A stretch of 61,474 bases of DNA from a virus: positions 1-61,474 of IMG/VR virus record IMGVR_UViG_3300050132_000042; one strand, written 5' to 3'. The position numbers and the translations under genes were made by a program. Of the stretch, positions 1 to 61,474 are shown in pieces. The number at the start of each line of letters is the position of its first letter. Positions within the stretch are counted from its first letter, which is position 1. Under the pieces are notes generated by a model that did not search any database, was not told the DNA's origin, and saw only the letters and a list, made by a program, of their open reading frames with translations.

Positions 1-238
1 ACCGAGTCGTCTTATGACCACGATCCAGGCGCACCACCCATTCATGCGCTGCGTCTGCAATCACACTGTCGCCGGTGTTCGTTGTGACCTTATACAGATT
101 TCGATTCTTCCATGTTTCAGACACGGTGACGATCTTCGTGATTGACCCATCAACGGCGAACACACTATCGCCGACTCGCAGATCCGCCATGCGCTTGAAC
201 CCATCGGGGGTCGGAACCACCTCGTCGACCGACAACGC
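1..238 (-). other. Intein, N-terminal splicing region (partial), in the TerL Walker A motif
   Basis: Immediately after the Walker A lysine the frame continues with ALSVDEVV and then VPTPDGFKRMADLRVGD, the pattern of intein block A/N2. About 55 residues later comes GDSVIADAAHEWVV, which resembles block B with its conserved His and a Trp two residues further on. Residue 1 is Ala rather than Cys or Ser. Ala1 inteins are known as class 2 or class 3, and the Trp after the block B His fits class 3. The C-terminal splicing blocks and any homing endonuclease would lie beyond the window edge. About 79 codons are visible. Confidence 0.85.
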
Positions 239-460
239 CTTCCCATGGCGGGGCGGGGCTTCGATGATCAGACGCGGGCTCTTGCCTGCGATGCAGTCGG
301 CCAGGAACTTCTCGATGACGCGACCCAGCTTCTTGTGGAACCAGCCCGCGAGATAGTCCTTCTTGATGTGCTGAATGGCCGAGATGAGATGCCGCCGCGC
401 ATACTCCTGCTTCATTGCCTTGAAGTCGGCAGCAGTGAGCTTCAGCGCGGCTGCCATCAT
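1..460 (-). CDS. terL: Terminase large subunit, N-terminal part, interrupted by an intein (partial)
   Basis: This is the ATPase motor that packages DNA into the prohead. The start ATG at 460 overlaps the terS stop (ATGA). About 73 extein residues are visible, ending in the Walker A segment APPRHGK. The expected Ser of GKS is replaced by the first residue of an intein-like sequence, which runs off the window edge. The C-terminal nuclease half of the same protein lies at the other end of the window (60690-61474). Walker B and the coupling motifs are not in the window. The family assignment rests on APPRHGK, the terS neighbour and the matching C-terminal half. Confidence 0.9.
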   Translation of the reverse strand, partial: MMAAALKLTAADFKAMKQEYARRHLISAIQHIKKDYLAGWFHKKLGRVIEKFLADCIAGKSPRLIIEAPPRHGKALSVDEVVPTPDGFKRMADLRVGDSVFAVDGSITKIVTVSETWKNRNLYKVTTNTGDSVIADAAHEWVVRLDRGHKTTR

Positions 461-960
461 TCGCCCTCGCCTTTCGTCGCTTCGTTCATCAATGAAAGCA
501 ACTGCTCCAGCTTCTCGTCGCTCAGCTTAGACAGGTCGAGCTTCGCATCACCCATGTTCACGTTCTTGTTTATGTTCATCGCGTCGATCTTGATGGGGCT
601 GTCGAGCCCGCGATACTTCGCACGACGTTCCATGATGCGCAGCAGCGTATCGGCCACGCGGGGATCGTTGCGCTGAGCGAATAGCGAAACGGTCATCTTA
701 TCGAGGCGATTAAGCTCGTGGCGCACAAGCTGGTCGGCCTTCATGTCGAACAGCTTGTTCTCACGATCAAGCGCAGTGCAGACGATACGATGCACGCTGG
801 TATCACTGATCGGCATGCCGCGTTTCGTCATCTCCTCAGCAATAGCCGCTTCGCTCATACCTGCGATACGCAGATCAACGATCATCCTATTGCGTGGCGC
901 ATTCTTGGCCTGCACGAGCTTGTTACGCTTTTGAATGGCGGGAACGCGGTTCTGTTTCAT
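457..960 (-). CDS. terS: Terminase small subunit
   Basis: Predicted DNA-recognition subunit that selects phage DNA for packaging and recruits TerL. The 167-residue product (MKQNRV...) has an N-terminal helix-turn-helix-like part (MIVDLRIAGMSEAAIAEEM). A helical middle follows, and then a charged C-terminal tail (LDLSKLSDEKLEQLLSLM) typical of small terminases. The ATG at 960 has a GAAGGTGAGG ribosome site and overlaps the upstream methylase stop; its own stop overlaps the terL start. A longer frame upstream of 960 lies inside the methylase gene and is not needed. Identification rests on context plus fold pattern. Confidence 0.8.
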   Translation of the reverse strand: MKQNRVPAIQKRNKLVQAKNAPRNRMIVDLRIAGMSEAAIAEEMTKRGMPISDTSVHRIVCTALDRENKLFDMKADQLVRHELNRLDKMTVSLFAQRNDPRVADTLLRIMERRAKYRGLDSPIKIDAMNINKNVNMGDAKLDLSKLSDEKLEQLLSLMNEATKGEGE

Positions 961-2558
961 CGCCTCACCTTCTTCCCATTGATGGGGAGGCGCAAGCAAA
1001 GAAAGTCCTCGAACGTTTTTTCACCGTGCTCGCTCAACTGTGGCCCGCGACCAATCACGTACTCGTCAAGCTGCTCGACAACTGCGCCGACTGACGACGC
1101 AATTTCAACTGCAATAGAACTGAGTGGGTACACACGATTGCCGACATTGAGTATGAACGCGCTACCCGGCTTCAAGGCGTGCAGCGTCTTGAGGACGAAC
1201 GGACGATAGAAACCATCGACCCACGCGTCGAACGTTTTGTATCGGTTCATGCTGTTCGTCTTTTCGCCTGAGTACTTCTCAGTGTCATAGTACGGCGGCG
1301 ACGTTAATGCGAAATCAAAACTGCCTGCGTCGAGGTCAGCATCCTCAAACGGCAGGCAGATTGATTCGGCAGTTCCGATGGCCGCGCTTTGCTTCAGAAA
1401 CTTGATCAGTTCAGCGACACCTTCATGGGTCTTCGTGGCTGGATCGTAGCCGACGTACTTCGCTGCAAGACCTGACGCCAAGAAGCCAATCACGCGCCCA
1501 CCCCACCCGTGGCAGGGGTCGAGCACCCGTGATGCGTGCTGCGCATACCGCAAGTACAGATCCCGCGCAATGGCCGGGCGAAACTCATACACGAGCTGTC
1601 CACTGCCCGCCCAACCGATGCTGCTGTACTTCACGAACATATTGGGATGCACATCACCTTCACACTGCTTCGCGATGAACTTCGATCCAGTCTCGATGAA
1701 CTTCGCGTCCTTGCACGCAGCAACGAACGACTGCCCAGCACTCGCGTCCGTCTCAAGCCGATGCGGGTTGAACAACGCTGAAATGTAGTAGCCCACGTCA
1801 CCGCCCCGCACAAGCGCGTTGAACTGCGCCATCGCCATCGCGGGAGTGATGACACCCTGAACAACTTCCATTGCCGTCTTCGGGTGGGGCCAATCACAGC
1901 CAATCTGCTTTGCGAGCTGCTCATCAGAAAACACGCTTGGTCGGCTGCTGAGATCTTCCCCAATGTGCTCTTTGCCGAGCAATGCATCAAGCCCCTTGTT
2001 CGAGCACTCGATGTCATGAAGCAACGCAGCGAGAATGTCGTTGTCAGTGTTCGCCATTGCACTGAGCGGGTCGAATGTCGCGAGCGCAATACGTTCTTCG
2101 TTCTCACTCAACTCAACGTACGACACCGGCACATGCTTTTCATTCTTGGCGAGTGCGCGCTCAACGCGCAGATGACCGTCGATCATGTGGCCCGTTGTCT
2201 TGTTCACGATCACGCGTTGAATCCAGCCGATCTCATCGAGCGCGGCATCGAGCGCGACCTGCTGCGTGTGCGGATGCTTGCGCCAGTTCTGCGGATTCGG
2301 GATCAGTGTGCGCGGGTCAACGTCGGCCTCGCCGACGATGCGCGAAGCCCAGCGCTGCGTCGCTTCGTGCCTTAACCCGGCGATCTGCGAACCTGCTCGC
2401 ACAGCGCTGGCGGAAGCGCTGCCGGTTGCATCGTGGGGCACGCTGGAGCCCTTGCGCGACGCTGAGCGCGTGGATGACTGGCTGGGGGCCGTCGTGCCCG
2501 CTGGCGGCGCACTGGGGCGCGGCTGGCGTTTGGGGGCGACTGGGGATGGGGTGGCCAT
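957..2558 (-). CDS. ParB-like domain fused to DNA methyltransferase
   Basis: About 533 residues. A low-complexity Ala/Ser/Pro leader of about 80 residues is followed by a ParB/sulfiredoxin-type domain (VDPRTLIPNPQNWRKH, then a GHMIDGHLRVERA core). The C-terminal half is an amino-methyltransferase with the AdoMet motif DPCHGWGGR and the catalytic motif TSPPYYD, in the order I then IV, as in N4-cytosine or N6-adenine enzymes. It probably modifies phage DNA against restriction, or marks packaging or origin sites. It is the first gene of the leftward arm and overlaps terS. The start is uncertain: ATG 2558 or an upstream GTG at 2582, neither with a good ribosome site. Confidence 0.85.
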   Translation of the reverse strand: MATPSPVAPKRQPRPSAPPAGTTAPSQSSTRSASRKGSSVPHDATGSASASAVRAGSQIAGLRHEATQRWASRIVGEADVDPRTLIPNPQNWRKHPHTQQVALDAALDEIGWIQRVIVNKTTGHMIDGHLRVERALAKNEKHVPVSYVELSENEERIALATFDPLSAMANTDNDILAALLHDIECSNKGLDALLGKEHIGEDLSSRPSVFSDEQLAKQIGCDWPHPKTAMEVVQGVITPAMAMAQFNALVRGGDVGYYISALFNPHRLETDASAGQSFVAACKDAKFIETGSKFIAKQCEGDVHPNMFVKYSSIGWAGSGQLVYEFRPAIARDLYLRYAQHASRVLDPCHGWGGRVIGFLASGLAAKYVGYDPATKTHEGVAELIKFLKQSAAIGTAESICLPFEDADLDAGSFDFALTSPPYYDTEKYSGEKTNSMNRYKTFDAWVDGFYRPFVLKTLHALKPGSAFILNVGNRVYPLSSIAVEIASSVGAVVEQLDEYVIGRGPQLSEHGEKTFEDFLCLRLPINGKKVRR

Positions 2559-2614
2559 AACAGAAGTGTGACCTATCAGCACAAGAAAATTTTCACTGAT
2601 TTGAGAAAATGATC

Positions 2615-2987
2615 TTGTAATAGCAGCATAATGGGGCTCAAACGCAATGGTGGCGCGGGTTTAAGCGATTTTTGTAATAGCAGTAGTAGCAATTAAAAAA
2701 AATGCTATTACATAAATTTTCCTTATTTTTCAATGAAGTTTTAAGATTGTAATAGCAGTAATAGCTTTTCTTCTAAGTATAGAAAGAAGAAGAAGAAGTA
2801 TAAGTATATACTATAATGTATGTATTGTTTTTTAGAGTGTAGTAATGAGAGAGTGTGTACTAGAGTTCAAACCTGCTATTACAAATTACTGCTATTACAA
2901 ACCCCGAAGACCCGCGCCACCACTATGTAGCAGCTTGTAATAGCAGCCCGCTGCGGACCCCTCAAAACGGCCGATTTGCTATTACAA
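2615..2987. repeat. Iteron-like array of TTGTAATAGCAG / CTGCTATTACAA
   Basis: Copies in the TTGTAATAGCAG orientation are at 2615-2626, 2672-2683, 2747-2758 and 2935-2946. Copies in the complementary orientation are at 2703-2712 (10-bp core), 2873-2884, 2889-2900 and 2976-2987 (one mismatch at the outer end). Two of them (2672 and 2747) are followed at once by partial repeats (TAGTAGC, TAATAGC). The copies at 2873 and 2889 are in tandem with 4 bp between them. No copy was noticed inside neighbouring genes, which points to a protein-binding array. Confidence 0.8.
2648..2922. repeat. 13-bp inverted repeat flanking the AT-rich core
   Basis: TGGTGGCGCGGGT at 2648-2660 has its perfect reverse complement ACCCGCGCCACCA at 2910-2922, about 250 bp apart. 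The arms enclose the AT-rich core and five of the eight 12-bp motifs. The arms are GC-rich in an otherwise AT-rich region, so chance is unlikely. They could be binding sites or the base of a large loop. Confidence 0.6.
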
Positions 2988-3083
2988 ACCGACGCCGACC
3001 CCTCTCGTACATAACTATTTATGCGCGCCGTCAAAACGTGCCGCTTTTTTACTACCCTGTCCTTGACCCATTTGATAAAAACA

Positions 3084-3128
3084 AGACCAAAATATCTGTT
3101 TACTTTTTTAAATCTTCTGGTCTAAAAT
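3084..3128 (+). promoter_or_regulatory. Candidate sigma70-type promoter with overlapping inverted repeat
   Basis: TTTACT (3099-3104), an 18-bp spacer and TAAAAT (3123-3128) resemble -35 and -10 boxes pointing toward the gene at 3190. An AGACCA/TGGTCT inverted repeat (3084-3089 and 3118-3123) straddles the promoter and could be an operator. The match is moderate and made by eye only. Confidence 0.4.
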
Positions 3129-3189
3129 CTATATCCCACAGACCATCTACGGCTCACCCAGTTTTGCTTCTTATTCATGGAGATACCAA

Positions 3190-3579
3190 ATGACTGATCA
3201 GCGCGGCATCATCGATGCCCTCATCACTCTATTTGAAGATACGTTGGAGGTCGTGCCAGAGGGTTCGCGCGGGCTGATCTGCCGCCAGTTCACTCGCATC
3301 AAGGCCGAGTATGAGACCGCCCCGCCGCCCACGGCATTCCCGAAGGGTGGTGGGCCAGCCGCGTACTGGAAGCACTATCGCGAGAACCAGCAATTCAAGA
3401 TCGAGATTCGCGGCGGTGGCGAGTACGTCATGACCGGTGTGGACGCAGTCGCCGCGCACCTTGAAATGAAGCCCACCACATTCCGCCAGCGCATGTCCAC
3501 TGAGCGCGGCAAGTTTCACGTCATGCGGCACTGGGATGGTATCGACAAGGTGATCACTGTTACGCGCATCGCGGCGTGA
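3190..3579 (+). CDS. Conserved-type phage protein, possible DNA-binding, first gene of rightward arm
   Basis: 129 residues, not recognised as a named family. The C-terminal part (VDAVAAHLEMKPTTFRQRMS) reads like a helix-turn-helix: a start-of-helix Ala-Ala, a turn and a recognition-helix-like TTFRQRM. An early regulator or origin-binding protein acting on the adjacent repeats is therefore possible. The ATG follows GGAGAT at 3179-3184. Its stop overlaps the GTG alternative start of the primase-helicase gene, so the two are probably translated together. The function is inferred. Confidence 0.7.
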   Translation: MTDQRGIIDALITLFEDTLEVVPEGSRGLICRQFTRIKAEYETAPPPTAFPKGGGPAAYWKHYRENQQFKIEIRGGGEYVMTGVDAVAAHLEMKPTTFRQRMSTERGKFHVMRHWDGIDKVITVTRIAA

Positions 3580-3584
3580 CGCTC

Positions 3585-5669
3585 ATGGCCAAGAAACCAT
3601 CCACCCCAGCAGAGCTATCTGCGCTCGCAGAACCAGCTTTGCAATCATCCGGTCTCACGCTCGACGATGCGAGCGCATTGCACATCGATATTCTCAGTGC
3701 GGACCAGACTCTCGCACTCAGCCCATCATTCAAGCGTGCCCCATCGCTCAAGTTCAACTACATTGACCCATGGCTTGCGCAGCCGCAGAAGTTCGCCCCG
3801 GACTGGCCTGACTTCTATCGTGTGCGCTACATGGGCACGCTCACAGACATCGCGTCCCTTTCCACAGACAAGCCACAGCGCTACGCGCAGCCACCCGGCC
3901 CCGGCTTATGCGCCTACTTCCCAGCGAACATCAACGGGCAGTGGTCTGGTATTCTCTCCGACAGCACTGCATCCATCATCATTACCGAAGGTGAGAAGAA
4001 GGCCGCGTGCGCATGCAAGCATGGGTTCCCCACCATCGGCATCGGCGGCGTGCATAACTTTCAGATCGGCAAGATGGGGCTCGTTCTGCTCCCCGATCTG
4101 GAGAAGATCAATTGGGTGCGTCGTCGTGTGTACTTGATCTTCGATGCGGACTTCCGTTCCAATCCGAACGTATGCAAGGCTGCGAACAAGCTCGCCGAGC
4201 GTCTTTATCAGCGTGGTGCGCTTGTTCATTTCGTGCCACTGCCTGATGTGGTGCAAGGCGGCAAGACCGGGTTGGACGACTTCATCATCACCGAGAAGAA
4301 CCCCAACGCGCTCGCGGAACTGATCAACGAGAAGGCCGAAGCGATGACCATCGCTCAGCCATTGTGGGGGTTGAACGATCAGATTGTCTACGTCAAGAAC
4401 CCCGGCATGATCATCGTCCAGGACACAGGCCAGAAGCTCGCCCCCAATGCGTTCACCAGTCACGCGTATGCCAATGTCATGGCTAGCGAGCGCATGCTCG
4501 ATGTCAATGGCCACATCAGCCTCAAGGATGTGAGCGCAGCCGTGAAGTGGTTGCAATGGCCATTCCGCGCCACGGTCAGCAGCATTACGTACGCTCCGGG
4601 GGTGCCCATGGGTATCACCGACGCGAACGAATGGAACACATGGCCGGGTTGGGGCTGCGCGCCGAAGAAATCCAAACTCGCCAACCTGTTCATCAAGTTG
4701 GTTGATCACCTGTTTGCAGGCACAGAGCCCGAAGCGAAGAAGTGGTTCCTGCAATGGTGCGCGTATCCACTTCAGCATCCAGGCGTGAAGATGTTTACAA
4801 GCGCAGTGCTATTCAGCAATACGCAAGGTGTCGGCAAGAGCCTCGTCTTCTCCATTCTTGGTGAGATCTATGGGGAGAATTATCACTCGATCAAGCAGGT
4901 AGACATCAACGGTAGTTTCAACGCGTGGGCCGAGAATAAGCAGTTCGTCCTGATCGACGACATCAGCGGCACCGACAAGCGGCACGAGGCAGATAGATGG
5001 AAGGGTCTGATCACGCAGCAGAAGATGGACATCAATATCAAGTACGTTCCCACCTACTCTGTGCGCGACTGCATCAACTACGGGCTGACCAGCAACCAGC
5101 CCGATAGCATCTATCTCGAAAACAACGACCGGCGTTTCTTCATTCACGAGGTCAAGGTCGATGCGCTCCCTGATAGTTTCTACAATGAGATCAAGGCAGT
5201 CACGAAAGACAGGGGTGATGGCACGCTCGCGCCAGCCGTGTTCGATTACCTTCTCCACATCGACCTGACTGGGTTCAACCCAACCGCTCAGGCATTCGTG
5301 ACGCAATCCAAGCTGCGCATGATCGAAGAAGTGAAATCAGACATAGCCGCATGGGTCAGCAGTCTTGTGAAAGACCCCGATGGTGTGCTGCGAGAGGGCC
5401 GCGCAGAGATCGTCGGTGACTTGTTCACCAGCAAGGAGCTTCTCAACTTCTACCACAGGGCTGGGCATACGCTCTGCACTGCGCAGACCATCGGCAAGGA
5501 ATTGCATAAGGCGGGCGTGCCTGAATTTCAGAATGGCACATCATTGCGCACCATCAAAGGGGTGGGAAAGTACTACATCATTCGCAATCAAGGGAAGTGG
5601 ATGAAAGCCAATCCAGCCGCAGCGACGGCACATGTCAATCAAATCTATGAAAAGGGAGGGTGGAAATGA
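3585..5669 (+). CDS. Primase-helicase (TOPRIM/DUF3854-like plus SF3-like/DUF5906-like helicase)
   Basis: About 694 residues. The N-terminal third has a TOPRIM-like core: ITEGEKKA near residue 132 and LIFDADF near 185, followed by GLDDFI. The C-terminal half is a helicase-type ATPase with Walker A SNTQGVGKS near 411, Walker B FVLIDDI near 455, a sensor-like LTSNQ near 500 and an arginine-finger-like NDRRFF near 515. Such proteins prime and unwind at the phage fork. The ATG at 3585 is given; GTG at 3576, overlapping the previous stop, is the alternative. Neither has a strong ribosome site. The stop overlaps the next gene (ATGA). Confidence 0.88.
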   Translation: MAKKPSTPAELSALAEPALQSSGLTLDDASALHIDILSADQTLALSPSFKRAPSLKFNYIDPWLAQPQKFAPDWPDFYRVRYMGTLTDIASLSTDKPQRYAQPPGPGLCAYFPANINGQWSGILSDSTASIIITEGEKKAACACKHGFPTIGIGGVHNFQIGKMGLVLLPDLEKINWVRRRVYLIFDADFRSNPNVCKAANKLAERLYQRGALVHFVPLPDVVQGGKTGLDDFIITEKNPNALAELINEKAEAMTIAQPLWGLNDQIVYVKNPGMIIVQDTGQKLAPNAFTSHAYANVMASERMLDVNGHISLKDVSAAVKWLQWPFRATVSSITYAPGVPMGITDANEWNTWPGWGCAPKKSKLANLFIKLVDHLFAGTEPEAKKWFLQWCAYPLQHPGVKMFTSAVLFSNTQGVGKSLVFSILGEIYGENYHSIKQVDINGSFNAWAENKQFVLIDDISGTDKRHEADRWKGLITQQKMDINIKYVPTYSVRDCINYGLTSNQPDSIYLENNDRRFFIHEVKVDALPDSFYNEIKAVTKDRGDGTLAPAVFDYLLHIDLTGFNPTAQAFVTQSKLRMIEEVKSDIAAWVSSLVKDPDGVLREGRAEIVGDLFTSKELLNFYHRAGHTLCTAQTIGKELHKAGVPEFQNGTSLRTIKGVGKYYIIRNQGKWMKANPAAATAHVNQIYEKGGWK

Positions 5670-5863
5670 AAGTGAGGGAGTTGCTGCATGAATTGATTGA
5701 TGCCGACCCCGACGCACAGGTTTGGATTGACCCACCTGATGACGTTTCGCAGCGGGGTATCAATTGCAGTTATCGAGAAGTACTATACGTAGAGCCTGGG
5801 CAACTAGAAGATATTTTTCTGAAGCCTGGGCCGAAACGCAAACATCGTTCAGAGGAGGTATGA
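5666..5863 (+). CDS. Small acidic hypothetical protein
   Basis: 65 residues, begins MKVRELLHELIDADPDAQVW and contains no known motif. Similar short phage proteins with an opening of the type LLxxLxxxDPDAxV are common and of unknown role. The ATG at 5666 overlaps the upstream stop and has GGGAGGG five bases before it. Confidence 0.7.
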   Translation: MKVRELLHELIDADPDAQVWIDPPDDVSQRGINCSYREVLYVEPGQLEDIFLKPGPKRKHRSEEV

Positions 5864-5864
5864 C

Positions 5865-6053
5865 ATGACACCCGAACAGGAAGTTCTCCAGAGCATCAAG
5901 ACAGCCATCATCGAGTTGCCTGCCGGTGATCAGTTGCAGATCCATCGCATCGCCAACAAGATTCGCATCGCCGTCGAGTTGAACCCCGACTATGGCAGAT
6001 GTGCGCTCGCGCTGGTCGGTGCCGAGTATGCCGCGAAGGAGGGTGCGGAATGA
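5865..6053 (+). CDS. Small hypothetical protein
   Basis: 62 residues, predicted mostly helical (MTPEQEVLQSIKTAIIELPA). It has a strong GAGGAGG ribosome site at 5852-5858. Its stop overlaps the next start. No family recognised. Confidence 0.7.
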   Translation: MTPEQEVLQSIKTAIIELPAGDQLQIHRIANKIRIAVELNPDYGRCALALVGAEYAAKEGAE

Positions 6054-6256
6054 AAGCGCTCACGTTCGATTCCTGGAAGCTGGCTGGCTTCCGTGTCATG
6101 CGCGGCGAGCACGCCACGGGTCACAATGACAAGGGCGAAGCGACCTTCACCCGCGATCAGGTCGAGGAAGGCTCAGAGCGGCAGTACTTCAATGACATGA
6201 ACATCACCGACATCGAGCGCGAGTCGACGGACCTTAAACCGAGAGGAGGCAGGTGA
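6050..6256 (+). CDS. Small hypothetical protein
   Basis: 68 residues beginning MKALTFDSWKLAGFRVMRGE. The ATG at 6050 overlaps the previous stop (ATGA) and is preceded by GAAGGAGGGTG. The frame is open further upstream but that part lies inside the previous gene. No known domain is seen. Confidence 0.65.
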   Translation: MKALTFDSWKLAGFRVMRGEHATGHNDKGEATFTRDQVEEGSERQYFNDMNITDIERESTDLKPRGGR

Positions 6257-6504
6257 TGAGCACGACGCAGCAGATGCTCGACGCCCCACCGCACGCGATC
6301 CTCGTGTGGTGCAATTCATCATTGACCTATCCGCGTAATCTCGCGCGGTACCTGAAGCGGCCTGATTTGATCATCGTGCCGCGCCACTGGCTTTGCAGTA
6401 TTGATGTGCATTCAACCAAAGGCCCGGTCGTGCTCGATCACTCGATCGCGCAACTGACCAGTGAAGAACGACAAGCACTTGACTACTTGAGGAGCAGAGC
6501 ATGA
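6256..6504 (+). CDS. Small hypothetical protein
   Basis: 82 residues from ATG 6256, with AGAGGAGG at 6242-6249 (GTG 6253 is the alternative). The sequence mixes hydrophobic strands (HAILVWCNSSLTY, DLIIVPRHW) with a charged C-terminus. No family recognised. It sits in a run of tightly overlapping small genes. Confidence 0.65.
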   Translation: MSTTQQMLDAPPHAILVWCNSSLTYPRNLARYLKRPDLIIVPRHWLCSIDVHSTKGPVVLDHSIAQLTSEERQALDYLRSRA

Positions 6505-6776
6505 GTAACAACGTGTCTGAGATCGTGAGCAATCTGCGCGAGTGTGCGACCCAATTGGAGAGTGGTGATCTCGTCATTGATTCTGTCGCGATGGCTCGTG
6601 CGTTCGCCGAGATGGATTCCGAGGGGCAGGCTGCGTTTTTCGACGAACTGCATAGGATCGTCATGAATGAGTGGGAGTCCGGCATGGGCTCATTTCGTGT
6701 GCAGAAAGGTCAAATCCTGCGCAGGGTCAGCCCTGGTGGCAAGGAGATCATGCAGGCCATCGGCGAGGTGGAGTGA
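6501..6776 (+). CDS. Small helical hypothetical protein
   Basis: 91 residues. The N-terminus (VSEIVSNLRECATQLESGDL) and middle (FAEMDSEGQAAFFDELHRIV) suggest a small helical protein. It overlaps its neighbours by ATGA-type junctions at both ends. Function unknown. Confidence 0.7.
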   Translation: MSNNVSEIVSNLRECATQLESGDLVIDSVAMARAFAEMDSEGQAAFFDELHRIVMNEWESGMGSFRVQKGQILRRVSPGGKEIMQAIGEVE

Positions 6777-6961
6777 TGCATTTCATCAATGTCGTCGAAG
6801 CCGAGAAGGAAGCGAAGCGGTTCCTGCTGCGCTGTGAGGAGTGGAAGCATCGGGCCAAGACCGAGCAGACGATGTACATGATGCAGACCGCCGAGGGTGG
6901 TGCGCTCACCCGCGCATCGTTGGACTTGTCGCGCAGTTTGGCGAAGCTGAGGAAACCGTGA
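6776..6961 (+). CDS. Small helical hypothetical protein
   Basis: 61 residues, highly charged and helical (FINVVEAEKEAKRFLLRCEEW). The start ATG at 6776 overlaps the previous stop. Function unknown. Confidence 0.65.
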   Translation: MHFINVVEAEKEAKRFLLRCEEWKHRAKTEQTMYMMQTAEGGALTRASLDLSRSLAKLRKP

Positions 6962-7455
6962 ACCCCATCATCGAAGCCGCCCAGGCATGGTACTTGTCCA
7001 AGCGCCCATCTCACTTCGACGCCGCTCAGCACAAGCAGCACCCGTGGGTGAACACCTTTGGCGACCAGGAGACCATGCTCGCAGTGGCCTGTGCGGGCGG
7101 GCCGGAAGACTGCATCATCGCCGCCGCGCGAGCATGGTATCGCAGTGAGCATCGCCCCGCCACAATCGAAGGCAAGCACCTCGATCAAGTTCTCTCAACC
7201 ATGTCATCCGATGATGACGACAACCAAGAAGGAGCAATCATGAATTGCTGGCTCGTATCACTTCCCGGCAGATGCCGTCGTTTCGTCGCATCGCAGGCCG
7301 ACGCTCGCGAGATGCGGGAACTATTCATGCAGGAGTACAGTGTCAAGAAAAAGGAAGTGGTAGTTGAGCCCGCAGACATTCCTACAAAGAAAGATGACTT
7401 GCTCGCGTACATGAACGAAGCCTATGCGACCATCGACGCGGTGGGGGTGCAGTAA
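6958..7455 (+). CDS. Hypothetical protein, possibly a fusion of two small proteins
   Basis: 165 residues from GTG 6958, which overlaps the previous stop and follows GAGGAAACC. Residues 1-93 are helical (NPIIEAAQAWYLSKRP). An acidic stretch (SSDDDDNQEG) precedes an internal ATG at 7240 in the same frame. That ATG has its own ribosome site, AAGGAGCAATC, and would give a separate 71-residue protein starting MNCWLVSLPGRC. One gene with an internal start, or two genes whose separating stop was lost, are both possible. Confidence 0.6.
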   Translation: MNPIIEAAQAWYLSKRPSHFDAAQHKQHPWVNTFGDQETMLAVACAGGPEDCIIAAARAWYRSEHRPATIEGKHLDQVLSTMSSDDDDNQEGAIMNCWLVSLPGRCRRFVASQADAREMRELFMQEYSVKKKEVVVEPADIPTKKDDLLAYMNEAYATIDAVGVQ

Positions 7456-7982
7456 TGAACGATGTCATGATCGATCTCGAAACAATGGGCACCGGCCCGC
7501 GCGCTGCCATCATCGCCATCGGCGCAGTGCTGTTCGATCTGAAGACCGGCGAGCTTAGTCAGACGTTTCTTCAGTCAGTCGATCTGGAAAGCTCGATGCT
7601 GATGGGTGGGGAAGTGACTGCCGGAACTATCGAGTGGTGGATGAAGCAGAGTGAAGAAGCCAAGCTCGTCTTCACCGACAGCCACAAGAGCAGCATCCAC
7701 CACGCACTGCTGTCATTCTCCAGGTTCATCGACAAGTATTCCGCCAGAGGTCTCAAGGTGTGGGGCAATGGCAGTGACTTCGACAACGTGATCCTGCGTG
7801 GTGCCTATGACCGCTGCGGTATGGAGACTCCGTGGGAGTTCCGCAACAGCCGCTGCTATCGCACCGTGAAGAACCTGTTCCCCGATATCAAGTTCGAGCC
7901 CAGCGGCGTCGCGCACAATGCACTCGACGACGCGACTGCCCAGGCGACTCATCTCATTCGCATGATCGGAGGCAAGTCATGA
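7455..7982 (+). CDS. DEDD-family 3'-5' exonuclease
   Basis: 175 residues resembling phage DexA/RNase T-like exonucleases. The acidic motif I is MIDLET at residues 5-10, motif II is GNGSDFDN near 98, and motif III is HNALDDA near 156, giving DEDDh residues for two-metal hydrolysis of single-stranded DNA or RNA. It probably degrades host nucleic acid or processes replication ends. It overlaps both neighbours by ATGA-type junctions in the rightward operon. Confidence 0.88.
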   Translation: MNDVMIDLETMGTGPRAAIIAIGAVLFDLKTGELSQTFLQSVDLESSMLMGGEVTAGTIEWWMKQSEEAKLVFTDSHKSSIHHALLSFSRFIDKYSARGLKVWGNGSDFDNVILRGAYDRCGMETPWEFRNSRCYRTVKNLFPDIKFEPSGVAHNALDDATAQATHLIRMIGGKS

Positions 7983-8269
7983 TTGAACGACGCAGTGAGA
8001 TCACGCCCGCATTGCGAGACGTAATTGTCGAGCGTTACCGGCAGGTCAACGACGAGCACTTCAGCGCTGATCATGACGACGAACATACCGACTGCTCCCT
8101 GGCCATCGCGGGGGCGTACTACGCAGCGTTCTCCACTGACGCCATTGTCGACCCCTGGCCGTGGGATGAGTCATGGCTGAAGATCACGACGCACCGGCAG
8201 AACTGCGTGAAAGCCGCCGCGCTGATCATCGCTGAGATCGAGCGGCTCGACCGCAGGGAGGTGAAATGA
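7979..8269 (+). CDS. Conserved-type phage protein of unknown function
   Basis: 96 residues. It contains a His/Asp-rich segment (DEHFSADHDDEHTDCSLAIAGAYYA) followed by DPWPWDESW. This pattern recurs in short phage proteins with no assigned function. The charged His/Asp cluster could bind metal. The ATG at 7979 overlaps the exonuclease stop. Confidence 0.75.
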   Translation: MIERRSEITPALRDVIVERYRQVNDEHFSADHDDEHTDCSLAIAGAYYAAFSTDAIVDPWPWDESWLKITTHRQNCVKAAALIIAEIERLDRREVK

Positions 8270-8592
8270 GACAGTGCTACATCAGCGGCCAGTACAGCAA
8301 CGCCGACCCAATGCTGCGCAACGGCAACATCATGCGGGCGATGGAGGCAGGTATCGCTCTGCTTCAGCGCAACTGGCTTCCCATTGTTCCGCATACCAGC
8401 ATGAACCACAGCACGCCCTGGTCGGTCGCGATCAGCCGCGACAAGATGGTGCTGCACTCGCTCGACCCCATGACCGACGTGCTGGTCGTGCTCTCAGGTT
8501 GGGGTGACTCCCCTGGGGCATGCGAAGAAGTGAAGGTTGCGCAGATGCTCGGCATTCGGGTGCTCACACTACATGAGGCAATTCGGCTATGA
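8266..8592 (+). CDS. DUF4406 (nucleoside deoxyribosyltransferase-like) protein
   Basis: 108 residues. It opens with CYISGQYS and has a central LLQRNWLPIVPH. It closes with VLVVLSGWGDSPGACEE before a final LGIRV strand, the pattern of DUF4406. This Rossmann-like family is related to nucleoside 2-deoxyribosyltransferases. The catalytic role in phages is unproven; nucleotide metabolism is an inference from the fold. It overlaps both neighbours. Confidence 0.82.
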   Translation: MRQCYISGQYSNADPMLRNGNIMRAMEAGIALLQRNWLPIVPHTSMNHSTPWSVAISRDKMVLHSLDPMTDVLVVLSGWGDSPGACEEVKVAQMLGIRVLTLHEAIRL

Positions 8593-8879
8593 CCATCCAT
8601 GACGACTTCGCATTCTTCGGCCTCGACATCAACGCGAGCCTGAACGACATCAAGGAGCGCTATCGCACCCACGCCTTCAGTGCCCACCCCGACCAGGGCG
8701 GCGACACTGCGCAGTTCACGAAGCTGAACGAAGCATACAAGTCCTGCATCGAGTTCGCCCGCAACGCGCCATGCGCACTCTGCAATGGCATGGGCATCTT
8801 CACGACGATCAGCGCGGCGATGAAGTTGACGAAGATCCCGTGCGTGAAGTGCGACGGCACCGGGAGGGCGCACCGATGA
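8589..8879 (+). CDS. J-domain protein with DnaJ-type zinc motifs
   Basis: 96 residues. An N-terminal J-domain-like part carries the HPD signature in SAHPDQGGD at about residue 34, the loop that stimulates DnaK-type chaperones. Two CxxCxGxG-type half sites follow (CALCNGMG and CVKCDGTG), enough for one zinc site, against four in bacterial DnaJ. It could recruit the host DnaK during replication or assembly. The compact form lacks the C-terminal substrate-binding domains of full DnaJ. Confidence 0.85.
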   Translation: MTIHDDFAFFGLDINASLNDIKERYRTHAFSAHPDQGGDTAQFTKLNEAYKSCIEFARNAPCALCNGMGIFTTISAAMKLTKIPCVKCDGTGRAHR

Positions 8880-9016
8880 ACGACGCACAGATGAAACTGC
8901 TCGATGAAGCGCTCGCGCTGGTCAGGGATCACAGGCTGGTCGCAATGGCCAAGCGCATGAACCGCCTGGAGATCATCCTGGTCGCACTGAAAGAGATGAA
9001 CTGCAATAAGTCGTAG
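8876..9016 (+). CDS. Small helical hypothetical protein
   Basis: 46 residues (MNDAQMKLLDEALALVRDHR...). It is likely one long amphipathic helix or coiled coil. The start ATG at 8876 overlaps the end of the J-domain gene. It is the last gene before a hairpin and a stretch without clear genes. Confidence 0.6.
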   Translation: MNDAQMKLLDEALALVRDHRLVAMAKRMNRLEIILVALKEMNCNKS

Positions 9017-9026
9017 CCCGACCTTG

Positions 9027-9055
9027 CGGCCAACTGCACATATTGCAGTTGGCCG
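9027..9055 (+). terminator. Perfect 12-bp hairpin, possible terminator or operator
   Basis: The arms 9027-9038 and 9044-9055 (CGGCCAACTGCA and complement) pair perfectly around a CATAT loop, just after the last gene of the cluster. The downstream sequence is TAAAAATATTT rather than a clean U run on the rightward transcript, so terminator strength is doubtful. On the opposite strand the hairpin is preceded by A/T-rich DNA. TTGCAGT inside the right arm recurs at about 9074, so it may instead be a protein site. Confidence 0.5.
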
Positions 9056-9864
9056 TAAAAATATTTACGTATATTGCAGTAAACGCAAACATATTTATTT
9101 ACAGCACTATACAAATCATGTCAAAATTAAGTCCCCACGGGTCTAGGCTCAGGGGATTGGGTCAGAACCGAAGTGAATGTTCCTGAACCATTTGTCTTTG
9201 CGACACGGGCACCAGACGCAGGCGGCGCGAGGTGAGGTTGATCGAGTGCATGAAGGCACGATGATCAGCAGAGGCCCAAGTCAGACAGCAAGCGCGAACG
9301 GTGAACGCGCTCCATCTCCTCAGAGTGAGATGACATGATCCAGCGCGATCAAGTAGTCCGTAGGGTAACGCATGATGCGGATTCAAGAGAACGATGGGGC
9401 CGAGCAGGGCACGAGATGCACTGACTCAAGTGACGACCCCGAGCTTGTGATGAACGGTGACAACCACGCAAGCTCACAACCGAGGCGGGCGGCCTCAGCA
9501 GTACATGAAGCACTTGCCAGGGCGTTTCAGGACGCTCGCCCGGAACGAGACGGACGAAGAAGATCGAATGAGAAGGGCCGCTAGACTGCAAAAGCAGGTT
9601 TGGCCCGATGCGCTGGCAAACACTGATGATGCGCGAAGCGTGTTCTTGCGGACACCTGACATCAGTGAGTACTGAGCAACGAACTTGCGGCGGGCGATTA
9701 ACAACGCTCTGCGGGAAACACCCGCCGCGAATCGTTGCACAGAACCGAGCAGCGATACAGGCTGCTCGTTCCTGTGCAATCAAGCATGGGCATCGCAATC
9801 AGAGGAGAACTTATGGCGCACTTCTAGCATCGCCCCTTCCATCCCGCGCATATTGTGCAGTGCT
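9056..9864. other. Stretch of about 800 bp without a convincing gene
   Basis: The first 80 bases are AT-rich with TTGCAGT repeats. The remainder has the base composition of neighbouring genes, but all frames on both strands are broken into short pieces. No good ribosome site precedes any frame except GAGGAGAAC before a four-codon frame (Met-Ala-His-Phe-stop) near 9812. A decayed gene or an untranslated RNA are both possible. No tRNA-like cloverleaf was seen. Confidence 0.5.
9457..9675 (+). CDS. Doubtful small ORF in the gene-poor stretch
   Basis: 72 residues from GTG 9457. The middle (GRFRTLARNETDEEDRMRRA) reads like protein, but there is no ribosome site and no recognised domain. It overlaps a longer antisense frame. 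It may be a remnant of a larger gene. Confidence 0.25.
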   Translation: MTTTQAHNRGGRPQQYMKHLPGRFRTLARNETDEEDRMRRAARLQKQVWPDALANTDDARSVFLRTPDISEY

Positions 9865-9885
9865 GACATCTGACAGGAGAACACC

Positions 9886-10092
9886 ATGAAGCCCACCACG
9901 ACCACATGCCCCGCTTGCGGGCGCAAGTCCATCCATCTCGGCGTGCTCACCAACGTCGCCACGACGATTCATCGTGTGGCATGCTCTGAGTGCAAGGTGA
10001 AATGGCAAGTGAAGAATACGCCGCTGCCCACCAAGTACGCGGGCGTATTCATGAACCAACTCGATTTCGTCAACATCTCATGGGGGCGCTGA
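9886..10092 (+). CDS. Small zinc-ribbon-like protein
   Basis: 68 residues. CPACGRK near residue 8 and CSECK near 33 form a CxxC...CxxC pair, typical of a zinc ribbon. It is preceded by the recurrent leader GACATCTGACAGGAGAAC. Its stop overlaps the next start. A nucleic acid or protein interaction role is only inferred. Confidence 0.75.
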   Translation: MKPTTTTCPACGRKSIHLGVLTNVATTIHRVACSECKVKWQVKNTPLPTKYAGVFMNQLDFVNISWGR

Positions 10093-10373
10093 TGATCAGC
10101 AACCGGCCCACTGGCTACCAGTGCATGCAGTACACCGCGAAAGAACTGATCGAGCGCTGGGGCAAGTTCCACGCCGACATCACGGTCAGCCCGCTCCCGA
10201 AGCACAAGTACACCATCGAGATCATGCGCCACGACGGCATGACGGAGACCTGGAACTTCTCCGAGGTTGGCGTGCTGCTCTATGCTGCCCGCAACGCCAA
10301 GCGGATGTACAAGGCTGCCTGCGTGCTGGTCATCAGCCGCGACGGGAACTTCTTCACGGCCAAGGAGGTCTGA
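10092..10373 (+). CDS. Small hypothetical protein
   Basis: 93 residues from ATG 10092 (MISNRPTGYQCMQYTAKELI...). A mixed alpha/beta protein is suggested by the alternation of strands (KYTIEIMRHDG) and a helix (VGVLLYAARNAKRM). No family recognised. The start overlaps the previous stop. Confidence 0.7.
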   Translation: MISNRPTGYQCMQYTAKELIERWGKFHADITVSPLPKHKYTIEIMRHDGMTETWNFSEVGVLLYAARNAKRMYKAACVLVISRDGNFFTAKEV

Positions 10374-10374
10374 G

Positions 10375-10491
10375 ATGGAACGCGAGTTCATCAGTCCGTG
10401 GATCAGCAGGCATTGTCTCAGGTATCTCGCGCGGCATCCTCGTGCAGTGTGGTCATTGTCATGGGTCAATCTTGAAACCAGGGAGAAGTGA
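10375..10491 (+). CDS. Very small basic protein
   Basis: 38 residues, MEREFISPWISRHCLRYLAR at the N-terminus, rich in Arg and Trp. AAGGAGG lies 5-11 bases before the start, and the stop overlaps the next ATG. Good translation signals support it despite its length. Function unknown. Confidence 0.55.
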   Translation: MEREFISPWISRHCLRYLARHPRAVWSLSWVNLETREK

Positions 10492-10823
10492 TGAAGCATC
10501 GAGTCTACGTCCAGCGTGATCAGTACGGTGCGCTCGTCAAGGCGAGCTTCAACAAGTTCGACGGCACGACCGGCGGCTCGTGGGCCAGCACGACGAGGCA
10601 GCTTGCGGGTATCTGCATGCACGGCGATACCACCATGCGCCTGTTCGAGTCGTGCTGGCGTGATGCTGCGCGCGATTGCATGGTCGGCCACAGCAAGCCG
10701 ATCACCAAGTACAGCGACGACCAGGACATCGAGTGTGCGCGGCAGGACGCCGAAATGCTTGATGCGTACGCGCGTGGCAAGGTGAACAACGAGCGCAGCA
10801 GCTTCTACATTCACGGGAGGTAA
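10491..10823 (+). CDS. Hypothetical protein
   Basis: 110 residues from ATG 10491, preceded by GGGAGAAG; GTG 10488 is an alternative. The N-terminus is strand-rich (KHRVYVQRDQYGALVKASF). The C-terminal half is helical and acidic. No known family is recognised. Confidence 0.7.
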   Translation: MKHRVYVQRDQYGALVKASFNKFDGTTGGSWASTTRQLAGICMHGDTTMRLFESCWRDAARDCMVGHSKPITKYSDDQDIECARQDAEMLDAYARGKVNNERSSFYIHGR

Positions 10824-10825
10824 AC

Positions 10826-11341
10826 ATGCAGATAGCATACATACGCCATGATGATGACTGTGCGTCGCCACGTGAGAACGACAATCTCGGCACGCTCTGC
10901 CTGTTCTCCCGGCGCTACCGGCTGCCCAACGAGTCGATCTTGACGCTCGAATCTCTGCATGAGTACTTGGCCAGTCCGCAGTTCTGTGGCGTGCAGTTGC
11001 CGGTGTGGGTTTATGATCATGGGCGAGTCGCGTACACGGCTGGCTCTCGTATGGGCTGCTTCGCTGATCGGTGGGACTCAGCACAGGCTGGTATGATCTA
11101 CATCGAGCAGAAGAAGATCATCGAGGAGTTCGGCACCGGCAGAACCGACGAGCAGATCGCTGAGTACTTGCGCAACGAGGTTGACGAGTTCAGCAAGTGG
11201 GCCGATGGAGAATGCTACGGCTACATTCTCATGGAAGACGGCGTCGAGGTTGACGCCTGCTGGGGGTTCATCGGCTATGACGAGGTCGTGGCCGCAGCGA
11301 AGGAAGCGGGCGCTGAACAGATCATCGACAAGGAGGACTGA
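10826..11341 (+). CDS. Widespread phage protein of unknown function (YDHGRVAYT / WDSAQAG family)
   Basis: 171 residues. It has the hallmark blocks of a family found in many phages: a start of the type IRHDDDCASPREND, then LCLFSRRYRL, LPVWVYDHGRVAYTAG, WDSAQAGMIYI and a C-terminal DACWGFIGYD. No biochemical function is established as far as I know. The order of motifs and the length match the usual family size. GGGAGG precedes the ATG. Confidence 0.8.
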   Translation: MQIAYIRHDDDCASPRENDNLGTLCLFSRRYRLPNESILTLESLHEYLASPQFCGVQLPVWVYDHGRVAYTAGSRMGCFADRWDSAQAGMIYIEQKKIIEEFGTGRTDEQIAEYLRNEVDEFSKWADGECYGYILMEDGVEVDACWGFIGYDEVVAAAKEAGAEQIIDKED

Positions 11342-11342
11342 T

Positions 11343-11660
11343 ATGACCAAGTACTTGCAATCCGGCACGCTGATCCACGGCACGATGCGCAGCGAGGATC
11401 TGATCCCCGCGTTCATCGAGGCACTCGAAGCCATCGAGTTGTCCCCCGATGAGAAGGATGAGGTGGAGCAGATCAAGACCGCGATGCAGCGGCCCGGCTT
11501 CTACGACAGCGAAGACGCCGACTGGTCGCTCAACGAAGTGCTGTTCTACCTGCTCAATGAGCACTGCCCCGAAGATCACTACTTCGGCAACATCGAGGGC
11601 GACGGCAGCGACTACGGCTGCTGGCCGTGCAGCGATGGAAGCGAGTGTGCCCCGTGCTGA
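11343..11660 (+). CDS. Acidic hypothetical protein
   Basis: 105 residues from ATG 11343 with AAGGAGG upstream. Strongly acidic; its C-terminus is Cys-rich (YGCWPCSDGSECAPC). It lies next to the WDSAQAG family protein. Function unknown. Confidence 0.75.
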   Translation: MTKYLQSGTLIHGTMRSEDLIPAFIEALEAIELSPDEKDEVEQIKTAMQRPGFYDSEDADWSLNEVLFYLLNEHCPEDHYFGNIEGDGSDYGCWPCSDGSECAPC

Positions 11661-11803
11661 CCGAGAAGAAGATCTACCTGGAGCACTGCATGCAGGCCGA
11701 CCCGCAGTTCTTGCGCGAGTGCCTGGATGAACCCAGCAGGTTCATGCGCCCGATCCATCTGCTGCTGATCAGGCTCGCGCTGAGAAAGCGAGGACTGGCA
11801 TGA
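11654..11803 (+). CDS. Small hypothetical protein
   Basis: 49 residues beginning at GTG 11654, which overlaps the previous stop. Helical, with C-terminal LLLIRLALRKRG. The ribosome site is weak (GAAGCGAG), so the start is uncertain. Its stop overlaps the next ATG, which supports coupled translation. Confidence 0.5.
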   Translation: MLTEKKIYLEHCMQADPQFLRECLDEPSRFMRPIHLLLIRLALRKRGLA

Positions 11804-11955
11804 GGACGTACTACTTGTATCAGTACAGCGGCGTGTCGCATCGGCGCACGCTCAACGACATGATCATTGCCACTGTGCGGGCGTCGAACACCGACGACGC
11901 ATGGTGGTTGTTCCAGGATCGCAACCCCAAGGTCAAGCGGTTCGTGGGCATCTGA
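11800..11955 (+). CDS. Small hypothetical protein
   Basis: 51 residues, MRTYYLYQYSGVSHRRTLND at the N-terminus, strand-rich. The start overlaps the previous stop (ATGA). Its stop is the TGA inside a CATCTGACATCTGACATAGG leader repeat. Function unknown. Confidence 0.55.
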   Translation: MRTYYLYQYSGVSHRRTLNDMIIATVRASNTDDAWWLFQDRNPKVKRFVGI

Positions 11956-11977
11956 CATCTGACATAGGAGGACCATC

Positions 11978-12358
11978 ATGGTCATCACCAGCAGCACTCG
12001 CAGCATCCTCTCCAGCGCGTTGATCGCGCTCACCGGCCCGCTGCCAATCCACAAGTCCAAGAGCGTGCTTCGCGCCGCATTCCTGGCCAAGCGCAAGGCC
12101 GAGCGCGAGCAGTGCATTCCGTTCGCGCACGGTGCTGAGGACTCGCACAAGTGGGAGAGCGAGAGCAACAAGCCGAAGTCGCAGCGCACCTACTATCTGG
12201 GCCTCGGCGGCCTCGTGAGTCAGCGCATCGCGCTGGTCGGCGACCTGCATGCGACCTGCCGCGCCCACGACACCGCCGAGGCGCTCGACAAGTTCACGCA
12301 GTCGTACCGGGCGCGCGAGTGCCAGCCGTTGTTCGCGCCGTTCGTGAAAGGACACTAA
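11978..12358 (+). CDS. Hypothetical protein
   Basis: 126 residues, basic, with SKSVLRAAFLAKRKAEREQ in the N-terminal half and a helical C-terminal half. CATAGGAGG precedes the ATG. No known family is recognised. Confidence 0.7.
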   Translation: MVITSSTRSILSSALIALTGPLPIHKSKSVLRAAFLAKRKAEREQCIPFAHGAEDSHKWESESNKPKSQRTYYLGLGGLVSQRIALVGDLHATCRAHDTAEALDKFTQSYRARECQPLFAPFVKGH

Positions 12359-12359
12359 G

Positions 12360-12686
12360 ATGATCGTCTACGCCATCAAGCACATTCCGACCGGCAAGTT
12401 CATGCCCGCGAGAATGGAAGGCTCTCGCAGTGGCTCGCGCGGCTGGAGCCACTGGGTTCCCGAGCATCAGTCTTCGCCCGAAGTTCTTCCACGTCTCTGG
12501 CAGACGCATCAGCGGGCCGCGCGGGCGCTCACCGCATGGCTCGAAGGCGTGTTCGTCTACGTCGTGGAACATTACGGAGAGTACGGCCAAGAGACAGATT
12601 GCGTACTGCAACCGACCAAGCCAATCATCGAACGTAAGCGTGAGGACATGGTCATCGTGCCCATGACGCTCACTTCTCACATCTGA
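12360..12686 (+). CDS. Hypothetical protein
   Basis: 108 residues opening MIVYAIKHIPTGKFMPARM, then a Gly/Ser/Trp stretch (SGSRGWSHW). A helical part with ARALTAWLEG follows. This arrangement resembles short phage proteins of unknown role that start with a GKFMP-type motif. AAGGACACTAAG precedes the ATG, and the stop lies within the shared 24-bp leader repeat. Confidence 0.72.
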   Translation: MIVYAIKHIPTGKFMPARMEGSRSGSRGWSHWVPEHQSSPEVLPRLWQTHQRAARALTAWLEGVFVYVVEHYGEYGQETDCVLQPTKPIIERKREDMVIVPMTLTSHI

Positions 12687-12701
12687 CAGGAGAATCAAAT
12701 G
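12678..12701 (+). repeat. 24-bp translation-leader repeat, copy 1
   Basis: The stretch begins CACATCTGACAGGAGAAT, continues to the ATG of the gene at 12699, and is identical to 12952-12975. It holds the stop codon of the upstream gene, the ribosome site and the next start. A near copy with GAACACC instead of GAATCAA lies at 9865-9888. Confidence 0.85.
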
Positions 12702-12947
12702 ACACCATCCGATATCGAAGTGCTGCTGCATTACAACACCATCGGCACCCCTCACCCGCGCATCCACGCTCCCGCTGTCCGTCAAGGCATCGAGTGGTTC
12801 GTTCGCATGGATGTGCTCGCGCCTACTGTCGACGAAGGCGCCTATGAACTGACACCGAGAGGCAAAGCACTACTCAGCTTGCTCTGCAATACGCTGATGC
12901 CGACGCCCGCGTGGCTCGACGCTGCTGGCAACATCATCACCAAGTAA
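12699..12947 (+). CDS. Small protein with winged-helix-like pattern
   Basis: 82 residues. It begins MTPSDIEVLLHYNTIGTPHP. The middle (AVRQGIEWFVRMDVL) leads to YELTPRGKALLSLL, a pattern common to small winged-helix proteins. Related short phage proteins are widespread but uncharacterised. DNA binding is an inference. Confidence 0.7.
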   Translation: MTPSDIEVLLHYNTIGTPHPRIHAPAVRQGIEWFVRMDVLAPTVDEGAYELTPRGKALLSLLCNTLMPTPAWLDAAGNIITK

Positions 12948-12951
12948 ATCG

Positions 12952-12975
12952 CACATCTGACAGGAGAATCAAATG
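12952..12975 (+). repeat. 24-bp translation-leader repeat, copy 2
   Basis: Identical over 24 bases to 12678-12701, ending in the ATG of the DUF932 gene. Here the internal TGA is not the stop of the previous gene, which ends at TAA 12945-12947, so the sequence has been kept for some other reason or was copied as a unit. Confidence 0.85.
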
Positions 12976-13962
12976 GCTCACAATCTGAAGAAGAACGCGC
13001 AGGGCGTCGAGGAAATGGCATTCAACGTCGAGGGCGGCGTGCCCTGGCACAAGCTGGGCACTCCGGTCGACGGCCCGATGACCGTCGAGACCGCCAAGCG
13101 GGTGCTGCCGTTCACCTACCGCAAGGAGAAGCTGCTGCGGCCCAACGGCGAAGTGATCGAGGGTTACGAGAGCATCGTGATCAGCGACACCAACAAGATC
13201 ATGGGCATCGGCGGCAGCACGGCCAGCATCTACCAGCCCGAGGACTGCGCTCGCTTCGTCGAAGCGCTCTGCGACGAGAAGCAGTTGGTCGAGACCGTGG
13301 GCGCACTCGGCAACGGTGAGCGCATCTGGTTCCTCGTCCACACGCCCGATTATAAGTACGAAGTGTTCAAGGGCGACGAGCATCGGATGTACACGCTGAT
13401 CACCAACGCGTACGACTTCACTGCCGCGCTCGAAGCCCGCTACACCGACATCAGGGCCGTCTGCGAGAACACGGTCAACGCCGCGACCAGCGGTTCGCCC
13501 GCGACCGTGAAGATCAAGCACACGTCGAACATGCACCAGCGGGCCAACATCGCCGCCGAGATCTTCAAGGGCTACGTGCGAGCCAACGCGAACTTCAAGG
13601 AGGCGATGAAGTACTTGGCCAAGCATCCGATCACCGATGCGCTGGTGAAGGAGTTCACGATCAGCATGTTCGGCGATCCCGAGAAGACCGAAGAAGGTCG
13701 TGCGCAGACGATCCTGGCGAACAAGCTGAACAAGTTCGGCGAGTTGCTGGTGTGTGGGCGCGGCACTGACATCAAGGGCGTGGCCGGTTCGATGTATGGC
13801 ATGTTCAACGCGTTCACCGAGTATCAGGACTACTACTCGACCGTGCGCAACGCGAAGGACGCGAGCGGTGCTGTGAACCGCACGAGCAGCATCCTGTTCG
13901 GGCAGGCCAACAAGGAGAAGTCCAAGGCGCTCGAAGTCGCGCTTGTGCTGAGCGGAAGGTGA
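12973..13962 (+). CDS. DUF932 / phage-plasmid-like protein
   Basis: 329 residues, full length for the family. Recognised by GGVPWHKLG near residue 18, then WFLVHTP, TLITNAYDFTAALEAR, VCENTVNAA and a C-terminal MYGMFNAFTEYQDYY. The family is common in large phages and plasmids, and its function is unknown. It is usually found among replication or takeover genes, as here. The ATG is fixed by AGGAGAATCAA. Confidence 0.88.
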   Translation: MAHNLKKNAQGVEEMAFNVEGGVPWHKLGTPVDGPMTVETAKRVLPFTYRKEKLLRPNGEVIEGYESIVISDTNKIMGIGGSTASIYQPEDCARFVEALCDEKQLVETVGALGNGERIWFLVHTPDYKYEVFKGDEHRMYTLITNAYDFTAALEARYTDIRAVCENTVNAATSGSPATVKIKHTSNMHQRANIAAEIFKGYVRANANFKEAMKYLAKHPITDALVKEFTISMFGDPEKTEEGRAQTILANKLNKFGELLVCGRGTDIKGVAGSMYGMFNAFTEYQDYYSTVRNAKDASGAVNRTSSILFGQANKEKSKALEVALVLSGR

Positions 13963-13964
13963 GT

Positions 13965-14138
13965 ATGGCTCACATCATATTTAACAGGCAGCAGGTCGTC
14001 GCCGCGCTGCGCTGCGAAGCGATCAGCGCAGGCTGGGATGCCGATATGGATGTCCCGCCCGCAGACGAATGCAATGTAGATGTCACGCTCGACAACAAGG
14101 GCAGGCTGAAACACGCAACCCTTACTTGGGACTCGTGA
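13965..14138 (+). CDS. Small acidic hypothetical protein
   Basis: 57 residues (MAHIIFNRQQVVAALRCEAI...), ending in a strand-like HATLTWDS. A GGAAGGTGAGT ribosome site overlaps the DUF932 stop region. Function unknown. Confidence 0.6.
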   Translation: MAHIIFNRQQVVAALRCEAISAGWDADMDVPPADECNVDVTLDNKGRLKHATLTWDS

Positions 14139-14244
14139 TCTTGTATTCATGCACGCACGAAAAATAATTATGGACGTGGGGCAGCATCGTGCTACCCTGC
14201 GTCTTGGTGATCCAGCATCTAGCATCTAGCATCGGAGTACTAAA

Positions 14245-15168
14245 ATGGCTTCTCTCTACCAGGACACCCAGGCCCGCATCGCCATCGTCATCACGGCCAA
14301 CGCGAACTTCATCGACTACGTGCAACATTCCGGCAAGAAGGTTGACACGTACCACGTTCCCACCAAGGACTTCAACAAGTTCTTCCACATCATCGAGGGC
14401 GGCAAGACCGGCCCCGTCGATGCTGCGAAGAAGCTGCTCGCTCTCGCCAACAGTGGCGTGAGCATTACGCCCGAAGCGAAGCAGGAGCTTCAGGGCATCG
14501 TTGCCAAGGCACCACTCATGGAGGCCCCCATGGCCATCCCCACCTCTCTCCCCAAGTCCAACGGCAAGACTGACAAGCCGAAGGGCAAGCCCGCTCCGCA
14601 GAAGCTCAGCGAACTGCCGGTCGCGAAGAACACCGACGACAAGATCAGCAAGCTCGCGCCCGTGGCCGAAGCCACTGCGCCGAAGGCCGCGCATGCTCCC
14701 CGCGCCGAGAAGCCCGAAGTCGAAGCCAGCGACCTCGTGAAGCAGGCCCAGGCCGATGCCGACGCGATGATCGCCGAGGCCGAGGCCATGCTGGAGGAAG
14801 CGAAGAAGAAGGCCGACGAGAAGAAGGCCGGTGACGCAGCCAAGGCCGAAGCGAAGAAGATCATCGAGAAGGCCAAGGCCGAAGTCGCCAAGATCAAGGC
14901 GGCAATCGCCAAGCTCGGCAAGAAGGGCGGGCGCAAGGCGAAGGCCGAAGGCGATGGCGGCGAGCGCGCCCCGCGCGATACCGAGGACATCAGCGCGAAG
15001 AAGATCGTCCAGGTCGAAGCTCCGGTCGTGCGCGAGGGCAGCGCTCGCGGTGAACTCATCGCCACGATCTACAAGTGCAAGACCGTGAAGAACGCGCTGA
15101 CCTACGAGGGCGTGCGCCCGCAGATGATCAAGCAGATGGTCACGAAGGGCTACATCACTTTGGAGTAG
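14245..15168 (+). CDS. Lys/Ala-rich protein with long coiled coil
   Basis: 307 residues. The N-terminal 75 residues look folded (IAIVITANANFIDYVQHSGK). Residues of about 90-150 are a Pro/Lys/Ala linker. Residues of about 160-235 form a heptad-like Ala/Glu/Lys coiled coil (AEAEAMLEEAKKKADEKKAG). The C-terminal 50 residues look folded again (ELIATIYKCKTVKNALTYEG). The family is not recognised. The basic linker suggests nucleic acid contact. It starts after a 106-bp gap with CATCTAG repeats, so it may have its own promoter. Confidence 0.75.
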   Translation: MASLYQDTQARIAIVITANANFIDYVQHSGKKVDTYHVPTKDFNKFFHIIEGGKTGPVDAAKKLLALANSGVSITPEAKQELQGIVAKAPLMEAPMAIPTSLPKSNGKTDKPKGKPAPQKLSELPVAKNTDDKISKLAPVAEATAPKAAHAPRAEKPEVEASDLVKQAQADADAMIAEAEAMLEEAKKKADEKKAGDAAKAEAKKIIEKAKAEVAKIKAAIAKLGKKGGRKAKAEGDGGERAPRDTEDISAKKIVQVEAPVVREGSARGELIATIYKCKTVKNALTYEGVRPQMIKQMVTKGYITLE

Positions 15169-15172
15169 TCTA

Positions 15173-15640
15173 ATGGGATACCCAGCAACTCCAGTGCAAG
15201 ATCGGATCATGGCAAAGATCAACACACGCAATCCAGATGCGTGCTGGAATTGGCTAGGCTGTAAATCTCTAGTTGGATACGGGTACATCAAAATTAAAAA
15301 GAAAATGGTGTACGCGCATCGAGCGGCGTACGAATCATTCGTTGGGCTCATACCATATGGGATGCACATTGATCATGTTTGCGAAAACAAGTCATGTGTT
15401 AATCCCAGCCATCTTCGTATCGCCACAATAAATGACAACATGCACCATAGGAGATTGCAGACTAACAATACGTCTGGGTACAAAGGCGTCCGTCATGTAT
15501 CTACATTCAAATGGGAGGCTCGCATTATGGTGAACAAAGTTTCAATCTGCATCGGCAGGTTTAACAGCCCTATCGATGCTCATACGGCTTACTGTGATGC
15601 TGCTCGCCAGTACCATGGTGAGTTCGCAAGCGGTGGTTAG
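15173..15640 (+). CDS. HNH endonuclease with AP2-type DNA-binding domain
   Basis: 155 residues. The HNH core is DACWNWLG near residue 23, HIDHVCENKSCVNPSHL near 64-80 and then the N-rich helix. The C-terminal part (SGYKGVRHVSTFKWEARI) is the AP2-like fold seen in phage homing endonucleases. The coding sequence is clearly more AT-rich than both neighbours, which suggests a mobile, recently gained gene. It sits four bases after one gene and one base before the YqaJ gene, so it appears to be a free-standing intergenic homing nuclease. Confidence 0.88.
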   Translation: MGYPATPVQDRIMAKINTRNPDACWNWLGCKSLVGYGYIKIKKKMVYAHRAAYESFVGLIPYGMHIDHVCENKSCVNPSHLRIATINDNMHHRRLQTNNTSGYKGVRHVSTFKWEARIMVNKVSICIGRFNSPIDAHTAYCDAARQYHGEFASGG

Positions 15641-15641
15641 C

Positions 15642-16340
15642 ATGACCGCAGCGGCAGCAACCACACGAAAGAAGAAGCTGGCCAGCCCCAAGCAGCCCAC
15701 GGTCATGCAAGGTACCGAGGCATGGCGTCTGCTCCGGTGCGCGAAGGTGACAGCCTCGCGCATCTCTGATGTCATGAACTTCAAGAAGGACGGCAGCGAG
15801 TCGGCAGCACGCCGCGAGTACCGGCTCCAGGTCGTCACCGAGATGCTCACCGGCATCCCGTATGACTACGGCTTCGAGACTCCAGCCATGCGCTGGGGTC
15901 GAGAGACCGAGCCGCTCGCACGGATCGTCTACAGCGAGCTTGCCCAGGTAGCTGTGGACCAGATCGCATTCGTCGATCACCCCACCATCAAGAATGCAGG
16001 CGCATCGCCTGATGGTCTGGTCGGCAAGGACGGGCTGCTTGAATTGAAGTGTCCGACTTCGTTCACGCATCTGAATTACTTGCTCACCCCCGGCTCGATT
16101 GAGGGCGATTACATGGATCAGGTCCAGTGGCAGCTTGCCTGCACCAAGCGGCTGTGGTGCGATCTGGTTTCGTATGACCCGCGCATGCCTGAGAACCTGC
16201 GCGTGTATCGGATTCGCATCAAGCGAGACGAAGACCTGATCAAGAAGTACGAATTGAACGTGAACAAGTTCATCGACGAGTGCCGTGCGCTCGTCACCAC
16301 GTTGGCGTCCTACACGCCGACCCTTACAGCGAAAGGCTGA
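15642..16340 (+). CDS. YqaJ-type viral exonuclease
   Basis: 232 residues. RGWLLR-type opening seen as GTEAWRLLRCAKVTASRI, then a helix with MRWGRETEPLAR, and the PD-(D/E)XK core GASPDGLVGKDGLLELKCP. This is the lambda-exonuclease-like family that resects double-stranded ends for recombination. The ATG at 15642 follows the HNH stop at once. The ribosome site is poor, perhaps because the HNH gene entered here; ATG 15614 or 15576 upstream, inside the HNH gene, are less likely starts. The partner annealing or SSB protein may be the next gene. Confidence 0.88.
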   Translation: MTAAAATTRKKKLASPKQPTVMQGTEAWRLLRCAKVTASRISDVMNFKKDGSESAARREYRLQVVTEMLTGIPYDYGFETPAMRWGRETEPLARIVYSELAQVAVDQIAFVDHPTIKNAGASPDGLVGKDGLLELKCPTSFTHLNYLLTPGSIEGDYMDQVQWQLACTKRLWCDLVSYDPRMPENLRVYRIRIKRDEDLIKKYELNVNKFIDECRALVTTLASYTPTLTAKG

Positions 16341-16344
16341 CATC

Positions 16345-17163
16345 ATGGCAATCACCAAGAAGACCACCACGCAAGTCAACACCTGGGACGAGAAGCTCGC
16401 GAAGGAAGCCGACATCAGCGCTGGCCAGGAAGCCGGTGCCGCTGGCGGGCAGTTCTTCAGTCTGCGGGCGGGCATCCTCAAGTTCGACGGCGCTGCGATG
16501 CCGGGGAACCAGATCGCCTGCATCATCATCGACAACGTCCTGGAGAACGTGTACTACCCCGGTGCGTTCGACGCCGAGAACCCCACCCCGCCCAAGTGCT
16601 TCGCGTTCGGACGGGTCGACAACAACGGCGACCTGCCGCCCATGACCCCGCACGAGATCGTGCTGGAGAAGCAGAGCGAACTGTGCAGCAAGTGCCAGTG
16701 GGCGCAGTGGGGCACGAAGGTCCGCGCCGATGGCAGCAAGAGCAGGGGCAAGGCGTGCAGCGAGACGCGACGGCTGGCGATCATCATCGCTGGCAACTTC
16801 GTCGGCGGGCAGTTCCAGCCCATCGCCAAGGCCGATGCGTCTGACCACTTCGCCAACGCGAAGGTCGGCTACATGAAGCTGCCCGTCACCAGCGTCAAGA
16901 ACTTCTCCGGCTACGTTCGCTCCTGCAAGAGCGCGTTCGCCCGCCCGCCCTATGCGATGTATACCCGCATCTGGCTCACGCCGAACGCCGACAACCAGTT
17001 CGACGTGAACTTCGAGGCGTTGGGCAAGGTGCCCAGTGAACTCCAGAACGTGATCGAACTGCGGCATGATCAGGCCGTCGAGGAAATCATGTTCCCGTAC
17101 CAGCCCGCTGCTGAAGTCGAGAAGCCGAAGGCGGCAGTGCCACCGAAGCGCAAGAAGTACTAG
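16345..17163 (+). CDS. Phage protein downstream of YqaJ, candidate single-strand binding or annealing partner
   Basis: 272 residues from ATG 16345. Blocks such as FFSLRAGILKFDGAAMPGN, CSKCQWAQWG, KACSETRRLAI and VTSVKNFSGYVRS recur in phage proteins encoded next to YqaJ or polymerase genes. Two Cys (CSKC) plus a later Cys could bind zinc. No acidic SSB-type tail is present; the C-terminus is basic (PPKRKKY). A DNA-binding role in recombination is inferred from context only. Confidence 0.75.
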   Translation: MAITKKTTTQVNTWDEKLAKEADISAGQEAGAAGGQFFSLRAGILKFDGAAMPGNQIACIIIDNVLENVYYPGAFDAENPTPPKCFAFGRVDNNGDLPPMTPHEIVLEKQSELCSKCQWAQWGTKVRADGSKSRGKACSETRRLAIIIAGNFVGGQFQPIAKADASDHFANAKVGYMKLPVTSVKNFSGYVRSCKSAFARPPYAMYTRIWLTPNADNQFDVNFEALGKVPSELQNVIELRHDQAVEEIMFPYQPAAEVEKPKAAVPPKRKKY

Positions 17164-17179
17164 CCAGTCGTTTCAATCT

Positions 17180-17209
17180 GCGGGGCAGCGTTCAATTGCG
17201 CTGCCCCGC
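17180..17209 (+). terminator. Hairpin terminator candidate
   Basis: The arms GCGGGGCAGCG (17180-17190) and CGCTGCCCCGC (17199-17209) pair perfectly with an 8-base loop, followed by ATTTCCATT. It lies directly after the stop of the previous gene. The U-run is short, so partial termination or an mRNA end-protecting hairpin is likely. Confidence 0.6.
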
Positions 17210-17229
17210 ATTTCCATTCTGGAGCAAGC

Positions 17230-17421
17230 ATGAAGAACGCACTCGACAACTGGGTGGCCATCAACGAAGCGATGAAGAACTGCACAGAGAAGGAAGCACT
17301 CAAGCTGATGGAGAAGGAGCGCAGTGGTGAGAACCGGACCCGCGTGCTGCTGCGCATCCACTCTCGCATGAACAAGCTGCGGGCCGACCGGGAGCGTCGG
17401 GAGATCATGGGAGGAAAGTGA
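17230..17421 (+). CDS. Small basic helical protein
   Basis: 63 residues, mostly charged helix (MKNCTEKEALKLMEKERSGE). TGGAGCAAGC precedes the ATG. It is just upstream of the DNA polymerase and overlaps the next small frame. Function unknown. Confidence 0.7.
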   Translation: MKNALDNWVAINEAMKNCTEKEALKLMEKERSGENRTRVLLRIHSRMNKLRADRERREIMGGK

Positions 17422-17564
17422 TGCTCAAGCCCAAGCGGTTGTTGACCGAGAGCCCGTACTACTGCCCGCTGCGCTCGCGCCAATCAGTCAAAAATATCGG
17501 CAGAAAGAAAAAGCGAGATTGCGCGCAAACGTGCAGCGCTTTACACGCACGAGGAAAGAAGTGA
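17421..17564 (+). CDS. Small basic ORF leading into the DNA polymerase gene
   Basis: 47 residues, very basic (KNIGRKKKRDCAQ). It has a strong GGGAGGAAAG site and an ATG overlapping the previous stop. Its TGA (17562-17564) overlaps the likely polymerase start, so it may act mainly as a leader for translational coupling. The polymerase frame is also open through this stretch, so a frameshift joining the two cannot be ruled out. Confidence 0.45.
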   Translation: MLKPKRLLTESPYYCPLRSRQSVKNIGRKKKRDCAQTCSALHARGKK

Positions 17565-19627
17565 GATTGCAAAAAGAAGATGCGAGGCGGTACGTGCCAA
17601 GAAAAAGTGTTAGGCCGGTTTGCGTCGATTTCGAGACCGAACCAATTCGGCCTCGCCCGGATTACCCCCCTAAACCAGTGGGAGTGTCTATTGTGTACCC
17701 AGGTCAAAAGTCCAGATATTATTCCTGGGGCCACCCCACAAAGAACAACTGCACTGAGGACGACGCTAAGCGGGCGCTGAAGCTAGCGTGGTCATGGAAT
17801 GATGGTGTGCTGGGTCATAACATACAGTTTGATTATGAAGTGGCAACCGCGCACATGGGCATGCCAGAACTTCCGTGGGATAAACTTTTTGAAACCATGT
17901 TCCTGCTGTTCCTTGACAACCCGCACGCCAAGGAGCTTGCACTGAAGCCCGCATGCGAGAGTCTGCTGGGTATGCCACCCGAGGAGCGTGATGCAGTTGG
18001 TGACTGGCTGTTCGAGCATGAGAGTGAACTGCATGCTTATGGCCTGTTGCCATCCGACGTGAGCTTGTCGCGAGACAAGAAGGCCAAACCGAGCAAGAGT
18101 GGCTGGCCGCAGTACTTCTCCGCCTGGGTCTGCCTTGCTCCTGGTGACATCGCTGGCAAGTATGCGAACGGTGACACCATCAGGACCGGCAAGCTGTTCG
18201 ACAAGTTGATGCCTGAGATCAAGAAGCGCAAGATGATGGAGGCGTACGACCGTGAGCGCAAGCTGATCCCGATTCTGATCGCCATCGAGCGGCAGGGCAT
18301 CCGGGTCGACCTGCAACGGCTTGATCATGACGCGCAGATGTACGACCAGTGCATGATTGACAGCGAGAAGTGGCTGCGCAAGAAGATGAAGGTCGGCGCT
18401 GATTTCAACCTCAACGCTGATCAGCAAGTCGTGCGGGCCATGGCCGCTGCTGGGCTGATCGATCTGGACAAGCTGGGCACCACGCCCAAGAGCAAGCCCG
18501 AGAAGATCACGTACAAGTCCGATGCCGACTCAATCGCAAACGCAGTCATCGACAAGGTGTTCGCAGGCGTGCTGAAGTATCGCAATCAACTCACCACCTG
18601 TTTGAACACGTTCATGAAGCCATGGCTCAAGGTGGCGCAGAAGTCTGGTGGGCTGATCTTCACTCACTGGAATCAGATCAGAAGTGAGAAGGCGGGCGCT
18701 CGCACGGGCCGGTTCTCATCGAGTCCGAACTTTCAGAACATCCCCACGATGTTCAAGCACATCTTCAAGCACACAGCATTGCGTGCCGCTGATGCGTGCG
18801 AGGAGAAAGACGAACAGGTCAAGCTGCTCGCACTGGCCAAGACCCTGCCAGTGCTGCCCCATGGGCTGCCGCTTACTGACTTGCCATTGTGTCGGGGCTA
18901 CATCATCCCGTACTTGCCGGGTCATCTGCTGATCGACCGTGACTTCTCCCAGCAGGAGCCGCGCATCTTCGCGCACTTCGAGGATGGGCCGCTGACTGCC
19001 GCGTACAACGCAAATCCATGGCTTGACCTGCATGATCATGCCAGTGACGAAATATTCAAGCTGCTGGGCAAGCGCTTCCCGCGCAAGAAGACGAAGATCA
19101 TCAACCTGGGGCTGCTCTACGGCAAGGGAATCAAGCTGCTCGCATCAGAACTTGATGACACTGAGGAAGTGGCGGCTGAACTGAAGAAGGCCGTGCTAAA
19201 GATCTTCCCCGGTCTACAGGAATTGAACAAGGACATGAAGCGGCGGGCCATGAGCAACCTGCCGTTCCGCACTTGGGGCGGGCGCGAGTACTTCTGCGAG
19301 CCGCCGAAGATCGTCGATGGTCGCACGATGACGTTCGATTACAAGATGATCAACTGTCTCGTGCAGGGTTCAGCAGCGGACTACACGAAGCAGGCGATGA
19401 TCGACTACTGGGAAGTGAAAGAGAAGGAGGTGTACTTGCTGCTCACGGTGCATGATGAATTGCTGACCAGTGCTCCAAGGGGGCCATTATTCAGTTCATA
19501 CATGAACACATTGCGCGATGCGATGCAGAAGCCCGAGCTTGACGTGCCGATGCGCAGCGAGGGCACGATCTCAGAAACCGATTGGGGCCACATGGCTCCG
19601 TACGATAAGAAAGGAGTGCTGGTATGA
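17561..19627 (+). CDS. Family A DNA polymerase with 3'-5' exonuclease domain
   Basis: About 688 residues. The exonuclease motifs are VCVDFETE (near 20), GHNIQFDYE (near 86) and YANGD (near 203). The polymerase motifs are LIDRDFSQQEPR (A, near 457), RKKTKIINLGLLYG (B, near 510) and TVHDE (C, near 630). Motif B has Leu where Phe/Tyr is common next to GLLYG. This is the replicative polymerase, as in T7-like systems. GTG 17561 is chosen for its GAGGA site 5 bases upstream; TTG 17567 and TTG 17519 are alternatives, and the frame stays open upstream of 17421. Confidence 0.93.
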   Translation: MRLQKEDARRYVPRKSVRPVCVDFETEPIRPRPDYPPKPVGVSIVYPGQKSRYYSWGHPTKNNCTEDDAKRALKLAWSWNDGVLGHNIQFDYEVATAHMGMPELPWDKLFETMFLLFLDNPHAKELALKPACESLLGMPPEERDAVGDWLFEHESELHAYGLLPSDVSLSRDKKAKPSKSGWPQYFSAWVCLAPGDIAGKYANGDTIRTGKLFDKLMPEIKKRKMMEAYDRERKLIPILIAIERQGIRVDLQRLDHDAQMYDQCMIDSEKWLRKKMKVGADFNLNADQQVVRAMAAAGLIDLDKLGTTPKSKPEKITYKSDADSIANAVIDKVFAGVLKYRNQLTTCLNTFMKPWLKVAQKSGGLIFTHWNQIRSEKAGARTGRFSSSPNFQNIPTMFKHIFKHTALRAADACEEKDEQVKLLALAKTLPVLPHGLPLTDLPLCRGYIIPYLPGHLLIDRDFSQQEPRIFAHFEDGPLTAAYNANPWLDLHDHASDEIFKLLGKRFPRKKTKIINLGLLYGKGIKLLASELDDTEEVAAELKKAVLKIFPGLQELNKDMKRRAMSNLPFRTWGGREYFCEPPKIVDGRTMTFDYKMINCLVQGSAADYTKQAMIDYWEVKEKEVYLLLTVHDELLTSAPRGPLFSSYMNTLRDAMQKPELDVPMRSEGTISETDWGHMAPYDKKGVLV

Positions 19628-19809
19628 AAGACCAGCCGTGGGTTGAACACATTCACTTTTTAGATATGCGCTGCGATCTGTGTGGTGACAACATCGAGGA
19701 TGGTGTGACGTATTACAGTCAAGTGTGGAAAGAGTGCAAGGGCGCAGCGTGGCGGCATCAGGATTTTTGCCGCACTTGCTATAATAAAATAATGCAAAGG
19801 GAGAAGTAA
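19624..19809 (+). CDS. Small zinc-binding-type protein
   Basis: 61 residues with CDLCGD near 17 and CRTCYNK near 49, a CxxC...CxxC pair as in treble-clef or ribbon zinc sites. Overlaps the polymerase stop (ATGA). It may be a polymerase accessory protein, but this is only positional inference. Confidence 0.7.
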   Translation: MKDQPWVEHIHFLDMRCDLCGDNIEDGVTYYSQVWKECKGAAWRHQDFCRTCYNKIMQREK

Positions 19810-20345
19810 TGCCGACTCGACTGAAGAACCTGAAGGAACGCGCGCAGGTCATCGCCAAGGGACTCAATCACGACATGGGCACTTTCAATCGCGTTGACGC
19901 GGACGGCAGCGTGTGGGTGTCGTTCTGCTATGGCTGCGGGAGACAGATGATGGTCGACCCGGTCGACGGTGCAGGCTGCTGGGGCATTGCGATGACCGAG
20001 TTCTGCGGGCCGGTGCAGCCGGAAGTGCCGAAAGAATGCCGCAGCATTGCTGAGCAGATGGAGATCATCGAACTGAAGTGCGAACCCGAGCCGACGCGGG
20101 AACAGATGACCGTCGCAATCGATGAACTGGCTGAGCATGAACTTGCCGCAGTCATGGGTGTTGACGCGGCGAGCGGACCGGACAGGACCGTCATGGTCAG
20201 CACTGGCCCTGATGGCAACATGATAACGCATGAGCATAAGCTGAAGCCGCAGGGCAAGCTCAAGGAGTTCCCCGATGGCTCGATCTACGAAATGCGCGGC
20301 GACGGCTGGCGACGGCGCGATGATCTGCGAAGGAGGTCGTCTTGA
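19809..20345 (+). CDS. Hypothetical protein with N-terminal Cys pair
   Basis: 178 residues. The first third contains CYGCGRQM and a Cys in GAGCWG that could form a metal site. The middle is acidic and helical, and the end is basic (WRRRDDLRRRSS). No known family is recognised. GGGAGAAG precedes the ATG, and the stop overlaps the TTG start of the nuclease gene. Confidence 0.7.
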   Translation: MPTRLKNLKERAQVIAKGLNHDMGTFNRVDADGSVWVSFCYGCGRQMMVDPVDGAGCWGIAMTEFCGPVQPEVPKECRSIAEQMEIIELKCEPEPTREQMTVAIDELAEHELAAVMGVDAASGPDRTVMVSTGPDGNMITHEHKLKPQGKLKEFPDGSIYEMRGDGWRRRDDLRRRSS

Positions 20346-20998
20346 CTGACCGCTTCACCACATGGTCATACAGTGCGTACTCGCAGTGGCGCGAGTGCCC
20401 GCGCAAGGCGTACTACGCACGCATCCTCAAGCTGCCCCAGCCAAGCTCGCCGCAGATGGATCGCGGCACTGCGATCCATCAGCTTGCCCAGGATTTCGTC
20501 GAGGGCAAGCACGTCGACATTCCCAACGAGTTGCGGCCATTCAAGGCGCAGTTCACCATGCTGCGCGACTCGAAAGCAATGTGCGAGCAGAACTGGGGCT
20601 TCACGTCGACATGGCAGCCGTGCGGGTTCTTCTCGCCCGACGTGTGGCTGCGCGTGAAGTGCGATGCCACCTACTATCAGTCACCGACCATCGCCGTGAT
20701 CGTCGATCACAAGACTGGCAAGATCTACGACGAGCATCATGATCAGCTTGATCTGTACGCGACTGTGGGCTTCATCATGCTCCCCGATGCACGCAAGATC
20801 ATCGCACAGGACTGGTATCTCGATCAGGACGCAGTGGTCGAAGATGTGTTCGAGTCGAAGCAGTCACGAGCACTGCGGCAGAAGTGGGACAAGCTGGTCG
20901 AGCCGTACTTCAACGATGACATCTTCCCATGCAAGCCGTCACCGAAATGCAAGTGGTGCGCATTCAGCAAGGCCAACCTTGGGCCTTGCGACTTCTGA
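20342..20998 (+). CDS. PD-(D/E)XK nuclease, Cas4/RecB-like
   Basis: 218 residues. The N-terminal WSYSAYSQWRECPRKAYY has the first cluster Cys. RGTAIHQLAQDFV is the Cas4-like His motif, VKCDATY and VIVDHKTGK form the nuclease core, and the C-terminal CKPSPKCKWCAF...CDF supplies the remaining Cys for an Fe-S cluster. Role: processing DNA ends in phage recombination or replication. The start is TTG at 20342 with GGAGG upstream, overlapping the previous TGA. Confidence 0.88.
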   Translation: MTDRFTTWSYSAYSQWRECPRKAYYARILKLPQPSSPQMDRGTAIHQLAQDFVEGKHVDIPNELRPFKAQFTMLRDSKAMCEQNWGFTSTWQPCGFFSPDVWLRVKCDATYYQSPTIAVIVDHKTGKIYDEHHDQLDLYATVGFIMLPDARKIIAQDWYLDQDAVVEDVFESKQSRALRQKWDKLVEPYFNDDIFPCKPSPKCKWCAFSKANLGPCDF

Positions 20999-21006
20999 GG
21001 TGAACC

Positions 21007-21231
21007 ATGCGAATACTTTGTCTGATTTCCGGCGGTTGTCACTTTCAGACCTTGCGCGAGGAGTGGCTACCGCCCGACAAGCACTATCAGTACTCCCGGC
21101 TGTATCGCGTCGATGAGTGCCCGTGGTGCCATGACACACGAGCTACGATCACATCACCAGAGCCGGATGAGACGCGCACCACGCTACCGCGTCGGTTCCT
21201 GGACAATGGTCGATCTGAGGTGAAGGCATGA
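21007..21231 (+). CDS. Small Cys-containing hypothetical protein
   Basis: 74 residues with CHFQTL early and CPWCHD near residue 38, a possible single metal site. It reads as an alpha/beta miniprotein. The stop overlaps the next start. Function unknown. Confidence 0.6.
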   Translation: MRILCLISGGCHFQTLREEWLPPDKHYQYSRLYRVDECPWCHDTRATITSPEPDETRTTLPRRFLDNGRSEVKA

Positions 21232-21395
21232 GACAAATCATTGCTGATTTACGCGGGGGCATTCCTGACAAGTGCGACTGCTGCGGGCGTGTCACACCAC
21301 CAGACGATCTTGAGCCTGTGTCTGGCGGAGAGTGGATCTGCGTCAAGTGCTTAGAGGCTGAACTTGATGCCATTCGAGCAGAGCGCGATCTATGA
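21228..21395 (+). CDS. Small zinc-finger-like protein
   Basis: 55 residues with CDCCGR near 16 and CVKCLE near 40, four Cys in two CxxC knuckles. Start and stop overlap the neighbours (ATGA both sides). Likely a zinc-binding adapter; its partner is unknown. Confidence 0.6.
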   Translation: MRQIIADLRGGIPDKCDCCGRVTPPDDLEPVSGGEWICVKCLEAELDAIRAERDL

Positions 21396-21751
21396 CCGGC
21401 CCCGAAGCAACCATCGAGCAGCGCGTCAACGAACGCGCCGAGAACGAGCTTGGGCTGCTGAATAGCAAGCTGGGCAAGGACGGCATGCCTGATCGTTGCT
21501 ACTGGATGCCGCAGGGCAAGCCAATCCTCATCGAGTACAAGGCACCGGGCGAACAGCCGACCAAGCGGCAGTGGTACTGGATCAATTTTCTGAGAGGACT
21601 TTCGTATGATGTCCAATGGTTCGATGATGCAGACAGAGCTTTCGATTATCTCGCCGCAGCCGTGGCGTCCTACACCATACATGATAAGGGGAACCCGCTT
21701 CCTGCTGGAGCACGCCAACGCTGCCGTGCTGGCCAAGCCGGGAGGTCGTAA
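21392..21751 (+). CDS. VRR-NUC domain nuclease
   Basis: 119 residues. The VRR-NUC pattern is clear: LLNSKLGKDGMPDRCYWMP with the catalytic Asp, then ILIEYKAPGEQPTKRQ with the E-x-K pair, and WINFLRGLSYDVQWFDDAD at the end of the fold. Phage versions are often encoded beside an SNF2 helicase, as here, and may act on branched DNA. The last about 48 codons overlap the helicase gene in another frame. Confidence 0.87.
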   Translation: MTGPEATIEQRVNERAENELGLLNSKLGKDGMPDRCYWMPQGKPILIEYKAPGEQPTKRQWYWINFLRGLSYDVQWFDDADRAFDYLAAAVASYTIHDKGNPLPAGARQRCRAGQAGRS

Positions 21752-23138
21752 GACCAGCATCACGCTCGCCGCGCTAAAGATTCTGTTCGACAAGAAGATG
21801 ATCAACCGCGTGCTGATCGTCGCCCCTCGTCTGGTTTGTTATGACACTTGGCCCGGCGAGATGGAGAAGTGGCTCGACTTCAACGGCTTCACCTATGCCG
21901 TGCTGCACGAGGGCGGCAAGGACTTCGATCTCATCCCACGCGTGCAGGTCTGCCTGATCAACTACGAGGGGGTGGACTGGCTGTTGGGCACAGTGAAGGA
22001 GAAGTATCAGGCCAAGGTGCGCAACAAGTGGACCGGCGGCATGGTCGACAGCACGCGCGTACGAGTGACGACGAACATGAAGCGCTTCAAGAGCTTCGGC
22101 TTCGACGTGCTGGTGATCGACGAACTCAGCAAGTACAAGCACCAGGACACGATCAGGTTCAAGGCACTCAAGGAGGTGATTCATACCTTCCGCTATCGCT
22201 GGGGCCTCACTGGTTCGCCTGCGGCCAACGGGCTGATCGATCTGTTCGGCCAGTGCTGGATTCTCGATCAGGGCAATGCGTTGGGCAAGTTCGTGACCCA
22301 CTTCCGCAAGGAGTACTTCGACGAAGACCCGCACACGCTGGAGTACGCCCTGAAGGAAGGTGCCGAGGAGAAGATCTACGAACGCATCGCCCCGCTAGCG
22401 TTCGTGCCTACCGAGCAGGACTACGAGCAACTTCCCGAGATGGTGATCCAGGACATCATGATCGATCTGCCTGATGACGTTCGCCGCATCTACGACGAAC
22501 TTCAGGATGATCTGATCACCGGCATCAAGAATCACATCATCGTCGCCAAGAACGCAGGCGCAGCCGCTACGAAATGTCGCCAAGTTGCCAGCGGCGGGAT
22601 CTACGTCAAGGATGCCCCGGTCATCGGCCAGAAGGCTGGGGCGCGTGAGTGGGTGAACCTGCACACCGAGAAGGTCGACGCGCTGATGGACTTGTTCGAG
22701 GAGCTTCAGCATGACCCGTTGCTGATCGCGTACGACTTCGAGCATGATATGGATCGTCTGCGCAAGAAGTTCAAGGGCAAGAACATCGTGTTCGCCTGTG
22801 ACGTTGCGCCTGCTGATTTCCGCAGGTTGGTGCAGCGCTGGAACAACGGCGATATCGATGGGTTGTTCGGTCATCCGGCGTCTATCGGGCACGGCCTGAA
22901 CTTGCAGGACGCAGGGTGCCATGTCGCATGGCATACGATGATCTACGATTTCGATCTGTACGATCAGTACAACCGGCGCGTGCTACGCAGCGGCAACAAG
23001 AGCAAGCGCGTGTTCATTCACCATTTCATTGCGCGTGACACGATTGATGAGATCGAAGCAGGCATGATGAAGTCGAAGGATCACACGCAGACATCGCTGT
23101 TTGCGGGGCTGCAACGACTGGGCAGGATCAGAGCGTGA
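21606..23138 (+). CDS. SNF2-type superfamily 2 helicase
   Basis: 510 residues. Motif I is AKPGGRKT near 43 (Arg where most have Gly-Lys-Thr preceded by Gly). Motif II is VIDELSKYK near 170, motif III LTGSPA near 201, and motif VI QYNRRVLRSGNKSKRV near 454. It probably remodels or unwinds DNA with the overlapping VRR-NUC nuclease. The ATG at 21606 has AGAGGAC about 8 bases upstream; later Met codons at 21624 and 21627 would shorten the overlap. Confidence 0.9.
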   Translation: MMSNGSMMQTELSIISPQPWRPTPYMIRGTRFLLEHANAAVLAKPGGRKTSITLAALKILFDKKMINRVLIVAPRLVCYDTWPGEMEKWLDFNGFTYAVLHEGGKDFDLIPRVQVCLINYEGVDWLLGTVKEKYQAKVRNKWTGGMVDSTRVRVTTNMKRFKSFGFDVLVIDELSKYKHQDTIRFKALKEVIHTFRYRWGLTGSPAANGLIDLFGQCWILDQGNALGKFVTHFRKEYFDEDPHTLEYALKEGAEEKIYERIAPLAFVPTEQDYEQLPEMVIQDIMIDLPDDVRRIYDELQDDLITGIKNHIIVAKNAGAAATKCRQVASGGIYVKDAPVIGQKAGAREWVNLHTEKVDALMDLFEELQHDPLLIAYDFEHDMDRLRKKFKGKNIVFACDVAPADFRRLVQRWNNGDIDGLFGHPASIGHGLNLQDAGCHVAWHTMIYDFDLYDQYNRRVLRSGNKSKRVFIHHFIARDTIDEIEAGMMKSKDHTQTSLFAGLQRLGRIRA

Positions 23139-23264
23139 TTTGCCTCCGAAGATTTTGCATTATCCGAACCAAGAAAATGAACAGCGACGCGGCTTCGAGC
23201 CGATTCCTAGAACTTGTGGTCGACAGGCAAATCCTGTCCATCTGCACCATCCCAAGGAGAAGTC

Positions 23265-23477
23265 ATGGAAATGACCCCCGAGAACCTGGAAATAGTGAAG
23301 GGCTATCACAAAGAAATCCGCGATCTCAAGGCTGATCGCGACCACTGGCTGGATCGGCACACGGTTGCCGCCACCGCACTCGACGCCGCCAATACGAAAC
23401 TGACCCAGATGGTTGTTTGGCTCGAAGCGAACCAGCCGGATGTGTTTAAGCGCGGCATCTGGGGTTCCCTCAAGTAG
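23265..23477 (+). CDS. Small helical hypothetical protein
   Basis: 70 residues from ATG 23265, with AAGGAGAAGTC upstream. It is helical and charged throughout (EIRDLKADRDHWLDRHTVAA), consistent with a coiled coil. The open frame further upstream is not needed. It is the first gene of a group linked by CCTGTCCA leaders. Confidence 0.65.
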   Translation: MEMTPENLEIVKGYHKEIRDLKADRDHWLDRHTVAATALDAANTKLTQMVVWLEANQPDVFKRGIWGSLK

Positions 23478-23497
23478 CGCCTGTCCAGGAGAACACC

Positions 23498-23635
23498 GTG
23501 CCCAAGAGCCGAAAGAACCCCAAGCGCAAGTTGACCCGGTGCGGGAACTGCCGGAAAGGGATGGTTTACCGGGGATCCTTGCCCCTCCGCATTTGTTCGC
23601 TATGCCACGGGACCGGCATGGTCCCTGAGAAATAG
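23498..23635 (+). CDS. Small zinc-knuckle protein
   Basis: 45 residues from GTG 23498 with AGGAGAAC upstream. The N-terminus is basic (PKSRKNPKRKLTR). CGNCRKG and CSLCHGTG resemble the two halves of a DnaJ-type zinc site. It is similar in plan to the zinc part of the J protein at 8589 but lacks the J domain. Function unknown. Confidence 0.65.
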   Translation: MPKSRKNPKRKLTRCGNCRKGMVYRGSLPLRICSLCHGTGMVPEK

Positions 23636-23660
23636 CACCTGTCCAGATGCGGGAGGCATC

Positions 23661-23801
23661 GTGAAACTCGCATGGCGCAAGCCTGACAATCCAACACTCT
23701 GGATCTTTGGGTTCATTTCCCTGATCTACCCCGGTACCGGAGAGCGCACTTACTCCATTTCCCTGGGGCGCTGGACCATCGTTTTGTTCCCCAAATCCTA
23801 A
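23661..23801 (+). CDS. Very small hypothetical protein
   Basis: 46 residues from GTG 23661, with GCGGGAGGC upstream. Hydrophobic middle (LWIFGFISLIYPG). A strand-rich end (YSISLGRWTIVLF) follows. It has the same leader as the next gene. Function unknown. Confidence 0.5.
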   Translation: MKLAWRKPDNPTLWIFGFISLIYPGTGERTYSISLGRWTIVLFPKS

Positions 23802-23824
23802 TCTGTCCAGATGCGGGAGGCATC

Positions 23825-24121
23825 GTGATCGAAGAACCCAACCCCTACAACCCGAAATACCGCATCCAATCGCATGGCTATGAAGCCTACGCAAAAGACC
23901 TTCGTGCCTGGGGTGATTCGCTCAAAGCCAGGGTCGCGGAACTGGAGCGTGACAAGGAGATCCTTGGCGAGCGGATTCGGGAAGTAGAGGTGAAGTGGCA
24001 GCGCACGGATGATGCGTTGGTCCGATATGGGGTGGCGTTGGCGCGGATCGTTGAGCGCCACACCGAAGGAACCCTGTTCCCTCAGACTGCCGCAAACATT
24101 GCCGCCGAAGCCCTCAAGTAG
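23825..24121 (+). CDS. Coiled-coil hypothetical protein
   Basis: 98 residues from GTG 23825, with GCGGGAGGC upstream. Residues of about 30-65 form a strong charged coiled coil (SLKARVAELERDKEILGERI). The N-terminus is Pro/Tyr-rich. Function unknown. Confidence 0.65.
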   Translation: MIEEPNPYNPKYRIQSHGYEAYAKDLRAWGDSLKARVAELERDKEILGERIREVEVKWQRTDDALVRYGVALARIVERHTEGTLFPQTAANIAAEALK

Positions 24122-24142
24122 CACCTGTCCAGGAGACTGCCG

Positions 24143-24475
24143 ATGAAAACCGCGAACATTGCTCCCGCCTACGCCGGTCTTTACGCTGGGCTATGCGAGG
24201 TGGCCCGAGAGAACGGCTACGCCCTGGCGATCCACGGCTCCCTCGCCAACGACATGGATCTGGTGGCCGTTCCCTGGATTGATGAGGCCGTGGCTCCCGA
24301 GGTTCTGGCCGAGGCCATATGGAAGCGCGTCCAATGGCTCAACCACCAGAACCAGTTCCCCTACCAGCCCAGTGCCATGCCCCATGGTCGCCTTGCGTGG
24401 TTCTTCCCGCTGCTCCAGGCCCCGCCAAACGAGGGCCGCTCTGGGATCGACCTTTCCATTACCCCGCGCACCTAG
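24143..24475 (+). CDS. Nucleotidyltransferase-like conserved phage protein
   Basis: 110 residues. The segment LAIHGSLANDMDLVAVPW resembles the GS...DxD core of minimal nucleotidyltransferases. Short phage proteins with this motif followed by PHGRLAWFF are widespread and uncharacterised. The ATG follows CAGGAGACTGCCG. Catalysis is not proven and the acidic residues are fewer than in true enzymes. Confidence 0.7.
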   Translation: MKTANIAPAYAGLYAGLCEVARENGYALAIHGSLANDMDLVAVPWIDEAVAPEVLAEAIWKRVQWLNHQNQFPYQPSAMPHGRLAWFFPLLQAPPNEGRSGIDLSITPRT

Positions 24476-24517
24476 CGCACCTGTCCATTATCAGCCGTCT
24501 AACTAAAGGAGAACAGC

Positions 24518-24757
24518 ATGAAGAAGAAACTGCTCAGAGCAATCATCAACCTGATCGAAGACCTGAAAAGCAGTCAGCGTGAAGACGCGATTCGTGCCGA
24601 CGAACGCAAGCGCATCTTCAAGTTCTTCGACGGCAGCGAATCACTGACTGACTATCCGTTCGTCGTTACTCACTTCAATGATCGAAACAAGGACGGCGAC
24701 CCGTCGTTATACAGTGGCGACGACCTGCGCAAGATCCTGAAGGATGGTGTGCTGTGA
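24518..24757 (+). CDS. Small hypothetical protein
   Basis: 79 residues, with a helical N-terminus (MKKKLLRAIINLIEDLKSSQ). The C-terminus is acidic. AAAGGAGAAC precedes the ATG. The stop overlaps the GTG start of the next membrane protein. Function unknown. Confidence 0.65.
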   Translation: MKKKLLRAIINLIEDLKSSQREDAIRADERKRIFKFFDGSESLTDYPFVVTHFNDRNKDGDPSLYSGDDLRKILKDGVL

Positions 24758-24915
24758 TCAAGCGGGCGAGCTTCCTGGACATCACATCCATTGCAGTCCT
24801 ATCCACGGCCATTACGGTGGGTGCCCAGGCCACGCCGATCAAGTGGGGTGTGCTTGCATTCATCGCGGCCATCGCGATGCTGCATCTCTTGGACAGCATC
24901 AGGAGGAAAGTATGA
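24754..24915 (+). CDS. Small membrane protein with two hydrophobic segments
   Basis: 53 residues from GTG 24754. Two hydrophobic stretches (DITSIAVLSTAITVGAQ and WGVLAFIAAIAMLHLL) are likely membrane helices. It overlaps both neighbours. First of three tiny membrane proteins in a row. Confidence 0.6.
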   Translation: MIKRASFLDITSIAVLSTAITVGAQATPIKWGVLAFIAAIAMLHLLDSIRRKV

Positions 24916-25064
24916 ACTCGCTCATGTTGGTCATGGTGCTGCTGATGTCGCTCACGATCACGCTCGCGTTCTTCTGCCCGCTCGAATACAAGTACGCGGC
25001 AGTGATCCCGCTGATCGCCATGGCGTTCCTGGCCCGACTGTTCATCTGGGGACGACGCACATGA
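24912..25064 (+). CDS. Small membrane protein
   Basis: 50 residues, almost entirely two membrane helices (LMLVMVLLMSLTITLAFF and AAVIPLIAMAFLARLF). CAGGAGGAAAG precedes the ATG. It overlaps both neighbours. The function could be a membrane effector or inhibitor, which is speculative. Confidence 0.62.
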   Translation: MNSLMLVMVLLMSLTITLAFFCPLEYKYAAVIPLIAMAFLARLFIWGRRT

Positions 25065-25243
25065 ACAAGCTGAAGTGGAATCTTCTGATGCTCAAGCTCG
25101 ATGTCGATATCGGCTTGGTATCGATGATAGTGTTTCTGATCGTCCTGCTGATCATCTGCTTCTCGGTCAGCTACGGCATGACACGCTGGCAGGATCATGA
25201 AGCGGTGAAGTGGAATGTGGAACATCACAGGAGCAACTCATGA
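25061..25243 (+). CDS. Small single-span membrane protein
   Basis: 60 residues with one strong membrane helix (GLVSMIVFLIVLLIICFSVS) and a charged C-terminal tail. The start ATG overlaps the previous stop. The ribosome site is weak, so expression probably depends on coupling. Confidence 0.62.
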   Translation: MNKLKWNLLMLKLDVDIGLVSMIVFLIVLLIICFSVSYGMTRWQDHEAVKWNVEHHRSNS

Positions 25244-25761
25244 GATCATCCGATCTTTGTCATGGCGATGTGCTGCTGTTCAACTGGCAAGCGCACCAGA
25301 GCATCTACGAGCGCGGTATCCGACTGATCACCGGCAGTCGGTTCGTGCATTGCGCCATCGTGCAGGAAGTTATTCTTGGGCCATACGTAAGAACCATTCT
25401 CGTGCTGGAACAGCTTCAGGAACGCCGCTGTGAGCCGGTCGAACTGTACAAGCCAGATCCGCAGTGCTCGATCATCTGCATGCGCCCCAAGTTCACGCCG
25501 CTGCCGTTCAACGCTGCTTTCGTGAATCACGCAGGATACAACTACTGGTCCATCGCTGACTCGCTGATCAATCACTTGCTGCACAGGCTCACGCTGAAGC
25601 GCTGGCAGTTCAGGCCCATGCTCACCAAGCTGAAGCCCGACCTGTATGACTGCTCGCAGCTTGTTGCGAAGCTGCTGAATGACAAGCTGTGGCAGACGCA
25701 GGAGCCCGACGACTTCTTCAACAATTCTGCATTCGACAATCTCGGAATCATCGAGTGGTGA
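25240..25761 (+). CDS. Permuted NlpC/P60-like (YiiX-type) cysteine hydrolase fold
   Basis: 173 residues. HGDVLLFNW near residue 9 and ITGSRFVHCAIV near 35, with a His, come before DLYDCSQLVAKLL near 138, with the candidate nucleophile Cys. His before Cys is the circularly permuted order of the YiiX/YaeF group of NlpC/P60-like proteins. Possible activities are peptidase, amidase or acyl hydrolase. It follows three tiny membrane proteins, far from the lysis genes, so cell-surface remodelling or superinfection control is as likely as lysis. Confidence 0.75.
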   Translation: MRSSDLCHGDVLLFNWQAHQSIYERGIRLITGSRFVHCAIVQEVILGPYVRTILVLEQLQERRCEPVELYKPDPQCSIICMRPKFTPLPFNAAFVNHAGYNYWSIADSLINHLLHRLTLKRWQFRPMLTKLKPDLYDCSQLVAKLLNDKLWQTQEPDDFFNNSAFDNLGIIEW

Positions 25762-25781
25762 AATCCTTCAAGGAGGAACTC

Positions 25782-26114
25782 ATGTCCGCAATCTCTGCAA
25801 TCGGCGGCTCAGCCGCTCCTGCATCACCCCACGCAGTCTCTCCTGCTGCTCATGCGCCTCATGGTGGTCACAAGCATGGCGGGCAGAACGACGACGTGCT
25901 GATCATCAGCCAGGATGGCATGGACGCACTCGCTGCATCGTCCGGCACAGTTGATCTGGTCGATCACAAGCATCATAAGCACCATCATGATCTTGCCCTG
26001 CTGGTCTACACGGACCCACGCATGGGTCATGGCCATGCGCAGTCATCAGGCGCAGTCGCCGCAGTGGGCACGGCTGGCTCTGCTGCTCCATCAGGCGGGG
26101 GCGCGGCGAAATGA
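25782..26114 (+). CDS. His-rich low-complexity protein
   Basis: 110 residues from ATG 25782 with AAGGAGGAAC upstream. It is Ala/Ser/Gly-rich with His clusters (HAPHGGHKHGG and DHKHHKHHHDL). A short folded-looking segment DVLIISQDGMDALA lies between them. It is likely to bind divalent metal. No family recognised. Confidence 0.6.
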   Translation: MSAISAIGGSAAPASPHAVSPAAHAPHGGHKHGGQNDDVLIISQDGMDALAASSGTVDLVDHKHHKHHHDLALLVYTDPRMGHGHAQSSGAVAAVGTAGSAAPSGGGAAK

Positions 26115-26266
26115 AACGTGACAGCGCATGGGATGCATCTCGCGTTCCTGATGTGCTGATTGGGTGCAGTCGGCTCATACGGGAACTGATCGTCGAGCGG
26201 GAACAACTCAAGAAACAGGTCAAAGCATTGCGGGAAGAACTGCTGTCATGCAAGGAGCATCGATGA
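26111..26266 (+). CDS. Small coiled-coil protein
   Basis: 51 residues with a coiled-coil C-terminal half (LIRELIVEREQLKKQVKALR). Overlaps both neighbours by ATGA junctions. Function unknown. Confidence 0.6.
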   Translation: MKRDSAWDASRVPDVLIGCSRLIRELIVEREQLKKQVKALREELLSCKEHR

Positions 26267-27339
26267 AAATCATATCGATCACCGTATCATCCGATACGAA
26301 AGAAGCAATCATCGGTGACGCACTGCGTTCAGTCATTGACTGGGTCGACATCGCGTTGCTGGTGCATATTCCCGGCTTCGGTGACGACCGTACGCAGAAA
26401 ATATTCAATCATATTGCCGGAAGCAAGATGCGCATGATCGCGGTGGGCCACGACGACCCGTTCGCTGAGATGCGCAACGCTGGACTGCGCTTCTGCGATG
26501 ATCAGTATGAGGATGTGTGGTCGTGCCAGCTTGACACTGATGAGCGCATGATGCTCAACAACGTGAACATTCGTGCCACGTTGGCCAAGCTCGACAAGAG
26601 CGTGCAGGCTGTCACGGTGTTCGATGACACTGGTGCGTACGATAAGGTGCGCTTCATCCGGCATCCCACTGGGCTGCGATACTTCCAGAACTTTCACGAG
26701 GAACTGGTACCCGAGCCCGTGACTCGCTCGATCACCGGGGTCCGCTTCCATGAACTGTCGAAGACACCCGAGCAGATCGTCGAGCGCGTGAAGCGGCAAG
26801 TGATCGAAGCGCAAGCGCAGATCGAGATTGAGCCCGACAACCCACGCTGGCATTACTACCGAGCATCAGCGCTGGAGAAGCTAGGTCAGACTCAGGAAGC
26901 GATTGCGGCATACATGGGCGCAATCGAACGATTCAAGAACGATGAGCCGAGGGCGTGGTGCTGCTTCCGCATTGCCTGCTGCTATGCGGGCATCGGCGAT
27001 TCAGTGCGGGCAATCGGCACAGCACTGCATGGCATGGTGTACCAGCCGAACTACCCTGAACTGCCGTGGCTGATCGCGTCGATCTGCATGTCACAGAACA
27101 AACCGTACGATGCGCTGCACTGGGCCAGGATCGCCGCGCTGAACAACTGGTCGCGCAAGCGGGCCACAGAGATCAACCGCATCGGCTTCAAGGAGCCGCT
27201 CGCGCTGTACGAGGGACCGTACCAGATCATGATGACTGCGAACAACATGATCGGCAGATCATTCGATGCAGCGTGGGCTGCGGGCGAGATGAGGCAGGCG
27301 ATCAAGGCGCGCAAGCAATTCTTCGAGCAAGGTAGATAG
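26263..27339 (+). CDS. Glycosyltransferase (GT-A, family 2-like) with TPR-like C-terminus
   Basis: 358 residues. The N-terminus KIISITVSSDTKEAIIGDAL and the central WSCQLDTDERM, with a DxD-type metal site near residue 95, match GT-A glycosyltransferases that use nucleotide sugars. Residues of about 185-290 have TPR-like helical pairs (YYRASALEKLGQTQEAIAAY). It may glycosylate phage DNA, a virion protein or the host surface; the target is unknown. It is the last gene of the rightward arm. The alternative start is ATG 26248. Confidence 0.78.
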   Translation: MKIISITVSSDTKEAIIGDALRSVIDWVDIALLVHIPGFGDDRTQKIFNHIAGSKMRMIAVGHDDPFAEMRNAGLRFCDDQYEDVWSCQLDTDERMMLNNVNIRATLAKLDKSVQAVTVFDDTGAYDKVRFIRHPTGLRYFQNFHEELVPEPVTRSITGVRFHELSKTPEQIVERVKRQVIEAQAQIEIEPDNPRWHYYRASALEKLGQTQEAIAAYMGAIERFKNDEPRAWCCFRIACCYAGIGDSVRAIGTALHGMVYQPNYPELPWLIASICMSQNKPYDALHWARIAALNNWSRKRATEINRIGFKEPLALYEGPYQIMMTANNMIGRSFDAAWAAGEMRQAIKARKQFFEQGR

Positions 27340-27340
27340 C

Positions 27341-27369
27341 AATGCCCCGGTGCTGAACCGGGGCATTTT
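27341..27369. terminator. Bidirectional intrinsic terminator between converging arms
   Basis: Arms AATGCCCCGGT (27341-27351) and ACCGGGGCATT (27357-27367) pair perfectly around GCTGA and are followed by TTC on the right. It lies between the rightward glycosyltransferase gene and the last leftward gene, so it can end both transcripts. Confidence 0.85.
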
Positions 27370-27376
27370 CATGTAC

Positions 27377-27970
27377 TCAGAACCGGATCATCAGACTGAC
27401 TGCGACCTCGCCGCCATGCAGCACGCCCCCCGCTGGTGTCGTCATGGATACGAAACCAACCCTGCCGCCCAGCCGGAACGGGCCGATATCCCGCTGCGCC
27501 AGGACGCTCCTGGTGTTGCCCCACGGGTTGACTGCGTATTCCAGGCCCGCCGCCCAGTTCAACGTCTTGGGGGCCTGCCCAGCGTTGACCACGACCGTAT
27601 CCTGACCCGAGACGACCGTGCCGTTCGGGCTGCTGGTGATGATTCGCTCGCCGCCATCGGGTTCCTTGACCAGTGACCAGTCGATAATGACCGGCGTGTG
27701 GGGCAGTTCGTCGGGCTGGATCGTAGCCTCGCCCGTGCGTTCGACGACATCACCTTTCGGGATGATCTGCTTCGGCTTGGCCTTCGGATTCTCCTTGCGC
27801 TCCAGAACCAGCGAGTTGTCGGTCTGCCGAACTTCCGGCTTCGGCGCGACTGCACTCGGCGGCAGCGGCTTCGGTTGGTACAACTTCCAACCGAGTCCAA
27901 GCCCCGAGGCGAACCCGGCAAGGACCAGCACCGAGCCCAGGATCACATACGACTTCGTTGTCATCGTCAT
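27377..27970 (-). CDS. Membrane-anchored protein of the lysis end, spanin-like candidate
   Basis: 197 residues. An N-terminal membrane helix (YVILGSVLVLAGFASGLGLG) and a Pro/Lys-rich stalk lead to a beta-rich C-terminal part (GLEYAVNPWG, GPFRLGGRVGF). The plan fits a periplasmic protein anchored in the inner membrane. It is the last gene of the late arm, right after the holin-like gene, which suggests a role in lysis. No lipobox was found in it or in an embedded frame, so calling it a spanin is tentative. Confidence 0.6.
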   Translation of the reverse strand: MTMTTKSYVILGSVLVLAGFASGLGLGWKLYQPKPLPPSAVAPKPEVRQTDNSLVLERKENPKAKPKQIIPKGDVVERTGEATIQPDELPHTPVIIDWSLVKEPDGGERIITSSPNGTVVSGQDTVVVNAGQAPKTLNWAAGLEYAVNPWGNTRSVLAQRDIGPFRLGGRVGFVSMTTPAGGVLHGGEVAVSLMIRF

Positions 27971-28245
27971 TGAGGATCACCCGCTTTCTGTGCATCATTC
28001 TTCTCCCTCGCACGAGTGGCCCATGTGCTGTTGACTTTGGTGACGGTCACAAGCCCAGCGAGCACCAAGAAGTTCTGATTCCAGCCATCAGTGAAGCCAG
28101 CCCCCTTGTACACACCATGACTGAGCCAGAACAGATCGCAGAGCACCGTCAATGAGTACGCGGCAAGCACGACATCGGCGGTGTGGTCTCCTGCATCCAT
28201 GAATTTCTGAAACCACATGATCAACCACCTCAGAATCGAGTTCAT
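27967..28245 (-). CDS. Holin-like small membrane protein
   Basis: 92 residues with two to three hydrophobic segments (LRWLIMWFQKF, VVLAAYSLTVLCDLFWLS and FLVLAGLVTVTKV) and a charged C-terminal tail. Its position between an endolysin-type gene and the terminal membrane protein supports a holin or related role. GGAGGTGACTG precedes the ATG. Confidence 0.65.
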   Translation of the reverse strand: MNSILRWLIMWFQKFMDAGDHTADVVLAAYSLTVLCDLFWLSHGVYKGAGFTDGWNQNFLVLAGLVTVTKVNSTWATRAREKNDAQKAGDPQ

Positions 28246-28309
28246 CAGTCACCTCCATGTCGTAATCAAGTTCACCCAAGTACGGATCGGGCCAGTACGG
28301 GTCAGGCAT
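28088..28309 (-). CDS. Doubtful small ORF overlapping the holin-like gene
   Basis: 73 residues. The start ATG at 28309 overlaps the endolysin stop (TGATG). Only the first about 21 codons, an acidic Tyr/Asp/Pro-rich segment (PDPYWPDPYLGELDYD), lie outside the holin-like gene. The rest overlaps it in another frame and is Cys/Arg-rich. It could be a short real protein or just a leader. Confidence 0.3.
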   Translation of the reverse strand: MPDPYWPDPYLGELDYDMEVTDELDSEVVDHVVSEIHGCRRPHRRCRACRVLIDGALRSVLAQSWCVQGGWLH

Positions 28310-28743
28310 CAGGTCGGTGTGACAGTCAGCGTGTCCGGCTTCATGCCTGCGAGCATGACGCGATAACCGTGCAGCGTGACAATGCAGCCTTCGCTCTCCT
28401 GCCCATACTTGGCCGAGTCGCTGCTTGGCCCATGCACATAGATGCCGTTGCGCCCGTACGTCTCGCCGCCGATCTGCTCCAGATGGCAGATGATCAGGCC
28501 GAGATGCGCGGGATATCCTAGTCGCGCAATGTCATCAGGAGTCATCGCCCACTCGTTGAATCGCCACAATCCATGCGGCAATGGGCCAATGCAATGATCG
28601 GCCTCGCACAGCGGATTGTTCTTCCCCTGGATGCCAGTGGGGTTGCTATCGTTGCCTGACCACGAACAGTTGAGCGGCACGATCACAATGCCGTTGTCCT
28701 TGGTCCACACTCCGTTGATCTGCGTATAATTGAGGTTGAGCAT
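28309..28743 (-). CDS. Endolysin candidate with YkuD-like (DUF2778-type) fold
   Basis: 144 residues. GIYVHGPSSDSA followed by ESEGCIVT supplies the His and SxGC-type Cys of L,D-transpeptidase-like domains. CIGPLPHGLWRF is typical of the DUF2778 version, found in some phage lysis regions. The likely substrate is peptidoglycan. It sits between two small membrane proteins, in a lysis cassette. Hydrolytic rather than transpeptidase activity is an inference. Confidence 0.78.
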   Translation of the reverse strand: MLNLNYTQINGVWTKDNGIVIVPLNCSWSGNDSNPTGIQGKNNPLCEADHCIGPLPHGLWRFNEWAMTPDDIARLGYPAHLGLIICHLEQIGGETYGRNGIYVHGPSSDSAKYGQESEGCIVTLHGYRVMLAGMKPDTLTVTPT

Positions 28744-29084
28744 CAGTGGGCTCCGTCGCTGTGAGTTTCTATCGGGCTGGTTCTGCGTATCGGCATTGGT
28801 GAACGAGCGATGTGCTGCATCAACGATTCCTTGATCTGCTGAACATCCACCTGAAGCTGGCCGATAGCGCGCTCGTCCAGCGTGCGTCGATCACGGTCAT
28901 TGGTCTGATTCGCCTCGACTGCGGCCAGCTTGCCTGACAAGTCTCGTACTTCAGTGGTCAGGTCATGCAGTGCGTTGATGATACCCGCGCCGATCACGCC
29001 AATTAGCACAGTGACGATGCCCACCAGCGTAGGCACCATGATGTCGAATAGTGATTTCCTTCTGCGGTCAGTCATCGGCATCAT
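28743..29084 (-). CDS. Membrane protein with coiled coil, lysis cassette
   Basis: 113 residues. A basic N-terminus precedes one membrane helix (IMVPTLVGIVTVLIGVIGAG) and then a coiled coil (LTTEVRDLSGKLAAVEANQ). Topology is like an i-spanin or hemolysin XhlA-type protein. The first of three start ATGs (29084, 29081, 29075) is given; GTAGGGGCA precedes them. Confidence 0.7.
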   Translation of the reverse strand: MMPMTDRRRKSLFDIMVPTLVGIVTVLIGVIGAGIINALHDLTTEVRDLSGKLAAVEANQTNDRDRRTLDERAIGQLQVDVQQIKESLMQHIARSPMPIRRTSPIETHSDGAH

Positions 29085-29089
29085 TGCCC

Positions 29090-30235
29090 CTACGTCTTGA
29101 TGATGAAGTTGACGGTGACATACGGAGGAAGCGACGTGGCAGTAGTGGCTGTACCACTCACGGCCCCGGTATTACCCGTTGAACTCGGAGTGGCATGGCC
29201 ATTCTCGAAGACGTACCCAGGAGCCCCTTCAGCGCTTGCATCGGCTGTTTCAATACTTGGCCCGACGTGGACGTGAGCGATCAGGGCTTGTGCCGAACCG
29301 CCTGAAGCGCCGAGTGCGTACGACCCATTGTGGCCGATGGGGAAGTTGCCGCCCATGTTGGGCACATTGAAGGTCAACGAGCCATCGCCTGCGCCATATG
29401 TCGTGCTGATTGCAGTGAACAATGCCGCATAGGTTGCACGGCTCACGGCTGAGCCATCGCAGAGCAGGAACCCGGAGGGCGCGGACGATCCGCCGAATGG
29501 CAGAATAGCTGCCACAGGGACAGATGATGCCGGAGTGACGGAATATTGGGATGGGACTGGATTCACCAGTACAAACGATGTCGTTGCAGCATCCCAGAAG
29601 CATTCGTAAATGACACCGCTTACGATGTCACCAGCTTGTACTGCTGACCCATCATTTCGCACAAGCGGATGAGTGCCTGAACCCACATCAAGAGTGCCAG
29701 CAGTCGTGCTGGTCGTACTGGCCTTGAACGCAAATCTCATACCTCTATAGAGTTGCGCGGTGCCGGGGATGGTGGCAATAACAAATGCATTCGTGCCCCC
29801 TGTATCAATCGCATAGTTACCTGCACATGCTGTATTGCCGCCGCCCCACACGGCCCAATCCACGTTATCGACATTGGCGAACGTGTTCGGGTCACTACTT
29901 GCCCCAGCAGTCAAGCACTGGAATGAGTGAGAGAAATCATTAGATGCGATCACAGCGCCGATAGGATAACCCACAGCGGACGCAAAGGAACTATCCCACT
30001 TAAAGCGACCCCCTGCGTTGCTGTAGACGAGCACCGAACTCAACTCATAATATATGCCATTGAAGTCCTGCCCCGCAGGGGGGACGCCACCGGAACTGAT
30101 TGGCTCCATGGTGACAGGTGGAAATCCATCATGCCACGATGCGTTAGGCGATGCTGATGGATACGAAATGATATTCTTCAGCCCAGCATATGCAAAGGGC
30201 TGCTGGAGGATGGTGGGGTATGCTGGACCGCTCAT
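29090..30235 (-). CDS. Tail fibre / receptor-binding protein with collar domain
   Basis: 381 residues. The N-terminal about 100 residues are probably the attachment region. The C-terminal half contains the phage tail collar pattern ILPFGGSSAPSGFLLCDGS then TYGAGDGSLTFNVPNMGGNF. Low-complexity Gly/Ser/Thr strands and a C-terminal PPYVTVNFIIKT complete it, typical for short-tail-fibre tips. It is the last tail gene before the lysis cassette. Confidence 0.85.
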   Translation of the reverse strand: MSGPAYPTILQQPFAYAGLKNIISYPSASPNASWHDGFPPVTMEPISSGGVPPAGQDFNGIYYELSSVLVYSNAGGRFKWDSSFASAVGYPIGAVIASNDFSHSFQCLTAGASSDPNTFANVDNVDWAVWGGGNTACAGNYAIDTGGTNAFVIATIPGTAQLYRGMRFAFKASTTSTTAGTLDVGSGTHPLVRNDGSAVQAGDIVSGVIYECFWDAATTSFVLVNPVPSQYSVTPASSVPVAAILPFGGSSAPSGFLLCDGSAVSRATYAALFTAISTTYGAGDGSLTFNVPNMGGNFPIGHNGSYALGASGGSAQALIAHVHVGPSIETADASAEGAPGYVFENGHATPSSTGNTGAVSGTATTATSLPPYVTVNFIIKT

Positions 30236-30256
30236 GCTGATGCTCCTGTTGGTTAG

Positions 30257-30934
30257 TTAAGATTGAACCGTGTGCTTGATAGTGGCACCGAACGTGCCTT
30301 GACCGAATGGTTGTAGACCCGTTCCAGCAAACCCAAAACAAGTGGCCGTGTCAATGGTAAGAATGTACGAGAGAACGCCAACGGGTCGTTGAAGCGCGCC
30401 AGACGTTGTGAGAATGGCCAGATCTGTATCTGTGAGTACAAATCCGAAGAAGTACTGCATTTCCATATTACCGATATCTATAACGTATGCCTTGAGTCCT
30501 GCGTATGGCCTACCCGGAGCCAGGAACAAGTTATAGAGAATCAGATTAATCACAGGCGCAGAGCAGTCATTGATATTGGAAAGCGCCTTGGCAAGAAGCA
30601 ATGTTCGGTAGTCGTCGTCACTAAGATCAAATGGGACTGACACGAAGTAGCCATCATAAAATGGTGCTTGATCAAACGGCTGATAGCCGCCCCCCTCGCT
30701 GAAACCAAAATAAGTCACGCTTGGGTCAGGCACATCTATCGCGCGAGACACACCAACTCGTCTGCCCCACATATCGAGACCGTAGCCCTCTGCTGTGCTG
30801 ATATTCCATACCTTAGTAATGAAATCCTGAAGATTGGAACGTGGGTCGATATCATCATTCCAATCTGCCAAGATCTGCATGATGATTGGGCTATTTGCGT
30901 ACTGGCTTGCTATCGCCTGAATTGGATTGATCAT
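30257..30934 (-). CDS. DUF2612-type baseplate protein
   Basis: 225 residues. LQDFITKVWNISTAEGYGLDMWGRRVGVSR early and DYRTLLLAKALSNINDCSAP in the middle (shown in parts: WNISTAEGYGLDMWG, RTLLLAKALSNIND) match DUF2612 tail proteins, which play the role of tail protein I between baseplate wedge and fibre. Its start overlaps the baseplate J gene end. The last about 80 residues may contact the fibre. Confidence 0.85.
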   Translation of the reverse strand: MINPIQAIASQYANSPIIMQILADWNDDIDPRSNLQDFITKVWNISTAEGYGLDMWGRRVGVSRAIDVPDPSVTYFGFSEGGGYQPFDQAPFYDGYFVSVPFDLSDDDYRTLLLAKALSNINDCSAPVINLILYNLFLAPGRPYAGLKAYVIDIGNMEMQYFFGFVLTDTDLAILTTSGALQRPVGVLSYILTIDTATCFGFAGTGLQPFGQGTFGATIKHTVQS

Positions 30935-32172
30935 ACGATCCCCACCTGAATAGTGCTGCCATCAATGGGCACATGAGGATATTGATCAATATTAGTCGGT
31001 AAATCGAGACCGCTGGGGTTGGGTGCAGCGCCCACCCCGATACTGATAACCTGAACGTTTGGCGACACGCCACTGACTGGGCCGTACAATGACCCCGCAT
31101 AAACTGTGCTACCAATAGCCCCAAATGTATTGTTGGGGGTGCTGAATAAACTTAATATTTCCGACTTGATCAGATCTGCAAGATTCGCGGGTAGCCCCGG
31201 TATGAATTTGATCACGATGTTGATGTAGATATTTACAGCAGATGGTTGCTCGTATGTCACCGAGTATTGGGGGTACGGGGGCGACAATAACGATCTATCC
31301 TCAACTGTCAATGTAGTGTTTCCATTGTAGTCGCATCCCACACTTTTCTTTGACCAAATTGCATTGGCGATGGACTGAGGGTCTCCACCCAGAGCGGCCA
31401 CGTACACCGAGTGCGCCGCGAGTGCTACGCCGCCGATGACTGCTACAGTATTAGTAAAGTTTTCAGTGACATAGACATTGCTGGGAGTATTTGGTACGGG
31501 CAGATCAGCACCGCTAGAAATGACAGCAGCACGGATTGACTGCAAGTTAGCTACTGCATTCGCTGCAACCGATGCCTGTCTGCGCAACTCAAAATCTTGT
31601 GACGACTCGACGTTTGTACCTTCGATCAAATCATCAGGGTTCACAATGCCAGACCACCCCGGCACAGCCAAGTAGATCTGATTAAGCTTGCCAGATACAC
31701 ATGGGATCGGGCCAGTTTTCTGATTGGCGAAATTCAGAATGATCGAACCAGAAGGGGGGATCGTTCCGCCATCCTGACAGAGATAAATATTCTGATTGTT
31801 GTCGCTGGCCTGCGCATTCACAGGAATGACCGTTCCCGGAAGTCCAGTACAGACACACGGCCCATTCGTGGCAGTGGCCGGGAACCGAGTCTGAAAGTAG
31901 AGCAGCCCTATGGCATCCTGCATCGACCCCTGTGCGAACTGCGGATCGACCTGAGATACGAAATATGCAAACAGATCATTCTTATCCGCGATGTACGCGG
32001 ACACAGAAGTAGCAAGCTGCCCCTGCGGCGTCGACAGCGCTTCAGGAGATGACGCGTTGAGCGTGCCGCCGAACGCCGAATTTATATCTGCCATAACGGC
32101 ACTGAGAACGTCGGCATCTGCCGGTTCTATATACCCGGTAGGGCCAAGGACGGGTTCCGGAACAGTTGACAT
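30931..32172 (-). CDS. Baseplate wedge protein J-like
   Basis: 413 residues. The N-terminal SAYIADKNDLFAYFVSQVDP and GSMQDAIGLLYFQTRFPA, then GTVIPVNAQASD and the central ELRRQASVAANAVANLQSI and GVALAAHSVYVAALGG, are the usual landmarks of Mu gp47 / P2 J-like baseplate proteins. Length is in the normal range. It lies between the gp25-like and DUF2612-type genes, the expected wedge order. Confidence 0.9.
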   Translation of the reverse strand: MSTVPEPVLGPTGYIEPADADVLSAVMADINSAFGGTLNASSPEALSTPQGQLATSVSAYIADKNDLFAYFVSQVDPQFAQGSMQDAIGLLYFQTRFPATATNGPCVCTGLPGTVIPVNAQASDNNQNIYLCQDGGTIPPSGSIILNFANQKTGPIPCVSGKLNQIYLAVPGWSGIVNPDDLIEGTNVESSQDFELRRQASVAANAVANLQSIRAAVISSGADLPVPNTPSNVYVTENFTNTVAVIGGVALAAHSVYVAALGGDPQSIANAIWSKKSVGCDYNGNTTLTVEDRSLLSPPYPQYSVTYEQPSAVNIYINIVIKFIPGLPANLADLIKSEILSLFSTPNNTFGAIGSTVYAGSLYGPVSGVSPNVQVISIGVGAAPNPSGLDLPTNIDQYPHVPIDGSTIQVGIV

Positions 32173-32181
32173 AATCGACCC

Positions 32182-32532
32182 CTAGAATGTGACGCTCAAT
32201 GCTTGCCCGTTAGTGTCGATCACTTTCACCGAGCCGGTGAGAGTACGATTGCTAGTGAGTGGGTTCAGCGTGGTCTGCGCTTTCACCACACCGGGAACCA
32301 TCAGTGCAGCTTTGTTGAAATAATTCCTGATCAACGATAGCGATACTCGCTGACCAAGGATGTTCGTGAAGTACGGCACGCCCTGTTCTGTGTCGTACCA
32401 CAGTTCGCCGAGCACAGTGCGAATGGCGGACGCAACATCTTGCGCAATGGCGTAACCATTGGTCGCCATCGCGATGTTCTTAGAGGCGTCAGCAGTGAGA
32501 TCCCAATTTGAAGTGAGCATCAGCGTGTTCAT
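32182..32532 (-). CDS. gp25-like baseplate wedge protein
   Basis: 116 residues from ATG 32532 (GTG 32535 is the alternative). Early GYAIAQDVASAIRTVLGELWYD and TEQGVPYFTNILGQ (parts of the GPW/gp25-like fold) identify it. It is a small wedge protein next to the J-like gene. Its ATG overlaps the upstream stop. Confidence 0.85.
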   Translation of the reverse strand: MNTLMLTSNWDLTADASKNIAMATNGYAIAQDVASAIRTVLGELWYDTEQGVPYFTNILGQRVSLSLIRNYFNKAALMVPGVVKAQTTLNPLTSNRTLTGSVKVIDTNGQALSVTF

Positions 32533-32906
32533 CACATCCCCAATTCAGCCATGAGGTCGGGCACTGTGCAGGGCATCGGGCCGCAGGATGAGAAGTCCAG
32601 CAGCGCAGCATTCCATTGGGGCGTGACCTGCGGCTTGCGCGTGTAGTAAAGCGCCCATACCGAATTTACCCACGCCATGACCGAGAGCGCCTTGGGCTTC
32701 TGCTGAAGAACTCCCATCGTGACGAGCCCATATGCAGCCCCACTGATCTGTGCCTCCTGGTAATCGGTGGCGGCTTGCCAAAGCGCCTGGACGTTCTGTG
32801 CCTGCAATGCGGCAAGCCCTGCGTTGAACTCATCCTGCGTGAGATCGGGGTTCTGAACGGGACCGTTACCGTTGTCGACCCAGAGGGGGGTGGGCATGTT
32901 TACCAT
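32532..32906 (-). CDS. Tail-associated protein, unknown
   Basis: 124 residues from ATG 32906 (MVNMPTPLW...), with GGAGATTCCAAC upstream. Helical middle (EFNAGLAALQAQNVQALWQA). A C-terminal DFSSCGPMPCTVPDLMAELG follows. It overlaps the upstream gene by 7 bases. Position suggests a baseplate or fibre accessory role. Confidence 0.65.
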   Translation of the reverse strand: MVNMPTPLWVDNGNGPVQNPDLTQDEFNAGLAALQAQNVQALWQAATDYQEAQISGAAYGLVTMGVLQQKPKALSVMAWVNSVWALYYTRKPQVTPQWNAALLDFSSCGPMPCTVPDLMAELGM

Positions 32907-33811
32907 GTTGGAATCTCCGTGATGGTGAAGAACGTGTACGCAGGAACGTATGCCGCATAGAAGTTGAAGCACGCAGACGAAAAGTTTCCAGCGGAGTAGT
33001 TGCCATCTATCTCCATCACGGCACCAGCAGCCAAGGTCAGAACTGCATTGATGGTCTGATTGTTGTTCTGAGATGACGTGTAGTACTTGTTCCCAGCCCC
33101 CATGACAACAGGACCAGTGGTGTTCTTTATGAATATCTGAACACTACACGCAGATCCGTTGTTTAAACTCCAGTCGAGCGCAGCACCCACAATGTATTCA
33201 CCGGGCCTGAAAATAATGATCTGGGAATTGGATGACGTAGCCATTCGATTTGTATTATCCGTATCGAGCGTGCCGAATGTGATCTTGGTCATCGCACCAG
33301 CGGAGAACGTCTGGCTGGCGTTCGCATAGACTGTGCAGCGCATCGGGATGGTTTTCCCGGCCATCTTGGTCCACGTCACGCCATCGCAGTAGAGCACAGC
33401 TGATTCATTGGCCCACATGACACGAGTGTTCAAGCCATCAATTAATTCTGCCGCATTGCCTTTTATCGTGACAAACTTGGTGAGCCCTGGTGCCATGCGC
33501 ACACCCACGAACTTGCCCGTGTTAGCACCAACCGCCGGAAGCGTGACAGTATAGTCGGAACTCGTTCCCGAACAGACATGCATAGTGCTGATCGTCAAGT
33601 TTGCAGTAGTGCCTATCGCTATCTCGGCATTGGCCAGAGTTGACAGGAAGTCGTAAGCTTGCGAAGTGCCCGTGGCAATCATTGCAGGGGAACCAGATGT
33701 CCCACCCACCGCTGGCAGCGCGAAATACTGATCAGCAGCGATGTCGGTAGCCATGAGTCGAGCCTTGCCGCCACCGCCAGTCAGTGCTCTGAAAAATTCA
33801 GTGAACGGCAT
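32900..33811 (-). CDS. Tail protein with beta-rich, C1q-like C-terminus
   Basis: 303 residues. The first 60 residues form the likely anchoring part. The next about 100 are a TLPAVGANTGKF/VTIKGN type strand repeat found in phage fibres. The C-terminal about 130 residues (TFSAGAMTKITFGTLDTDN, PGEYIVGAALDWSLNNG, FFTITEIPTW) resemble a C1q/TNF-like jelly roll. Possibly a fibre or adhesin domain. Confidence 0.7.
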   Translation of the reverse strand: MPFTEFFRALTGGGGKARLMATDIAADQYFALPAVGGTSGSPAMIATGTSQAYDFLSTLANAEIAIGTTANLTISTMHVCSGTSSDYTVTLPAVGANTGKFVGVRMAPGLTKFVTIKGNAAELIDGLNTRVMWANESAVLYCDGVTWTKMAGKTIPMRCTVYANASQTFSAGAMTKITFGTLDTDNTNRMATSSNSQIIIFRPGEYIVGAALDWSLNNGSACSVQIFIKNTTGPVVMGAGNKYYTSSQNNNQTINAVLTLAAGAVMEIDGNYSAGNFSSACFNFYAAYVPAYTFFTITEIPTW

Positions 33812-34110
33812 CAGATCACCCCCACCAGACCACCATCAGTTTCAAGAATGTGACCATTCGTTTCCAGTGGCCCGCACACGACATACGAATACCCGGATGC
33901 GATGGTCAAATTTCCAGACAGCACTCGCTGGACAGAGCCATTGGCTGGGGCACTCACCACAACCCACGCAGCATTATTTCGCCCATACGTACTGCCATTC
34001 GATGGGGCATCAGAAAGGAATGGGCCATCGCTCAGATCCGAAGATGCAAGCTGGACTTCCTGGAGACCCACTCCACTCGCATTGCGAATTGTCGGCTTGC
34101 GTGCGGTCAT
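33811..34110 (-). CDS. Small beta-rich tail protein
   Basis: 99 residues with strands such as AAWVVVSAPANGSVQRVL and SYVVCGPLETNGHIL. The start ATG directly abuts the upstream stop, and its own stop overlaps the next ATG. It probably accompanies the neighbouring fibre proteins. Function unknown. Confidence 0.65.
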   Translation of the reverse strand: MTARKPTIRNASGVGLQEVQLASSDLSDGPFLSDAPSNGSTYGRNNAAWVVVSAPANGSVQRVLSGNLTIASGYSYVVCGPLETNGHILETDGGLVGVI

Positions 34111-34662
34111 TTAAGCCACCGTGATCCCAAGCATGCATGAGAAGTTCGCCGACACAGTCGTCCCGACAGAATCGATGAACCCAAGCTGCTGATCGAAGTT
34201 CCCAGTAGTGCTTACGCGCGTGGTCGTCACACCACCAGCAGTCCCCAGGTACAGCGGCTTGCCCACATCAGCAGCAACATACGCTCCGACAGGGATCAAG
34301 TTGTTCACTGACCCGTTCGTGTAGACGGTGACGGTCTGCCCAACGGTGAACCCAGCGAGAACGAACCCATGCGCTGGCTTGGTATTGTCGGTGGAGTCAG
34401 CAGGGCGCACAGTCTTGACACCAGCGACATTGTAGAAGTTGACAAACATGCCAGCAGTTAGAGCAGTGGCGCTACATATGCCGGTACTGTCGGTGTCAGC
34501 ACCGATGCCGACAGGCATCATGTTCACATTAAGCAGGCCGGTCGTCCCATCGAGAGCCGGAATCTGCCCAGCGTAGGATGACCCACCATTCGTGGTCGCA
34601 GTGATCTCGGTCAGGCCAAGGTTGGCAGCAACACGAGTGAGAAACTTTTGAATCGACGCCAT
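34111..34662 (-). CDS. Beta-rich tail/decoration-like protein
   Basis: 183 residues. Begins MASIQKFLTRVAANLGLTEI. The middle (TALTAGMFVNFYNVAGV, HGFVLAGFTVGQTVTVYTNG) resembles capsid decoration-type beta domains (DUF2190-like) that use GxVxLAGxxxGQ strands. Its location among tail fibre genes suggests a fibre or baseplate role instead. Function unassigned. Confidence 0.65.
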   Translation of the reverse strand: MASIQKFLTRVAANLGLTEITATTNGGSSYAGQIPALDGTTGLLNVNMMPVGIGADTDSTGICSATALTAGMFVNFYNVAGVKTVRPADSTDNTKPAHGFVLAGFTVGQTVTVYTNGSVNNLIPVGAYVAADVGKPLYLGTAGGVTTTRVSTTGNFDQQLGFIDSVGTTVSANFSCMLGITVA

Positions 34663-34671
34663 GACAGGCTC

Positions 34672-35295
34672 CTATGCCAGTTTGATTGGGGTTTGAGGTG
34701 CATAAACAAAAGTGGTTGACGTTACACGACGAACAAGAGGCGCAGCCCACACATCACCGGCAGCAGATGACGGAACTGTTGCGGTAAGCACCCCTGTCTG
34801 ACTAAGATACAACATGGCTCCATCTGATCCAGGAAGTGCGAGCAGGGTGGGGTAGATCGCAGTTTCGCCATTAGCCACAGGAACGATCTGAGTTGATGCG
34901 CCGGACTCAAGCGTGATGCCATCGACGAATGGGAATGACGCTGACGTTGATGTGACGGGCTGCGCGATTCCAGAAACGATCTGATATGGCTGATTGGTGG
35001 CGAACGTCGCACCAAGTTCGACAGTGATCGTGGTCGGGCCACCACCACTGGTGATATCAACCCAGTCAGCATTGGTGATGCCGCCCTGAAGCTGCCACTG
35101 ATGATAGTCGCTGAGCGTCGTGGCGATGGAGCCTGCACGCCTGCGTTGAGTCGGGATCGCGTCACGCACGGTCGAATCGGTGACCTGCCACGGCCCGCCC
35201 AGACTGAACTGAGTATCCGTGACTGGGTACGTGTCGCTCGTGTCCGTGGGTGAGAACGGGCCACCAATCGGGACATAACCAGGATATCCGCTCAT
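34672..35295 (-). CDS. Tail fibre-region protein, unknown
   Basis: 207 residues. It begins MSGYPGYVPIGGPFSPTDTS, with Gly/Pro/Thr-rich N-terminus. The rest is beta-rich (WQLQGGITNADWVDI, GAMLYLSQTGVLTATV). No family is recognised. Its ATG overlaps the spike gene stop. Confidence 0.65.
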   Translation of the reverse strand: MSGYPGYVPIGGPFSPTDTSDTYPVTDTQFSLGGPWQVTDSTVRDAIPTQRRRAGSIATTLSDYHQWQLQGGITNADWVDITSGGGPTTITVELGATFATNQPYQIVSGIAQPVTSTSASFPFVDGITLESGASTQIVPVANGETAIYPTLLALPGSDGAMLYLSQTGVLTATVPSSAAGDVWAAPLVRRVTSTTFVYAPQTPIKLA

Positions 35296-36824
35296 GATAT
35301 CGCGATGGTGATCGCGCCTCCCAGCATGTTCGATGATTGATGCACATTGTAATTGGTCGTCACGCCGAAGCTATTCGTGACCGAGACGACGTATGGCGCA
35401 TTGAACGGCACAGCGAACCCGGTCGACGTATCCTTGAATGTGCTGGCAGTGCCGAACGATGACGGATATGCGAAGATCTTATACTCGCTCGCGCCCGCTG
35501 GGAACGAATACGTGCCTGCGAACCCTGTCTGTAATGCGCTCGACACGAGCCCCAGGACATCGGACGAAATAAGCGCAGTGCTGGCGCTGTCACCCCAATG
35601 CACGCGCCACTCCCAATGGATCGTGAACGTGCCATTGAACACATCGCTGTTCGTGTCAGTGCCCGAGATCGTGAACACATTCTGAGTCGCTACGGTCTTC
35701 GTGATGCCAGCATAGGTTGCGGCGTATGGTGATGTTGCCGAGTGACCAGAGACGAGCGTGACTGATGCAGTCGTGTCCTTGATGCTGATCGTGTTCGATG
35801 ATATGTTCGATGGGTTGCTCACTGACCATGTGAATATAGGATTGACCAAGCTGGTATCGCCCACCTCCAGCACGCCTGTCTGACCCGTGATGGAGAAGCT
35901 GGTGAACACCGGGAACTGGTATGGGTAGAGCAATCGATTCCACATCTGCGTCATGGTCTGCGCCACGAACGTTGACCCGGCAGGAATGCCGCCGATGGGC
36001 GATGGGGTGGGATTGATATTGGTGTACTGATCGCCGGGTCCGAGTTCGGCAATATCGATGACCGTAAACGGCGCACCGGGCTCAAGCTGGGCGACTACCA
36101 TGTTTGGCCCGCCAGTACCGCTGAGATCAGCGCCAGTGCCGCCGTAGCCGACCGCGATGTTCGTGCCTTCCCAGGTGCAATGCACGATGCCGTCGACGTG
36201 CAGGTTGCCGATGACGTGGAACTCAGGCACCGTGATATCGCAAGTTTCGTAGGTAGCCTTGAGCGAAGCGACGAGCTGGTTCCAGGTATCCTGGATCGTC
36301 GTGCTCATCTCCTTGGCTGCTTCATTCAGCGTGCCATCAGGACCGGCCTGGATGTCGACGCCATCTTCGTCAATGATGACCCACTGCTTGGGCGTCTGCT
36401 TGATGCCCCAGCCGCCGATATAGACGCCATCAGCCATGTCGAACTTGCGGAACGTGGGCGGCACGCCTGCCGCGCCCGTGTCCTTCACACTGCTGATGTC
36501 GCTGTCAGCGAACAGGCAGAACCCCAAGTCGCCCTCATGTGGATCGACGATCAGCGCAGACGAGCCTCCCTGCAATCGAATGAATGGGACGCCGAAGATC
36601 GTCGTGTGAGGGATCGATTCGCCCAGCACAGTCTGCTGATTCACCAGTGGCGTAACATCGACCGTGCCTACGACGCCGTTGCGACCATTACTGTGAACGG
36701 CCACGACCTTGACGGGCGTGCAGACATTCACGCGAGCCATCATCTGCTCGACGAGGAACTCCAGCGCGGCCTCGATGCTGTTCTGAGTCGAGTAGTCCTG
36801 TTGCCCAAATACGAGGCCCATCAT
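35292..36824 (-). CDS. Baseplate spike (Gp138-like) with extended beta-rich C-terminus
   Basis: 510 residues from ATG 36824. The N-terminal about 130 residues (VVAVHSNGRNGVVGTVDVTP, ALIVDPHEGDLGFCLFADSD) match the Gp138/gpV-type OB fold that forms the central spike. FHVIGNLHVDG near 215 is a needle-like strand. The last about 250 residues are Ig-like (TGQTGVLEVGDTSLVNPIFTW, then ISGTDTNSDVFNGTFTI) and end in a Ser/Asn-rich tail. The added part is longer than in simple spikes, so it may carry host-contact domains. Confidence 0.82.
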   Translation of the reverse strand: MMGLVFGQQDYSTQNSIEAALEFLVEQMMARVNVCTPVKVVAVHSNGRNGVVGTVDVTPLVNQQTVLGESIPHTTIFGVPFIRLQGGSSALIVDPHEGDLGFCLFADSDISSVKDTGAAGVPPTFRKFDMADGVYIGGWGIKQTPKQWVIIDEDGVDIQAGPDGTLNEAAKEMSTTIQDTWNQLVASLKATYETCDITVPEFHVIGNLHVDGIVHCTWEGTNIAVGYGGTGADLSGTGGPNMVVAQLEPGAPFTVIDIAELGPGDQYTNINPTPSPIGGIPAGSTFVAQTMTQMWNRLLYPYQFPVFTSFSITGQTGVLEVGDTSLVNPIFTWSVSNPSNISSNTISIKDTTASVTLVSGHSATSPYAATYAGITKTVATQNVFTISGTDTNSDVFNGTFTIHWEWRVHWGDSASTALISSDVLGLVSSALQTGFAGTYSFPAGASEYKIFAYPSSFGTASTFKDTSTGFAVPFNAPYVVSVTNSFGVTTNYNVHQSSNMLGGAITIAIS

Positions 36825-37702
36825 GCACCTCGCAGGAAGTCGGCAGTGACGTGGGATATCCACTGACCGCTGGGGTTGTTGGATTCGAGATGATGATGCA
36901 GACCGTTCACGCGCCAGTAGCCGTTGGCGGGCCGCACATCAGACTGCACGAAGATCTGCCCACCCTGCACGATGCCAGGATTGAACAGCGTATCGAGCTT
37001 GAGCCCATGCTTACCGAAGATGGGATACTCCTTCATGCCGGTCTCTGCTGATACGAGTGGAACCTGCCCGACCTGCTTGCGCGGCACGTTCTTCGGCGAG
37101 ATATAGATGATCATGTCGTCGATCTGAATCTCCATCTTCGCAGCACGGGCGATCTGATTGATCTGTTGGATGGCCGTGCCGGTCAGGTATGGGTTCTGGA
37201 TGATCGCAGTGAAGCCGTTGTTCTCGAAACCGTAGCCGATGGACGAAGCAATGTCGCTGATGATCGTCGCAGCGTCAACCCCGCCCTGATACCCACGAGG
37301 GGCGGCAGGCAGCAGCACAGGATAGTACCCAGTCATCGACTCGATGTGGAAGTACATATTCGGTGGCGACTGGTAGCTCGTCCATGCTTCGGAAATCTCG
37401 CCCTGGTACACGAGCACGAGCCCATTCACATCTCCAGCTTCCACTTTCAGGAACACCTTCTTCGCGCCAGGATACTTCAGTGCTGCCTGCTGGTTCGGAA
37501 TCACGGTAGCCGCGTTCATGTGGTCCTGTGTCATGCCGTAGATCTTGCACGTACAGACATTCTTGGCAGGATGACCTGCCTTCTTCACGTCGCACACTGC
37601 ACGCAGACCTTCGAGGATCAGCGTATTGTTCTTGTCAGAGAACGACGCTCCGTCTGCCAGCGTGATGCTGATGCGCAGGATCTTCTGAGTGAATGATGTC
37701 AT
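36821..37702 (-). CDS. Baseplate hub protein (gp27/gpD-like)
   Basis: 293 residues. Landmarks are CTCKIYGMTQDHMNAAT, VFLKVEAGDVNGLVLVYQGE, EAWTSYQSPPNMYFHIESM and the C-terminal FVQSDVRPANGYWRVNGLHHHLES. These match phage hub proteins that trimerise above the spike. It overlaps the spike gene by four bases. Length is typical for compact hubs. Confidence 0.82.
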   Translation of the reverse strand: MTSFTQKILRISITLADGASFSDKNNTLILEGLRAVCDVKKAGHPAKNVCTCKIYGMTQDHMNAATVIPNQQAALKYPGAKKVFLKVEAGDVNGLVLVYQGEISEAWTSYQSPPNMYFHIESMTGYYPVLLPAAPRGYQGGVDAATIISDIASSIGYGFENNGFTAIIQNPYLTGTAIQQINQIARAAKMEIQIDDMIIYISPKNVPRKQVGQVPLVSAETGMKEYPIFGKHGLKLDTLFNPGIVQGGQIFVQSDVRPANGYWRVNGLHHHLESNNPSGQWISHVTADFLRGA

Positions 37703-38022
37703 GACGTGGCCAGAGTGGCGGTGCGGGTGTACAGATTGATCGAACAGTTCTGATCGCCGAGTGCGACCGAGACCTGCTGATTGGGCACGGCCTGGAGCGG
37801 AACCTGCTGCGCATCGGCTACGTCGCCGCCCGCAGGAATCCAGAGCAGCACATAGCGATCATTCAGGCCCGTGTAGTCGGGGTCGTTGCCGCCCTGCGTA
37901 TCGTTGAAGTACAGCGTGCCGCTGAACGCGAGATATGGCGCACCGTTGATCTGCATCAGGTTCAGGCACAGTGCGCCCGACCAGATATTGATGCCGTTGA
38001 TGTCCAGATCGCAGTACAGCAT
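37699..38022 (-). CDS. Baseplate plug-type protein (DUF6983-like)
   Basis: 107 residues from ATG 38022 with TGAGGCACGT upstream. Pattern DLDINGINIWSGALCLNLMQ then GTLYFNDTQGGNDPDYTGLN and RYVLLWIPAG. Such proteins sit between hub and Dit-like genes in simple myophages. The function follows from position and fold-like pattern; DUF assignment is by memory of pattern only. Confidence 0.7.
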   Translation of the reverse strand: MLYCDLDINGINIWSGALCLNLMQINGAPYLAFSGTLYFNDTQGGNDPDYTGLNDRYVLLWIPAGGDVADAQQVPLQAVPNQQVSVALGDQNCSINLYTRTATLATS

Positions 38023-38029
38023 ACGTGCC

Positions 38030-38656
38030 TCAGAATGAATGCCCGACGAGCGGGTTGATGGGCGGATCGATCTTGACTGCGGGGGGCTTTGAAGTATGGC
38101 ACGGCACGGTCGGGGCCTTGGGCACTGCCTTCGCCTTCTTCGCTGATGGGATGATGGTCGCAGCCACGGTCTGCGACGTGACCTCAACAACCTCCTCGAA
38201 TGAACATTCGACCTGCACCATGTCAGCACTCTTGCTATCGCGCTTGTATGGAACCTTCACCAGCGTCATGTTCTCGTATGTCTGTTCAGGCGTGATGATC
38301 GTGTACTGATTGATCGACATCAACTCAGTTTCAAGCTGATCGAAGAACGCAGCCACTCGAATGCCGCCATGCACCGCCATCTTGACGCGGATCTTGCGTG
38401 GTTCATTCACCTTGTTGTAGGTGGCGAAACCGCCGCGCTCGACCGGAAACGACGAGAGCTTCTGCGCGTGCTCGTATGGGATCGACACGATGGTATCAAT
38501 GTCGAACACAGGAGCGCCGAATGCGTCTCCCTTGTAGAACACCCCCCAGGTATTCAGGAAATCAGCCGACACCGGGAACTGCTTCGGTGGTACCGGCTGA
38601 TTCAGGAACGGAAGCCTGATGGTGGGGATCTGGAATGGCGGAAGGAAATCGATCAT
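38030..38656 (-). CDS. Dit-like / baseplate adaptor protein
   Basis: 208 residues. SIPYEHAQKLSSFPVERGGF then YNKVNEPRKIRVKMAV and MTLVKVPYKRDSKSADMVQV form the Dit-like N-terminal fold pattern. The C-terminus is a Pro/Lys tail. It follows the tape-measure gene, the usual place of a LysM/Dit-type adaptor linking tube and hub. Confidence 0.78.
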   Translation of the reverse strand: MIDFLPPFQIPTIRLPFLNQPVPPKQFPVSADFLNTWGVFYKGDAFGAPVFDIDTIVSIPYEHAQKLSSFPVERGGFATYNKVNEPRKIRVKMAVHGGIRVAAFFDQLETELMSINQYTIITPEQTYENMTLVKVPYKRDSKSADMVQVECSFEEVVEVTSQTVAATIIPSAKKAKAVPKAPTVPCHTSKPPAVKIDPPINPLVGHSF

Positions 38657-38657
38657 G

Positions 38658-40244
38658 TCAGTGCCCCGTGTTCGCGTGTGCTGCTATGCGGCTGGCCCAC
38701 TCGCTGTTCATCGCGTCTGAGAACGCCGCAGCATGTTCGGCGGGATCAGTGCTTGGCGTGTGGATGTGAACCTGCTCGACTCGGAATGATGGCAAGCCAC
38801 CCATGCCGAGACTGGCGGGAATCTGCTGAGTGCGCTCAAGATTGTAATCAGCCGTGAAGAACTGTTCCTGAAGCTGCTGCTGTTTGGGGCTGATCGCGGT
38901 CATGTTGAACGGCGATGCTGCTGGCACAGTAAGCGCTTTCATCGTGTCGGGCGTGATCGCGCGAGCAATATCATTGGCCAGCAGATGAGCGCCGCCGATC
39001 ATGTTCTTCAGGAAGTGGACGATCTTGTACGGGATGTCGAACACCTCCCATAGCAGTTGGCGGAAGAATCGCATAAGCGCATCTTTGAATAGCTCCATCA
39101 CCTTGTTAGCGTGATGCTCAGCTTCCAGTTCATTGCCAGCGAAGAACGCCTTATACATCAAGGTCAGTTCCGAGAGCCCCTCCTTGGCTACCTGGAGTGT
39201 GCCTCTGCTGCCTGGGATCAGTGCTTCAGCCAGTGGCAACCACTTGTCCCATTCGACGTACATCTCGTATGCGCCTGCGCCAAGCAACCCAATGGCCACA
39301 GACGCAGCCGCAACTGTGGCCATGACCGGCGACAACGTGAGCGTGAGGCCAGCGGCGGCAATCGCAGCGGCAGTGAGCCCAGTCGCCATGCCGATGAATG
39401 CGGCTTTCATTCCATCGGGGTGCTGCTTAGCCCACAAGCCGATCTTCTCCAGCACGTCTGAGATCACCTTGAGCGCTGGCATGACGATCCCCATGATCGT
39501 GTCACGGGCGAGGCTCTTGCCCATCAGCCCCAGCGCGTTCCACTGCTCCTTCAGTTGCTCTGATGCGTTCGCTTCCTGCTGCGTGAACATGCCGAGTGAT
39601 GCCGCCTTGTTCTTCAGTTCTTCGATGCCTTCAGACCCCTTGCGAAGAACACGGATGAACGCTTCGTCCAAACCAATGCGCGAGCCGAGCCGGTTCGCTT
39701 CCATCAGCGGCATCTCTTTCATCTTCGTCGAAAGCTGATCGAGCACTTCGAGGATGTCTGCCTTCTTGCCCTTGGCTAGTCCGGTGATGCCCGCAGCCTG
39801 AAGCACCTTCAACGCGCGCTCGGCACGCGGCAGGTTCTTCTCGATATCGACGAGCGAGCCGCCGAGACCCTTCATGCTCTGCTGGAAACCTTCGACTGTG
39901 CCATCAGCCAGAACGACTGCGCCCTGCCACTTCTGCACTTCCTCGATGTTGAGCCCAAGCATCTCGGTGAGACGGCTGGTGCTGATTTCTGCTTCCATCG
40001 TGCCCTTGACGAACTCCTTCATCTCCATGCCGCCTGCGATGAACGCGAAGAACGTCGCAGCCTTCTCAAGCATGTGATCGTAGAACTCGCCTGCGACAGC
40101 ACCTTGCTCGCTGATCTCCCGTGCTGATTCCTTGGCCTGCACTTCGAGATGCTTGAGGCTGGTCGTGGCTTCAGCCTCACCCTGCTTCACAGCCTTGGTG
40201 TCGAGCCCGAGAGTGAGCAGAAGCGATTCTATGATTGTCGGCAT
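38658..40244 (-). CDS. Tape measure protein
   Basis: 528 residues, helical with coiled coils, a central Ala/Gly-rich membrane-like stretch (FIGMATGLTAAAIAAAGLTL, AAASVAIGLLGAGAYEM) and a C-terminal folded tail. It lies directly downstream of the two chaperone frames. The length predicts a short contractile tail (roughly 80 nm by the usual 1.5 angstrom per residue rule). Confidence 0.87.
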   Translation of the reverse strand: MPTIIESLLLTLGLDTKAVKQGEAEATTSLKHLEVQAKESAREISEQGAVAGEFYDHMLEKAATFFAFIAGGMEMKEFVKGTMEAEISTSRLTEMLGLNIEEVQKWQGAVVLADGTVEGFQQSMKGLGGSLVDIEKNLPRAERALKVLQAAGITGLAKGKKADILEVLDQLSTKMKEMPLMEANRLGSRIGLDEAFIRVLRKGSEGIEELKNKAASLGMFTQQEANASEQLKEQWNALGLMGKSLARDTIMGIVMPALKVISDVLEKIGLWAKQHPDGMKAAFIGMATGLTAAAIAAAGLTLTLSPVMATVAAASVAIGLLGAGAYEMYVEWDKWLPLAEALIPGSRGTLQVAKEGLSELTLMYKAFFAGNELEAEHHANKVMELFKDALMRFFRQLLWEVFDIPYKIVHFLKNMIGGAHLLANDIARAITPDTMKALTVPAASPFNMTAISPKQQQLQEQFFTADYNLERTQQIPASLGMGGLPSFRVEQVHIHTPSTDPAEHAAAFSDAMNSEWASRIAAHANTGH

Positions 40245-40247
40245 GTG

Positions 40248-40502
40248 CTACCTCATTTTCTTTCGTGCTCGCTTGATCGACTCACGTTCGTTCGCATTGT
40301 CGACCAGCATGATCTCAAGCATGTCGTACGCGTCCTGCACCCCATAGACGGTCTGAAGCTCGTGGAGTGTCGCCATCCCTTCGCCAACGAGCCACCCGAT
40401 GAGGGGCGGCACGTTGACGTACTTGTACTTTACTGGCTCTCCTTTTGGGCCGAGGTTGGGAAACTCTCGGCCATGGAAAAACCCAGTTGCAGTCCAAGCC
40501 AC
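40248..40502 (-). CDS. Tail assembly chaperone, second frame (T part)
   Basis: 84 residues from GTG 40502, but probably made mainly as a -1 frameshift extension of the upstream frame. Contains PPLIGWLVGEGMATLHELQT and a basic C-terminus (ESIKRARKKMR). It overlaps the upstream gene by 73 bases. A GTG start without a clear ribosome site argues against separate expression. The role is to coat the tape measure during tail assembly, as lambda gpGT does. Confidence 0.75.
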   Translation of the reverse strand: MAWTATGFFHGREFPNLGPKGEPVKYKYVNVPPLIGWLVGEGMATLHELQTVYGVQDAYDMLEIMLVDNANERESIKRARKKMR

Positions 40503-40873
40503 CCCCTGCGAATGGTGAGCAGTGTTTTCACTTCTTCGATGGCTTCAGAGTTCGCAGACAGCGGAAGGATCACGAGCGGGTTGCTGGGAGTGGGTACGTA
40601 CTGCACGCAGCCCATCATCTCGTCGAGCAGAGGCTCCAGCGTTTCCCACTTCGCTTTGGCGATGGCAAGCATGACGAGCGGTGCGAGCTTGGCCGATGAC
40701 GCGGTTTTGAAATCGAATCCTTCAGGCACTTCCATGCCACCTTCAGCAGCGGCGAGCAGCAGACGCGTGGCCCACTTCTCTCCCTGGAATGGGGGCATCT
40801 CAGTGATGAGGTATCCCTTGCCCTTGTCGCGCCCTTCATCGACTATCGTAACCAGCTTCGTGTTGCGTGCCAT
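40430..40873 (-). CDS. Tail assembly chaperone, first frame (G part)
   Basis: 147 residues. LVTIVDEGRDKGKGYLITEM and PPFQGEKWATRLLLA open the protein, followed by a helical middle (AKLAPLVMLAIAKAKWETLE). Size, order (tube, this, overlapping second frame, tape measure) and a slippery GGGTTTT in the overlap match the conserved G/GT chaperone arrangement. It ends at 40430 in the zero frame. Confidence 0.82.
   Translation of the reverse strand: MARNTKLVTIVDEGRDKGKGYLITEMPPFQGEKWATRLLLAAAEGGMEVPEGFDFKTASSAKLAPLVMLAIAKAKWETLEPLLDEMMGCVQYVPTPSNPLVILPLSANSEAIEEVKTLLTIRRGWLGLQLGFSMAESFPTSAQKESQ
40478..40484 (-). other. Predicted -1 ribosomal frameshift site GGGTTTT
   Basis: On the coding strand the zero frame reads CTG GGT TTT TCC and the -1 frame reads ACT GGG TTT TTC. 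GGGTTTT fits the X XXY YYZ rule in the zero frame, with both tRNAs able to re-pair after slipping. The second frame is in the -1 register and open here. It predicts a G-T fusion of about 220 residues. Confidence 0.85.
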
Positions 40874-40884
40874 CGCCTAGCTCC

Positions 40885-41331
40885 TTATGAAAGCGGGTTG
40901 ACCTGAACGATCTGCCATGTGATCTCGAACTCCTGCGGGCTGAGGATCTTCTTGGCAGACGGGATCGGCGTGTAGTTGGTGAGCCAGCCGGTCGTGCAGA
41001 TGAAGCTCTTGCCGATGCCGGGGAGCGCGATCACAGCGGACGCGGAGTATGACTTGCGCGAAAGCTGCTGCGCAGTGTACCACGCGTCGAAGATCGGGAT
41101 CGACGGGCTATCAGGTGACAGGTGGATCTTCTGCACGACGGCAGCATAGACCATGCCGCCGCTCAGCGTGCCATCGGCACCCATCACCACTTCGGTCGGC
41201 TTGACCGCGTCGGTGTCGAACATATCATCGGGCGCGAAGCCCTTGATGGCGATGGGCGGGCCGAACAGATCGGAGATCGTGAGGATGAAACTCGCGCTCG
41301 CGGCTTCAATCGTCTTGTTGAATAGCGACAT
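40885..41331 (-). CDS. Tail tube protein (DUF3277-type)
   Basis: 148 residues. It begins with SASFILTISDLFGPPIAIKG, continues with LSGGMVYAAVVQKIHLSPDS, and ends EFEITWQIVQVNPL. These match phage tube proteins of the KC/DUF3277 group found next to DUF3383-type sheaths. It polymerises inside the sheath. GAAAGGATAGGCC precedes the ATG. Confidence 0.87.
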   Translation of the reverse strand: MSLFNKTIEAASASFILTISDLFGPPIAIKGFAPDDMFDTDAVKPTEVVMGADGTLSGGMVYAAVVQKIHLSPDSPSIPIFDAWYTAQQLSRKSYSASAVIALPGIGKSFICTTGWLTNYTPIPSAKKILSPQEFEITWQIVQVNPLS

Positions 41332-41334
41332 GGC

Positions 41335-41475
41335 CTATCCTTTCTTCATGGCCGCAAGTGCGGCATTGGCGGCATCGAGATCGGCATTGATCTTGGTGCT
41401 GTTCTTCTTCTCGATCAGGACGCCTGCGATGACGCCAACAAGCACACCCACAAGAAAAACGTAGACATAACTCAT
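41335..41475 (-). CDS. Small membrane protein between sheath and tube genes
   Basis: 46 residues: MSYVYVFLVGVLVGVIAGVL, a Gly-zipper-like membrane helix, then a charged coiled coil (DLDAANAALAAMKKG). AAGGGGGTCGTC precedes the ATG. It is rare to find a membrane protein between sheath and tube genes. Function unknown. Confidence 0.6.
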   Translation of the reverse strand: MSYVYVFLVGVLVGVIAGVLIEKKNSTKINADLDAANAALAAMKKG

Positions 41476-41486
41476 GACGACCCCCT

Positions 41487-42992
41487 TCACTGAATGTCAA
41501 TTGAGTTGAGGACGATCTGCTGAATGCTGCCGCCATCGGTGTACCAGAGATTGCATGCCGGTGATAGTCTCTGCCCCCGCACCGTGGGATCAGTGACAGG
41601 AACAACCTGGAAGAAGTAGCCGTTGTTCTGGAGCGGCGAACTGATGTCTAAGCCAGCCTGAGAATTGACTAGAGAAAGTTGAAGGGGGGAAAGAGCAACG
41701 CCAGTACGGATAACGCCATTCTGAAGCGCCTGAGTGATTGGGCCCTGAGCCGCCGCCGCAATCATGGAGTACCCCTCAGTGTTGTATGGCAGAGAATTGA
41801 CCTGGGCGAACAACTCCATAAGAGAAAGCTGGAGCGCATTGTTCAACCAAATAGCATCGACATATTCATCAATCCACAGATTGTTGCCACTGATTTGTCC
41901 GTTGTAGAATAGCAAGAACTGCTGATCAGCAGTGGCGTAGTCACCATAAAAGCTGTAGCCGTTGTCTTGAAGATTAGCAGCAGTAACGGGGTCAGTGACC
42001 TTCAAGAGAAGATTGGGGTTCCCCTTGAACGCATAACTAATACGACCATTAAGCGCGTTGAAGTTAATCGCCGCAGTGACACCAAGCACGAAGGCGGCAA
42101 GCTCAGGGCCATCAATTACATTAGGCGCCGCGCCAGCCCATACAGCAGCAGTTCCATTGGGCTGATTATCAGCGAGCCACTTGCCAAACCCAGTGAACGT
42201 TCCAGACGTTTCAGCAGCAGTCGGATCATTGTCCCACCCCACGTACATATATCGGCCCCTACTACCTGATGCCCACTCGGAGAATGCTTCCATATCAGCG
42301 GAATCAGGGAGGAACGTCGTAGCGAAGCTCACCCAGTTCTGAGTGTAGTTCACCAACGCATTCATGAACGTGGTGGGGTCGGTCATTGCTGCTCCCTGTG
42401 AGAGTGTCCCTCCGGTGTCCTGAGTGAAGCCTAGAGCAGCGGCCATCGTGCCCGTGGCGAAGGTGATCGTGCTGAGTGCGCCGGTCGTGTTGCTGGTGCA
42501 GATGAACGCATTGATCGTGCTGTCGTAGGAGATCGTCGCGAGAGGCAACGAGAGTGCAGTAGTCAGGTCAGTCGCGATGCTGGCAAGACTCGCTTCAGTG
42601 CTGAGATCGATGGAAGAAATAGCCGATACACTACCATCAACGGTAATAGATAGGCTACCAGATGTGAACGTCTTCAGAGTAGCGAGTGTTGCAGCTGGGC
42701 CACCAAGTAGAAATGCCGCAATGGCGACTTCAGGGTACCGCGCAAACAACAACGACGCTGGGACTTGAGTGGCACCATTATACCCCAAGAAATAGATCTG
42801 CGCCATCTTCGCCTCGATGCTATTCGAGCCAAAGAATGCGGCGACTGACGCGTAGTTGGGGAACGAGATGGGCGGGCCAGCCGCGACATCGGGATTAGTA
42901 CTCAAGATCACACCAGTAAACTTGAGTGGGTTTCCCCCAGCACCAACTACTCCGGGGATGACGTTAACGAGATTTGAAGCTGGGATCGACAC
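41487..42992 (-). CDS. Tail sheath protein (DUF3383-type)
   Basis: 501 residues from GTG 42992 with AGGAGCTAAACC upstream. N-terminal VNVIPGVVGAGGNPL, then FFGSNSIEAKMAQIYFLG, a central SITVDGSVSAISSIDLS insertion, and YMYVGWDNDPTAAET, WADNQPNG-type and EGYSMIAAAAQGPITQ-type core blocks of the DUF3383 sheath family. It forms the contractile layer around the tube. The adjacent upstream gene repeats its N-terminal domain. Confidence 0.92.
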   Translation of the reverse strand: MSIPASNLVNVIPGVVGAGGNPLKFTGVILSTNPDVAAGPPISFPNYASVAAFFGSNSIEAKMAQIYFLGYNGATQVPASLLFARYPEVAIAAFLLGGPAATLATLKTFTSGSLSITVDGSVSAISSIDLSTEASLASIATDLTTALSLPLATISYDSTINAFICTSNTTGALSTITFATGTMAAALGFTQDTGGTLSQGAAMTDPTTFMNALVNYTQNWVSFATTFLPDSADMEAFSEWASGSRGRYMYVGWDNDPTAAETSGTFTGFGKWLADNQPNGTAAVWAGAAPNVIDGPELAAFVLGVTAAINFNALNGRISYAFKGNPNLLLKVTDPVTAANLQDNGYSFYGDYATADQQFLLFYNGQISGNNLWIDEYVDAIWLNNALQLSLMELFAQVNSLPYNTEGYSMIAAAAQGPITQALQNGVIRTGVALSPLQLSLVNSQAGLDISSPLQNNGYFFQVVPVTDPTVRGQRLSPACNLWYTDGGSIQQIVLNSIDIQ

Positions 42993-43047
42993 GGTTTAGC
43001 TCCTGTGTGATTGGTTGGACTGCTGCTCTTGCATCATGCTGAGTACC

Positions 43048-44925
43048 CTATCCGACTGCTATGTTTCCATCAGGCGCGTTGAAGTTGTAGACATTGATGA
43101 CGATGTACTGGTACGCCAGCGTCACGACAATCGAGTCACCCGGATTGGCATCTTCATTAACAGAGAACGTAAGCACGTCGGTATTCTGCCCGCTGGTGAT
43201 CGTGCAATTTGGAGAAATGCCCCAAGTCATGAATGTCGGCTGCGTGCCATTCATGGTGCCCCCTGGATGGCCGCAATTCTGCCCCGTGACAGTGACCCCT
43301 GTCTCTCCGGGGACAGGACTCGGGTTAGAAAAATTCATTGCGAAGTCAGACGCCGGGTTCCAGCACGCCCCCGAGCACGAGAATGATTGCCCCGTGTAGA
43401 CGCCCCCCGTGACGTCCAGTTGAACTGAATACGGAGCGCCACTGCTATACCCGACCTGCGGCTCAAGCATCGCTTCGGTCGTGCCCTGGCCAGAAACCAC
43501 TACCGCGCTGCCATCGGGACTTGACCATGTCCCCGTGTCAGAATGATTGAGCGGAGCAAGACACATGGCCATCCCGCCCATTCCGGAGAACAGAAGTTCT
43601 GGAAATGCTAGTCCCCCTGGGATTGGTGGTGCGTTGCCGAACGTTGAACTGTGCAGGATAGAGCCATCGGGTAGCATCTCGCCGATCCCAGTACCGGGGC
43701 TGCCAAGCCAGCCGGATGGTAGCGTGTTCACGTCGACACCTTGGTACTGCAAGACGCCCGTGACGGGGTTCACATTGAGTTCGTACGAGAAGACTTCGCC
43801 ACCATCAGTAACGAGCCCGTACTGAGGCCCCTGGAACTCTACCTGCGACACCAACATCGCTCGACCACCTGTCGGGAAACAAGTACCCTGCTGCTGATTC
43901 GGGGCGAAGTCGAACAGCCCAGTGTACGCTTCGGCCTGCCACACATCACCGATGTTTTCCAGAATCCCCGTGGAGCCTGGGGTGGCGTCCATGCCCCATA
44001 GGTCAGAACCGGCAAAGCTGAAGAACCCCGAGATAGATACTCCTTCAGGGTTGCTTTGCAATGGGTTCCACACATCTCCAATGAGTGCGTAGTTGTTTCC
44101 GGCGTGTCGATCATAGACGACGAGAGCACTTCTGCCATCTGCCGCCCATACGAAACAAGGTTGCGGGCTGAATGATCCTTCACCACCTTGATAAAGAACG
44201 AGGATGGGGCTCCATGATCCGCTGGTGCCGGTCCAATACGCGAACGAGTGGTTGTTGATTCCAAGAATGGAGACGATGTCGTTCAGATCAACGGCCACCC
44301 ACGGGAACCCGCCGAAGTTCCACGTCTCAGTTTCAAACGTGGTGTCAGTCGGCAGCACAATCTCGTCCCATGCACCGCCCCCCACTGATGCATCGGTGGC
44401 GCGCATCCAGATATGCGGCACACCGCTGACGAACCCGAACACGTAAACGAACGCAGCGGTCGCAATGATGCCCGCATTGCGGTCAGTCGTCGAATCCAAC
44501 GTGAGCGGCAACGCAGCCCACAGTACATCAGTGGCCGCTCCATCCCATCTGTTCACGGTTGCCAGATCGGGATTCAGATGGAAGATGTGCGAGTGGTCTA
44601 CTGCTGATGCACGATCAGAAAGATAATAGTACGTCGACGTTTCAGGAGGCGGCGGACCACCCCCACCATAAAATGCGAAAAACAATGTGCTGGGGGTCTT
44701 GCTCGCATTCGTGAATGCGTCGAAGTACACTCTGGCCATTCTTGCTTCTTTGCTGTTCGCACCGAAGAACGTGGCCACCGCGTCATAGCTGGTGAACTTC
44801 GTCGGCGCACCCGCAGGGCAGGCGATGTTGTTGGTCAAGATCATGCCGTTCATGTCGAGAGGGTTGCCGCCCGCACCGAGCACGCTTGGAATGACGTTGA
44901 CCAGATTCGATGCTGGAATGCTCAT
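43048..44925 (-). CDS. Sheath-like N-terminal domain fused to a large beta-rich (propeller/Ig-like) region
   Basis: 625 residues. Residues 1-86 align with the true sheath N-terminus: MSIPASNLVNVIP, GAGGNP, FFGANSKEARMARVYF against FFGSNSIEAKMAQIYF, and PSTLFFAFY against PASLLFARY. Then comes a GGGGPPPP linker, about 400 residues of repeated strands (FPWVAVDLNDIVSILGINN, YALIGDVWNPL, GSDLWGMDAT) like a beta-propeller, and a Cys-containing Ig-like end (GVTVTGQNCGHPGG). The sheath core is absent. It may cap or decorate the sheath or carry a receptor-binding head. No known family is recognised for the large part. Confidence 0.72.
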   Translation of the reverse strand: MSIPASNLVNVIPSVLGAGGNPLDMNGMILTNNIACPAGAPTKFTSYDAVATFFGANSKEARMARVYFDAFTNASKTPSTLFFAFYGGGGPPPPETSTYYYLSDRASAVDHSHIFHLNPDLATVNRWDGAATDVLWAALPLTLDSTTDRNAGIIATAAFVYVFGFVSGVPHIWMRATDASVGGGAWDEIVLPTDTTFETETWNFGGFPWVAVDLNDIVSILGINNHSFAYWTGTSGSWSPILVLYQGGEGSFSPQPCFVWAADGRSALVVYDRHAGNNYALIGDVWNPLQSNPEGVSISGFFSFAGSDLWGMDATPGSTGILENIGDVWQAEAYTGLFDFAPNQQQGTCFPTGGRAMLVSQVEFQGPQYGLVTDGGEVFSYELNVNPVTGVLQYQGVDVNTLPSGWLGSPGTGIGEMLPDGSILHSSTFGNAPPIPGGLAFPELLFSGMGGMAMCLAPLNHSDTGTWSSPDGSAVVVSGQGTTEAMLEPQVGYSSGAPYSVQLDVTGGVYTGQSFSCSGACWNPASDFAMNFSNPSPVPGETGVTVTGQNCGHPGGTMNGTQPTFMTWGISPNCTITSGQNTDVLTFSVNEDANPGDSIVVTLAYQYIVINVYNFNAPDGNIAVG

Positions 44926-45479
44926 GCGTCTATCTCCACATCAATGATGCCGACTTCGATGGTGTCGGTCGCGAACGACGGCACATTGAACTCAAGGACT
45001 GGGTTGACCTGCATGTACACATTCACGATCCAGCGAGACTCCCACTGCTGCTCACCATTCACCCATGGCGAGTGCTTGGGGTCGTCGGCATAGAGCGGGA
45101 AGATGTTGTACGCTGCGAGGAAGTCAGTCGACACGTCACTGAACCAGAGCGTGCTGAGCGCCTGGGACCAATCACCAGCAGTAGGGCCGACACAGTCAAG
45201 CTGGAGCCCATACTTGGTCGGCTGCATCGTCGAGCGAACTGTGGTGGTCGTCGAGCCGATCATGCTCACGCTGACCTCGTCGCGGTACGCGTCAATATTA
45301 GTTGCGATGCGCGGCTTGGCCAGATGGTTCATCACGATGTACGGCGGCTTGGGCATTGACACGCGATTATCCACGTCGCCGACAACCTCGCCGCCTGGAT
45401 CAATGATGTACGCAAGCAGAAACGCGCGTACTCCCGCGAGAATGTCTTCATCAGTGAGTGACGGAACGATCTGAGTCAT
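44922..45479 (-). CDS. Tail terminator / neck protein
   Basis: 185 residues from ATG 45479. It starts MTQIVPSLTDEDILAGVRAF and has PPYIVMNHLAKPRIATNIDA with central SRWIVNVYMQVNPVLEFNVP. The layout resembles phage neck terminator (LIC12616-like) proteins encoded just before sheath genes. It likely caps the tail for joining to the head. It overlaps both neighbours. Confidence 0.78.
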   Translation of the reverse strand: MTQIVPSLTDEDILAGVRAFLLAYIIDPGGEVVGDVDNRVSMPKPPYIVMNHLAKPRIATNIDAYRDEVSVSMIGSTTTTVRSTMQPTKYGLQLDCVGPTAGDWSQALSTLWFSDVSTDFLAAYNIFPLYADDPKHSPWVNGEQQWESRWIVNVYMQVNPVLEFNVPSFATDTIEVGIIDVEIDA

Positions 45480-45850
45480 CAGTCCACCTGCTGCTGAATG
45501 ATGACGCTGCACCAGTCGGGCCACTGTTCCATGACCTGCACGAGCAGCCACGTCACACCATTGATCACGAAGATGTCGCCACCCTGACCAGTGCGGCGAA
45601 CGAGACTGCTGAGTTGCCCATCACCATAGACCTTGCGCAGAATGCCGCCGATATTCAGGGAGTTCATGTGCTTGATCAGAGACTCGCTCATGCCCTGAAG
45701 CTGGATACTGATCGTAATGTCGCCCGCGTATGTGGGGGTGCGCGTGCCAGATGCGGCAGTGCTATAGCCAAGCGACTGCCGGTACGTGACCTGGATGGGC
45801 GGGTTCACCGACGCGATGCATGGGCCTGCGATGTCGTGGAGGTTCATCAT
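45479..45850 (-). CDS. Head-tail connector / tail completion protein
   Basis: 123 residues. Beta-rich with GDITISIQLQGMSESLIKHM and GGDIFVINGVTWLLVQVMEQ. Its place between the gp10-like and terminator genes fits a neck or stopper protein. Start is one of two adjacent ATGs (45850/45847) overlapping the upstream stop. Confidence 0.7.
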   Translation of the reverse strand: MMNLHDIAGPCIASVNPPIQVTYRQSLGYSTAASGTRTPTYAGDITISIQLQGMSESLIKHMNSLNIGGILRKVYGDGQLSSLVRRTGQGGDIFVINGVTWLLVQVMEQWPDWCSVIIQQQVD

Positions 45851-46446
45851 GCACCTTCGTTCGCGTGGAACCGCTGGTTGTCATCAACCTGATATTCGAC
45901 TGAGCGCAGCATGTTATGCGAGTCGATCAGCGGACTGCTGGTGTCCTTGCGATCAATCGTACTCTGCGCGTTGGGCGGGTCGTTGAAATCAATGATGCTT
46001 TTCTGAAGCTGTTCGGCGATGCGCAGCCCCATGATCTCAAGTGACTTCTGAGCACTGTAGTTCGTCATCTTCAGCGATGCCTGAGCAAGACGACCCCAAG
46101 TGGGCGACTGCTTGTCGATCATCGTGCGGAAGAATGGGCGAGGCGGAATGTGCTCATCTCGGGGCGCTTCCTCGCCATACAAACTGCTGGCCATCGATAC
46201 GGTGTTGCGCGTCGTGCCGTACTCATTCCAGAATGCGACCTGGGCAGCGGGAGCTTGATGCCCCGCTGCGTCAGCCTTCTTCGCTGATTCCTTCCTGCCG
46301 TGCAGGAAGCGCGGGCCACTGAAGCCCGCCATGCTGCCTTCCATGAAGCCAATCTTGACGACAGAACCCGGCCCAAGCGACTCGACGATCTTGCGAACCG
46401 CCTGCATCGCTTGGTCTGCGCTCTTGTTCATGCCGAGATTGGCCAC
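45847..46446 (-). CDS. HK97 gp10-like tail completion protein
   Basis: 199 residues. VAFWNEYGTTRNTV and the IPPRPFFRTMIDKQ block are the signature of gp10-like/tail completion proteins (NEYGT...PPRPF). The C-terminal helix (MGLRIAEQLQKSIIDFNDPP) and a long final stretch complete it. It joins head and tail or plugs the connector. Confidence 0.82.
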   Translation of the reverse strand: MANLGMNKSADQAMQAVRKIVESLGPGSVVKIGFMEGSMAGFSGPRFLHGRKESAKKADAAGHQAPAAQVAFWNEYGTTRNTVSMASSLYGEEAPRDEHIPPRPFFRTMIDKQSPTWGRLAQASLKMTNYSAQKSLEIMGLRIAEQLQKSIIDFNDPPNAQSTIDRKDTSSPLIDSHNMLRSVEYQVDDNQRFHANEGA

Positions 46447-46450
46447 TGGT

Positions 46451-46888
46451 CTAGCTCCTGGGAATGAAGTCGTACGCGTTGCGGAAAGGCGGCATGTAAC
46501 GCATCATGCGGTATTGCGCTGATGCCTGCCAGAAGGCAGCACCATATTTGGTTTGCATGAACCACGCCGCGAAATCGGAAACCTTGCCCATGTCAGCGGT
46601 AACACCTACCGAGCCTTCATGTGCATTGCTCACGCGACCCACTAGCTGCGAAGGTGCTTGACCGTTCACTCCGAAATTGAGTGCGACGATATGAGCGGTG
46701 AGCATGTTCAGGAACAGGGTGCGAGTCGGTATATCGCTCACCGGACTCCCGTTCGTGTTGTTGCAGTACGCCTGGGCTTCGACGAAGCACTCGGGCGCAA
46801 CGACCGTCGGGTCCACACTGTTGTACAGTGTGGTGAACTCTGGGTACCTTGCGATCCAGTTTGCGTAGTTGAAGACCACGACGGCCAT
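46451..46888 (-). CDS. DUF4054-type head-tail adaptor
   Basis: 145 residues. Opening VVVFNYANWIARYPEF and core TRTLFLNMLTAHIVALNFG, then GKVSDFAAWFMQTKYGAAFW, identify the DUF4054 adaptor family that docks on the portal. Normal length. It is next to the gp10-like gene, as usual. Confidence 0.86.
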   Translation of the reverse strand: MAVVVFNYANWIARYPEFTTLYNSVDPTVVAPECFVEAQAYCNNTNGSPVSDIPTRTLFLNMLTAHIVALNFGVNGQAPSQLVGRVSNAHEGSVGVTADMGKVSDFAAWFMQTKYGAAFWQASAQYRMMRYMPPFRNAYDFIPRS

Positions 46889-46897
46889 GTTGACTCC

Positions 46898-47431
46898 TTA
46901 CTCGGTGACGCGAGGAACACTGCCGGTGGCGGGCGCGTCGTCGTCGCGCTTGACGCCATGTTCTTCCGGGTTGAGTTGCTCGAAGCCCGACTTCACGCGC
47001 TCGGTTTCCCGGCGAATGAGAGTGGCTTCGGACTGATGCTGATGCCAGATGATCTGCCCGTTGGTGATGGGCGCATAGCCGGAAGGGTACGCCTCCCGGT
47101 CGGTCATCTTCGCGACCCACTTGTCCCAGAAGTCGCGGTCGACAAAATTCATCGACGCACCGAAGATGGCTTCCTGGGGCATCAGCCCCTTGAACTTGCG
47201 CGTCTTGCTGGGCATGATGTAATTCGCGCTGCCCTTCAGCTTGATGCGCTTGTCATCGACCACGCAGATCAGCCCATGCGGCAGGTTGCAGAGCACGCAG
47301 TAGTGGTTGCCGTTGTCAGGCTTGACCTGCGGGGCGTTGATGACTTTGGAAAGAACCGGAAGATCCGGCTTCGTGAACTGTCGCGAGGACGAGTACTTGG
47401 AAGCGGGTATTTTTTCGGGTTCGTTGGCCAT
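46898..47431 (-). CDS. Head-region protein with Cys pair, unknown
   Basis: 177 residues. Contains HYCVLCNLPHGLICVV with possible zinc-binding Cys. A charged C-terminus (EEHGVKRDDDAPATG) follows. It lies between capsid and adaptor genes, so it is probably a structural or assembly protein. No known family is recognised. Confidence 0.7.
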   Translation of the reverse strand: MANEPEKIPASKYSSSRQFTKPDLPVLSKVINAPQVKPDNGNHYCVLCNLPHGLICVVDDKRIKLKGSANYIMPSKTRKFKGLMPQEAIFGASMNFVDRDFWDKWVAKMTDREAYPSGYAPITNGQIIWHQHQSEATLIRRETERVKSGFEQLNPEEHGVKRDDDAPATGSVPRVTE

Positions 47432-47442
47432 GGTGCTTCTCC

Positions 47443-48546
47443 TTAGACGCCGAGCTTCTGGCTGATGCCAGCGGGGAACTTGATGATCGAGCCGAAGGTG
47501 CCGCCCGACTTCTTCTGATGCGTGCTGGAGGTGTCGCGCACGATGGCATGCGCGCGCATCTTCTCGGTGAAGCAGGCGAAGCCGGTGGTCTGGCCCTGGA
47601 TCTTCGGGGCCATCATCTGCACGAGGTTGCCGGAACTGGTGGCGAACTGAGCAGCGGTCTTGATGACCATCTTCGGAAACGCTTCGGCCAGGTACGCCTT
47701 GACGCTGGGCGTGCCATAGACGTTCTGCATCGGGGTCAGCAGATACGGCTGCACACTGGGGGCCAGCGTGAGCACGAGCGGGTCTTCCATCTCGATGTTG
47801 TCGACGACCTGGGACTGAAGCTGGACGAACATATCCAGCACGTCGTTGACGATCTTGACGCCGGTACCGGCGACGCTCGCGGCCTTCCAGGTGCCGTCCA
47901 GCGGAGCCAGCGCTGCGGACAGCGCTGGGTCGTTGAGCAGCCCGTAGTTGTCGAGGCCGGACACGCCGTAGAAGTAGCTGTAGTTCTGGAACGTGTTCAT
48001 GACGTGCGCGCTGGCGAGGTTCAGTTCGGCAGCGCGGTCGATCTTGGCAAGACCGGCGCGGGCGAGTTCCTTGTCACCCCATTCGGTGAAGACCTGATAG
48101 TGGTAGGCCTGCCGGGGCTCCCAGTTCACGTTGGAGCCAGCGCGACCGTTGTTGTTGAAGTCGCCATAGCTGCTGGTCTCACCCGTGTACTCGGTGAGCG
48201 GGAACTGGATCGACTCGGTCGTCCAATCGCCCTTCTTCACTTCGCCCTTGCCGCCTGCGGCCAGCCAGATCTCGACGGCCTTGAGCGGAACGGTGAGCAC
48301 ATGAACCAACTCGGGGTCGAGGAAGTTCGTCAACTGCGCAGGGATGCCCGCGTTGGCCTGCGTGACAAGCTGCGGCTGCGACGCGTAGGTCGGCGCTGCG
48401 TCCATCGCCATGATCTTGTCCATGGCGTCGATTCCGGCCTGCGAGTTGCGCAGATCGACGGACGGGAACAGGTGCGACCCGCCGCTGTCGATACCGATGC
48501 CGAAGCGTTCGGCAAGCATTTTGGTTTCTTGGGTGTATCGAGGCAT
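47443..48546 (-). CDS. Major capsid protein (DUF2184-type)
   Basis: 367 residues. N-terminal helix (YTQETKMLAERFGI), then NFLDPELVHVLTVPLKAVEI and SIQFPLTEYTGETSSYGDF. Core blocks are SSYGDFNNNGRAGSNVNWEP, KIDRAAELNLASAHVMNTFQ, YGLLNDPALS and VQMMAPKIQGQTTGFACF. These fit the HK97-fold DUF2184 group found in small myophages. No N-terminal delta domain is evident, so a separate scaffold is expected. Confidence 0.9.
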   Translation of the reverse strand: MPRYTQETKMLAERFGIGIDSGGSHLFPSVDLRNSQAGIDAMDKIMAMDAAPTYASQPQLVTQANAGIPAQLTNFLDPELVHVLTVPLKAVEIWLAAGGKGEVKKGDWTTESIQFPLTEYTGETSSYGDFNNNGRAGSNVNWEPRQAYHYQVFTEWGDKELARAGLAKIDRAAELNLASAHVMNTFQNYSYFYGVSGLDNYGLLNDPALSAALAPLDGTWKAASVAGTGVKIVNDVLDMFVQLQSQVVDNIEMEDPLVLTLAPSVQPYLLTPMQNVYGTPSVKAYLAEAFPKMVIKTAAQFATSSGNLVQMMAPKIQGQTTGFACFTEKMRAHAIVRDTSSTHQKKSGGTFGSIIKFPAGISQKLGV

Positions 48547-48556
48547 GGTCTATCTC

Positions 48557-49552
48557 CTAGTAGCGAATGCCGATTTTGACGATGTCCCCGACATTGGCTG
48601 CCGAGAGAATCTTCCACGGGGTTTCGATGAACGCGCTGAGGCTCATGCTGGTCAGGCCCGAGACAGCGCTGGTCGCAGCCGCGCTGAGAATGACCGTGCC
48701 GCTGGTGCCGTCGAAGGTGCCGAAGCTGGCGATGTACGCGCCCGCCGGAATGCCGGTGCCGGAAGCGGGCTGGCCGACCTTGACCTGCCCGTTGGTAACG
48801 GAACTGATCGTGATCGTGGTCGAGCCGTTGGTGCCGGTCGCAGCCACGACGCCGCCGCCCGTGCCCACAGGAGCAAGAGTGGTGAGCCCCACGGTGGTCT
48901 GCGTGGTCACGGCGTACTGAGTGAGGAACACAGTGCCGGACGAGCCGTTGAACGTGCCGAACGCTTCGATGAACACCGGGCCGGGAATGTTCAGGCCGAA
49001 GACCTGATCACCGACTTCAGGCACGCCGCTGGAGAGCGTGATGATGTTCAGCGAGTTCGAGCCCGCAGCGATGGTCGCCGAAGCGATCACGGCAGCGTTG
49101 CCGACCTCGTCGGTGATGAACGCACCAGCGGCACCGCCGACGACATCGCCACTGAACAGGTTGACGAACACCTTCTGGCCGATATTGGCATCGGCGTACG
49201 GGTTCTTGGCCCAGAAGTCGCCTTCGTCCATCTCGGTGACAGGGTACCCGGCAGGGATGACCATGCCATATTCCTGAAGCCAGATGGTGTTCGTGGCCTG
49301 CTGGTTGTTGGCCACGAAGCCATCAGGGATCGTGGGCAGGGTGGGCGAGTAGTTATTCGCCTGTCCGGGGTTGCCCTGCGCGGTCGCAGAGTTCGGATAG
49401 CTGTTCCAGGCGAACTTGCCGACGACGAGGCCGTTGGCACCAGCCACGAGGCCAGCCTGACCGGCCACGACGGTCTTGATGGGGTTCTGGCTTGCGCGAG
49501 CGCCCACCACGCCAGGAGCGGGATAAATGTTGACGTGAGTTTGGAAGGTCAT
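48557..49552 (-). CDS. Capsid cement/decoration protein with tandem beta repeats
   Basis: 331 residues. The N-terminal half (TVVAGQAGLVAGANGLVVGK, YGMVIPAGYPVTEMDEGDFW, VFVNLFSGDV) resembles gp24-type structural cement proteins next to DUF2184-type capsids. The C-terminal half has two about 70-residue repeats, each ending FGTFNGSSGTVFL or FGTFDGTSGTVIL, near residues 149-219 and 226-296. The repeats are an addition to the basic family and could project from the capsid. Confidence 0.82.
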   Translation of the reverse strand: MTFQTHVNIYPAPGVVGARASQNPIKTVVAGQAGLVAGANGLVVGKFAWNSYPNSATAQGNPGQANNYSPTLPTIPDGFVANNQQATNTIWLQEYGMVIPAGYPVTEMDEGDFWAKNPYADANIGQKVFVNLFSGDVVGGAAGAFITDEVGNAAVIASATIAAGSNSLNIITLSSGVPEVGDQVFGLNIPGPVFIEAFGTFNGSSGTVFLTQYAVTTQTTVGLTTLAPVGTGGGVVAATGTNGSTTITISSVTNGQVKVGQPASGTGIPAGAYIASFGTFDGTSGTVILSAAATSAVSGLTSMSLSAFIETPWKILSAANVGDIVKIGIRY

Positions 49553-49564
49553 GAGTGTGTCTCC

Positions 49565-50581
<1,017 letters not shown>

Positions 50582-50604
50582 TACGGGCCTCCGGTGTTGA
50601 GGGT

Positions 50605-51192
50605 TTACTTGCTTCCGATCTTGAACTTCTTCTTTGCGGCGTTGATACGCCCTTGGATTGTCTTCTGCTCCTCCTCTGAGTAGAGAGCACGGTTCTTCGC
50701 CATGCCAAAGTAGCTCGCGGCGGCACGCACATGAGCCTCGGTGTCCAACGGGTATTTCTTGTTGATCGGGTCTGCGAACTTCACACTACCATACTTCGTC
50801 ACGCCTTCCTTGGGGCTGACATCCTCGCGCTGCTCGATGTCCTGCACGACCGACATGCCGCAGTCATCATGCGCCTTGTGACCTTCGATGCGGGCCATGG
50901 CTGCTCCTGCCTGCTTGTTGTTCTTGCCAGACCATATGACCTTGCCGCTCGTCTCGCCCTTGATCACGACCGGGGCGGGCTTGCCCTTGCTGTCCTTGTG
51001 GCCAGGGGCATGCATGACGACATCCTGCGTGACACTCTGATCTTCCTCATCCAGTTCAGGATCTTCGGCTGCGGCATCATTGCCATGCCAGTCGATTTCA
51101 GCGTCCAGGTTGCCCTTGCCATCGGACCAGTGAGTTGTCTCGAAGAACTCCTTGGCCTGTTTTTCCAGTTCAGCAACAGAGAAGTTTCTCAT
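50605..51192 (-). CDS. Head-module protein with DUF6582-type C-terminus
   Basis: 195 residues from ATG 51192 (MRNFSVAELEK...). The N-terminal half is acidic and helical. The C-terminal half (KFADPINKKYPLDTEAHVRA, ASYFGMAKNRALYSEEEQKT) has the DUF6582 pattern of KYPxxxxxHxRAAxxYF. This small module is common in phage prohead proteins; its role is not known. ATG overlaps the end of the topoisomerase-fusion gene. Confidence 0.75.
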   Translation of the reverse strand: MRNFSVAELEKQAKEFFETTHWSDGKGNLDAEIDWHGNDAAAEDPELDEEDQSVTQDVVMHAPGHKDSKGKPAPVVIKGETSGKVIWSGKNNKQAGAAMARIEGHKAHDDCGMSVVQDIEQREDVSPKEGVTKYGSVKFADPINKKYPLDTEAHVRAAASYFGMAKNRALYSEEEQKTIQGRINAAKKKFKIGSK

Positions 51193-52730
51193 GCGATCCT
51201 CCTGACCTTGCCCCACACTGCCGGATCGATGTACGCCTTCAACGCCATATCAGGAGAGTTGTGCAGATGCTCGCTGACTTTGGTAGCGACTTCCTTCTGA
51301 TACTTCTTGAACTCGGCTTCACCCTTGATCTGTGCGTGATTGCCGATGACAGCGCGTGCGGTCATCGTGCCGTGCCACGTCCTGAAATCCTTGGTGGTCA
51401 TCTCTTTGTCGCCGGTCGTGCGCTTGATGTACGCAGCAGTCTTTGCTGGAGTCGTCTCGAACATCTTGCCGCGCGCGCCGACTTCGGATTTGCGATCAGT
51501 CAGGAACTTGGCCAGGGCCGGATCACTGATACGATGCTCGATGTCGACGCCATGCTTGCCGACGAACTTGAACTTGATGTCGTTACCCTTGATGATCACA
51601 TTCTTGCCGAGAATCGTGGTCGCGCCGAACGTGGCTACCTTGCCCAGTTCCCCGCGTGCGCTTTTCTCATTGCCAACACGGAAGCCAGTGGCATTAATCA
51701 GACAGATGGCGGCGGCAGTGTTGTCACCATTCTTCATGTCTGCTGTCGCCTGTTTGACCAGCGCAGGCCGAGCCTTGTCGAAATCTTTCAGCCGTGCAAA
51801 CTTCTCGGCGGCACTTCGCTGATCGTGCTCCTTCGAGTAGATCGACTGCTTCTTGCCACTCTTGTCGATGCCGGTGGCCTGCACATCAGCTTTAGGGTCA
51901 CGCGCAATATGCACGTCCTTCCATGCGGGCGGGACACCGAGCTTGTTCATGCGCTCAGTCTCTTTTGCACTGAGCGGCTTGCCCTTGGCATCGATACGAG
52001 TGACAACGCGGTCCTTGCCCTTGCCTGTTTCCTTGCTCGACGCACCAACCGTGCTCCACTGATTGCCGTGGAAGTCATGGCCGGGGAGATCACCATCGAG
52101 CCCAAGTGCGACGCGTATCGGGTCAGGCTGCAAGGCACGGCGCAGCGCGTCGGCGAAGCTGGGCCGCTTGAGTGCGGCATCACGCACCATCACATCGGGG
52201 CCTGCACGACCTTCTTCGACGAGCGCGACATGGTTGAAACGAATGTTCATCATGCAGCCGTCGTACTGCTGACCCTCGTACACGCCAGGAGTCATCACGA
52301 CATCGTGGCGATACGCGCAGGACAGTTCGCAGACTTCCTTGCTGTTCACGCCTTCGATTGCACCGGCCTTCTGGATGACCAGATCGTTGATCAAGTACGG
52401 GGCCTTGAACTCACCGGCCTGCCCGGTGTTGCCGACCTGATGCTTGGCGATGTCGGGGTTCTCCAAATCCATCGCGCTGACTTCGATATGCGCATCCATG
52501 AGAGGGATCATGTTGCAGGTCAGCGCAGCCTTGGCCAGTTCCTCGGCGGGACGAAGAATGTAGTAGATCCGCTTCGGGTCGAGATTCAACTGCTCCCAGG
52601 CCGGGATCTCCGCACCCATGTATGGGTTCACGCACGCTTTTGAAATGTTCGTACCTGACACATGGAGAAAACCATTTTCATCATAGTGACGGGCTGATGC
52701 AACTTTGTCGAATGCGAGCGCGTCACTCAT
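51189..52730 (-). CDS. DUF2213-like prohead protein fused to a type IB DNA topoisomerase
   Basis: 513 residues. Residues of about 1-235 (FLHVSGTNISKACVNPYMG, IPLMDAHIEVSAM, VCELSCAYRHDVVMTPGVYE, NHVALVEEGRAGPDVMV) match DUF2213 maturation-protease-like proteins. Residues from about 257 are a TopIB domain: LGVPPAWKDVHIARDPKADV, QATGIDKSGKKQSIYS, then active-site candidates Arg in ATGFRVGNE (near 347), Lys in FVGKHG (near 386), Arg in KDFRTWHGT (near 448), His in HLHNSP (near 490) and Tyr500 in KAYIDP. All five residues of the TopIB set are present, so activity is likely. GGGGAGGAAG precedes the ATG. Confidence 0.88.
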   Translation of the reverse strand: MSDALAFDKVASARHYDENGFLHVSGTNISKACVNPYMGAEIPAWEQLNLDPKRIYYILRPAEELAKAALTCNMIPLMDAHIEVSAMDLENPDIAKHQVGNTGQAGEFKAPYLINDLVIQKAGAIEGVNSKEVCELSCAYRHDVVMTPGVYEGQQYDGCMMNIRFNHVALVEEGRAGPDVMVRDAALKRPSFADALRRALQPDPIRVALGLDGDLPGHDFHGNQWSTVGASSKETGKGKDRVVTRIDAKGKPLSAKETERMNKLGVPPAWKDVHIARDPKADVQATGIDKSGKKQSIYSKEHDQRSAAEKFARLKDFDKARPALVKQATADMKNGDNTAAAICLINATGFRVGNEKSARGELGKVATFGATTILGKNVIIKGNDIKFKFVGKHGVDIEHRISDPALAKFLTDRKSEVGARGKMFETTPAKTAAYIKRTTGDKEMTTKDFRTWHGTMTARAVIGNHAQIKGEAEFKKYQKEVATKVSEHLHNSPDMALKAYIDPAVWGKVRRIA

Positions 52731-52732
52731 GA

Positions 52733-53017
52733 TCACTTCCTCCCCACGCTCAACTGCTTGACTGCGGCATTGTGCGCTGCGGCCTGCTTCATGTGGCCCG
52801 CAGCCTTCTGCACGTTCGGCACGACGGCCCACAGTTCTCCTGCTGTCGTGTGCGCCTGGGCAGCGTTGCGGTGCGCAGGCATGCTGCCGACCCGATTGGC
52901 GACAGCGCTGAGCCTCGCAGCCTGCTCGCTGAGTTGCGTGGCCTTCGCCTCGAACGCGGGCGACTTGCCACGATTGATGACGACTGGCTTCTGAACCTTG
53001 ATGGGCGGCTTGGCCAT
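52733..53017 (-). CDS. Small basic Ala-rich protein
   Basis: 94 residues from ATG 53017, with AGAAGGGAAC upstream. Basic start (KPPIKVQKPVVINRGK), then a helical Ala-rich part (LSEQAARLSAVANRVG). Head-module position only; function unknown. Confidence 0.65.
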   Translation of the reverse strand: MAKPPIKVQKPVVINRGKSPAFEAKATQLSEQAARLSAVANRVGSMPAHRNAAQAHTTAGELWAVVPNVQKAAGHMKQAAAHNAAVKQLSVGRK

Positions 53018-53018
53018 G

Positions 53019-53252
53019 TCAGTTCCCTTCTGCGGAAGCTGGCGCGTCACTGGGCTCGACTGCGATGATGGCATCGGGGTCGACTGCGATCACAGTGTTG
53101 ACTCGTGCCACGCCCATCTGGCCATTCGGCATGACGTTGACGAGCACGGTGGTCGTCTCATCGCAGGCCAGTGCGAACTGACCGGGACCTTTGGAGACGA
53201 GCACATTGAGGAGATTGAGAAAGCCCTGCGCGTCGTTCTTGTTGATGTTCAT
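53019..53252 (-). CDS. Small head-module protein
   Basis: 77 residues from ATG 53252 with ACAGGAGCAAG upstream (ATG 53273 lacks a ribosome site). MNINKNDAQGFLNLLNVLVS and FALACDETTTVLVNVMPNG, then a Val/Ile/Ala C-terminus. Function unknown. Confidence 0.65.
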   Translation of the reverse strand: MNINKNDAQGFLNLLNVLVSKGPGQFALACDETTTVLVNVMPNGQMGVARVNTVIAVDPDAIIAVEPSDAPASAEGN

Positions 53253-53269
53253 TCTTGCTCCTGTTGGAT

Positions 53270-53578
53270 TCATTGCACACCGCCATTCTGCACGAGCAAT
53301 TGGCCGCTTAGCACGATTGTATTTCCCTGGTCTGTTACTGCGATGGCCGATAGAAGATATGTAACACCGCTCAGACCACCCTCGATTCGCTGTGAACTGA
53401 TATTTCCGGTCACAGTCGTCGGCCCCGTGATCATGTCTCCGGCGTTGGGGTCGCTGCTGATGACTGCCGCGCTGGTCGTGGATGCGCTCGTGATTGACTC
53501 GCCAGCCGAAAGGAGCTTGGTGAAATCCATGCTCACGATAATGGACTCTCGGGGGTCTTTCGCACTGAACGACTTCAT
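53270..53578 (-). CDS. Small beta-rich protein
   Basis: 102 residues. Likely a single Ig-like domain with VTGNISSQRIEGGLSGVTYL and a final GNTIVLSGQLLV strand pair. Phage proteins of this type occur near portal or capsid genes. Its ATG overlaps the end of the repeat protein gene. Confidence 0.68.
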   Translation of the reverse strand: MKSFSAKDPRESIIVSMDFTKLLSAGESITSASTTSAAVISSDPNAGDMITGPTTVTGNISSQRIEGGLSGVTYLLSAIAVTDQGNTIVLSGQLLVQNGGVQ

Positions 53579-54918
53579 GCGGCTACCTCTCTGATTCTTG
53601 GCTGTCCGCTGATGCTGTGCATGACTGAATAATTCACAGCGATAACGTAGACTCTTGGTTGCGCTGAGATTATAGATTGTCTTGGGTCGCCGCTGACAAC
53701 ATACACCCGCGCGTCACCCGCCACCAGATATTTTAAATTTACCAGCAACGGGGTGTAGCCCTTGACGAAGTCGGCCAACCCGCCCGCTGTAATCACACCC
53801 GAACCGACGACGCCTCGTCCCAGGTTGATAGATGCAGCCCCCAGCGCGAGTACGCCGTCTGCGCCTGTGATAGACAGGGACTTCTGCCATGCGGCTGAAC
53901 TGAGCACCAGGACGCCGCCTGCTCCTACATAGCCGACTCTGACATTCAACTGCGCCGACGATCCAGTGACCACTCCACCGTTCGCATCTGCCACCAAGCT
54001 GAGCTTCGCGAGTGCTGACCCATCTGCGTCAACCCCGCCTGAAGCTACAGGTCGCGCAGACAAGCGGAATGCGCCGATCCCACTCAACGTCGCGCCACCC
54101 GTGCCAGTCCACTCCAGATGAAGTGCGCTCTGTGACTTGCTGAAGATGGCTGCGCCAGATGCAGTGATACCGCCAACTCCTGCGTGAATCAGCCCGAAGT
54201 TATACGCAGCCAGCCCACTCAGGGTGGCCCCGCCGATTGACGTGGCTGCGAGCCCCTTGCTCGTGATGGCGGCACTGCTGCTCACTATGCCACCAGCCCC
54301 GATGCTATGACTCGCACAGATGAACGCGGCGTTGCCTGTGGCAGCAGCACCGCCCATGCTCACGTTGTTCAGCGCTTGATAGGAACTGGCCGATGACGAC
54401 GTGACAACGCCGCCTGAGCCGGTCGATGCTGCAATGAAGTTGCCGAAGAACTGCGCTCGACTGACGTTGCGTATGGTTGACCCAGCCGCCTTGTCCATGT
54501 TTTTGCGAGTGAGACGAAGATCATGAGTGATGTTGCGATATTTCCACCGGGTCGTCTGCATTCTCGACACGACAGCGGAACTGCTTGCTGCAACACCGCT
54601 GAGTGCTGGCTGCTTGTCAGCAGTCTTGGAGAAGAATCGATCAGTCGTGAGTCTGAACACGACCCCACTGCCCCGCATGTTGACACAGGTAAGACGCAGA
54701 TCATTGGTGATGTTCTTGCGCGTGAATCTGCTGGTCTGCGCTCTTGCGACGATGGCAGTGCTGCCTGATGCTGAACCTGAAAGCGCAGGCTGCTTATCGT
54801 TCATGTGACCAAAGAACTCACGCGTCGACACGCGGAACACGACGCCATTGCCCTGACCCAGATTGGTTCGGGTCAGGCGCGGGTCGCGCGTGAGATTCTT
54901 ATAGCCCCAGTTGCTCAT
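53575..54918 (-). CDS. Repeat-rich Gly/Ser/Ala protein, adhesin-like
   Basis: 447 residues from ATG 54918. Three N-terminal repeats of about 55-60 residues, each opening like YKNLTRDPRLTRTN, RKNITNDLRLTCVN and YRNITHDLRLTRKN. The middle has about nine shorter repeats of the type GAGGIVSSSAA or GIGGATLSGLAAY every about 25-30 residues. The C-terminal GDARVYVVSGDPRQ and AQPRVYVIAV are further repeats. It reads as a beta-roll or fibrous head decoration. No known family is recognised. Confidence 0.7.
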   Translation of the reverse strand: MSNWGYKNLTRDPRLTRTNLGQGNGVVFRVSTREFFGHMNDKQPALSGSASGSTAIVARAQTSRFTRKNITNDLRLTCVNMRGSGVVFRLTTDRFFSKTADKQPALSGVAASSSAVVSRMQTTRWKYRNITHDLRLTRKNMDKAAGSTIRNVSRAQFFGNFIAASTGSGGVVTSSSASSYQALNNVSMGGAAATGNAAFICASHSIGAGGIVSSSAAITSKGLAATSIGGATLSGLAAYNFGLIHAGVGGITASGAAIFSKSQSALHLEWTGTGGATLSGIGAFRLSARPVASGGVDADGSALAKLSLVADANGGVVTGSSAQLNVRVGYVGAGGVLVLSSAAWQKSLSITGADGVLALGAASINLGRGVVGSGVITAGGLADFVKGYTPLLVNLKYLVAGDARVYVVSGDPRQSIISAQPRVYVIAVNYSVMHSISGQPRIREVAA

Positions 54919-55721
54919 TTGTCGATGATGTCCAGAGTTCCGGCGATGGCGGCACCATTGGCGGTGCCCGCTAGATATGCCCACATGAGACAGGCGTTGG
55001 CGTTGTCGATCTGCGGCAAGCCGATGGATGCCCAATCGAATGACTGCCCCGCGCCCAGAACGGGAATGGGGATCTCCAGCAAGCGCTTGGCCAGCAGGAT
55101 GCCGAAGCTGCCCGAGGTCCAGGTCTGGTTGGTGGCGGCGCTGACCACCTGGGACACGCCGAGAGACGATGGGTCAAGCGGGATGGGCTGAAGCTGCGCG
55201 AGGGCAGGGGCCGACACGACTGCACCGATAACGCCGCTCTTGGCTGCTCCGAGCGTATCGAGATAGTTCAGGGTCAACGTGCCGGATGCTGCACCATTCG
55301 CAGCAAGCGTGTCGACCCACGCTTCAACGCCGACACCACCATCAGTGATGCGGGCAGGCAGCGAGCCAGGGGTGGTGACGGTGTAGGTGTTCGCTGCGAA
55401 GCCCATGCCGCCGCAGCACCAGAGCCGATCCAACAGGATCAGCGTTCCAGGCTGTGCGCAGCCCAGCGTCAATCTGGCCAGCCACGCCTGCACTGAGCAT
55501 GGCGGGTAGTATTGCGCGCCAGGAGTGGCGGCGCTGCATTGATAGCCTGAACCGGAGTTGTACGCTGGGGCTGCACCGCCCGCGCCTGGGAATCCAGCGG
55601 CAGACCATCCACTCACGAATGAACCAGCCGCTTTTGGTGCAGCGATGGTCTTCAGGAACCGAGACGACTTGCGGTTGTTGGCAAGTGCGGACGCGATATC
55701 GTCGACAGTGGAAATGCTCAT
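54915..55721 (-). CDS. Structural protein, unknown
   Basis: 268 residues with Cys-containing segments (YQCSAATPGAQYYPPCSVQ, LWCCGGMGFAANTYTVTTPG). The C-terminal half is beta-rich (PLDPSSLGVSQVVSAATNQT). A minor capsid or decoration protein is likely from its place in the head module. No known family is recognised. Confidence 0.68.
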   Translation of the reverse strand: MSISTVDDIASALANNRKSSRFLKTIAAPKAAGSFVSGWSAAGFPGAGGAAPAYNSGSGYQCSAATPGAQYYPPCSVQAWLARLTLGCAQPGTLILLDRLWCCGGMGFAANTYTVTTPGSLPARITDGGVGVEAWVDTLAANGAASGTLTLNYLDTLGAAKSGVIGAVVSAPALAQLQPIPLDPSSLGVSQVVSAATNQTWTSGSFGILLAKRLLEIPIPVLGAGQSFDWASIGLPQIDNANACLMWAYLAGTANGAAIAGTLDIIDK

Positions 55722-55729
55722 GTCTGCTC

Positions 55730-56131
55730 CTACGTCAACGAGATCTTGGGGGTGATGGTGAGCGAGTCGCCGTTGTTGAACACCTGCCCGCCTGGGTAGA
55801 TCTGCTCAGCCCAGTAGAGCGTGCCGCTGCTCGCACCGACCAGGAAGTAGCCATACACAGTGCCAGTGTTGGTCCAGTTGATGACCTGCCCCGCGCTGTA
55901 CTGAATGTACGACGGCGTGCCGACGACTGGGTTGCTCCAGCCCGCACGAGGCAGAGCGATGGCCGCATAGCCAAGCCCCGCGCCGACTTCGGTATAGTTT
56001 GATGCAGTGTCGCCCGCTACGGGCGCGTGCGCATTGCTGTAGAGTTTCAGGATGAGCGCCTCTGGGCTTGCGGCCTGAAGTGCGTTCGCCAACATCTGAG
56101 CTTCGCCAACTGACAGACAAAGCAGGCTCAT
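55730..56131 (-). CDS. Small beta-rich structural protein
   Basis: 133 residues. VGEAQMLANALQAASPEALI at the N-terminus. Then strands (YAAIALPRAGWSNPV, GYFLVGASSGTLYWAEQIYP) ending in SLTITPKISLT. This pattern is frequent in small head-associated phage proteins. Its ATG overlaps the gpF-like stop. Confidence 0.72.
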   Translation of the reverse strand: MSLLCLSVGEAQMLANALQAASPEALILKLYSNAHAPVAGDTASNYTEVGAGLGYAAIALPRAGWSNPVVGTPSYIQYSAGQVINWTNTGTVYGYFLVGASSGTLYWAEQIYPGGQVFNNGDSLTITPKISLT

Positions 56132-56943
56132 GATTGCTCCTCATTGGGGTTGGTTTCTTCAGTGTCGTAGCCTGGAATGATGGACTCACCTACGCATCCG
56201 CAATTGATGTCCTCGCCTGGAAGCACTGGGCCTTCGCCATCATCGAAGTCGTGCCCTATCGCGATGTCGTACTCTTGCCCATCGAACTCCTGATGCTCGA
56301 TGCGCGGCTGTAGACTCGCGCCCGAGTGCAGCCAACGCCCGGTCGTGATGCCCAGTTCAAGCTGGCGAAGCTGATGGATCGCAGCGGTCGCCTTGTTGTT
56401 CTGGTCACGCGCGATGAGTGACGCCCGCCTGCGCGTGACGCCATACTCATGATGCAGGTGCTCGGTAAGCTCGCCGATGGCACGGCCTGCACGCACACTC
56501 TCGAAGACCTTGGTGTGGATAGCGCCGAAGAACTCTTGCGGGATGCTCTTGATCAGGTTGACGTTGTCGCGCGTGATGTTGATCATCTTCATCTGGATCT
56601 TCGGCGTGATCTTGAACGGCACACTGAAGCCGCCCTTGCTGAGCGAGGCACTGAACGCGAGATCGTGATGGCGCAGCACGTTGTTCGTGAATGACTCGCT
56701 GATCGTGCCTTGCATGTGATCGAAGTTCTTCGTCCAGCGCTTGCGCAGTGAACGCAGCGTGGACTGGATAGTGCGGTCCATCGCCATGCGACTGCGATAC
56801 GCAGGAACGATCTGCGCATCGCAGTCGTCACACATCTCGTTGATCATGTTGAGCAGCGCACGCCGATACGCAGCCGTCACGCCCGCGTTGGGGAACGTGG
56901 CGGCAATGCGTATGGGCTCGCGGCCCGGTGCGCGAAGTTTCAC
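56128..56943 (-). CDS. Mu gpF-like minor head protein
   Basis: 271 residues from GTG 56943, overlapping the previous stop. Core blocks: LIKSIPQEFFGAIHTKVFES, GVTRRRASLIARDQNNKATA and GEDINCGCVGESII. RASLIARDQNNKA and the C-terminal INCGC motif are typical of the gpF/SPP1 gp7 head morphogenesis family, which is injected or bound near the portal. The full domain is present. Confidence 0.88.
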   Translation of the reverse strand: MKLRAPGREPIRIAATFPNAGVTAAYRRALLNMINEMCDDCDAQIVPAYRSRMAMDRTIQSTLRSLRKRWTKNFDHMQGTISESFTNNVLRHHDLAFSASLSKGGFSVPFKITPKIQMKMINITRDNVNLIKSIPQEFFGAIHTKVFESVRAGRAIGELTEHLHHEYGVTRRRASLIARDQNNKATAAIHQLRQLELGITTGRWLHSGASLQPRIEHQEFDGQEYDIAIGHDFDDGEGPVLPGEDINCGCVGESIIPGYDTEETNPNEEQS

Positions 56944-57143
56944 TTCCTGGCTCCCTTGATTGCTATGACGATATCGATGATGATCACGACGGCTGCGAGG
57001 AACCAGAAGATCATCGCGGTCAGTTCCGCGCCCAGCCCGCCATCACCCTCATGCGTTGCGGCAGTGAAAAAATACCAACTCGCATACGCGAAAATGATCG
57101 CGAGAAGCGTGCAGAAGGTGATGGTGAGATAGTGAGCAGTCAT
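56940..57143 (-). CDS. Small two-span membrane protein
   Basis: 67 residues with two membrane helices (LTITFCTLLAIIFAYASWYF and MIFWFLAAVVIIIDIVIAI). ATG 57143 overlaps the previous stop. Second of two consecutive membrane proteins in the head module. Confidence 0.65.
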   Translation of the reverse strand: MTAHYLTITFCTLLAIIFAYASWYFFTAATHEGDGGLGAELTAMIFWFLAAVVIIIDIVIAIKGARK

Positions 57144-57346
57144 CGCACGTAATGCCCATGGCCGATACGATAGCCGGTGCCCAGGTCGAAGATCCCGAAC
57201 ACGTTGAGCAGCCAGAAAATGATGGCCACGATCACGATGATGTTGATGATGCGCTTGATCGGTTCGGCCATCGGGATGTACGTGTTCACGAGCCAGAGCA
57301 GCAGGCCGATGACTGCGAGAATGACGATCAACTGGATGATGGGCAT
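57140..57346 (-). CDS. Small two-span membrane protein (Thivi_2564-like)
   Basis: 68 residues: IIQLIVILAVIGLLLWLVNT then INIIVIVAIIFWLLNVFGIF, two membrane helices separated by MAEPIKRI. The PMxxxIxxIINIIVIVxVxxWLLxxFG pattern matches a small family seen in phages and bacteria. Function unknown. Confidence 0.78.
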   Translation of the reverse strand: MPIIQLIVILAVIGLLLWLVNTYIPMAEPIKRIINIIVIVAIIFWLLNVFGIFDLGTGYRIGHGHYVR

Positions 57347-57355
57347 GGTGTCCTC

Positions 57356-57715
57356 CTAATCGGCTGCGGGCGGCGCAGCGACAACCGCGAGCGGCGTCGG
57401 CGCGGAGAAGGTGAACACGACGCTGGCGGCATTGGCATCGGTGACAGCGACGGCCTGCGAGCCGCTCACGCTGGAGCCATCCGCGTTGATTGCGCTGACA
57501 TCCAGAGTGAAGCTGCCATCGACGCCGGTGCTGGCGAGATTGACGACGACGCTGGCCACGGGGCCGACCGGCACTACGGGCACAGTGAGCACGCACAGAG
57601 TCGGATCGCTGACAGTGATCTGCGGAGCAGTCACGGTGGTCGGCTTGCCGTCTGCGTCGAGGAACGTGATGGTGCAGTCTACCTGCTGGGTGTGGGAGAT
57701 GACTTCAGTAGCCAT
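57356..57715 (-). CDS. Ig-like domain protein
   Basis: 119 residues from ATG 57715 with AAGGAGCTATCC upstream. A single Ig-like fold is suggested by CTITFLDADGKPTTVTAPQI and GSFTLDVSAINADGSSVSG. The C-terminal tail is Ala/Pro-rich (PLAVVAAPPAAD). Probably virion surface. Confidence 0.72.
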   Translation of the reverse strand: MATEVISHTQQVDCTITFLDADGKPTTVTAPQITVSDPTLCVLTVPVVPVGPVASVVVNLASTGVDGSFTLDVSAINADGSSVSGSQAVAVTDANAASVVFTFSAPTPLAVVAAPPAAD

Positions 57716-57869
57716 TGGATAGCTCCTTGGGTTTGGCGAATTTGAAATTGACTTCGGTTGCAGGGTGCTCGTGACGGATCTCGTCAACGATGATGCGAAC
57801 TGTGCAAAGCTGATGTTCGGTGCCGTCGTCTTCGATGAACGTGACTTTGATCTTGCCGAGTCGGGCCAT
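57705..57869 (-). CDS. Small hypothetical protein
   Basis: 54 residues: MARLGKIKVTFIEDDGTEHQ and a C-terminal KPKELSNGY. GAGGATGAC precedes the ATG. It overlaps the next gene by 11 bases. Function unknown. Confidence 0.58.
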   Translation of the reverse strand: MARLGKIKVTFIEDDGTEHQLCTVRIIVDEIRHEHPATEVNFKFAKPKELSNGY

Positions 57870-57877
57870 GTCATCCT

Positions 57878-59041
57878 CTACGAGAACGTGTTGCCGGAGA
57901 CGGTGCAGGACGAACCTGCCGAATTGGAGACGCCTGCTGCATTGCCGGTGCCGGTGTTGCTGAGCACCTTGACTGTGCCGTTGCGCGTGCTGCGCACAGT
58001 CACCGCAGGCCCCTTGTTGCTGTTGATGCGATTGTTCTGGATGACGACGTTCGCGCTGTTCTGGCTCTCGACGCCGCCCCATGACGACAAGCCGCCGTAG
58101 ATCCCGCCGCTGGTACCGTTGTTGTTGATGTCGTTGTTCTGAATCATGACGCCATTGACGACGCCAGGGCCAGTATCATCGGGGCCGGACTGAATGCCGC
58201 CGCCCAGGTTGCCGGTGATGGTGCATTGTTCGATCAGGACATTGGAGACAGACTGCGTCGACTGGTCAGGCTCGATGTCAATGCCGCAGGCGGGGCTGGT
58301 GCCGTTGGTATTGATGAAGCTCGATGCGAAGACATGCAGCCCGTTCACGCTGTCGATGGTCATGCCCTGGCGGCGGTTGCCGTTGGATATGACGCCCGTG
58401 ACGACGAACGTATGGGCAGGAGCGCCGGGGCCGATGTAGATGCCATCGCCACAGCACCCGCTGATGGTCAGGCCGGTCGTCTTGCCGTCACCCGTGCCTT
58501 CGATGGAGCAGTTCGTGCAGGCGTCGGCGCCGATGCCCATGCCCCACTCGGACGGGCTGGACTTGCTCGCGCGGTCGCCGACGACGCTGCCGCCGCCCGT
58601 GACGTGCGCGTTCGTGACGCCTGCGGGGAAGTAGACTGTGTAGTAGGTCTGCAAGCTGCTGGGCGTGGTGACGGTGCCGAGCGTCGCGCCCGAGTCGATC
58701 TGCAAGGTCACGTTGCTGGCCAGGATGAGACCGTACTCACCATGGAACGTGGGGTTGATCAGGTATGGCTTGCTGGCTGCGGGCACGCGCACGATGTACG
58801 GAGCAGTGCTGGTCGCTTTCATCGCTGCGGTGTTGATGAGTGACTGGATCTGACTAGTGGCGTCGCTTCCTGCGAGCGTGACATCGACGACCAGCGTGGT
58901 CGAAGATGTCGGCGGCGGGGGAGTGACGACGGGAGGAGGCACTGGCGCGGCGATGAACGCCGCGAAATCAGTGTTCAGGGTATTGAGCGCAGTCTGAACG
59001 GCTGCGATGTCTGCTTGGATTTGTGTGGCTGTGATAGCCAT
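57878..59041 (-). CDS. Right-handed beta-helix protein (pectate-lyase-like) in the head module
   Basis: 387 residues from ATG 59041 with GGAG upstream. Short helical anchor (QIQADIAAVQTALNTLNTDF), a PVPPPVVTPPPPT linker, then parallel beta-helix rungs: LILASNVTLQIDSGATLGTV, NGLHVFASSFINTNG, VLIEQCTITGNLGGGIQSG, VMIQNNDINNNGTSGGIYGG and VVIQNNRINSNKG. Beta-helix proteins bind or cut polysaccharide. No catalytic motif was recognised, and the location next to the portal rather than in the fibre region is unusual. Confidence 0.85.
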   Translation of the reverse strand: MAITATQIQADIAAVQTALNTLNTDFAAFIAAPVPPPVVTPPPPTSSTTLVVDVTLAGSDATSQIQSLINTAAMKATSTAPYIVRVPAASKPYLINPTFHGEYGLILASNVTLQIDSGATLGTVTTPSSLQTYYTVYFPAGVTNAHVTGGGSVVGDRASKSSPSEWGMGIGADACTNCSIEGTGDGKTTGLTISGCCGDGIYIGPGAPAHTFVVTGVISNGNRRQGMTIDSVNGLHVFASSFINTNGTSPACGIDIEPDQSTQSVSNVLIEQCTITGNLGGGIQSGPDDTGPGVVNGVMIQNNDINNNGTSGGIYGGLSSWGGVESQNSANVVIQNNRINSNKGPAVTVRSTRNGTVKVLSNTGTGNAAGVSNSAGSSCTVSGNTFS

Positions 59042-59055
59042 GATGTACTCCACGA

Positions 59056-60693
59056 TTACGAGTTGAACTCCGCGTTAGTGGCTTGCGCATTCTCTGCCTT
59101 CATCGAGTTGCCGCCCGCTGCACCGCCCTTCTGCTGCGCTGCACTGGGATCAAGCAATTCGCCTTCGGGCTTGTCGACATCGAGATTGCCCCACCCGCTG
59201 TCGGGGTCGGCGGCGATCTTCTCTCGCACTTCGGTATTGGTGACGACGCCATTCGCGATGAAGATCTGCGCTTCTTCGGCGTTCGACTTGCGGATCAGCG
59301 CATGCTCCTTCTCGGTCATGCTCATCAGGCTCACGAAGTCAAATGCGATGTCTTCGTAGATCTCACCGAACTTGCTCAACTGGATCACGCGAATGATCTT
59401 CTCCAGGTTCACGCGGAACAGCCGTTCCTGCTGGTCGTTGACGTAGTCATAGAAGATGCGTAGACCTTGCTCATCGCTCGCGTTCAGGCCGCTGGGCGTG
59501 ATGCCGAGCAGGATGACGAGTGGCGTCTTCGCGACTGCGGCCATGTGCTCCTGTGCCTGCGCCTGGAGCTTGTCGAGGCCACTCAGCGAAGTCTCGTGCT
59601 TCTCGAACTCCTCGGTCTCCTTGTCGAGCAGCAGAATGCCCTGATTGTCGCGCAGCGCGTTGTACATCTGCGCACGAGCAAGGAACGCATCATTGTTCTG
59701 GCCTTGCAGCACGCCCTCCATGTTGGTCTTCAGGACTGATGCGCTGAAGTTCTTCAGCAGTCGACCCACGCTGTCGCGCGTGTTCAGCCAGTAATTCACG
59801 TACGGCTCGGCAAGCTGGCTGAGCGAGATGCCGCTGAAGTTGAACACGGGCTTGAGCAGATCGGGCAGCGGGCGAGATACGAACGTGAGCAGGCGCGATG
59901 CACTGACTTCCTGGCCATACACCCACCAGGAACTCGGCACATAGTAGTCCTGCTTGAGCGGCCACGACGAGTTGTACACAGCAGGGTAGGTCGTGATCGG
60001 CTCGATGATCTTCAATGCACGCAGACTGTCCTTGCGCACACTGTACGGATTGAGCAGGATCGGGTAGCCCAGTTCCTTGCCGTCTGTCTGGCCGAAGTCC
60101 ATGAAGATCTGACAGCGACCGAAGAAGCCATCCTTCTCTGCGGCTTCGAGGAACTTCTCGCGCACGCCCAGGCGCTTCATCTCGGCCTTGATGATCGCGA
60201 TCTGCTTGTCGCGCTTCTTGCTGCCGCCCTCAGTGCGGAACTCGATCCACTTGCGGCACATCTCTGCGGCCACACGGCAGGACATATCGCGGTATTCGGT
60301 GATCTCGGTCAACTCGGTGAGATACGGGAAGCCGGGGAACCCCATGCCGGTGAAGAACGCAGGCCCGCCGCCTTCGCTGGTGAACGCGCCACTGAACATC
60401 GAGTCCTTGGCAATCGTTTTCGACACATGCAGATCTTGGCAGATGAGATTCTTGACGGGCGGCACATATGGCGTGCGCTTGTACTCGGGCACGGGCATGA
60501 TGCCCGCAACCGACTTGCCGGTGCCGATGGCTTCGGCCATGCGCTCGACGAGGATGGGGCTGATCTCCATCATCTTCTTGAATTTCTTCTGCGCCTGCAC
60601 GTTGTCGACGATGCGCTCATGACGCAAGCGCTCGCAGTCGCGCTCGGCTTTGCGGACTGCCCACTTGTGCTCTGCCCAGGTGATGATGCTCAT
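59056..60693 (-). CDS. Portal protein (DUF1073-type)
   Basis: 545 residues. Landmarks are LTELTEITEYRDMSCRVAAE, GRCQIFMDFGQTDGKELGYP, YVPSSWWVYGQEVSASRLLT, KTPLVILLGITPSGLNASDE and RIFYDYVNDQQERLFRVNLE. These match portal proteins of the DUF1073 family. It forms the dodecameric channel at the packaging vertex, with which TerL docks. It overlaps the terL stop by a few bases. Confidence 0.9.
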   Translation of the reverse strand: MSIITWAEHKWAVRKAERDCERLRHERIVDNVQAQKKFKKMMEISPILVERMAEAIGTGKSVAGIMPVPEYKRTPYVPPVKNLICQDLHVSKTIAKDSMFSGAFTSEGGGPAFFTGMGFPGFPYLTELTEITEYRDMSCRVAAEMCRKWIEFRTEGGSKKRDKQIAIIKAEMKRLGVREKFLEAAEKDGFFGRCQIFMDFGQTDGKELGYPILLNPYSVRKDSLRALKIIEPITTYPAVYNSSWPLKQDYYVPSSWWVYGQEVSASRLLTFVSRPLPDLLKPVFNFSGISLSQLAEPYVNYWLNTRDSVGRLLKNFSASVLKTNMEGVLQGQNNDAFLARAQMYNALRDNQGILLLDKETEEFEKHETSLSGLDKLQAQAQEHMAAVAKTPLVILLGITPSGLNASDEQGLRIFYDYVNDQQERLFRVNLEKIIRVIQLSKFGEIYEDIAFDFVSLMSMTEKEHALIRKSNAEEAQIFIANGVVTNTEVREKIAADPDSGWGNLDVDKPEGELLDPSAAQQKGGAAGGNSMKAENAQATNAEFNS

Positions 60694-61474
60694 CGTCTCA
60701 CTCCTGCTGCGGTCAGAATGCTATTGGCGATCTGCATCGGCTTGCGCCCGGTCGTCGCTTCTTCAAGCGCGCCAATGAACGCATCGACATCGTCGTCGTT
60801 CTTGATGTTCGGGAAGTCGGCACAGTGATCGACGAACTTCGATACCCACGGGCAGCCCTCGAAGAAGTAGACCAGCCCGCTCTCGACGTTGGGTGACACC
60901 GCCTCGGCCCGCAGCGTCTTGTCGGTCGTGGTCACTGTCTCGAACAGCGGCACCAGCGTCGTGCGCTTCATGGCCTGCACAGTGGCCTTGCCGCTCGCGC
61001 TGCCGCCGCCCTCGATGCAGACCTTGGTGGGATGCCAGTCATCGAAGCGAAGCTCGACGGTGCGGCTCACATCGGGGAACTGGAGCTTGTCCTGCCATAC
61101 GTCGAGCACGTAATAGCGGCTGCCTGCGATGCCGAGCGTGCAGCATGCGGTATAGTCGTTCTGCTTCTTCTCGCCGAGCGCGGTGTCCCAGCGCTGGATG
61201 ATGCGCCGAATGCCAATCTCCTTGAAGTAGGCTGCGCGCTCGTCGTTCTGCATCTCGTGGATGGGGCGAGGCGGCTTCAGGAACTTCCACCACTCACGCT
61301 TGAAGATGCCGCCTTCGAGTGCGGTTGGGCGCTGCTGGTAGAGTGACGCCCACACACGCGAGCCGACGCCTGGATCGTCGCTCGTGCCGAGTTTGATCTT
61401 CATGAGCAGATCGAGCGGGTATCGCTCGGGGTGCAGCGCGTCGCCTTCACTGCGCAGCAGTTCGCCGGTCTCGT
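60690..61474 (-). CDS. terL: Terminase large subunit, C-terminal nuclease part (partial)
   Basis: 261 codons open to the window edge. ALHPERYPLDLLMKIKLG and WASLYQQRPTALEGGIF are the usual junction to the nuclease. RRIIQRWDTALGEKKQNDYT holds the first acidic residue, CIEGGGSASGKATVQAM the middle region, and IKNDDDVDAFIGALEEA the last Asp of the RNase H-like fold. It cuts concatemers after a headful. The N-terminal half is at 1-460. Reading phases at both window ends are compatible with a missing insert of whole codons. Confidence 0.9.
   Translation of the reverse strand, partial: ETGELLRSEGDALHPERYPLDLLMKIKLGTSDDPGVGSRVWASLYQQRPTALEGGIFKREWWKFLKPPRPIHEMQNDERAAYFKEIGIRRIIQRWDTALGEKKQNDYTACCTLGIAGSRYYVLDVWQDKLQFPDVSRTVELRFDDWHPTKVCIEGGGSASGKATVQAMKRTTLVPLFETVTTTDKTLRAEAVSPNVESGLVYFFEGCPWVSKFVDHCADFPNIKNDDDVDAFIGALEEATTGRKPMQIANSILTAAGVRR

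What the first reader, a model, noticed from the sequence alone, without database searches (positions are those of the whole stretch)
43048..44925. Second sheath-like protein: sheath N-terminal domain fused to a large beta-propeller-like/Ig-like region
The first about 86 residues match the adjacent true sheath (41487-42992) block for block: both start MSIPASNLVNVIP, share GAGGNP, and have FFGxNSxEAxMAxxYF and PxxLxFAxY. A GGGGPPPP linker then leads to some 530 residues of strand-rich sequence with no sheath core. The gene sits immediately upstream of the real sheath and is co-oriented. This looks like a gene-duplication chimera that could place a display or receptor-binding head on the tail surface, or act as an initiator or terminator subunit of the sheath. 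I know of no described phage protein with this arrangement.
Basis: partly seen in the sequence, partly recalled or inferred. Interest (0 to 1): 0.92.

Follow-up and report, generated by a model that had tools for sequence, protein, structure and literature searches.

The report
Sheath N-domain fused to unknown head
An environmental contractile-tailed phage carries, next to its tail-sheath gene, a second gene whose first 86 residues copy the sheath's docking arm and first core lobe and whose other 539 residues are an unrelated acidic domain, most likely a virion protein hung on the tail by a borrowed sheath anchor.

Summary
ORF 43048-44925(-) (625 aa) starts with 86 residues of sheath (DUF3383 E=1.6e-16; 56% identical to the adjacent sheath; the AlphaFold model of residues 1-96 matches E217/Pa193 sheath chains). 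The other 539 residues resemble neither sheath nor anything searched; they contain no lysine and are strongly acidic. The break falls near the sheath's core-to-surface-domain boundary: N-arm and first core lobe are kept; the rest of the core, C-terminal beta-turn and C-arm are missing. The 22-residue docking arm is 91% identical to that of the phage's own sheath, against 53+/-11% for comparable sheath pairs, although synonymous sites have diverged: an old duplication with the arm under selection. None of 262 fetched sheath loci nor 561 phage records has a second such gene. The slot between tail terminator and sheath, normally ~12 nt wide, holds tailspike-like or other accessory proteins in a few relatives. 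I favour an accessory tail display/adhesion protein anchored by a sheath-derived strand-donating arm (confidence 0.5). A sheath-cap role or a decaying gene are rivals. "Beta-propeller" is unsupported; an Ig/PKD-like C-terminus is weakly supported. New variant of a known kind; virion location and function are unshown.

The parts
43048..44925 (-). Fusion gene, 625 aa: sheath N-domain (1-86), GGGGPPPP linker (87-94), body (95-625)
   Evidence: coding statistics
44860..44925 (-). Residues 1-22: sheath N-arm, 20 of 22 residues identical to the own sheath; residues 6-12 correspond to the strand that E217 sheath donates to a neighbour
   Evidence: E217 paper PMC10329688
44668..44859 (-). Residues 23-86: first segment of the sheath core
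   Evidence: AlphaFold model with 70 sequences and Foldseek match to E217/Pa193 sheath chains; boundaries from PMC11042391
44644..44667 (-). Linker GGGGPPPP, residues 87-94
   Evidence: sequence
43426..44643 (-). Body, residues 95-500: strand-rich by eye, no lysine, acidic, no relatives found
43051..43425 (-). Residues 501-625: possible Ig/PKD-like C-terminal part
   Evidence: PKD_6 19.8 bits against a cut-off of 25
42993..43047 (-). 55-nt gap with AGGAG before the sheath GTG
41487..42992 (-). True tail sheath, 501 aa, full-length DUF3383
44922..45551 (-). Tail/neck terminator (gateway) gene immediately upstream, overlapping the fusion start
   Evidence: Pfam Phage_tail_terminator_9 5.5e-20
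40885..41331 (-). Tail tube protein (E217 gp32 family) downstream of the sheath

Best explanation
An accessory virion protein that uses a duplicated sheath N-domain as its anchor. Shown: the N-arm and first core lobe of the phage's own sheath type are present and under protein-level selection, and the remainder is a separate coding body with no sheath homology. Inferred: the N-arm strand pairs with the C-terminal beta-turn of a real sheath subunit, as sheath N-arms do in E217, in low copy number and probably at an end of the sheath where an N-arm partner is missing. The body then projects from the tail where the sheath's surface domain normally begins, and acts as an extra adhesion or receptor-binding head beside the conventional tail fibre.
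For: N-domain identity and fold. Arm 91% identical to the own sheath against 53+/-11% for sheath pairs of equal core identity, with 13 of 21 arm codons differing only synonymously. Break point at the core-to-surface-domain boundary, the same junction at which complete sheaths carry 18 to 451 aa of extra surface sequence. Same genomic slot holds tailspike-like, pectate-lyase-like or LamG-like proteins in relatives. A conventional tail fibre/collar gene exists at 29090-30235, so the fusion would be accessory.
Against: No relative of the body is known, so its adhesion role rests on position only. No proteomic evidence that it is in the virion. The half-core without its C-terminal half may not be stable alone. 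No structural test of arm docking was possible. The tailspike-like slot genes of relatives carry other anchors (DUF2793) and could be placed elsewhere in the virion.
Confidence: 0.5

Rival explanations
1. Sheath-end cap or length/assembly factor: the fusion fills the acceptor sites of the last sheath ring with its N-arm and, lacking a C-terminal beta-turn of its own, stops further sheath addition; the body is a collar or bulk.
For: It has the donor arm but no acceptor beta-turn or C-arm. The gene lies between terminator and sheath.
Against: The terminator ends at the same place as in relatives, so its own sheath-binding C-terminal strand seems to be kept (sequences); relatives make tails without such a gene; a 539-aa body is not needed for capping.
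Confidence: 0.2
2. A decaying or neutral by-product: a partial sheath duplication joined by chance to an unrelated ORF, kept for a while without function.
For: Single occurrence; body has no relatives.
Against: Open frame of 625 codons with coding codon usage; synonymous divergence is saturated while the arm is 91% and the N-domain 56% identical, which needs long-lasting selection.
Confidence: 0.1
3. A non-structural regulator of sheath assembly (chaperone or inhibitor): the N-arm occupies free sheath subunits in the cell to prevent premature polymerisation.
For: The arm would bind sheath beta-turns; expression is probably coupled to the terminator and sheath.
Against: Relatives do without it; the large acidic, tryptophan-rich body resembles no chaperone family.
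Confidence: 0.08
4. Assembly artefact joining two genomes.
For: Only one copy of the contig is held; no independent record.
Against: Two in-frame breakpoints would be needed; no long repeat to drive a misjoin (the best repeats in the region are about 20 nt; the two N-terminal copies are 59% identical in DNA); the operon is otherwise canonical.
Confidence: 0.04

Closest known systems
DUF3383 / PHROG_205 tail sheath (E217 gp31, Pa193 gp32)
   Same: N-arm and first core segment, 28-32% identical to E217/Pa193 in the structure match, 56% to the own sheath
   Different: Lacks the second core segment, C-terminal beta-turn and C-arm; ends in an unrelated 539-aa body
Two-component sheath of jumbo phage PaBG (two sheath paralogues by duplication, PMC7412058)
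   Same: Second sheath-derived gene that arose by duplication
   Different: PaBG has two full sheath proteins of similar predicted fold at 38% identity; here only the N-domain is kept
Multi-domain (type 2/3) sheath proteins with extra Ig-like surface domains (PMC9230969), e.g. L185 here
   Same: Extra sequence placed at the same junction of core and surface domain
   Different: In those the chain returns to the core and remains a sheath subunit; here it does not, and an unmodified sheath is encoded separately
Tailspikes and tail fibres with a particle-binding N-terminal domain; slot genes L180, L184, L186, L163
   Same: Anchor domain plus large head as an architecture; same slot between terminator and sheath
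   Different: The anchor in L180/L186 is DUF2793, not sheath; the heads are beta-helix or pectate-lyase-like and unrelated to this body

Membership tests
DUF3383 tail sheath protein | Match above the family's curated score | tested here: met
   60.8 bits against 34.9, but only over profile positions 2-82 of 493
DUF3383 tail sheath protein | N-arm and first core segment with sheath fold | tested here: met
DUF3383 tail sheath protein | Second core segment, C-terminal beta-turn and C-arm | tested here: not met
   no match beyond residue 86-87
Two-component sheath (PaBG type) | Two complete sheath paralogues | tested here: not met
   one complete sheath and one N-domain only
Multi-domain sheath with surface insertion | Extra domain flanked by both halves of the core | tested here: not met
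   body runs to the C-terminus
Tailspike / receptor-binding protein | Homology to a known receptor-binding or depolymerase domain | tested here: not met
   no match of the body in Pfam, PHROGs, NCBIfam, PDB or phage records
Tailspike / receptor-binding protein | Binds host surface | not testable with these tools
   needs an experiment
Beta-propeller | Repeated blades of about 40-60 residues | tested here: inconclusive
   self-similarity not above shuffles (30 and 26 of 200 reach it); no usable model of the body
Ig/PKD-like domain | Match above the curated score | tested here: not met
   PKD_6 19.8 bits against 25

The most novel reading that the evidence does not exclude
The sheath N-arm plus first core lobe has become a self-contained tail-docking tag: a strand-donating module that lets an unrelated head be grafted onto the contractile sheath as a low-copy subunit, giving the phage receptor-binding heads on the sheath itself and not only at the baseplate.
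Probability: 0.33. Interest if true: 0.8.

Novelty: new variant of a known kind. Interest (0 to 1): 0.58.

Why it matters
If true, it shows a natural route by which a structural lattice protein becomes an anchor for display proteins: duplicate the docking part, replace the rest. It makes a concrete question testable, namely whether a sheath N-arm without a C-terminal acceptor can enter or cap a sheath lattice. It also points to the terminator-sheath interval as a place to look for overlooked adhesion genes in phages with DUF3383 sheaths.

Tried and rejected
Close relatives of the whole protein or of either half of the body in IMG/VR: none. Body against 50,697 phage records, 72,556 plasmids, PDB, Pfam, PHROGs, NCBIfam and 38 whole related virus records: nothing significant. 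Single-sequence AlphaFold of the full protein: unusable (pLDDT 33). Propeller blades by self-alignment: the first test used overlapping windows and was discarded; the second was not significant. Long DNA repeats that would allow recombination between the two N-termini: none. N-only sheath ORFs in relatives: six are cut by contig ends, one (L016) is a frame break within a sheath; none is a second gene. A core-only tree placed the fusion beside phiAO1 (L007), but the program flagged long branches meeting, and the tree constrained to join it with the own sheath is not worse. First scan of genome contigs with the two-sequence alignment found nothing; a wider alignment gave 20 loci, all complete sheaths.

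Full report
Setting. The window is a single virus record of 61,474 bases. The minus strand from about 61 to 28 kb carries head, neck, tail and baseplate genes: protease, major head protein, neck proteins, terminator (44922-45551), the fusion (43048-44925), sheath (41487-42992), tube (40885-41331), tape measure (38658-40244), hub, wedge and a tail fibre/collar protein at 29090-30235.

Observation. The fusion's residues 6-86 match Pfam DUF3383 (positions 2-82 of 493, E=1.6e-16) and residues 1-87 match PHROG_205 tail sheath. The adjacent sheath is complete. Over 86 residues the two are identical at 48 positions. At DNA level they are 59% identical, with 71, 73 and 31% at codon positions 1, 2 and 3: an old divergence with protein-level selection, not a recent copy. 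The gene starts in an ATGA overlap with the terminator and ends 55 nt before the sheath's GTG.

Fold of the N-domain. A model of residues 1-96 from 70 aligned sequences has mean pLDDT 76 (91-93 over residues 41-60), with an extended arm and a strand-strand-helix-helix-strand lobe. Its best PDB matches are the sheath chains of E217 and Pa193, followed mainly by other contractile sheaths; in a library of viral models many of the matches are annotated as sheaths too.

Where the break falls. Papers on E217 (PMC10329688) and Pa193 (PMC11042391) describe an N-arm (1-22 or 1-23), a core of two segments (23-90 and 211-491), a flexible domain between them (91-210), and a C-terminal beta-turn (460-488) and C-arm. 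Fusion residue 86 aligns with E217 residue 86. So the fusion keeps the arm and first core segment, changes over about four residues before the flexible domain, and never returns to the core. In E217 the N-arm contributes a short strand (residues 6-12) to an intersubunit sheet built on another subunit's C-terminal beta-turn.

Arm conservation. Fusion and own sheath share 20 of 22 arm residues (91%). Among 1929 pairs of N-domains whose core parts are 40-50% identical, arm identity averages 53% (sd 11%); two pairs reach 91%, this pair being counted among the 1929. In codons 2-22, six are identical, 13 differ synonymously and two differ in residue, so the arm has been held by selection. Residues 6-12 (SNLVNVI), the strand in E217, are the same in both. 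I read this as a need to fit the same acceptor. The pairs are related sequences, so the count is not a formal probability.

Origin. In a tree of 101 N-domains, fusion and own sheath are sisters (99/90). With the arm removed the free tree does not recover this, but the constrained tree is not rejected (p-AU 0.57; its likelihood is slightly higher than the free search found). In-lineage duplication is favoured, not proven.

Rarity. 262 loci with this sheath type were fetched from IMG/VR, GTDB genomes and phage records (some contigs more than once). 255 ORFs hold both N-domain and C-core; of seven N-only ORFs six run off a contig end and one is a frame break. All 561 phage records with a sheath match have one place each, and 38 whole virus records have one N-domain each.

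The junction as an insertion site. In complete sheaths the stretch between N-domain and C-core is 18 aa in Acetobacter phage phiAO1 (L007) and clusters at about 124, 200 and 270 aa elsewhere, with 451 aa in L185, whose sheath carries similar repeats there. Evseev et al. (PMC9230969) describe extra, often Ig-like, sheath domains away from the tube and suggest roles in adhesion or stability.

The terminator-sheath slot. In 258 relatives with both genes the gap is 12 nt at the median; 15 exceed 150 nt. Contents include proteins of 717-771 aa with a DUF2793 start and beta-helix or pectate-lyase parts, L186 matching tailspike PHROGs (L180, L184, L186), an 835-aa protein matching a pectate-lyase PHROG (L163), a 290-aa weakly LamG-like protein (L057, L058), a second terminator copy and other proteins (L162), unassigned proteins (L164), and HNH-like endonucleases (L068, L227) (the HNH calls are by eye). 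The slot thus takes host-recognition-type genes as well as selfish ones. The window's fusion is the only occupant found with a sheath anchor.

The body. 539 residues without a lysine, net charge about -40, 16 tryptophans. Low lysine is also seen in other structural proteins of this window, so the absence is striking but not isolated. Codon statistics support coding throughout. No relative was found. A C-terminal Ig/PKD-like part is plausible (PKD_6 E=0.001, below cut-off). The propeller idea has no statistical support.

Mechanism. Shown: architecture, fold of the anchor, selection on the arm, slot. Inferred: docking by strand donation to a sheath subunit, low copy number, exposure of the body, adhesion function. 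The lack of a C-terminal acceptor means further sheath subunits could not dock on the fusion in the usual way, which favours a position at a sheath end and leaves a capping role open.

Known or new. Two full-length sheath paralogues are known (PaBG, PMC7412058), multi-domain sheaths are known, and anchor-plus-head receptor-binding proteins are known (general knowledge). A sheath N-domain cut off from its core and joined to an unrelated head was not found in the papers or records searched. I class it as a new variant of a known kind.

Noticed in passing
L180:1738-3888, L184:1734-3887, L186:1586-3898: Tailspike-like genes (DUF2793 N-terminus, beta-helix or pectate-lyase part) sit between tail terminator and sheath in these relatives, an unusual place for a tailspike.
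   Followed up: partly
L162:1821-3992 and L163:63-1430: Terminator proteins with a long Ala/Gly/Ser-repeat N-terminal extension; in L162 this is a second terminator copy in addition to a normal one.
   Followed up: partly
L057:2821-3558, L227:2220-3152, L057:4980-6980: A similar module (G-T-G-T-G-G-x-G-T-Y-T/N-x-S-x-S-Q-T-V-like) occurs in both the terminator and the sheath surface region of related phages (phrog_38233/21413 in L057), suggesting a mobile surface module.
   Followed up: partly
L185:900-3362: 821-aa sheath with three similar repeats of roughly 100 residues in the surface-domain position, the largest insert among the loci fetched.
   Followed up: partly
L007:4001-5161: Sheath of Acetobacter phage phiAO1 (387 aa) lacks the whole surface domain, a natural minimal DUF3383 sheath.
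   Followed up: partly
L016:2936-4796: Sheath split over two overlapping frames within the surface region; sequencing error or frameshift.
   Followed up: no
window 53575-55035(-): 486-aa ORF with repeated Gly/Ala/Ser-rich units and no PHROG match, similar in style to the terminator extensions of L162/L163.
   Followed up: no
(BFVD hits): Several short phage proteins of about 90-250 aa (e.g. FelixO1 O80237, 154 aa) match the N-domain model weakly; they may be fragments of sheath genes or real N-domain-only proteins.
   Followed up: no
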